Source: Lachnospiraceae bacterium (lineage in GTDB: Bacteria; Bacillota; Clostridia; Lachnospirales; Lachnospiraceae). Taken from it: 12,513 nt of DNA. The DNA lies in NCBI GenBank assembly GCA_017437205.1, contig JAFSBP010000280.1:1-12513 (forward strand). Direction: 5' to 3'. Under the pieces are notes generated by a model that did not search any database, had not been told where the DNA came from, and worked only from the letters and a program-made list of their open reading frames with translations. This document shows positions 1 through 12,513 of the stretch, one piece after another. Position 1 is the first letter of the stretch. The number at the start of each line of letters is the position of its first letter. Position numbers and translations under genes: made by a program.

Positions 1-434
1 CAGTTATCTTCGACAAATCCGATAAAAAGGATGAGGCTTGGCAGTTCCTTGAGTGGTGGACTTCCGCGGAAACGCAGACCGAGTTCGGTACCCAGATGCA
101 GCTCCTTTACGGAGAAACCTACATGTGGAATACCGCAAACATGGAAGCTTTCGCAGAGATGCCTCTGGACGAAGGCGACAAAGAGATCATTATGGAGCAG
201 TGGGAGTGGCTGCACGAGATGGTCAAGACCCCTGCAAGCTACATGATCGAGCGCGAGCTCAGTAATGTATGGAACGCCATCGTGTTTGACGGCGAGAACG
301 CCCGAAGCGCACTGGATGACGCGGCGATCACCATGAATCAGGAGATCAAGCGTAAGATGGAAAGTATCGGCATGACTGAGTACCAGCTCCCGACCATTGA
401 GAAAATAGAAAGTTGGGTGAACGGAGATGAATAA
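1..434 (+). CDS. ABC transporter extracellular solute-binding protein, C-terminal part (5' end outside window)
   Basis: The reading frame is open from base 3 (first full codon) to the TAA at 432-434, giving 143 visible C-terminal residues; start, signal peptide and N-terminal lobe lie upstream. The segment [18 protein letters not shown] is typical of the C-terminal lobe of family 1 sugar-binding proteins, where such a helix follows a [14 protein letters not shown] stretch. A later helix ([18 protein letters not shown], then [16 protein letters not shown]) matches the usual C-terminal end of these binding proteins. It would sit outside the membrane and deliver a carbohydrate to the permeases just downstream. 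The stop codon overlaps the start of the first permease gene by 8 bases (ATGAATAA), so translation is probably coupled. The ligand cannot be read from this fragment. The family call is fairly firm; sugar specificity is inferred only from the neighbours. Confidence 0.85.
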
Positions 435-1329
435 AATTAAGAGTTGGGCAAAGAGGGAAGGTTCTGCGTACCTGTTCCTGGCACCGTATCTGATCCTGTT
501 TGTCCTGTTTATCATTATTCCTGTTGTCGCTGCAATCTATCTGTCCTTCACTAACTTTGACTCGGTAAACTTTCCTAAGTTCATCGGTCTGAAGAACTAC
601 ATCGCACTGCTCACCTCAGATGCGGTTTTCATGCAGTACGTTGTTCCGAATACACTGAAGTTCTCCCTGATTGCGGGACCTTTGGGATACGCGTTATCCT
701 TCATTATGGCTTGGATGCTGGCGCAGATTCAGCACAAGCCCAGAACCCTTCTTGCACTGATTCTGTACTCCCCTTCCATGACCTCCGGTGTGGCAATGGG
801 CGTTATCTGGAAGGTTCTCTTTAACGGAGACCAGAGCGGATATCTGAACAGTTTGCTGATGCAGTGGGGACTCATTACCGAGCCGATTCAGTGGCTGCAG
901 TCTACCGAGTATCTGATGCCGGTAATGATCATTGTTACCCTCTGGTCCAGTATGGGTGTAGGATTCCTATCCATTCTGGCAGGTATCCTGAATATCAACC
1001 AGGAAGTATATGAGGCCGGATACATTGACGGTATCAAGAACCGTTTCCAGGAGATCATTCACATTACGATCCCTTCCATGAAGCCTCAGATGCTGTTCGC
1101 AGCCGTTATGGCGGTAGTAAGTACCTTCCAGGCAGGTTCCATCGGTGTTACCCTGTCGGGAAGTAACCCCACACCGCAGTACGCCGGTCAGTTGGCGCTC
1201 AACCACATCGAGGACTATGGTTTCCTTCGTTACGAGATGGGTTATGCCAGCGCAATCTCCGTAGTACTGTTGGCGTTCATTTGGATCTGCTCCAAGGTAG
1301 TGACCAAGCTGTTGGCCGAGAAAGATTAA
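427..1329 (+). CDS. Carbohydrate ABC transporter permease, MalF/UgpA type
   Basis: This 300-residue membrane protein has about six hydrophobic segments; the first spans roughly residues 14-40 ([20 protein letters not shown]), as in MalF/UgpA-like permeases of the CUT1 family. The cytoplasmic coupling loop that contacts the ATPase is visible from E196 as [20 protein letters not shown] followed by P, an EAG variant of the EAA motif with the conserved DG and the terminal IP. It should form one half of a heterodimeric sugar channel with the next gene product. The ATG at 427 is preceded by GGTGA at 416-420 and overlaps the binding-protein stop by 8 bases. No ATPase gene is adjacent, so a shared ATPase encoded elsewhere is inferred. 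The family call is secure; the substrate is unknown. Confidence 0.95.
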
Positions 1330-1344
1330 AGGAGGAGGAAGAAC

Positions 1345-2217
1345 ATGGCATCTATTCAGGGAAAGAAGATGAATCCTACCAGATTCCACAAAAGCCAGCT
1401 GAAGTTCTATGCGATTCTGATTCCGATGGCTGTAGTGATGGGTCTGCCGATCATCTACATTTTTTCACAGGCGTTAAAACCGCTTGATGAGTTGTTTATT
1501 TATCCTCCGAAATTCTTCGCGCAGAAGCCTTCATTGGACAACTTCAAAAAGCTGATTGAGTCCATGCTTGGTTCGGAGGTTCCAATTTACCGTTACTTTT
1601 TCAACAGTATTCTGTCTACGCTGCTGACAGTAATCTGTACGATTTTTATCACCGCGTTTGCAGGATACGCTCTGTCCAAGAAAGATTTCAAGGCAAAGGG
1701 TCTGATCTTCGAGATCAATACCGCAGCACTGATGTTCGTCGGAGCAGCCGTAAAGATTCCGAAGTACCTGGTTATCTACTACAGCGGACTGATCGACAAT
1801 TTCTGGGTACATATTATCCCCGGCTTGGCGATGCCCGTAGGTCTGTTCCTTGTTAAGCAGTTCATGGATCAGATTCCCGATGCACTTATCGAGGCGGCGA
1901 GAATCGACGGTGCGAAAGACTTCCAGATTTTCATGAAGGTCATCATGCCTCTGAGTAAGTCCTCCCTTGCAACCGTTGTCATCCTGACCTTCCAGGCTGC
2001 ATGGAATGCCATCGAGGCCAGTGAGCTTTATCTGAATGCGGATAACATGAAGACCTTCGCATATTACATGACCACCCTGACAACCACAGGTAACGACGTC
2101 GTCGGTATCGGTCAGGCGGCCGCGGCGACGCTGATCATGTTTATACCGAACCTTGTAATCTTTATCTTCATGCAGAAGAACGTAATGAGCACCATGGCTC
2201 ATTCCGGTATTAAGTAA
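1345..2217 (+). CDS. Carbohydrate ABC transporter permease, MalG/UgpE type
   Basis: This 290-residue membrane protein is the partner of the preceding permease. The first transmembrane segment lies near residues 20-45 (FYAILIPMAVVMGLPIIYIF), followed by the periplasmic-type loop with LDELFIYPPKFFAQKPSLDN, a MalG-like feature in which a FxxPS/T..N stretch leads into the permease core. The coupling motif starts at E183 (EAARIDGAKDFQIFMKVIMP), a classical EAA loop with DG and a terminal MP. The ATG at 1345 follows a strong AGGAGGAGG site, and only 15 bases separate it from the upstream stop. The shadow frames on both strands look non-coding. Function as an inner-membrane sugar permease subunit is well supported; the transported sugar is not. 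Confidence 0.95.
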   Translation: MASIQGKKMNPTRFHKSQLKFYAILIPMAVVMGLPIIYIFSQALKPLDELFIYPPKFFAQKPSLDNFKKLIESMLGSEVPIYRYFFNSILSTLLTVICTIFITAFAGYALSKKDFKAKGLIFEINTAALMFVGAAVKIPKYLVIYYSGLIDNFWVHIIPGLAMPVGLFLVKQFMDQIPDALIEAARIDGAKDFQIFMKVIMPLSKSSLATVVILTFQAAWNAIEASELYLNADNMKTFAYYMTTLTTTGNDVVGIGQAAAATLIMFIPNLVIFIFMQKNVMSTMAHSGIK

Positions 2218-2233
2218 GGAGGAGGCGAGGGAT

Positions 2234-4264
2234 ATGAAGGGTATCAATAAGAAATTGGCAGTGGTTTTATGTTTGCTGCTGGTTGCCGTTATCTTTGGCG
2301 GCGATACGATTCGTGCTAACGCAGAGGCTCCTTATTACACATGGACACAGGGACCGGACGGCTACGTAGTACATACACAGACTGCTTATGAGCCGGGAAC
2401 CACGATCCGTGCGGATCTGAACGCTCCTCAGGATTTCTTCGTTTATCAGAACAAGATCTATGTTGCCGATACAGGAAACGGACGGATCGTTGTTTTGGAA
2501 AACAATGAGGTCACCCGGGTAATCACCAGTGACGAGATGAAAAGCCCTACCGGAATTGCGGTAAACGATGACTACATCTATGTTGCAGATTACGACAATG
2601 CATGTGTCCTGCTGTTCAATCACGACGGAACACTGTTTAGACGTATTGATAAGCCCACAGAGAAAACCTTGGGCGAAAAAACAAAATTTGCGCCGATAAA
2701 GGTCGGTGTGGACATGCGTGGAAATATCTACGTGGTATCTGAGGGTTCCTACTCCGGTCTGATGCAGATCAGTGAGGAAGGAAACTTCCTGGGATATTTC
2801 GGTGCTAACCGCACCAATACATCATTCATGATGATCCTGCAGAAGATGTTCTTTACTCAGGAGCAGATTGATAAGCTCTTTAAGAACACTCCCAGTAGCC
2901 CTGCAAATATTGCGGTTGACAGCATGGGTCTGATCTACACGGTAACACAGGGTGCGAATGCAGCCAGTCAGGGACAGACGATCAGAAAACTATCCATCTC
3001 CGGAACTGATCTGTTTAGCACCGGAGTCAACAGTACCACCTTTGTGGATGTTGCGGTTGACAAGGACATGAATGTTTATGCGATCGACGCAGACGGAACC
3101 TTCTACGAGTACGATAACTACGGTAACCTGGTATTCGCATTCGGAGGAAAGGACACCGAGACACAGAGAGTAGGTCTTTTGACCACCCCTGCTGCGATTG
3201 ATGTGCTGGATAACGGAGACTTGATTGCTTTGGATAAAAACAAAGGCATCATTCAGGTTTACGAGATCACCGATTTTGCTGCGGCAGTACATCAGGGTAA
3301 CTCCCTTTACTTAGACGGACGATATGAGGAGTCTGAGAAGACTTGGGAGTATATCAACAAGATGAACACCGCATTCCTGTTCTCCTATGAGGCACTTGGA
3401 AAGGCTGCCTTTAAGCGTCAGGATTATCAGGAGGCGATGGATTACTACAAGATGGCGGAGAATGTTACCGGATACTCACAGGCGTTCTGGTACTCCAGAA
3501 ATGACTGGATAGAGAATAATCTGGGAACCGTGATCGTTGTTCTTGCGGTAATCTGGTTGGTTTCTGCGATCGTGAAGAAGCTGGACAAGAAGAAAGTAAT
3601 CTCCACGAACGTAAAGAAGGTGAAGGAATCCATTACTTCGATTAAGATCGTCGATGAGTTCATGATCATGAAGATGATCTTAAAGAAGCCGTTCGACGCA
3701 TATTATGAGATCAGATATCAGAACAGAGTGGGTTGGCTCAGCGCGACGTTGCTCTATATCTGGCTGGGAGTACTTCAGATCACGAATCTGTATGTGACCA
3801 GCTACATCTTCAACCAGACCAATGTTGCATATGTCAACGTAGTGACACTGGTAGGATCTGTTCTCCTTCCTTTGCTGCTCTTTGTTGTCTGCAACTATCT
3901 GGTCAGCACTATCACCGAAGGTGAAGGTAAGTTCAAGCAGGTATACTGTGGAACGATCTATGCGATCTCCCCTTATCTGCTGTTTATGCTTCCCCTTCAG
4001 ATTTTGACCAACGTACTGACTCAGAATGAGGCATTTGTTTACTCCTTCGGTGTTCTGGTACTGGTTGCATGGTCTGCAATTTTACTGTACCTGATGATTC
4101 AGGAGATTCACTTCTTCTCCTTCAAGGGTACGATTAAGAATATTCTGGTGACGGCAGTGACCATGTTCCTGCTGGTGCTGGCAGTATTTATGTTGTATCT
4201 GCTGTTTACTCAGCTGAAAGACTTTGTCCTTGATATCATTCAGGAGGTGATCATCCGTGTATAA
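2234..4264 (+). CDS. NHL-type beta-propeller / TPR-like / Yip1-domain membrane protein
   Basis: A 676-residue multidomain protein. Residues 1-30 look like a signal peptide (hydrophobic core at 8-22, likely cleavage after ANA). Residues about 65-345 contain repeats of the NHL propeller kind: IYVADTGNGRIVVLE, YIYVADYDNACVLLFNHDG, NIYVVSEG, NVYAIDADGTFYEYD and LIALDKNKGIIQVYE. Residues about 350-410 form TPR-like helices (NSLYLDGRYEESEKTWEYI, then ALGKAAFKRQDYQEAMDYY). A transmembrane segment near 428-447 leads to a basic linker, then from about W501 a Yip1-type domain with about five further hydrophobic segments and the diagnostic stretch GKFKQVYCGTIYAISPYLLF. Predicted topology puts the propeller outside and the Yip1 part in the membrane. 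It has AGGAGGAGG at 2217-2225 and overlaps the next gene by 8 bases. It may sense or scaffold the transporter; no enzymatic motif is apparent. The domain calls are good, the role is unknown. Confidence 0.88.
   Translation: MKGINKKLAVVLCLLLVAVIFGGDTIRANAEAPYYTWTQGPDGYVVHTQTAYEPGTTIRADLNAPQDFFVYQNKIYVADTGNGRIVVLENNEVTRVITSDEMKSPTGIAVNDDYIYVADYDNACVLLFNHDGTLFRRIDKPTEKTLGEKTKFAPIKVGVDMRGNIYVVSEGSYSGLMQISEEGNFLGYFGANRTNTSFMMILQKMFFTQEQIDKLFKNTPSSPANIAVDSMGLIYTVTQGANAASQGQTIRKLSISGTDLFSTGVNSTTFVDVAVDKDMNVYAIDADGTFYEYDNYGNLVFAFGGKDTETQRVGLLTTPAAIDVLDNGDLIALDKNKGIIQVYEITDFAAAVHQGNSLYLDGRYEESEKTWEYINKMNTAFLFSYEALGKAAFKRQDYQEAMDYYKMAENVTGYSQAFWYSRNDWIENNLGTVIVVLAVIWLVSAIVKKLDKKKVISTNVKKVKESITSIKIVDEFMIMKMILKKPFDAYYEIRYQNRVGWLSATLLYIWLGVLQITNLYVTSYIFNQTNVAYVNVVTLVGSVLLPLLLFVVCNYLVSTITEGEGKFKQVYCGTIYAISPYLLFMLPLQILTNVLTQNEAFVYSFGVLVLVAWSAILLYLMIQEIHFFSFKGTIKNILVTAVTMFLLVLAVFMLYLLFTQLKDFVLDIIQEVIIRV
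4242..4250 (+). promoter_or_regulatory. Shine-Dalgarno site fixing a GTG start
   Basis: The full anti-16S-complementary string AGGAGGTGA ends 6 bases before GTG at 4257. It lies inside the 3' end of the Yip1-domain gene and supports the GTG start rather than the later TTG at 4266. Confidence 0.8.
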
Positions 4265-6548
4265 GTTGAACAAGATTTCTTTCAAAAAGACCGTTGCGAT
4301 TGTACTTGTTCTGGTTATGGTATGCGCGGCTTCCTCAGGACTGATTGCAATGGCAACAGAAGACGCTCCCAATGCTTGGCTTGCTGAGCTGACGGAGGGT
4401 GAAAATAAAGTAATTACCATGGAAAACTCCAGCACTCAGAAAGATGAGGAGTGGAGCGGAGATACCCCGTTTTCCGATAAACTCGCTGAGGGTATGGAGA
4501 AGGCAGCGGAAAACGAGAAGTTCACCCTGTATTATAATCCGAAGACCCTGGCAATCCAGGTAGTGGAGAAGGCGACCGGCTACGTGCATTCCTCCGTCGC
4601 AGAGGACGGAGAGAAGATCGAAGGCCTGAATAAGACCTGGACCGGAATGATGCAGTCCGGTGTTACTCTGGAACTTCGTGATTCAAAGGGTAAGGTTTCC
4701 ACCTGGCCGCTGACTACCAAAGAGGCGACAGTAGAGTCTACCATCCTTGGTTCAGGCTTTACCGCAACCGTTACCTGGCCTGAGGGCGTAGGCGTTGCGG
4801 TGGATGTAAAGCTGACTGACAAGGGAATTGATGTGAGTGTACCGTATGACGGAATTTGGGAGAAAGAAGGATGTAAGTATACGCTGCAGAGCATTTACCT
4901 GTTCCCCTTCATGGACGCAAACCGCGGACATTCCCAGAACGGATATATGTTCGTTCCCGATGGCTGTGGCGCTCTGATCAGAACCGGTGTGCAGAATCTT
5001 TCCACCGAGCCTTACCGCAAGCAGGTATACGGAAGTGATATCGGCCTCGGAAAGTTCAACGGAAAGGTTGAGCAGGGAATGTTGCTTCCCTCTGAGAATG
5101 TTTACATTCCTGTCTATGGAATGATCCAGAACATTGATAAGAACGGTCTTGCCGCAATTATCACCGAGGGCGATGAATACGCGCAGATTGAGGCGTATGC
5201 AAGCGGTATTACCACAGATTTTAACTTTATTACCGCCAAGTTTTTGGTACGTGAGGTTTATCAGATGAAGATGAGCCAGAGCGGAACCAGTGTTTCAAAG
5301 ACGCAGGAGGAGAGAAATAAGTTTGATATCGGTCTTTCCTACACCTTCCTGTCCGGCGATGATGCAAACTACGTCGGTATCGCAAATGCGTACAGAGATT
5401 ATCTGGTGGAGCAGGGTGCTCTGGCGATCTCTGAGAGCAAGGGAACAGATATTCCGCTTAAGCTGGAATTTATCGTTTCCGAGCAGAAGGATGGACTGGT
5501 GGGAACGTCCACCGTATCCATGACGACAGTAGAAGAACTGGATGAGATCCTGAAGGATCTGATGGACGAGGGTATCACCAATATCGAAGTGGTTCTGCGT
5601 GGTACAAGCAAGGAGGGTGCTACCGGTGTAGCTCCCACAGTATTCAACTTTAACAATAAGACCGGAACAAAGAAAGAGTGGACCGCTTTGATCGATAAGT
5701 ATCAGGCGCAGGGCGTAAACGTTTCTTTCTACTGTGACTTTACCAGAGGATACAATGGTGCGAAGGGATACTCCAATAAGGATAAGGCACAGAGCATCAG
5801 TAAAATTCTGCTGACGACTTACGATAACGGTCTGTTTACCTACCTCTCACCGAAATATACGGTAGATGCACTGGGAGAGTTTGCGGATTCGGCAGCGGGT
5901 ATCGGTGTAAATTCCCTGGCAGTTGACTGCCTTGGAAAATATCTGTATTCCAACTGGAACACCAAAGGTCTCTACACCAGAGGAGAGGCGAAGGAACTAT
6001 TTGAGGGTATAGAATTGAAGGATGCAAACCTTAGTCTGTACACTCCCAACGCATACCTGTACGGGCTGGCTGATGCAATCTACGACATGCCTACCTCTTC
6101 CAGCGGTTACTACATCTTTACCGATACGGTTCCTTTCCTGCAGATTCTGCTGAAAGGCTATATCGAGATGTATGGCAGCGGATTCAACTTCCACGCAAAT
6201 GCTGAGTCAGATCTTTTGAAGTGTCTCGAGTACGGACTCTATCCTTCCTTCTATCTGACGAAGGAGGAAACGATTGATCTGCTGGATACGAAATCTTCAT
6301 GGCTGTATACTTCCGAGTATGCGCTGTGGAAGGATTCCATTGTATCTGAGTATGCGAAGATGAATGATGCCCTTTCCAAGGTAGAGGGTGCGACCATCAC
6401 CGACCATGAGGTTCTTGCAACCGACGTGGTGCGCGTGGAGTACTCCAACGGAATCAGCCTTGTGATCAATCACAGTGACGCGGCATATTCCAACGGCAAG
6501 ATCAGCGTAGAGGCAAATAGTTATTTGCTGGCAGAAAGCGGGGATTGA
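4257..6548 (+). CDS. Secreted DUF5696-like protein, glycoside-hydrolase-like architecture
   Basis: A 763-residue protein starting at GTG with a perfect ribosome binding site. Residues 1-33 form a signal peptide (KK, then a VAIVLVLVMVCAAS core, cleavage probably after AMA); no good lipobox and no anchor motif are seen. Residues about 75-330 are beta-rich, with LYYNPKTLAIQVVEKATGY and a conserved-looking FVPDGCGALI at 232-241, resembling the sandwich domain before the barrel in GH101/GH129-type enzymes. From about residue 400 (LKLEFIVSEQKDG) the alternation of strands and helices suggests a TIM barrel, with acidic strand ends at D494 (VSFYCDFTRG) and D557 (NSLAVDCLGKYLYSN). A final beta domain (VVRVEYSNGISLVINHSD) ends in NSYLLAESGD. 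I recall this family as DUF5696, found next to Yip1-type proteins and CUT1 permeases. Glycosidase activity is inference; it could equally be a non-catalytic glycan binder. Confidence 0.8.
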   Translation: MYKLNKISFKKTVAIVLVLVMVCAASSGLIAMATEDAPNAWLAELTEGENKVITMENSSTQKDEEWSGDTPFSDKLAEGMEKAAENEKFTLYYNPKTLAIQVVEKATGYVHSSVAEDGEKIEGLNKTWTGMMQSGVTLELRDSKGKVSTWPLTTKEATVESTILGSGFTATVTWPEGVGVAVDVKLTDKGIDVSVPYDGIWEKEGCKYTLQSIYLFPFMDANRGHSQNGYMFVPDGCGALIRTGVQNLSTEPYRKQVYGSDIGLGKFNGKVEQGMLLPSENVYIPVYGMIQNIDKNGLAAIITEGDEYAQIEAYASGITTDFNFITAKFLVREVYQMKMSQSGTSVSKTQEERNKFDIGLSYTFLSGDDANYVGIANAYRDYLVEQGALAISESKGTDIPLKLEFIVSEQKDGLVGTSTVSMTTVEELDEILKDLMDEGITNIEVVLRGTSKEGATGVAPTVFNFNNKTGTKKEWTALIDKYQAQGVNVSFYCDFTRGYNGAKGYSNKDKAQSISKILLTTYDNGLFTYLSPKYTVDALGEFADSAAGIGVNSLAVDCLGKYLYSNWNTKGLYTRGEAKELFEGIELKDANLSLYTPNAYLYGLADAIYDMPTSSSGYYIFTDTVPFLQILLKGYIEMYGSGFNFHANAESDLLKCLEYGLYPSFYLTKEETIDLLDTKSSWLYTSEYALWKDSIVSEYAKMNDALSKVEGATITDHEVLATDVVRVEYSNGISLVINHSDAAYSNGKISVEANSYLLAESGD

Positions 6549-6549
6549 G

Positions 6550-7524
6550 ATGGATAAAAAGAAATTAACGAAATCTGCGAGAGACAGCATCAGAGGATGG
6601 ATGTTCGTTTCCGTATGGGTAATCGGTTTTCTCATTTTTACCATTTATCCGATCTTCCGAACCATAAAAATGAGTTTTGACTCAGTTATCATTTCCGCAA
6701 ATGGTTTGATTACCGAGTTTGTAGGATTTCTTAACTATCAGAATGCATTTCTTTCTGATGTAACTTTTACTAAGGCATTGATCCAGTACATCGGACAGAT
6801 CGTACTGGAGGTGCCGATCGCCGTGGTATTCTCTCTGCTGATCGCAATGGTGCTCAGCAAGGATATCAAGGGCAAAGGTCTGATGAGAACGGTATTTTTC
6901 CTTCCGGTTATCATTATCAGTGGTCCGGTTATGGAGAAATTCACAGACATGGGCCTGATGGCAATTCAGGGAACCCAGGACAGCAGTCTGATTGATAGTA
7001 TCATCATGATGCTTCCCGAAACCCTGGGTACGTTGCTCTCCACACTGATCGATTCTTTCGTCATGATCCTGTGGTTCTGCGGTGTACAGATTCTGCTACT
7101 GCTCTCTGCACTGCAGAAGATGGATAAGCCCATGTACGAGGCGGCACACATTGACGGTGCTTCCGCATGGGAGAGCTTCTGGCTGATCACTCTGCCAAAC
7201 CTTCGAACCATGATCGTTATCTGTATTGTTTACACGATCGTAACGATCTCCACCTTCGACACCAACCCGGTAATTTCGATGATTCAGGAAAATATGTTCT
7301 CCATCACCTCCGGTATGGGTTATGCTTCCGCGCAGGCCTGGGTATACTTCTTTACCCTGCTTTTGGTCATCGGCTTCTTCATGTTGATCTATGGACCGAA
7401 GAAGGCTAACTTGTACGGAAACAGCAAGGCGGTAAAACAGCAGATGAAGGAATACGAAAAGGTGATCCGCGATCAGAAGCGCGAGCAGAGAAAATTAAAG
7501 CGCACGGCAGGAAAGGAGGAGTGA
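6550..7524 (+). CDS. Carbohydrate ABC transporter permease, MalF/UgpA type (second pair)
   Basis: A 324-residue permease. TM1 lies at about 17-38 (GWMFVSVWVIGFLIFTIYPI), in the style of MalF/UgpA proteins, and the coupling loop begins at E197 (EAAHIDGASAWESFWLITLP). It differs clearly from the first MalF-type protein of the locus: it has a longer middle loop (TDMGLMAIQGTQDSSLIDS) and a highly charged C-terminal tail of about 40 residues after the last membrane segment (KEYEKVIRDQKREQRKLKR), so it is not a simple recent tandem copy. The ATG at 6550 comes one base after the TGA of the preceding gene (TGAGATG), implying translational coupling. No cognate binding-protein gene sits beside this pair within the window. 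The family call is secure; the substrate is unknown. Confidence 0.95.
   Translation: MDKKKLTKSARDSIRGWMFVSVWVIGFLIFTIYPIFRTIKMSFDSVIISANGLITEFVGFLNYQNAFLSDVTFTKALIQYIGQIVLEVPIAVVFSLLIAMVLSKDIKGKGLMRTVFFLPVIIISGPVMEKFTDMGLMAIQGTQDSSLIDSIIMMLPETLGTLLSTLIDSFVMILWFCGVQILLLLSALQKMDKPMYEAAHIDGASAWESFWLITLPNLRTMIVICIVYTIVTISTFDTNPVISMIQENMFSITSGMGYASAQAWVYFFTLLLVIGFFMLIYGPKKANLYGNSKAVKQQMKEYEKVIRDQKREQRKLKRTAGKEE
7513..7520 (+). promoter_or_regulatory. Shine-Dalgarno site deciding the start of the last permease
   Basis: AAGGAGGA ends directly against GTG 7521 but stands 6 bases before ATG 7527. The spacing favours the ATG, shortening the protein by two residues. Confidence 0.75.
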
Positions 7525-7526
7525 TC

Positions 7527-8411
7527 ATGCAAAAGAAAGCACAACGAATAGGCTATAATGTAATGATCTACGGTTTCGTGATCGTAATGGGCTTCGTGTT
7601 TGTATTTCCACTGCTGAAAATGATCAGTATGGGATTCATGACCTCCGATGATCTGGTTAACCCACTGGTAAACTGGATTCCCTACAGCTTCTCTACGGAA
7701 AACTATGAACGTGCGGTTCGTGTAATGGGTTACTGGAAGACCTTGGGTACGACTATTTTTGTCAGTGTAACCCCGGCTCTTTTGCAGACCTTTACCTGTA
7801 GCTTGGTGGGATACGGTTTTGCGAGATATAAGTTTAAAGGACAGAATATTTTGTTCGCGCTTGTACTGGCAACCTTCATTATCCCCAGCCAGATCACCAT
7901 GATCCCTCAGTACCTGATGTACAAGGATCTGAATCTGTTGGGAAGCGTAAACGCTTACCTGTTGCCCGCAATCTTCGGACAGGGCTTTAAGAGCTCAATC
8001 TTCATTCTGATCTTCTACAACTTCTACAAGCAGATGCCCGTATCTCTGATCGAGGCGGCTGAGGTAGACGGTGGTACGCAGATGAACGTGTTCTTCAACA
8101 TTGCGATTCCGATCGCAAAGCCCGGTTTCCTGATTAGCTTCCTGTTGTCTACCGTATGGTATTGGAATGAGACTTACCTTGGATCATTGTATTTCCAGGG
8201 AAAAATCAAGACCCTGCCGATTCAGCTGCAGGCGTTTGTTGAGTCCTTTAACAAACTGGTTGCATCTGAGGGCGCAAGCGGTGTGACCGCAAACGAGGCG
8301 GCACAGATGGCAGGTACTTTCCTCGTTATTGTTCCTCTGCTGATTCTTTATGCATTCACGCAGAAGTGGTTCGTAGAGGGTATCGATAAATCCGGTATCA
8401 CCGGCGAGTAA
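7527..8411 (+). CDS. Carbohydrate ABC transporter permease, MalG/UgpE type (second pair)
   Basis: A 294-residue permease counted from ATG 7527; an in-frame GTG at 7521 would add two residues but abuts the ribosome binding site. TM1 is near residues 8-34 (MIYGFVIVMGFVFVFPLLKM), followed by the MalG-like loop with TSDDLVNPLVNWIPYSFSTE, then SLVGYGFARYKFKGQN between membrane segments and the helix IIPSQITMIPQYLMYKDLNL typical of MalG/UgpE proteins. The coupling loop starts at E176 (EAAEVDGGTQMNVFFNIAIP). It partners the preceding permease; its start lies 2 bases beyond that gene's TGA (TGATCATG). It is the last gene before a strong stem-loop, which probably ends or limits the upstream transcript. 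Confidence 0.95.
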   Translation: MQKKAQRIGYNVMIYGFVIVMGFVFVFPLLKMISMGFMTSDDLVNPLVNWIPYSFSTENYERAVRVMGYWKTLGTTIFVSVTPALLQTFTCSLVGYGFARYKFKGQNILFALVLATFIIPSQITMIPQYLMYKDLNLLGSVNAYLLPAIFGQGFKSSIFILIFYNFYKQMPVSLIEAAEVDGGTQMNVFFNIAIPIAKPGFLISFLLSTVWYWNETYLGSLYFQGKIKTLPIQLQAFVESFNKLVASEGASGVTANEAAQMAGTFLVIVPLLILYAFTQKWFVEGIDKSGITGE

Positions 8412-8419
8412 AAGGGTAC

Positions 8420-8472
8420 GACCCTGCGGAGAATAAACCCGAAAAACGGCTCCGTTTATTCTCTGCAGGGTC
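8420..8472 (+). terminator. Long perfect stem-loop, probable terminator or transcript-stabilising hairpin
   Basis: The left arm 8420-8438 pairs with the right arm 8454-8472 over 19 positions: 18 Watson-Crick pairs and one G-U as RNA. The loop is 15 bases (8439-8453) and can form a small inner CCG/CGG stem. It begins 8 bases after the permease stop. The sequence after it (TTAATATAATAG, then TTTTT at 8485-8489) is AT-rich but lacks an immediate T-run, so it is not a textbook intrinsic terminator. It may terminate partly, or protect the transporter mRNA from 3' decay. The rest of 8412-8503 shows no convincing promoter. Confidence 0.6.
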
Positions 8473-8489
8473 TTAATATAATAGTTTTT

Positions 8490-8494
8490 GGAGG
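8490..8494 (+). promoter_or_regulatory. Shine-Dalgarno site deciding the start of the GH35-like gene
   Basis: GGAGG directly touches ATG 8495 and is 9 bases from ATG 8504. The second ATG has usable spacing and is taken as the start. Confidence 0.65.
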
Positions 8495-8503
8495 ATGCAC
8501 GGC

Positions 8504-10912
8504 ATGGTTAAGCTTGAGGACAAGGCCCTGTGGATTAACGGCAAAAGAGAACTGATTGTCAGCGGCGAAATTCACTATTACCGTCTTGAGAAGTCTGAGT
8601 GGCAGGACCGGATCACGAAGCTAAAGCTTTCCGGCTGCAATGCGGTTGCGTCTTACATTCCCTGGATCTGCCATGAGGAGGAAGAGGGTGTTTTCGACCT
8701 GACCGGTTGGGAACGCGAGAACCTTGATGTGGCAGGATTTATTGATCTTTGTGCGGCAAATGATCTGTATTTTGTGGCACGTCCCGGTCCCTTTATCATG
8801 GCCGAGATGAAGAACGAGGGAATTCCCTACTGGGTGGAGGAGAATTACCCCGATTTGCGCTGTCCCACTTGGGAGGGCAGGAAGACACCCAACCCTACGT
8901 TGGATTATTTGGCACCGGATTTTCTTCGCTGTGTGGAAAAGTGGTACGCGAAGATCATGCCTGTGCTTGCGGATAGATTGATTGTAAATGGCGGCAATGT
9001 GATTGCCTGCCAGTTGGATAATGAGATTGGTATGCTCAGCTGGGTGGCCAACAGTCCGGATCTGTCGGATGTTGTGCTCCATGATTTCGAGGAGTGGCTG
9101 GGCAAAAGGTATTCTGCGGAGGAGTTGAACGGAAGATATCCATTCATGGGAGAAGCGTTTGAAGTCCGCAGAGAACATTATCAGAGACCGGAGGATGAAT
9201 ACGGTCTTAAGTATCATAAGGACTTGGGATATTACATGCGTGGCCGATACGCGCGCTATGTGGCTGAACTGAAAGCAATGGCGGAGAAGTACGGCGTGAA
9301 GGATATCCCTTTCCTCATCAATATTCACGGGACCGGGGGCGGAAGAGGACACACCTTCCCCATCGGGATCAGTCAGCTGATGGAGAGTTATACTCAGTCG
9401 CCTGACTATTTTGCCGGATCAGACATTTACCTGTCGGGTGTCACGATGGAGAACCTGCAGGATATCTATATTATTAACTGCTACATGGAGACGGTTAATC
9501 TGTCCACACACCCGCTGGGAAGCTTTGAGTTCCAGAGCGGATCCGCCGATTACGGTGAGACCGGAGCGGGCAGACTGGACGTATCCGACGCGGATTTTAC
9601 CGAGCGCATCTGCGCACTGCAGGGAAATGCACTCATCAACCATTACCTGTTCTGTGGCGGAAGAAATTATCTGTTGAAAAAACCGAGGCCTGATGGGAAC
9701 CACCGGATTGCAATCACCGGAGAGCGGCATGGATTTGCTGCACCGGTAAATCCGGAAGGGAAACTCGGCTACATGTTCCCACGGATGAAGCGGGCGAATA
9801 ATGTTTTAGTGGCTAATGGAGAGAAGCTTTTCGGCATGCGGGAGGAAAAATCCGGACTGTATATCGGTTTTATTCCGGACTATTTTATGACTGAGTACAG
9901 CTATACGCCGTTGGAGCGTGAGATGGTACAGAATGTATCCAGATGGCGCGCAGGTACCGGTTGGGACTGTTTTGCCAAGGCACTTCTCTTGAATCAGTAC
10001 AGTTTCGGCGGTATAAATCTGCAGGGAAACGGACCGCTGATCGATCAGGCAGACGCGATTTTTGTGTTGTCAGCGTCCTACATGCCGGAAGAGACACAGA
10101 CCCTTTTGAAAGAATTTGTGGAGAGCGGCGGAAAGCTGATCTTATACGGACGGCTCCCTGTCTTGGATATGGAGGGAAATTCCTGTCGAATTTTGGCGGA
10201 TATGCTTTCGGTGAAGAGCGAGACATTTATAACAGAAGGGGATCTTCGCTTTATGAGCGTTCAGCCGGTGGGAACGCTAGAGGGTTACGCAGAGGTGCGC
10301 ACCGGTTATGCAGAAGTTTATGAGGGCGATAATCTCACACCGCTGATGGAACTCTCGGTGAAGGGAGGCATCTGTGCCTTTGAAAAAAAGGTGAAAGCCG
10401 GATGTTCGGTGGTCATCGGCACGGACTATATCTGTCATCTGGAAGCGATCGAAAAGCTGATGAAGCATCTGGGTATTGAACACAAACTTTCTCACTCCTG
10501 TGAATATTATGGCATCATGATGGGAATGAGTAAGGACAGAGAAAATAAAGAAAAATTTTTGCACATTTTAAACCTTGATACCTTTACAAAGTCATGCCAG
10601 ATGTATTATAATGGCAACGTTTTGTTTGAGGGAAAAGAGATGTATCTGGGAAGCAGAGACGGATATATGCTTCCGATGAATCTGCGGTTGGGCGATTATG
10701 AGGTCAGATTTTCGACAGCGGAGATTCATTCCTGCCGGGAGAGTGAGATTGTATTCAGATTGACACAGCCGCAGGACGAAATCGTATTTGAGGGCGATGT
10801 TCCCGTGAGACATTCAGAGGATTATGACATTATACACGAGGATGGCAGAACCAAAATCATCAGTAAGATAGACGGAAGGATAGACGAGTTTCTTAACGTC
10901 GGTTTCGACTGA
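8504..10912 (+). CDS. Cytoplasmic GH35-type beta-galactosidase-like glycoside hydrolase
   Basis: An 802-residue protein (805 if ATG 8495 were used). The N-terminal barrel opens with WINGKRELIVSGEIHYYRL, the classic GH35 start, and carries RPGPFIMAEM from R93, close to the GH35 RPGPYICAEW signature. E174 in CQLDNEIG aligns with the acid/base of the usual QVENEYG motif, and E342 in GSFEFQSGSADYG is the likely nucleophile. A Rossmann- or GATase-like segment follows (QADAIFVLSASYMPEETQTL, then FVESGGKLILYG), as in larger beta-galactosidases, then beta-rich C-terminal domains. There is no signal peptide, so it should cleave imported oligosaccharides inside the cell. It departs from canonical GH35 in DNE for ENE and in a long insert rich in charged residues, so galactosidase specificity is not certain. 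It lies between the hairpin and the LacI gene. Confidence 0.85.
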   Translation: MVKLEDKALWINGKRELIVSGEIHYYRLEKSEWQDRITKLKLSGCNAVASYIPWICHEEEEGVFDLTGWERENLDVAGFIDLCAANDLYFVARPGPFIMAEMKNEGIPYWVEENYPDLRCPTWEGRKTPNPTLDYLAPDFLRCVEKWYAKIMPVLADRLIVNGGNVIACQLDNEIGMLSWVANSPDLSDVVLHDFEEWLGKRYSAEELNGRYPFMGEAFEVRREHYQRPEDEYGLKYHKDLGYYMRGRYARYVAELKAMAEKYGVKDIPFLINIHGTGGGRGHTFPIGISQLMESYTQSPDYFAGSDIYLSGVTMENLQDIYIINCYMETVNLSTHPLGSFEFQSGSADYGETGAGRLDVSDADFTERICALQGNALINHYLFCGGRNYLLKKPRPDGNHRIAITGERHGFAAPVNPEGKLGYMFPRMKRANNVLVANGEKLFGMREEKSGLYIGFIPDYFMTEYSYTPLEREMVQNVSRWRAGTGWDCFAKALLLNQYSFGGINLQGNGPLIDQADAIFVLSASYMPEETQTLLKEFVESGGKLILYGRLPVLDMEGNSCRILADMLSVKSETFITEGDLRFMSVQPVGTLEGYAEVRTGYAEVYEGDNLTPLMELSVKGGICAFEKKVKAGCSVVIGTDYICHLEAIEKLMKHLGIEHKLSHSCEYYGIMMGMSKDRENKEKFLHILNLDTFTKSCQMYYNGNVLFEGKEMYLGSRDGYMLPMNLRLGDYEVRFSTAEIHSCRESEIVFRLTQPQDEIVFEGDVPVRHSEDYDIIHEDGRTKIISKIDGRIDEFLNVGFD

Positions 10913-10940
10913 TTGAATTGCTGTCTGAGGCAAGAGAAAT

Positions 10941-10946
10941 GGGGAG
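10941..10946 (+). promoter_or_regulatory. Shine-Dalgarno site deciding the GTG start of the LacI gene
   Basis: GGGGAG stands 5 bases before GTG 10952, which opens MAVTIKDVAEAANVS, the normal N-terminus of the family. The longer in-frame option from TTG 10913 would add 13 unlike residues directly after the upstream stop. Confidence 0.6.
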
Positions 10947-10951
10947 ATACT

Positions 10952-11947
10952 GTGGCAGTAACAATTAAAGATGTGGCGGAGGCGGCAAACGTTTCCATCT
11001 CTGCGGTTTCCTACGCGATCAACAATTCCGGTCCGGTAAGCGAGGAAAAAAAAGAACGGATATTTAAGGCAGTGAAGGAACTGGGCTATGTGCAAAATGG
11101 CATGGCCAGAAGTCTTCGTCTGCAGAAAAAAGGTTTCATCGGATATTTTGCAAATTCCCTGTACGGAGCATTTTATGGTGAGGTGCTGAAAGGAATCGAG
11201 AAAGTATTTGACAATCATGATAAGGAACTGGTGGCGGGCAAATGCAACCCGTCGCAGGATGATCTTCAGGTGATTAGGCTGTTGACAGAGAAGATGACTG
11301 ATGGAGCAATCATTTTCTCGCCGTCAATCACCGATGAGACCATAAAGAAGCTGGCGGATGATGATTTTCCTATTGTTGTTCTGGACAGAGAACTGCACGG
11401 GAAAAATATTTCCAGTGTGTTGATTGACAATGCAGGCAGCGCGTACAAGGTGGGACAGTATATTTCTCATTTGGGGCTAAAGAAGATTGCTTGCTTTATC
11501 GGCGCCGGATTTGACGGAGAGCAGCGCCTTCGCGGAGTGAAAAAGGCCGTGGAAGAGTTTGGGCTGGAGCTGCCAAAAGAGTGGATCATGGACGGGAACT
11601 GGCTGGAGGAAGAGGCTTATGCAAAGACGATTCAGATGGTGAAGACCGGAAGGACACCGGAGGTGATTTTTGCCTTTAACGATGAGATGGCTAAGGGCTG
11701 TATGGATGCGTTAAAGGATATGCATATTCGCATTCCGGAGGATATCTCGGTGATTGGCATGGATGATATTCAGATCAGTGCCTTTCTGGAGCCGAAATTG
11801 ACGACCGTGCATCGTCCGTTATATGAGCTCGGTGTTGCAGCTGCGGAAACTTTGCTTCAGATGCTTGCGGGCGGCGAAAGTAAACAGATTGTACTTTCTA
11901 CCCGGCTGATTCAGCGGGAGAGCTGCATAAAACACTGGGTTGTGTGA
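10952..11947 (+). CDS. LacI-family transcriptional regulator
   Basis: A 331-residue regulator from GTG 10952. The N-terminal helix-turn-helix is plain: TIKDVAEAANVSISAVSYAI at residues 4-23, followed by NNSGPVSEEKKERIFKAVKE and the hinge stretch NGMARSLRLQKKGFIGYF. The recognition helix carries AVSYAIN where many members have TVSRVLN, so the operator may differ from the common one. The remainder is a periplasmic-binding-protein-like effector domain, with FAFNDEMAKGCMDAL, SVIGMDDIQISAFLEPKLTT and HRPLYELGVAAAETLLQML as typical C-terminal landmarks. It sits 39 bases after the GH35-like gene and 54 before the GH3 gene, so it is probably a local sugar-responsive repressor of this locus. The inducer is unknown, and no clear operator was found by eye in the short gaps. 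Confidence 0.93.
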   Translation: MAVTIKDVAEAANVSISAVSYAINNSGPVSEEKKERIFKAVKELGYVQNGMARSLRLQKKGFIGYFANSLYGAFYGEVLKGIEKVFDNHDKELVAGKCNPSQDDLQVIRLLTEKMTDGAIIFSPSITDETIKKLADDDFPIVVLDRELHGKNISSVLIDNAGSAYKVGQYISHLGLKKIACFIGAGFDGEQRLRGVKKAVEEFGLELPKEWIMDGNWLEEEAYAKTIQMVKTGRTPEVIFAFNDEMAKGCMDALKDMHIRIPEDISVIGMDDIQISAFLEPKLTTVHRPLYELGVAAAETLLQMLAGGESKQIVLSTRLIQRESCIKHWVV

Positions 11948-12001
11948 TGAGATAAGGATCAAAAGACCACATTTCATGAAAAAAATGAAACGGGTGAATA
12001 T

Positions 12002-12513
12002 ATGGAAAAAAGAGACTTGCTGGAATTAATAAAAGAGATGAGCCTGAGCGAAAAGGCGATGCAGATGACGCAGTTGGCGGCAGGGCATATTTGCCACACA
12101 GCGCTTGCGAACCTTACCGGACCCTTCAGACAGTGGTCCTTTACCGATGAGGAGCTTGAACAGACCGGATCCATCCTGGGTTCTCACGGTGCTGAGTATG
12201 TGATGAAGATACAGAAGGACTATTTGGAAAAGTCCCGTCATAAGATTCCTTTGATGTTTATGCAGGATGTGATTCACGGATTTAAGACGATTTTTCCGAT
12301 TCCATTGGCACAAGGATGCAGCTTTGATCCGGAACTAATCGAGGAAGCGGCGTATGCGACGGCGAAGGAAGCGTCAGCGGCCGGAGTCCATGTAACTTTT
12401 TCCCCGATGGCGGATCTGGTGAGAGATCCCCGTTGGGGACGTGTGATGGAGTCCCCGGGCGAAGACCCTTATCTGGCAGGTGAGGTGGCTGCGGCGATGG
12501 TGCGCGGTTATCA
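12002..12513 (+). CDS. GH3 beta-glucosidase/beta-xylosidase, BglX type, N-terminal part (3' end outside window)
   Basis: The visible 170 codons start at ATG 12002, with GGGTGA at 11992-11997 as a modest ribosome binding site. The protein opens MEKRDLLELIKEMSLSEKAM, matching the usual LLxxMTLEEKxxQM beginning of GH3 enzymes. KIPLMFMQDVIHGFKTIFPI contains the substrate-binding Asp at D89, and DPRWGRVMESPGEDPYL from D142 is the hallmark of BglX-like family members. The nucleophile Asp and the C-terminal sandwich domain lie beyond the window. No signal peptide is seen, so intracellular hydrolysis of short beta-linked oligosaccharides is expected. Family membership is secure; the exact sugar (glucose, xylose or other) is not. 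Confidence 0.93.
   Translation, partial: MEKRDLLELIKEMSLSEKAMQMTQLAAGHICHTALANLTGPFRQWSFTDEELEQTGSILGSHGAEYVMKIQKDYLEKSRHKIPLMFMQDVIHGFKTIFPIPLAQGCSFDPELIEEAAYATAKEASAAGVHVTFSPMADLVRDPRWGRVMESPGEDPYLAGEVAAAMVRGY

Follow-up and report, generated by a model that had tools for sequence, protein, structure and literature searches.

A conserved seven-gene set with two CUT1-type permease pairs, a giant solute-binding protein and two dedicated partner proteins recurs in several bacterial phyla

The DNA considered here (the window) is a stretch of 12,513 nucleotides from a Lachnospiraceae bacterium, and is an entire contig (JAFSBP010000280.1) of a fragmentary genome assembly. Its first seven genes are all on the + strand and are spaced, in turn, by -8, 15, 16, -8, 1 and -4 bases, much as an earlier note on the sequence had described them (one strand, with neighbouring genes overlapping or no more than 16 bases apart). 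They encode the C-terminus of a giant solute-binding protein (SBP; 3..434); a MalF/UgpA-type permease (F1, 427..1329; PF00528, E 9e-10) and a MalG/UgpE-type permease (G1, 1345..2217; PF00528, E 8e-12), each with an EAA loop; a membrane protein with NHL, TPR and Yip1 regions (NHL-Yip1, 2234..4264); a DUF5696 protein (4257..6548); and a second MalF-type permease (F2, 6550..7524; PF00528, E 6e-5, under the Pfam cut-off) and MalG-type permease (G2, 7521..8411; PF00528, E 3e-13). They are followed on the same strand by genes for a GH35/GLMA-type enzyme (8495..10912), a LacI-family regulator (10913..11947; PF00356 and PF13377, scanned from 10943) and the N-terminus of a GH3 enzyme (12002..12513; PF00933, E 2e-22) that is truncated at the contig end. 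The coordinates of the LacI-family gene are counted from its first TTG, and its real start is uncertain. Promoter-like and terminator-like sites showed no excess over shuffled sequence, and no Rfam family reached its gathering score in the window.

The seven genes are a strongly conserved set that recurs in several bacterial phyla. Homologues were gathered by genome searches and by one scan of the genome's contigs. In 97/97 testable loci DUF5696 was accompanied by NHL and Yip1, either fused in one protein or split, together with F2 and G2, so the neighbourhoods are not random, and 87 of these loci had exactly the gene order of the window. Yip1 lay directly before DUF5696, and F2 directly after it, in all testable loci of both the phylum sample (31/31) and the named strains (64/64); the full canonical order was found in 64/64 of the named set vs 21/31 of the phylum sample. 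Strong DUF5696 matches were present in 37/398 phylum genomes, and NHL-Yip1 in the same 37 (in one further genome, a fragment of NHL lies where a contig ends). As controls we took 40 other SBP loci, picked by hand from among the strongest SBP matches listed; they come from 14 of 20 searched genomes that have the cassette. At the thresholds used, none of the 40 had NHL, Yip1, DUF5696 or a giant SBP, and permease genes numbered two in 30, four in three, and none, one or three in the remaining seven. The earlier note had proposed that the importers have dedicated partners in the two middle genes, and had named random neighbourhoods as one outcome that would refute this; the counts show no such outcome and bear the proposal out. 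It had also placed the neighbourhood in Lachnospiraceae and Paenibacillus-type genomes; the recurrence is real, and its range is wider, taking in Chloroflexota, Thermotogota, Treponema and Acholeplasma-type records. Distance correlations were high for each gene tried (0.81-0.92 for a small SBP, 0.82-0.85 for a GH144-type enzyme) and, being uniformly so, do not single out a complex.

Permuted and partial loci divide the set into two modules: module A comprises the giant SBP, F1 and G1, and module B NHL-Yip1, DUF5696, F2 and G2. The modules were permuted in 5/97 loci, and no giant SBP was nearby in 4/97. The first gene of the window does encode an SBP, as had been noted, but not a complete one: because the contig starts inside the gene, only the last 143 of c. 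985 residues are present, and no other piece of the protein was found in the genome. This piece shares 66% identity with residues 836-985 of the giant SBP of locus L121, its closest match, and was matched by 95/95 giant and 0/64 small SBPs; its match to PF13416 (E 3e-4, 21 bits) is below the 27-bit cut-off. The giant SBP, found at 93/97 loci, was missing from none of the 37 cassette genomes, though in G000 and G103 it is truncated by contig ends. Outside these genomes, full-length giant SBPs were seen only in G104 and G154, where the contig breaks off within F1, the gene that follows; G080 has a cut piece. In the five giant SBPs scanned, the first c. 550 residues had no Pfam match above cut-off. 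A lipobox (simple pattern) was found in 3/95 giant SBPs vs 50/64 small ones.

An extra, ordinary small SBP was encoded within 78/88 full-length loci (an SBP counted in this way need not be part of the cassette), and was not found by profile in the other ten; in L121 it lies directly upstream of the giant SBP. In the window it would lie beyond the edge, and is not seen because the contig ends. These extra SBPs speak against a suggestion of the earlier note, that the middle genes might link two channels with a single binding site. The finding of extra SBPs also led us to drop the idea that F2/G2 work without an SBP and use DUF5696 in its place.

Both permease pairs have the character of CUT1 importers. 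EAA loops were recognized by a strict pattern in 96/100 F1, 89/94 G1, 59/100 F2 and 82/106 G2 proteins, and by a loose one in 99/100, 92/94, 89/100 and 88/106, respectively (shuffled control: strict 0/401, loose 1/401). F2 is 27% identical to F1, and G2 21% identical to G1. CUT1 carbohydrate ABC importers may share one ATPase of the MsmX/MsmK type. The window has no MalK/MsmX-type ATPase gene, and one of the UgpC type was nearby in only 2/121 sources (with one weaker match). The source genome has two MalK-type ATPase genes, on contigs C58 and C121; the product of the former, cut by the contig end, has 59% identity with the UgpC encoded next to a cassette in Paenibacillus. The cassette resembles CUT1 importers in its permeases with EAA loops, its SBP_bac_1 SBPs and the rarity of an ATPase gene in the locus, but differs from them in having two permease pairs, a giant SBP and two extra dedicated proteins.

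The first of these two proteins, NHL-Yip1, has an N-terminal hydrophobic segment, an NHL propeller (residues c. 36-346; E 6e-11), a TPR region (347-410; a sub-threshold match), a membrane helix and a Yip1 domain (c. 482-675; PF04893, E 8e-13, 49 bits vs a cut-off of 28.6). The predicted model has the propeller fold and a helical C-terminal domain; fold searches returned propellers among the matches listed, and hardly covered the Yip1 part. The literature titles available to us place Yip1 mainly in eukaryotic membrane traffic, and none of these titles fitted a combination of Yip1 or NHL with importers.

The other, which the earlier note had read as a GH-like, secreted, DUF5696-like protein, is indeed a member of that family (PF18952, E 6e-168, residues 165-756), of which we found no mention in the literature searched. 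It has an N-terminal hydrophobic segment, a beta domain, a barrel and a C-terminal beta domain, and its predicted model (pLDDT 89) has over its whole length the fold of the GH129-type glycosidases NagBb and DagB (ZGAL_3152, for which its authors proposed a new family: PMC5698469). Profile similarity to GH129 is weak. Only PF18952 was matched at E <= 0.01, and not Glyco_hydro_129 (PF11308), and the profile alignment to GH129 stops short of the nucleophile residue. A separate PF11308 search, which gave no match anywhere, controls included, is uninformative. Unlike GH129-type enzymes, DUF5696 proteins adjoin permeases and, as far as tested, have no catalytic pair conserved across the whole family, and we regard the protein as a probable pseudo-glycosidase of predicted GH129 fold.

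It might instead be an active GH129-type glycosidase, at least in the subgroup of the window, that trims glycans at the surface before import, with NHL-Yip1 as its anchor. Catalysis is conceivable in this subgroup, as acidic residues (D or E) are kept among 63 nearer relatives (D235 and E658 in all 63, E409 in 62, D623 in 58); in a broader set of 20, D235 (18/20) and E658 (20/20) hold, but E409 does so in only 3/20 and D623 in 14/20. Residue 557, placed by offset only near GH129 Asp435 (NagBb) or Asp486 (DagB), is D in 34/63 (A4) and 2/20 (A1). The fall of E409 and D623 in the broader set, with this provisional placing of residue 557, counts against an active enzyme, which we think unlikely. 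Less probable by some way is that NHL-Yip1 and DUF5696 handle no cargo but sense glycan outside the cell, and in response gate either the permeases or some regulator. A membrane domain with a propeller on the outside is a receptor-like build, but the cassette includes no kinase or anti-sigma partner, and nearby regulators vary between loci.

A stronger competitor, though still somewhat unlikely, is that two separate importers share an operon for co-regulation, F1/G1 working with the giant SBP and F2/G2 with the small one, and NHL-Yip1 and DUF5696 belonging to the second alone. The permuted loci and those with no giant SBP near module B would fit such an arrangement, as would the frequent extra SBP and the retention of EAA loops in both pairs. 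Against this, co-regulation would require neither the near-invariant gene order nor the giant SBP in every cassette genome. We lean, with slightly better than even confidence, towards all seven genes specifying a single co-inherited glycan-uptake machine, consisting of two CUT1-type importers, a membrane scaffold and the probable pseudo-glycosidase. In such a machine, module A would contribute the giant SBP, which mostly has no lipobox, and its permeases, and module B would be served in most loci by the nearby small SBP, usually a lipoprotein. The Yip1 domain may serve as the membrane anchor of NHL-Yip1, leaving its propeller and TPR on the outer face as a platform that could keep both DUF5696 and the giant SBP close to the permeases; DUF5696 would hold glycan chains and pass them on, and a shared MsmX-type ATPase, encoded elsewhere, would power both permease pairs.

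What is taken up would depend on the host; the enzymes beside the cassette vary between loci. The window's GH35 enzyme has as its closest solved relative the 1,2-beta-glucosyltransferase IaSGT (7vkw, E 5.5e-62), whose acid/base and nucleophile Glu residues both align with Glu here. By eye, this enzyme has no evident signal peptide. GH144 endo-beta-1,2-glucanase genes are absent from the window itself, but on a separate contig of the genome, C102, two genes behind a GH3-type C-terminus are nearest to the beta-1,2-glucanase XcSGL (E 2e-62 and 1e-57), and near relatives of the window bear GH144, SOGP, GH35 or GH3. The source genome resembles the beta-1,2-glucan clusters of Listeria innocua (SOGP) and Ignavibacterium album (IaSGT; PMC8861115) in its IaSGT-type GH35, its GH3 and its GH144-type enzymes; the ABC transporter described in the accessible part of that paper comes without an NHL-Yip1 or DUF5696 protein. 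One related giant SBP matches, among others, the Listeria binding protein Lin1841. From such sequence relationships, the cargo here is probably beta-1,2-glucan or beta-1,2-glucooligosaccharide, whose further processing would fall to the GH35 and GH3 enzymes. Beta-glucan enzymes were found in 52/80 named loci, which had been chosen for closeness to the query, and flanked 6/37 phylum-sample cassettes vs 5/40 control loci; the latter counts confine the cargo proposal to the window's nearer relatives, and a beta-glucan role for the whole family was dropped.

SusC/SusD are the glycan importers of Bacteroidota. The cassette is like them, by analogy only, in having a conserved uptake core whose adjoining enzymes change with the glycan, and differs in its proteins and energy source. 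A bolder and fairly doubtful extension would make it their counterpart in several, mostly single-membrane, phyla, with both permease pairs, the giant SBP, NHL-Yip1 and DUF5696 in one standing complex that captures long glycans and feeds paired ABC channels, while the substrate is set by small SBPs and enzymes that can be exchanged. If the single-machine reading is right, there would be a widespread class of glycan importer with at least two constant parts of no assigned function (the membrane-anchored NHL-TPR-Yip1 protein and the GH129-fold protein with a doubtful active site), the annotation of polysaccharide-utilisation loci would change in Bacillota, Chloroflexota and Thermotogota, and there would be a bacterial role for the Yip1 domain and a testable answer to how single-membrane bacteria import long oligosaccharides. 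The proposal is made testable by the presence of loci in named strains, such as Fictibacillus nanhaiensis (L085), Sutcliffiella horikoshii (L087), Butyrivibrio fibrisolvens (L161) and Paenibacillus cellulosilyticus (L160).

The window, which is the whole of contig C258 in a source genome of 2.09 Mb (472 contigs, 70% complete), carries on its forward strand the last 143 residues of a solute-binding protein (SBP; 3-434), a MalF-type and a MalG-type permease (F1, 427-1329; G1, 1345-2217), an NHL-TPR-Yip1 membrane protein (NHL-Yip1; 2234-4264), a DUF5696 protein (4257-6548) and a second permease pair (F2, 6550-7524; G2, 7521-8411), with intergenic spacings of -8, 15, 16, -8, 1 and -4 bases. These seven genes, here called the cassette, are followed by a GH35 gene (8495-10912), a LacI gene (10913-11947) and the start of a GH3 gene (12002-12513). 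The SBP piece is 66% identical to residues 836-985 of a 985-residue protein at its best-matching locus (L121), and matches all 95 giant SBPs and none of the 64 small ones; no further piece of this protein was found in the source genome. The likeliest reading of the cassette is a machine of two importers for glycan uptake, together with a scaffold anchored in the membrane and what is probably a pseudo-glycosidase; joint working of the two importers as one complex is putative.

Across 398 genomes sampled evenly from the phylum, DUF5696 matches of any strength (E <= 1e-3) were present in 46. Strong matches (at least 480 bits) occupied at least 56 places in 37 genomes, the window included and up to three candidates being scored per genome; the remaining nine genomes had weak partial matches only. 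NHL-Yip1 (E <= 1e-20) occurred in 38 genomes, namely the same 37 and G243, where the match is fragmentary and lies at the edge of a contig. Besides the window there were 55 strong DUF5696 places, of which 37 (L038-L073, L077) served as comparison loci, as did three places in relatives found via NHL-Yip1 (L074-L076) and a named set, the best 80 of at least 561 relatives from named genomes; of the resulting 121 sources, window included, 97 had sufficient flank for testing. NHL, Yip1, F2 and G2 accompanied DUF5696 in all 97, F1 and G1 in 94, and a giant SBP in 93, which bears out the earlier note's suggestion that the two middle genes are dedicated partners of the importers. The exact order SBP-F1-G1-NHL/Yip1-DUF5696-F2-G2 was found in 87/97 (21/31 in the phylum sample, to which all ten exceptions belong, and 64/64 in the named set, selected by closeness to the query). 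The special parts were absent from all 40 control loci (other SBP loci, chosen by hand from the top matches listed for 14 of the 20 cassette genomes that were searched), 30 of which had exactly two permease genes. The neighbourhood is not random, and the system is real and strongly conserved.

The named loci, as the best 80 of at least 561, span Bacillota, Chloroflexota, Thermotogota, one Treponema and Acholeplasma-type bacteria. Among three plasmid- or phage-labelled records opened of four such matches, the canonical set was present on two annotated plasmids (Paenibacillus cellulosilyticus, Butyrivibrio fibrisolvens) and in one phage-labelled record (L162, MT835600.1; Bacteriophage sp., unverified, faecal); the last looks like bacterial DNA, because it has the full canonical cassette and a small SBP.

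The set splits into module A (giant SBP, F1, G1) and module B (NHL-Yip1, DUF5696, F2, G2), which can be told apart because permuted and partial loci divide it there. Module B precedes module A in five loci (L059, L065, L069, L070, L077); in four (L047, L050, L051, L056) the stretch has no giant SBP, their genomes having one elsewhere; and in the tenth non-canonical locus (L062) G1 was read as two pieces. L047, L050 and L051 have module B and a nearby SBP-type gene, with no giant SBP or F1/G1 in the 20-kb stretch; Pfam gave no match for the candidate in L051, and in L047 a pectate lyase follows. Genome G078 combines F1/G1-type permeases with an ordinary SBP of 440 aa, module B being absent.

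All 37 cassette genomes have a giant SBP, which in G000 and G103 is truncated where the contig ends. Outside them it was full-length only in G104 and G154, both of whose contigs end inside F1, and in G080 a piece cut by the contig end adjoins F1 and G1. In five genomes of one family (G007, G054, G093, G127, G157; L209-L213) the SBP part alone matches: their reading frames of about 430-470 aa are close kin of the giant SBP's C-terminal domain, and no cassette permease was seen near them in the one region opened per genome. When five giant SBPs were scanned against Pfam, the sole family over the cut-off was the SBP domain at the C-terminus, beginning near residue 575; the N-terminal 550 or so residues gave none, and in one protein a sub-threshold golvesin-like match. 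This N-terminal region is conserved (e.g. L121, 3092-6046).

The earlier note had also proposed that two channels might be coupled to one binding site, an idea left unsupported by the finding of one or more additional small SBPs in 78/88 full-length loci (phylum sample 28/33, named set 50/55; iterated profile), a count in which the SBP may not belong to the cassette. Such a gene would not be visible in the window, because the contig begins inside the giant SBP; in L121 one lies directly 5' of it. SBP_bac_1 matched 28 of the 56 genes scanned immediately upstream, and ABC_tran one. A simple lipobox pattern, taken to mark apparent lipoproteins, was present in 50/64 small and 3/95 giant SBPs, and, as a rough yardstick, in 20/39 central reading frames of control loci.

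The permease pairs are no recent copy, F1 and F2 being 27% and G1 and G2 21% identical. A strict EAA-loop pattern was found in 96/100 F1, 89/94 G1, 59/100 F2 and 82/106 G2 sequences, and a loose one in 99, 92, 89 and 88 of the same totals (401 shuffled sequences: none strict, one loose). A UgpC-type ATPase gene lay near two of the 121 sources, a third match being weaker; another lies upstream of the P. cellulosilyticus cassette, and its product is 59% identical to a UgpC-type ATPase on contig C58 of the source genome. That contig ends inside the ATPase gene, with no importer genes adjacent by eye on the visible side. A second ATPase type adjoins permeases on C121.

The nearest match to the GH35 of the window is the 1,2-beta-glucosyltransferase IaSGT (E 5.5e-62, 12-696), whose acid/base and nucleophile are Glu residues according to PMC8861115, and both align with Glu in the window protein. 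Contig C102 of the source genome has two consecutive PF10091 genes, both closest to XcSGL (E 2e-62, 1e-57), a GH144 beta-1,2-glucanase according to PMC12102758. This pair (L206, 2947-6047) is preceded by a C-terminal GH3-type fragment on which the contig breaks off, and the last gene of the window is an N-terminal GH3 fragment; from this inferred adjacency the pair may continue the window's operon. GH16 neighbours occurred in 14 of the 80 named loci (best 80 of at least 561), and a scan of 73 of 88 selected neighbours in 25 of 37 phylum-sample loci gave GH26, GH28, pectate, alginate and chondroitin lyases, GH10, GH43 and fucosidase. Since the neighbouring enzymes change in more distant loci, the cassette seems to be a general chassis. 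On the P. cellulosilyticus plasmid (L160, 16381-26259), genes for several LLM-class flavin oxidoreductases and two further SBPs come after the canonical cassette in place of glycosidases, which hints at a non-glycan or unusual cargo.
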